This document shows positions 1 through 8,307 of a stretch of 8,307 nt of DNA, piece by piece (the stretch's first letter is position 1; each line of letters begins with the position of its first letter). The notes under the pieces are model-generated. The model ran no database searches. It saw nothing but the letters and a program-made list of their open reading frames with translations, and was not told the origin of the DNA. The translations under genes were made by a program, and so were the position numbers. This DNA is from Deltaproteobacteria bacterium RIFOXYA12_FULL_61_11 (GTDB lineage Bacteria > Bdellovibrionota_F > JAHFAK01 > YA12-FULL-61-11): the NCBI GenBank assembly GCA_001799195.1, contig MGSU01000185.1, positions 1 through 8,307 of the forward strand. The letters run 5' to 3'.

Positions 1-1
1 G

Positions 2-664
2 GCCTATGTCGGCGACTACCTCAGGGAGGAGATCGCAGCCGAGGCAGTGGTAAGGAACATCCCCGCCTTCAGCCGCTTCCTCCACGTCGCCGCCCAGTGC
101 AATGCCAAGCAGATCAACCTCAGCAGGATTTCCAACGATGCCCAAGTGGCCAGGACCACCCTCTACGAATACTTCAGGATCCTCGAAGACACCTTGATCG
201 GTTCCTTCCTACCGGCGTGGGCCGAGAGCGAGAAGCGCAAGCCCATCAAAGGACCGAAATTCTACTTCTTCGATACCGGCGTGGTTCGCACCCTCCAGAA
301 ACGCGGGCGGATTGAGTTGGGCACTCCGGAGGCGGGCGAGCTGTTCGAGACCTTCCTCTGCCATGAACTTCGCTCCTATCTGCACTACGAGCAGCCCGTG
401 GACGGCAGCCTGCACTACTGGCGTTCCACGAGCGGCTTCGAGGTCGATTTCATTCTCGACAACGAGGTCGCCATCGAAACCAAGTTGTCGGCAACCATTG
501 GTCCGCGGGACCTCAAGGGCCTCAATGCGCTTCGGGAAGAGCAGAAGCTGCGCCGCTATCTGCTGGTCTGTCTCGAGCCGGTGCCGCGCACGGTGGACGG
601 CCTCGAAGTCCTGCCCTATCAAGTCTTCCTGGAACAGCTCTGGACGGGGCGTTTGTCGAGTTGA
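2..664 (+). CDS. DUF4143-type AAA ATPase, C-terminal part (5' end outside window)
   Basis: The frame is open from the left edge (first full codon at base 2) and ends in TGA at 662-664, so about 220 C-terminal residues are visible. The opening stretch reads YLREEI...VRNIPAFSRFL, typical of the segment that follows the AAA ATPase core in the ATPase/DUF4143 family. Next comes a winged-helix-like part (ISNDAQVARTTLYEYFRILED), in the usual place. The C-terminal half looks like the PD-(D/E)XK-like fold of DUF4143: YFFDTGVVR, then EVDF (bases 440-451) and the E-T-K triad (476-484), which match the expected acidic and ExK positions. The Walker motifs would lie upstream and are not visible. These proteins are common, often mobile or toxin-antitoxin-associated, and their role is poorly known. 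The family call is firm; no specific function is claimed. No gene follows closely on the same strand. Confidence 0.85.
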   Translation, partial: AYVGDYLREEIAAEAVVRNIPAFSRFLHVAAQCNAKQINLSRISNDAQVARTTLYEYFRILEDTLIGSFLPAWAESEKRKPIKGPKFYFFDTGVVRTLQKRGRIELGTPEAGELFETFLCHELRSYLHYEQPVDGSLHYWRSTSGFEVDFILDNEVAIETKLSATIGPRDLKGLNALREEQKLRRYLLVCLEPVPRTVDGLEVLPYQVFLEQLWTGRLSS

Positions 665-1167
665 GGCGTCGCGGAGCGCGAGGATCCACGGGGGCTTCAG
701 TAGTTTAGACAGAAGACCCCGCACGCCTCGGGTGCGGCGAGTTCGGCTGAAGAGGATCATCATTGCTGACCCCGGCCAGCGCCTTGAGGATCCTCCCCGA
801 AGGTGGTAGGTTCCCCAGCGATGCAACAAGGATTCCGACGCTTGGTGTCTTCAATCGTGCTTTTAACGGGGTGGGGTGACCGCGGTCATCAATCCACCGA
901 TCGTGCTTGGTATGATCGCAAAAAAATTCCATTACGGCAGGTAGTTTGGTCCGGCAAGATGATTTCGCTGATATCCTCAGCGCTCGTATCCCGCACTACA
1001 CCTTCCCTACCAACGGTGCTATTGCCTTTGTCTTTCGCCATCGTTGGAGACATGCTTTCTATTACGATTTTCGAGCCAATTATAACAATGTCGAAGGACG
1101 TATCGAACATGGTGATCTGTCGAAGCGGCTGCGGTGGTGCAGGAGTAGGTTTTCAAAAGCGTCCGAC

Positions 1168-1196
1168 TTGACACAGTGGGTCAATTCTGGTAGCGA
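1168..1196 (+). promoter_or_regulatory. Putative sigma70-type promoter with overlapping inverted repeat
   Basis: A perfect -35 box TTGACA lies at 1168-1173. After 17 bases comes TAGCGA at 1191-1196, a weak -10 box preceded by an extended -10 TG (1188-1189). The -35 box is also the left arm of an inverted repeat, TTGAC-N7-GTCAA (1168-1184), which could bind a dimeric regulator. It sits 31 bases upstream of the ATG at 1228. The -10 match is poor, so this is tentative. Confidence 0.35.
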
Positions 1197-1214
1197 GACG
1201 CCAAGCACCTTTCT

Positions 1215-1220
1215 GGGAGA
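1215..1220 (+). promoter_or_regulatory. Ribosome binding site deciding the start at 1228
   Basis: GGGAGA lies seven bases before the ATG at 1228. The reading frame is open upstream to 946, but this site, together with the signal peptide that begins at 1228, fixes the start there. Confidence 0.6.
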
Positions 1221-1227
1221 AATCGCT

Positions 1228-1605
1228 ATGCGACGCTGCCTTCTCGTACTCGTCCCTCTCCTCTTCGCAGCCACGGGGCAAGCCATGGAAGCCCCGACCT
1301 ACCTCTGCTCCGGTCTGGGCGGACACTACCATATGGCCCTGACCGAACGGGCCGAGGCCCTCGACGCTTACATCTTCGCGGTCAACGGGCCGGTACATCT
1401 TCCCATCGCCGACGGGAGTTGCGCCTTGGCCGACAAGGTCTATACCTGCGCCCTGAACCTGATCGGCACCGAGACGCCCTATGCCGCGACCGGTTTTGCG
1501 GACCCCGTGGAAACCGGGGTCACGACCTTCCCCGTGGAGCTGACCCTGCTCTACAACAACCCGGATGGTCGGAAGCTCGCGCTCACCTGTGTTGCGGTGG
1601 AATGA
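1228..1605 (+). CDS. Small exported protein with four cysteines, unknown function
   Basis: The gene encodes 125 residues. The N-terminus MRRCLLVLVPLLFAATGQA is a classic Sec signal peptide: two arginines, a hydrophobic core, and likely cleavage after Ala19. The mature protein of about 106 residues has cysteines at 27, 65, 74 and 121, which could form two disulfides in the periplasm. There is no lipobox, no further membrane segment and no motif I recognise. The start is chosen because GGGAGA lies seven bases upstream and the signal peptide begins here. An in-frame extension to 946 would bury the signal and has unconvincing composition. The gene stands alone, convergent with the potassium operon, whose last stop is 81 bases away. 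Exported location is well supported; the function is unknown. Confidence 0.8.
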   Translation: MRRCLLVLVPLLFAATGQAMEAPTYLCSGLGGHYHMALTERAEALDAYIFAVNGPVHLPIADGSCALADKVYTCALNLIGTETPYAATGFADPVETGVTTFPVELTLLYNNPDGRKLALTCVAVE

Positions 1606-1664
1606 CCTCGGTTCTCCTCCGCCTTCCCGTCCGATGCCTCCGGCAGGATAGTTCGAACGCCTCT

Positions 1665-1684
1665 GGCGCGAGCTTCTCGGCGCC
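1665..1684. terminator. Hairpin between convergent genes, possible two-way terminator
   Basis: GGCGCGAG (1665-1672) pairs with CTC(G)GCGCC (1676-1684) around a CTT loop. This gives eight pairs, mostly G-C, with one bulged G at 1679. It lies just downstream of the minus-strand channel gene stop (1687) and 60 bases after the plus-strand gene stop (1605), where a shared terminator would be expected. No clear T-tract follows on either strand, so it is not a canonical intrinsic terminator. Confidence 0.3.
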
Positions 1685-1686
1685 CC

Positions 1687-3054
1687 TCACACCGCGAGAT
1701 CGTTGTCCGGATAGGTAGCGCGAGGACGCTCGCAGAAGAAGGCCATCCCGAGCGTCAGCGGGCCGAGTCGGCCCAGGAACATCATGGCGATGAGGATGAC
1801 CTTGCCGAGCGGGGTGAGCGCCGACGTGATGCCCATGCTCAACCCGACCGTACCGAGGGCCGACGCCGCCTCGAACAGGTTGTCGAGGAACCCGGAGGCC
1901 TCGGTCAGTTGCAGGAGGAAGGTGCCGACGAACAGCGCGCCGAGGTACATACCCGCGCCGGCCACCGCGTTGAGCACCCGTTCCGACGGTATGGGCTGAT
2001 CCCAGAAGCGCACCTCGAGGCGGCCGTGCATGGCGCTGCGCATCACCCCCCAGATCGCGGTGAAGGTGGTCGTCTTCAGTCCGCCGCCGGTACCGGAGGG
2101 GGAGGCGCCGATGATCATGAACGCAAGCAGCAGGAAGAGCGAGGCCTTGGACAAGGCACCGATGGGCACGGTGTTGAAGCCGACCGTGGTCATGGCGGTC
2201 ATGGCCTGGAAGAACGCGGCCAGGACGCGACGATGGGGGGCCATGGTCTGGAAGGACGGTTCGATCAAGAACAGTACCACGGTGCCGAAGACGGCCATCC
2301 AGAGGGTTGCCAGGAGGATGATCCTGCTCGTCAGGGTGATCCGTTCCGTCTCCCCGGTAAAGGTCCGCCACAGGTCGGCGCAGACGATGAACCCGACCGC
2401 GCCGAGGTAGCTGAGCGTGCCGATGACCAGGTGTAGCCAGAAATCGTCGGTAAAGCCCTCGAAGCTTAGGTTATAGAGGCTGAAGCCCGCCGTGCAGAAG
2501 GCGGAAACGCTGTGGAAGACGGCCGACCACAGGGCCTCGGGGTCTCCGGCCCGCAGGAAGATCGGATACAGGGCCAGGGTTCCCAGGGTCTCGAAGACCA
2601 GGGTGAACTGGATGACCCGCCGGAGAAACACCGTGATGTCGAGGCTGGCCGGTAACGAGAACACGGTCTTGCCGATCTCGGTGCGGATAGGAGACAGGGA
2701 CCGGCTGCGCGCCAGGATGACGAAGGAGCCGAAGGTCATGTAGCCGATCCCGCCGACCTGGATCAGGGCGAGCACGACCAGTTCGCCGAAGAAGGAATAC
2801 GTGTCGGCCACGCTGAGCGGGCAGAGTCCCGTGGTCGAGACCGCAGACATGGCGATGAACAAGGTGTCCAAGGCACCGACCGCCTTGTCCAGGGCCCACG
2901 GCGACAGCAGGAGGATCCACCCGAGGACGACGTAGGAAGCATAGCCGTAGAGCGCCAGGGAGGCTGGATGGTACTGGGACAATCGGTTCATGGGGATGGA
3001 CCACCCAGCCCGAAGGAGACGCCCCAGTCGCGAGCAAGACTGTTGTTCCCCCAT
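1687..3054 (-). CDS. TrkH/KtrB-family potassium channel subunit, second copy
   Basis: This 455-residue integral membrane protein of the inner membrane belongs to the TrkH/KtrB potassium-transporter family (four M1-P-M2 repeats, one pore). All four pore-loop signatures are visible: AVSTTGL (filter glycine at residue 76), SAFCTAGF, AMTTVGF and ALGTVGL. The flexible gating loop of the third repeat appears as GASPSGTGGGLKTTT, and the family's C-terminal FLGRLGPLTLG is present. The length is closer to KtrB (about 450) than to E. coli TrkH (about 480). The ATG at 3054 is chosen because GGAGGGAG lies directly before it. An internal ATG at 2991 would begin right before the first membrane helix but has no ribosome site. 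Longer frames upstream run into the ktrA-like gene and are not real. It is the last gene of the operon, 17 bases after the regulator. The family call is firm; KtrB versus TrkH naming is less certain. Confidence 0.92.
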   Translation of the reverse strand: MGEQQSCSRLGRLLRAGWSIPMNRLSQYHPASLALYGYASYVVLGWILLLSPWALDKAVGALDTLFIAMSAVSTTGLCPLSVADTYSFFGELVVLALIQVGGIGYMTFGSFVILARSRSLSPIRTEIGKTVFSLPASLDITVFLRRVIQFTLVFETLGTLALYPIFLRAGDPEALWSAVFHSVSAFCTAGFSLYNLSFEGFTDDFWLHLVIGTLSYLGAVGFIVCADLWRTFTGETERITLTSRIILLATLWMAVFGTVVLFLIEPSFQTMAPHRRVLAAFFQAMTAMTTVGFNTVPIGALSKASLFLLLAFMIIGASPSGTGGGLKTTTFTAIWGVMRSAMHGRLEVRFWDQPIPSERVLNAVAGAGMYLGALFVGTFLLQLTEASGFLDNLFEAASALGTVGLSMGITSALTPLGKVILIAMMFLGRLGPLTLGMAFFCERPRATYPDNDLAV

Positions 3055-3055
3055 A

Positions 3056-3063
3056 CTCCCTCC
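3056..3063 (-). promoter_or_regulatory. Ribosome binding site of the second channel gene
   Basis: Read on the minus strand, GGAGGGAG lies one base before the ATG at 3054, with the GGAGG core four bases from it. It decides this start over the in-frame ATG at 2991 and over longer open frames upstream. Confidence 0.6.
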
Positions 3064-3071
3064 ACCGTGGT

Positions 3072-3758
3072 TCAACGTTGGCGTACCGTATCTTTTTTGG
3101 ACACGGCAAGGAGGTCCTGCTCCTTCCCGATCATCACCAGCACATCCGCGGTCCGTACGACGTACTCGGGGCCGGGCAGGAAGACGAAGGCCTGGCGGTC
3201 GGGCTGTTTGACCGCCAAGATGAACACGCCGTAGCGCTTGCGCAGTTGCAGCTCGGCCAGAGGCCGGTCGCCGAACTCGCAGGGAGCTTGGACGTCCACG
3301 ACTCGATAATCCTGTTCGAGCGGGACGAAATCGAGCAGGTTGGGATGGAGGATCTGCCGTGCTCGACGGTCCGCGGTCTCGCGTTCCGGGAAGATGATCT
3401 CGGTCGCCCCGACCGAGCGCAAGATGGTAGCGTGGTCGTCGTTCACTGCCTTGGCTCGGATGCAGCGCACGCCGATCTTCTGCAAGTGCAGGGTGCATAA
3501 GATACTGGCTTCCATCGTCTCGCCCATGCTGACCACGGTTTCATCGACCTCGGCGCCGACCACGGAGCGCAAGGCAGTATAATCCCGCGCGTCCAGGCAT
3601 ACCGCGCGTTGTACCTGTTCCGAAACCTGGTCGATCTTTTCCTGGTTGCGATCGATAGCCAGGACTTGGCACTGGCGAGACAACGCAACGGCCAGGTGCG
3701 TGCCGAACTGCCCCAGCCCGATGACGACGACCTGCAGTGGGTTGTGATGCAGTTTCAT
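3072..3758 (-). CDS. KtrA/TrkA-type RCK regulator of potassium uptake
   Basis: The protein has 228 residues, the usual size of KtrA (one RCK_N plus one RCK_C domain); E. coli TrkA is twice as long. Residues 10-19 read VVVIGLGQFG, the GxGxxG dinucleotide-binding turn (Gly14, Gly16, Gly19). Asp36 at the end of the second strand is the usual ribose-contacting acid. The Rossmann part runs to about residue 135 (FPERETADRRA), and the TrkA_C part follows to about 222. Such proteins form cytoplasmic octameric rings that bind ATP/ADP or NAD(H) and gate the KtrB/TrkH pore. The ATG overlaps the stop of the upstream channel gene as ATGA (3755-3758), so translation is probably coupled; GGGAGG lies 11 bases before the start. 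The next channel gene starts 17 bases downstream. The family call is firm; which channel it gates, or both, is not visible. Confidence 0.92.
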   Translation of the reverse strand: MKLHHNPLQVVVIGLGQFGTHLAVALSRQCQVLAIDRNQEKIDQVSEQVQRAVCLDARDYTALRSVVGAEVDETVVSMGETMEASILCTLHLQKIGVRCIRAKAVNDDHATILRSVGATEIIFPERETADRRARQILHPNLLDFVPLEQDYRVVDVQAPCEFGDRPLAELQLRKRYGVFILAVKQPDRQAFVFLPGPEYVVRTADVLVMIGKEQDLLAVSKKDTVRQR

Positions 3759-5110
3759 CCGATCATGAGCCTCCCTTCGGGAAAAGTGATCCTCTCCTTG
3801 AACCTGGGCAGCATCCACATGGCCAGGGTCAAGGGACCGAGCCTGCCCACGAACATGGTCGCCACGATCCACAAGCGACCGACGGTGCTCAGCTTCGGGG
3901 TCAACCCGGTAGACAGCCCGACCGTGCCGAACGCCGAAATCTGTTCGAAGACCAGGTCTTCCAGCCCGATACCCGGGCTTCGTTCGCTCAGCGCGAGGAC
4001 CAGCACACCGCAGGCGTTCCAAAGTCCGGCCAAGCTGAGCAGGAGGGTGATGCGTCGCACAACTTCTACGGAAATGGTCCGTCCGAGCAGCACGGTGTCC
4101 TTGCGGCCGAGCAGGATGCTGTGGAGCTGAGCTCCGAGGATGGCCAGCGTGGTCGTCTTCAAGCCGCCGGCGCAAGAACCGGGGCTGCCGCCCACGAGCA
4201 TCAGCATGATCAAAACCAACAGGGAAGCCAGGGGGAGATGGCCGATCTCTACGGTGTTGAAACCGGCCGTGCGTGCGGTGACGCTCTGGAACAAGGCCTG
4301 GCAGAAACGGTCGAGGGGATCCGTCAGGTCCGGGCTAATACCGCACAGCAGCAAGGCCAGGCAGCCGAAGGCAATGAGCAACCCTGAGACCAGGACGGCC
4401 ACCTTGCTGTGGAAACTGTACCTGCCCAGCGGTCCGTGCCCGCTCCCTGTACCTCCCGGCAGGTGCATCCAGCCTTCGAGCAGGACGGCATGGCCGATGC
4501 CCCCGAGGACGATCAGTCCGGTGATCGTCGCCAGCAAGGGTACATCGCGGCCGTACCCGAGGAGGTTGTCGCTGGCGAGCGAGAAGCCGGCGTTGCAGAA
4601 CGCGGAAACGGCATGGAAGACGGCGCTGCCGGCCGCCTCGAGCGGGCGGTGGTAGCGCAGGAGACAGGGGAATAAAAGCACGGCACCTATGCCCTCGAGG
4701 ACCAGGGACAAGCCGACGATGCGTCGGAGTGACAACGACAGTTCTCCGGCGAGGTTGCGCTGGAAGAAGACCTCGCCAAGGGTTTCCTGGGAGCGGAAGG
4801 AGAGGCGTCTGGCCGCGAACTGGGCGCCGATCGCTGCTACGGTCACGAGTCCCAGACCGCCGAGTTGGATGAGCACCAGGATGACGAGCTGGCCGAACGG
4901 TGTGAAGTCGGTGGCAGTGTCCACCACCACCAGCCCGGTGACGCACACCGCCGAGGTTGCGGTGAAGAGGGCCTCGAGCGGACCGACGGCGTCGCCGACC
5001 CGGGCGATAGGCAGTAGCAACGATGCGGTACCCACGAGGATCAGGGCGGCGAAACCGCTCACCAGGAGGGCTTGGGGAGAGCCAAACAACAAACGCAGCA
5101 GAACCTTCAC
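3755..5110 (-). CDS. TrkH/KtrB-family potassium channel subunit, first copy
   Basis: First gene of the potassium operon: 451 residues with eight expected membrane helices and four pore loops. The filter signatures are TSAVCVTGL (residues 52-60), SAFCNAGF, SVTARTAGF and AFGTVGL. The third-repeat gating loop GGSPGSCAGGLKTTT is very close to the KtrB consensus, and the protein ends with MFVGRLGPLTLAMW. The start is taken as GTG at 5110 because GGAGG lies four bases upstream and the product then opens MKVLLRLLFGSPQALL, as in typical KtrB. The frame is open to a TTG at 5176, but that start has no ribosome site and would add a 22-residue non-hydrophobic leader. The stop overlaps the ktrA-like ATG. 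The other channel gene of the operon is clearly divergent, so this is not a recent duplication. Potassium transport is firm; ion coupling is not determined by what I can see. Confidence 0.93.
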   Translation of the reverse strand: MKVLLRLLFGSPQALLVSGFAALILVGTASLLLPIARVGDAVGPLEALFTATSAVCVTGLVVVDTATDFTPFGQLVILVLIQLGGLGLVTVAAIGAQFAARRLSFRSQETLGEVFFQRNLAGELSLSLRRIVGLSLVLEGIGAVLLFPCLLRYHRPLEAAGSAVFHAVSAFCNAGFSLASDNLLGYGRDVPLLATITGLIVLGGIGHAVLLEGWMHLPGGTGSGHGPLGRYSFHSKVAVLVSGLLIAFGCLALLLCGISPDLTDPLDRFCQALFQSVTARTAGFNTVEIGHLPLASLLVLIMLMLVGGSPGSCAGGLKTTTLAILGAQLHSILLGRKDTVLLGRTISVEVVRRITLLLSLAGLWNACGVLVLALSERSPGIGLEDLVFEQISAFGTVGLSTGLTPKLSTVGRLWIVATMFVGRLGPLTLAMWMLPRFKERITFPEGRLMIG

Positions 5111-5306
5111 AATACCTCCGGCACCTCGGACCGCCGCGCCCCTATCAAGAGTTGTGCCGTCGGCTACTTCATTCAAATAAAAGGTATTTCAGGACGCTGC
5201 GCTCGCATCTCTGCGCGAGGATCATGCATCCTGCACGACCGGTCGTGGAATGTGCACGTGGATTTTTTCTCAGTCGATGTTCGTGAACGAGGGGTTTCGT
5301 GGGTTT
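5111..5306 (-). promoter_or_regulatory. Upstream control region of the potassium operon
   Basis: These 196 bases separate the lipoprotein gene from the potassium operon and must hold the operon promoter if it has its own. The GGAGG ribosome site for the GTG start lies at 5115-5119 (minus strand). A perfect 14-base palindrome sits at 5234-5247. The minus strand has an A/T-rich patch around 5176-5192 that could serve as a -10 region, but no convincing -35/-10 pair was found. A short inverted repeat CTCGC/GCGAG lies at 5202-5219. No gene is seen here. Confidence 0.4.
5234..5247. promoter_or_regulatory. Perfect 14-base palindrome, possible operator
   Basis: CACGACCGGTCGTG is a perfect palindrome without a central gap, lying about 124 bases upstream of the first channel gene. 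This is a typical position and size for a dimeric transcription factor site. The binding protein is unknown. With no loop it is a poor RNA hairpin, which favours a DNA-binding role. Confidence 0.4.
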
Positions 5307-6227
5307 TCAGAGGTCGTCATAGGTCGAAAGCTCGACGCCAAAGACAACCCGGTCCTGGCATTTTTCGAGTAACTTCGAGCTGCGCGGATGCTCGGTAAGG
5401 CTCCACAACATGTCGGTGGCTCGCTCATAGTAGAGGTCCTCCGAGCCATGCGGCCACCTGAAGCGCGTGGCACTTCCATTAGGCTCCGAGAGATTGTTTA
5501 GGTCGACACTTTTGGTTCTGACCAGTCTGGCAGTGGAGTTCTTATAGTCAGTTTGGCCGGTGATCGTGGACCAGATCACCCCATTGATCCGCATCGCTCC
5601 CTGACTGTAATACACAGGCCGCTTGAGTTTGAGGGTCGGGCTCGGGGTGTCGGCTGGCCAATAGCGATCCGGTTTTGCACTTGTGAACGCGCCATTGATG
5701 AAATGAAAGCCATGCACGAGAGGCGATGGAGATAATTCCCATTTGGTTACATATTGGCTGGTGATGAAGACCTTGTCCGAACCCGTTTCCTGCTCGGACG
5801 ATTGCAGGGAGATGGACGAGAATGGGTCGCCATGGTCGAACTGATATACGCCGATCTCGGGTATCACATAGCGGTGGCTGAAGGCGACGAGCTTGCCGTC
5901 GGCAGAAGTACCGATCCGGTCATCGATACTGCTGTCGGCCGTGAAGAGGTTGTTCAGATCGAAGATCCTGATGCCGACGTGCGTATCGACGACAAAGAGC
6001 AGGTTGCCGTCCGCCTCGATACCGCCCGCATGGATGGAAATCTGCTTGATCGTCACCGGGTCACCGGCGGCGATGGGCTTCTTTTCGTCCGAAGTCGAAA
6101 CAGGTTCTTGCCTGACAACCTTCACCAATTGCAGGTGCCCGTAAGGGATAACCGCGGCTTCTGGATCGGTGAAGTCCGCAATGCTCAGCCTGATCCCCGA
6201 TTGGTACTGTGCTTGGAATACCAGCAA
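5307..6227 (-). CDS. Beta-propeller-like lipoprotein, C-terminal part after frameshift
   Basis: This frame carries the C-terminal two thirds (about 296 codons) of the lipoprotein whose N-terminus lies in another frame to the right. It opens at a TTG (6227), but the first 11 residues are probably out-of-frame artefact; genuine sequence begins at about IRLSIADFTDPEA, near base 6195. Residues 66-91 of the frame (HAGGIEADGNLLFVVD...GIRIFDL) resemble an LVIVD/beta-propeller blade: small residues, then strand, VVD, G-(I/L)-RIFD. The rest is rich in strands and polar residues (SADGKLVAFSHRY), as in secreted propellers. There are no membrane segments. It ends in TGA at 5307-5309. With one base restored, the whole protein would have 458 residues. 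The function is unknown; the propeller call is moderate. Confidence 0.65.
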   Translation of the reverse strand: MLVFQAQYQSGIRLSIADFTDPEAAVIPYGHLQLVKVVRQEPVSTSDEKKPIAAGDPVTIKQISIHAGGIEADGNLLFVVDTHVGIRIFDLNNLFTADSSIDDRIGTSADGKLVAFSHRYVIPEIGVYQFDHGDPFSSISLQSSEQETGSDKVFITSQYVTKWELSPSPLVHGFHFINGAFTSAKPDRYWPADTPSPTLKLKRPVYYSQGAMRINGVIWSTITGQTDYKNSTARLVRTKSVDLNNLSEPNGSATRFRWPHGSEDLYYERATDMLWSLTEHPRSSKLLEKCQDRVVFGVELSTYDDL

Positions 6228-6682
6228 GCCAGAATCAAACGCCGGTCCTTGTCGCCAAAAACCAGCGGACGGCCGGGTGCGTTCGGGCTGATACCAGCGA
6301 TACCCTGGGGATAATATTTTTCATTGTCTCGATCGGTATCGTTCCAGACAAACCCCTGCGGGTTATGACTATCGGTGATATTAAAGGACCTGGCGCTTCG
6401 TATCTTCGTTGTCGCCTCGCGATTATACGTGAAGGTGCTCGTCTTCCCGTCCACCAGTGCGGTGGCATACTGTTGCTTCAGATTGGCCACGGCGATGGTT
6501 TCGTCGGTATATTCGAAAACAGCGTTGGTGGGGGCAGCGGAAAACTCAGGTTCTCCGTCATCGACGATTTCGTCAGTTTCTTCGGCAATTGCCCCAGTCT
6601 GATCGCTGTCCTCGAGTTCGTCGGAATCGTCCTGACAACCCAGCAGCACCACCACCAGTCCGAGCAGCGCGAGCTTCTTTAT
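6185..6682 (-). CDS. Beta-propeller-like lipoprotein, N-terminal part before frameshift
   Basis: From the codon at 6680-6682 the frame reads (M)KKLALLGLVVVLLGC: a lipoprotein signal peptide with lipobox LLGC and Cys16 as the lipidated residue. Gln follows at +2, which would send the protein to the outer membrane in a Gram-negative cell. A very acidic linker (QDDSDELEDSDQ...) leads to the folded part (NPQGFVWNDTDRDNEKYYPQG...PLVFGDKDRRLILACWYSK). The frame then meets a stop at 6185, shortly after the frameshift at 6195-6198. The first codon is ATA, not ATG/GTG/TTG, although GAGGAGG sits five bases before it. A GTG at 6655 is available, but it would cut off half of the signal peptide. There is no start codon in frame further upstream as far as about 6760. 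The gene follows the legumain fusion gene by 106 bases. Its function is unknown. Confidence 0.65.
   Translation of the reverse strand: MKKLALLGLVVVLLGCQDDSDELEDSDQTGAIAEETDEIVDDGEPEFSAAPTNAVFEYTDETIAVANLKQQYATALVDGKTSTFTYNREATTKIRSARSFNITDSHNPQGFVWNDTDRDNEKYYPQGIAGISPNAPGRPLVFGDKDRRLILACWYSKHSTNRGSG
6195..6198 (-). other. Probable one-base frameshift in the lipoprotein gene
   Basis: On the minus strand the run is CGGGGATC. With one more G the frame reads ...STNRG-IRLSIADFTDP..., joining both halves smoothly and giving a single frame of exactly 459 codons from 6682 to 5307. A lost base in a G run fits either a real mutation or a sequencing or assembly error. No heptamer typical of programmed -1 frameshifting is seen nearby. 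Confidence 0.65.
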
Positions 6683-6788
6683 ACGAGCCTCCTCGTGTAT
6701 ATGTTTAGGAATAAAAAGGAATTTCCTGCTCTTCAGGGGAGCCCCCCATCGGCACGCTACTGCTTCCGAGGCGCTGTGGCATGGACAA
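6683..6788 (-). other. Short spacer between protease and lipoprotein genes
   Basis: This 106-base gap between two genes in the same direction contains GGGGGGCTCCCC (minus strand, about 6735-6746), which can form only a four-pair stem. A short A/T-rich stretch (about 6701-6725) follows, and then the ribosome site of the lipoprotein gene. No clear terminator or promoter boxes were found, so co-transcription is plausible but not shown. Confidence 0.3.
6688..6694 (-). promoter_or_regulatory. Strong ribosome binding site before an ATA codon
   Basis: Read on the minus strand, GAGGAGG lies five bases before ATA at 6682. Spacing and strength are ideal, and the signal peptide begins exactly there, so translation should start at this codon even though it is not a normal start. 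Confidence 0.6.
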
Positions 6789-8307
6789 TCACTGCACGAA
6801 CTCCTGCAGCGTTACCGTGCTGATGCCACTGAAGTTATTGGCATTGTAGGCGGTTACATGGGATCCACCTACCTGGAGGTAGAGCTGCTGATAGAGCTCA
6901 TCGAGCGCCAGCGTCGGGGTGGTAGTGTTGGCGAGGTAGAGCTGGTAGGCGAACTGGTCTGCGCGCCACAGATCGAAATCGGGGTCGTAATTGGAGCCCA
7001 GCGAGCTTTCCGTAGGATTTGCCCCGGCCAACAAAAGGACTCCCGGGGACTCGAGCTGAGTGCCCAGGATGCCCCCATGACAGGCCTCGACGGCGATCAG
7101 CAGGCGGCGGTAACGCTTGTGCGCGAACATCGACGCCGCAGTGGCCGCGAGTTGCTCGGGGAGGAGCAGCGTTTCTCCGGCTCCCTGTTCCATGCCCGCC
7201 CTGCTGCCGCCGACCAGCACTCCGCTGGAATTGCCATGGCCGACGAGGAAAACATACACATTGTCGTCGGCTGAGCTATCGATGACCACCGGCAACTCGG
7301 GGCTGCTCTTTCCTGCGAGGATGGCCAGCAGATCATCGGCGGTGAGCTCCTCGAGGGAGTAATCGATCTCCACCTCTGCATACAGGTTGGGACCGCCTGC
7401 CACATTGCGCACCATGCCAGGTTCGGCACTCTGGCTGTTGGTAGCCAGGTCGTCGGCGAGCACGAGGACGAGGTGGTCGTCGGGAATGCCGTTGGCGCGC
7501 AGCGCTTGATAGTGTGCCAGTGCGTCGGCTTGATGGCGGTAGTTCTGCCAACCGCCCGAGAGGGCAGCGATCAGCGCCCAGGTCTTGGCCTTCGGGCCAG
7601 GATTGTAGCTGCTGTTGCTGTCGAGCTTCTGACTGCGCTTGTGCGAGGCGAAGCTGCGCGAGAGCGAGGTGGCGCGCTTCGAGGCCCCGGTTGAGATGAA
7701 GGCAAGAGTGACGAAGTCACCGTATTCGATCCGCCAGTGGCCATAGACCGAAGCGACTGGCTCGGTATGCAGATCGGGGTCGAAGTCCAGGGGGCCGCTC
7801 GCCCCCTGCACATCGGGCAAATGCCCGTTCTTGATGCCCGTCAGCGCCTCGCCAATGCCTTGACGATCCCAACCCGTAGCGGGGCCGCGCGCATCTACCA
7901 CGTCTACCAACGCATCAGCCAGTCGCTCCCCCCCCTCCCCATTGCTCCGCTCTAAGGAATAGGCGAGCAAGGTCAGCGCATCGTAGAGGTTGGCCGCATA
8001 CGGGGGCGGCGGGTGGCCGAAGTGAACGCGGTAGGCGGTCTCAAAGCCACTTCCCGGGTCGGGGGAGGGCACGGTGCCCTCGAGCCCCTCAGCGAGCGTT
8101 CCCAACTTGGTGATCAACGCGGGGAAGTAAGCAGAATCGGAGAAGAACAGCCGCGTTGTCGGGGAGAGAGTGCGTGCCTGTCGCGCAATGCAGACCACTG
8201 CATCAGGCTTCGAGGCCCCCAAGAACAGGACTTCGGGTTGCGCGGCCAGCGCCTGTGCAACAAAGGGTTCACAGAGGGGGTCGGTCTCGTCGTAGCGCAC
8301 GACCGCG
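6789..8307 (-). CDS. LivK-type ligand-binding domain fused to a legumain-like C13 protease (5' end outside window)
   Basis: The frame is open to the right edge and stops at 6789; 505 residues are visible. Numbering below counts the GTG at 8300 as residue 1. Residues 1-200 match the C-terminal half of branched-chain amino-acid-binding proteins (Peripla_BP_6): EVLFLGASKPDAV, then FETAYRVHFG...YAANLYDALTLLAYSL, then GPLDFDPD...YGHWRIEYGDFV. A basic, serine- and asparagine-rich linker (about 203-239) follows. Residues 240-490 form a full legumain-like domain: GGWQNYRHQADA, NGIPDDHL, FLVGHGNSSG, KRYRRLLIAVEACHGG, GANPTESS and GSHVTAY. The catalytic set is Asn253, His355 and Cys407. The likely S1 residues Arg255, Glu405 and Asp443 match those that give legumain its asparagine specificity. 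Legumain's Asp before the catalytic His is Gly354 here. The signal sequence would lie outside the window; a periplasmic or lipid-anchored protein is expected. Protease family is firm, ligand unknown. Confidence 0.9.
   Translation of the reverse strand, partial: AVVRYDETDPLCEPFVAQALAAQPEVLFLGASKPDAVVCIARQARTLSPTTRLFFSDSAYFPALITKLGTLAEGLEGTVPSPDPGSGFETAYRVHFGHPPPPYAANLYDALTLLAYSLERSNGEGGERLADALVDVVDARGPATGWDRQGIGEALTGIKNGHLPDVQGASGPLDFDPDLHTEPVASVYGHWRIEYGDFVTLAFISTGASKRATSLSRSFASHKRSQKLDSNSSYNPGPKAKTWALIAALSGGWQNYRHQADALAHYQALRANGIPDDHLVLVLADDLATNSQSAEPGMVRNVAGGPNLYAEVEIDYSLEELTADDLLAILAGKSSPELPVVIDSSADDNVYVFLVGHGNSSGVLVGGSRAGMEQGAGETLLLPEQLAATAASMFAHKRYRRLLIAVEACHGGILGTQLESPGVLLLAGANPTESSLGSNYDPDFDLWRADQFAYQLYLANTTTPTLALDELYQQLYLQVGGSHVTAYNANNFSGISTVTLQEFVQ

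Follow-up and report, generated by a model that had tools for sequence, protein, structure and literature searches.

Work on legumain has concerned a eukaryotic enzyme of lysosomes and vacuoles, also active as a ligase, that is held under the control of a C-terminal prodomain. The window analyzed here, a stretch of 8,307 nucleotides from Deltaproteobacteria bacterium RIFOXYA12_FULL_61_11 (contig MGSU01000185.1, hereafter C185), has as its last gene one that joins a LivK-type periplasmic binding domain to a legumain-like catalytic domain of peptidase family C13. This locus raises the question of whether such a gene is a genuine and inherited fusion, and what a small-molecule receptor might do when attached to a protease of this kind. 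In the open-access literature, we found no paper on a bacterial legumain, on this pair of Pfam domains or on legumain together with perforin in Bacteroidota, and no description of the fusion architecture or of its gene cluster; no NCBIfam or PADLOC model spans the whole fusion. Newly observed here are also a Bmp lipoprotein gene upstream of the fusion in 19 loci, including that of the window gene, and MACPF lipoproteins in five Bacteroidales clusters.

The fusion gene of the window and its full-length paralog

The last gene of the window is a single open frame of 505 codons with no stop (Table 1). A first-pass annotation, made from the sequence alone, had described it as a LivK-type domain and a complete C13 domain in one stop-free frame. 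This was confirmed by the frame itself and by Pfam, in which Peptidase_C13 (PF01650) matched residues 242–493 of the protein over profile positions 1–248 of 258 (E 4e-39, 135 bits, cut-off 22.8). With regard to the binding domain, the description held in that the domain is of LivK type and in frame with C13, but the window contains its C-terminal lobe only. Because of this, the match to Peripla_BP_6 (PF13458, profile positions 176–311 of 343) reached 23.4 bits (E 5e-5), below the cut-off of 31.7. As the window covers contig C185 (8307 b) from end to end, the 5' end of the fusion gene is absent and the gene is incomplete.

Table 1. Coordinates of the fusion gene, its domains and motifs, and the adjoining lipoprotein gene in the window.
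Feature	Position	Strand	Basis
LivK-type binding domain / legumain-like C13 fusion gene	6789..8306	-	Open frame, Pfam and 42% identity to full-length paralog; 5' end cut by contig end
C-terminal lobe of type I periplasmic binding (LivK/Peripla_BP_6) domain	7704..8306	-	Pfam; aligned to paralog residues 193-395
Interdomain linker	7584..7703	-	36-45 aa across relatives
Legumain-like Peptidase_C13 catalytic domain	6828..7583	-	Pfam; protein terminates just beyond domain, without legumain-type C-terminal prodomain
NYRHQAD motif (legumain Asn42, Arg44, His45; S1 pocket region)	7524..7544	-	
Catalytic His codon (VGHG motif, legumain His148)	7236..7238	-	
Catalytic Cys codon (VEAC motif, legumain Cys189)	7080..7082	-	
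Downstream lipoprotein gene (KKLALLGLVVVLLGCQDD...)	5307..6690	-	Related to the paralog's 764-aa DUF6528 propeller-like lipoprotein neighbor

A full-length paralog, 695 residues long and 42% identical to the window protein, was found on contig C117 of the same genome. It begins with a lipobox (LLFGC) and contains, in one unbroken frame, Peripla_BP_6 (E 7e-23, 82.3 bits), ANF_receptor (2e-13) and C13 (3e-51, 174.8 bits), all above cut-off, so that the Pfam check proposed with the first-pass annotation found both domains in a complete gene; its Peripla_BP_6 score places the protein among the LivK-type periplasmic binding proteins. The paralog and the lipoprotein gene downstream of it are located in an AT-rich island (L003, about 2500–8000) whose GC content is 43.5%, compared with 58–62% in the flanks, suggesting horizontal acquisition.

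The missing part of the window gene could also be traced. Contig C38 terminates within an N-terminal fragment of another such protein (150 aa, lipobox LLGAC), which stops at paralog residue 151, and the window protein begins at paralog residue 193. The two proteins closest to the one fragment are also those closest to the other (60–62% and 65–66% identity), with the paralog lower at 43–46%. As the fragments are complementary and share their nearest relatives, we take them to be very probably one gene, with ~42 codons missing between the contigs; an exact overlap between the ends of C38 and C185 was sought, and none was found.

Catalytic and binding halves of the protein

The protease half belongs to peptidase family C13, scoring above the curated cut-off of PF01650 and carrying the His-Gly and Cys motifs (VGHG and VEAC). 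Among solved structures, phmmer identified human legumain as the closest (8e-38), followed by GPI transamidase (1e-30). An AF2 model of the homologue from the Loclat MAG (L064) matched human legumain with a Z score of 37.9 (1.4 Å over 255 residues) and GPI transamidase with a Z score of 36.4. The catalytic subunit of GPI transamidase (PIG-K/GPI8) thus shares the peptidase family and fold with a nearly equal Z score, whereas its sequence score is below that of legumain; these bacteria would not be expected to have a GPI pathway.

Among 34 aligned fusion proteins, the catalytic His was retained in 33 and the catalytic Cys in 32. Equivalents of the S1-pocket residues were also preserved: Asn42 in 30, Arg44 in all 34, His45 in 33 and Glu187 in 31 (Asp in 3). 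The legumain numbering (Asn42, Arg44, His45, His148, Glu187 and Cys189) was mapped by motif. Besides the catalytic His and Cys, the fusions have in common with legumain/AEP the NYRHQAD motif, the Glu before the Cys and, in the L064 model, the overall fold. The domain resembles true legumain and, judging from the retained pocket residues, is predicted to cleave after Asn or Asp. The differences are in location and control: legumain is a lysosomal or vacuolar enzyme whereas the fusion is a bacterial lipoprotein, and all fusion proteins have the LivK-type domain at the N terminus and end 0–5 residues past the catalytic domain, leaving no place for the C-terminal activation peptide/prodomain. In legumain, this prodomain controls the enzyme, and C13 peptidases as a family have already been listed for bacteria (PMC4357240). 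The initial remark that legumains are mainly eukaryotic therefore needs to be narrowed: C13 was known from bacteria, and what is unusual is legumain-grade similarity together with this architecture. One copy, in genome G645 (L123, 8344–10557), has Asn in place of the catalytic His and Ser in place of the Cys and has no adjoining Bmp gene. These features fit loss of function, and the copy is a probable pseudoenzyme.

In the binding half, the L064 model matched LivK with a Z score of 31.1. The Thr of an S..ATS motif, which is also found in solved LivK/LivJ-type proteins and is part of their amino-acid site, was retained in 32 of the 34 fusions. The type I binding fold, the S..ATS ligand motif and a DDSYG motif are all shared with the LivK/LivJ branched-chain amino acid binding proteins; the fusion differs from them in that its binding domain is joined to a protease.

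A Cys in the lipobox column was present in 34 of 34 aligned N-termini, including those of the paralog and the C38 fragment, the window's own 5' end being absent. The family thus has a lipoprotein signal, and the envelope location suggested from the window alone is supported. In four MACPF-linked Bacteroidales loci, the residues following this Cys are rich in acidic side chains (e.g., CHKDDD and CKDDDD), a stretch that would resemble a published surface-export signal (PMC5080379).

Recurrence and descent of the fusion

The 34 fusion genes recovered and aligned have three sources: Bacteroidales, an uncultured "deltaproteobacterial" phylum and the window's genome. A scan of genomes of named species detected the fusion in a "delta proteobacterium" MAG (Loclat, G386) and in several Bacteroidales MAGs (from horse faeces, RUG bins and others), with 27–42% identity across nearly the full length. 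With a profile search, 7 of 393 Bacteroidales-order genomes and 11 of 282 genomes of the Loclat MAG's phylum were then found to contain full-length fusions; three further Bacteroidales genomes and the two genes of the window's genome complete the set. Several fusion paralogs were often seen in one genome.

A survey with the Pfam C13 profile covered largely the same groups (282 genomes of the Loclat phylum and 247 of the Bacteroidales order). In the former, 16 of 17 matches at E 1e-10 or better were fusions, the exception (L158) being a hydrophobic protein that matches the fusion model over the second half of C13 only. In the Bacteroidales sample, every C13 match above 100 bits was a fusion. 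Across both sampled groups, nearly every strong legumain-like C13 domain comes joined to the same binding domain. Two findings had been named beforehand as speaking against a real system, namely that homologs always encode the domains as separate genes, or that a frameshift or assembly join lies at the linker. The first is ruled out by these counts, and no such break was found in the window, the paralog or the recovered relatives. The search for the same pair in other genomes, also proposed at that stage, instead gave 34 recurrent fusions with catalytic residues conserved as described above. A chimera or assembly artefact that joined two unrelated genes could be suspected where a contig end cuts the gene, as it does in the window, but the linker frame is unbroken in the window and the paralog, as well as in relatives that come from independently assembled genomes and fall into two large phylogenetic groups; given the recurrence and the paralog, this explanation has practically no chance of being correct, and we rule it out.

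Two large groups, and most of their sub-groups, were recovered alike in the trees of the C13 domain and of the binding domain, and the window gene was sister to G973 and G812 in both. This agreement between the trees indicates one old fusion whose two domains have descended in parallel. The linker is also constant in length (36–45 aa throughout the relatives). In 99% of pairs, the sensor half is the faster-diverging part (mean identity 28%, vs 38% for the protease half), as expected for a diversifying receptor. Besides, five long frames in the Loclat phylum (L104, L106, L108, L110 and L111) matched the binding-domain half of the model only, and may represent other fusions of the same receptor domain.

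Neighboring genes and a possible role

In 19 loci, the gene immediately upstream of the fusion encodes a lipoprotein of the Bmp (PnrA-like) family, and in most of them the two frames overlap. This Bmp gene was present in 15 of 16 loci of the Bacteroidales group and in 4 of 17 loci of the second group with visible upstream DNA; the partner of the window gene is on C38. Because several Bacteroidales members were below the reach of Pfam, a dedicated model was built from eight members, namely L144 (the locus of L065) and seven whose genes match the Bmp profile of Pfam. Searched against 1461 frames, this model matched all eleven other upstream genes (E 7e-10 or better) and no further frame. On C38 (L063 5478–8310, plus strand), histidine-kinase-like and response-regulator-like genes, the latter of sigma-54 type by eye, lie directly upstream of the Bmp gene. 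A histidine kinase and sigma-54-type regulator were considered as a conserved partner, which was not supported, as they are not conserved in relatives.

MACPF (perforin-like) lipoproteins were found in the fusion cluster of five Bacteroidales genomes. In G498, G716, G680 and G388, the Bmp-fusion pair is closely preceded by two or more of their genes, and in G389 two more are found 12–15 kb away on the same strand, past a run of lipoproteins without assigned family. Among six genomes with any MACPF match, 11 of 14 matches were within 16 kb of a fusion gene; the chance estimate made for this proximity, in which the MACPF genes of a genome count as a single cluster placed at random, is no more than approximate. 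No MACPF match was seen in four of ten Bacteroidales hosts, in the window's genome or in three other hosts; its absence from the window's genome and from the four Bacteroidales hosts rules out MACPF as a universal partner. These proteins share the MACPF domain and lipoprotein signals with the Bacteroidales secreted antimicrobial proteins (BSAP), but they are neighbors by gene position only. It has been reported that fragipain and doripain, surface lipoprotein proteases of clan CD (family C11) in Bacteroidales, activate a secreted antibacterial toxin (PMC9308784). They are lipoprotein cysteine proteases of the same clan and an earlier example, in this order, of secreted antibacterial proteins being activated by proteolysis, although they are Arg-specific members of another family and have no binding domain.

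Other lipoproteins also recur beside the fusions. In the window's genome, a DUF6528-related lipoprotein gene follows both fusion copies. The copy in the window (5307–6690, minus strand) is without a standard start codon and seems to shift frame near 6200, and appears to be a decayed gene or to contain a sequencing error. Tandem lipoproteins of a "FWDVVGQL" family adjoin the G389 and G390 fusions (L146 357–6792, L147 243–6296 and L175 11856–14342), and a relative is located between MACPF genes in L119; these proteins had no Pfam match, and a fold prediction failed at pLDDT 34.

We propose that the fusion is a lipid-anchored, exported endopeptidase of the legumain family, in which an N-terminal LivK/Venus-flytrap domain binds an amino-acid-like ligand and thereby positions or gates catalysis; we give this reading roughly even chances. 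The exported cysteine endopeptidase would cut after Asn or Asp, and a small amino-acid-like ligand in the flytrap would position or gate the catalytic domain. Control of the enzyme, in legumain exerted by the prodomain that is missing here, may have passed to the flytrap; the fusion could form a pair of sensors with the Bmp protein, and the substrates might be the neighboring lipoproteins, propeller-like in the window's genome and MACPF in Bacteroidales. Proteolysis under ligand control, as suggested by the first-pass annotation, is plausible. In the L064 model the relative placement of the domains is uncertain (pTM 0.51, linker pLDDT <50), and gating is therefore without structural support.

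The binding domain could instead be a docking platform that holds the Bmp protein or a protein substrate, while the legumain domain constitutively processes or ligates neighboring lipoproteins in a transpeptidase-like manner, as do GPI transamidase and plant ligases. This would agree with the closeness of the catalytic domain to GPI transamidase noted above, with the tight Bmp pairing, which suggests a protein complex, and with the fast-diverging binding domain and varied partner lipoproteins, which fit partner recognition. However, the core of the LivK amino-acid site, including the conserved Thr, would be needless for pure docking, and we consider this reading possible but on the unlikely side. 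Nutrient scavenging, in which extracellular proteins would be cut after Asn or Asp and the fused binding domain and Bmp would collect the products for uptake, appears unlikely. LivK and Bmp domains are classic binding proteins of ABC uptake, and both NCBIfam and Pfam match these families, but those neighbors of the fusions that could be recognized are lipoproteins or unrelated housekeeping genes, with no transporter noticed among them in a non-systematic look for permeases, and many recurring neighbors are lipoproteins of other kinds, including the MACPF arrays. In the window, no permease was recognized among the genes.

A ligand-gated legumain may be extended to a wider scheme, in which the surface protease and the Bmp lipoprotein control adjoining MACPF or other lipoproteins, giving a receptor-protease-perforin cascade in Bacteroidales, with propeller-like lipoproteins as the targets of an equivalent system in the window's lineage. 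We regard this scheme as unlikely to hold as a whole. The MACPF linkage in gut and rumen Bacteroidales provides a concrete, testable hypothesis on how such proteins are activated. If true, a prodomain-less bacterial family with a Venus-flytrap receptor would be a natural ligand-switchable Asn-specific protease or ligase, and a receptor-fused legumain would represent a new logic of envelope signalling. With regard to anti-phage defence, the fusion matched no model in PADLOC-DB.

Elsewhere in the window, a TrkA gene and the two TrkH-type potassium transporter genes that flank it occupy 1687–5176 on the minus strand, and the 3' part of a gene with a DUF4143 domain, cut by the contig end, lies at 2–664 on the plus strand.
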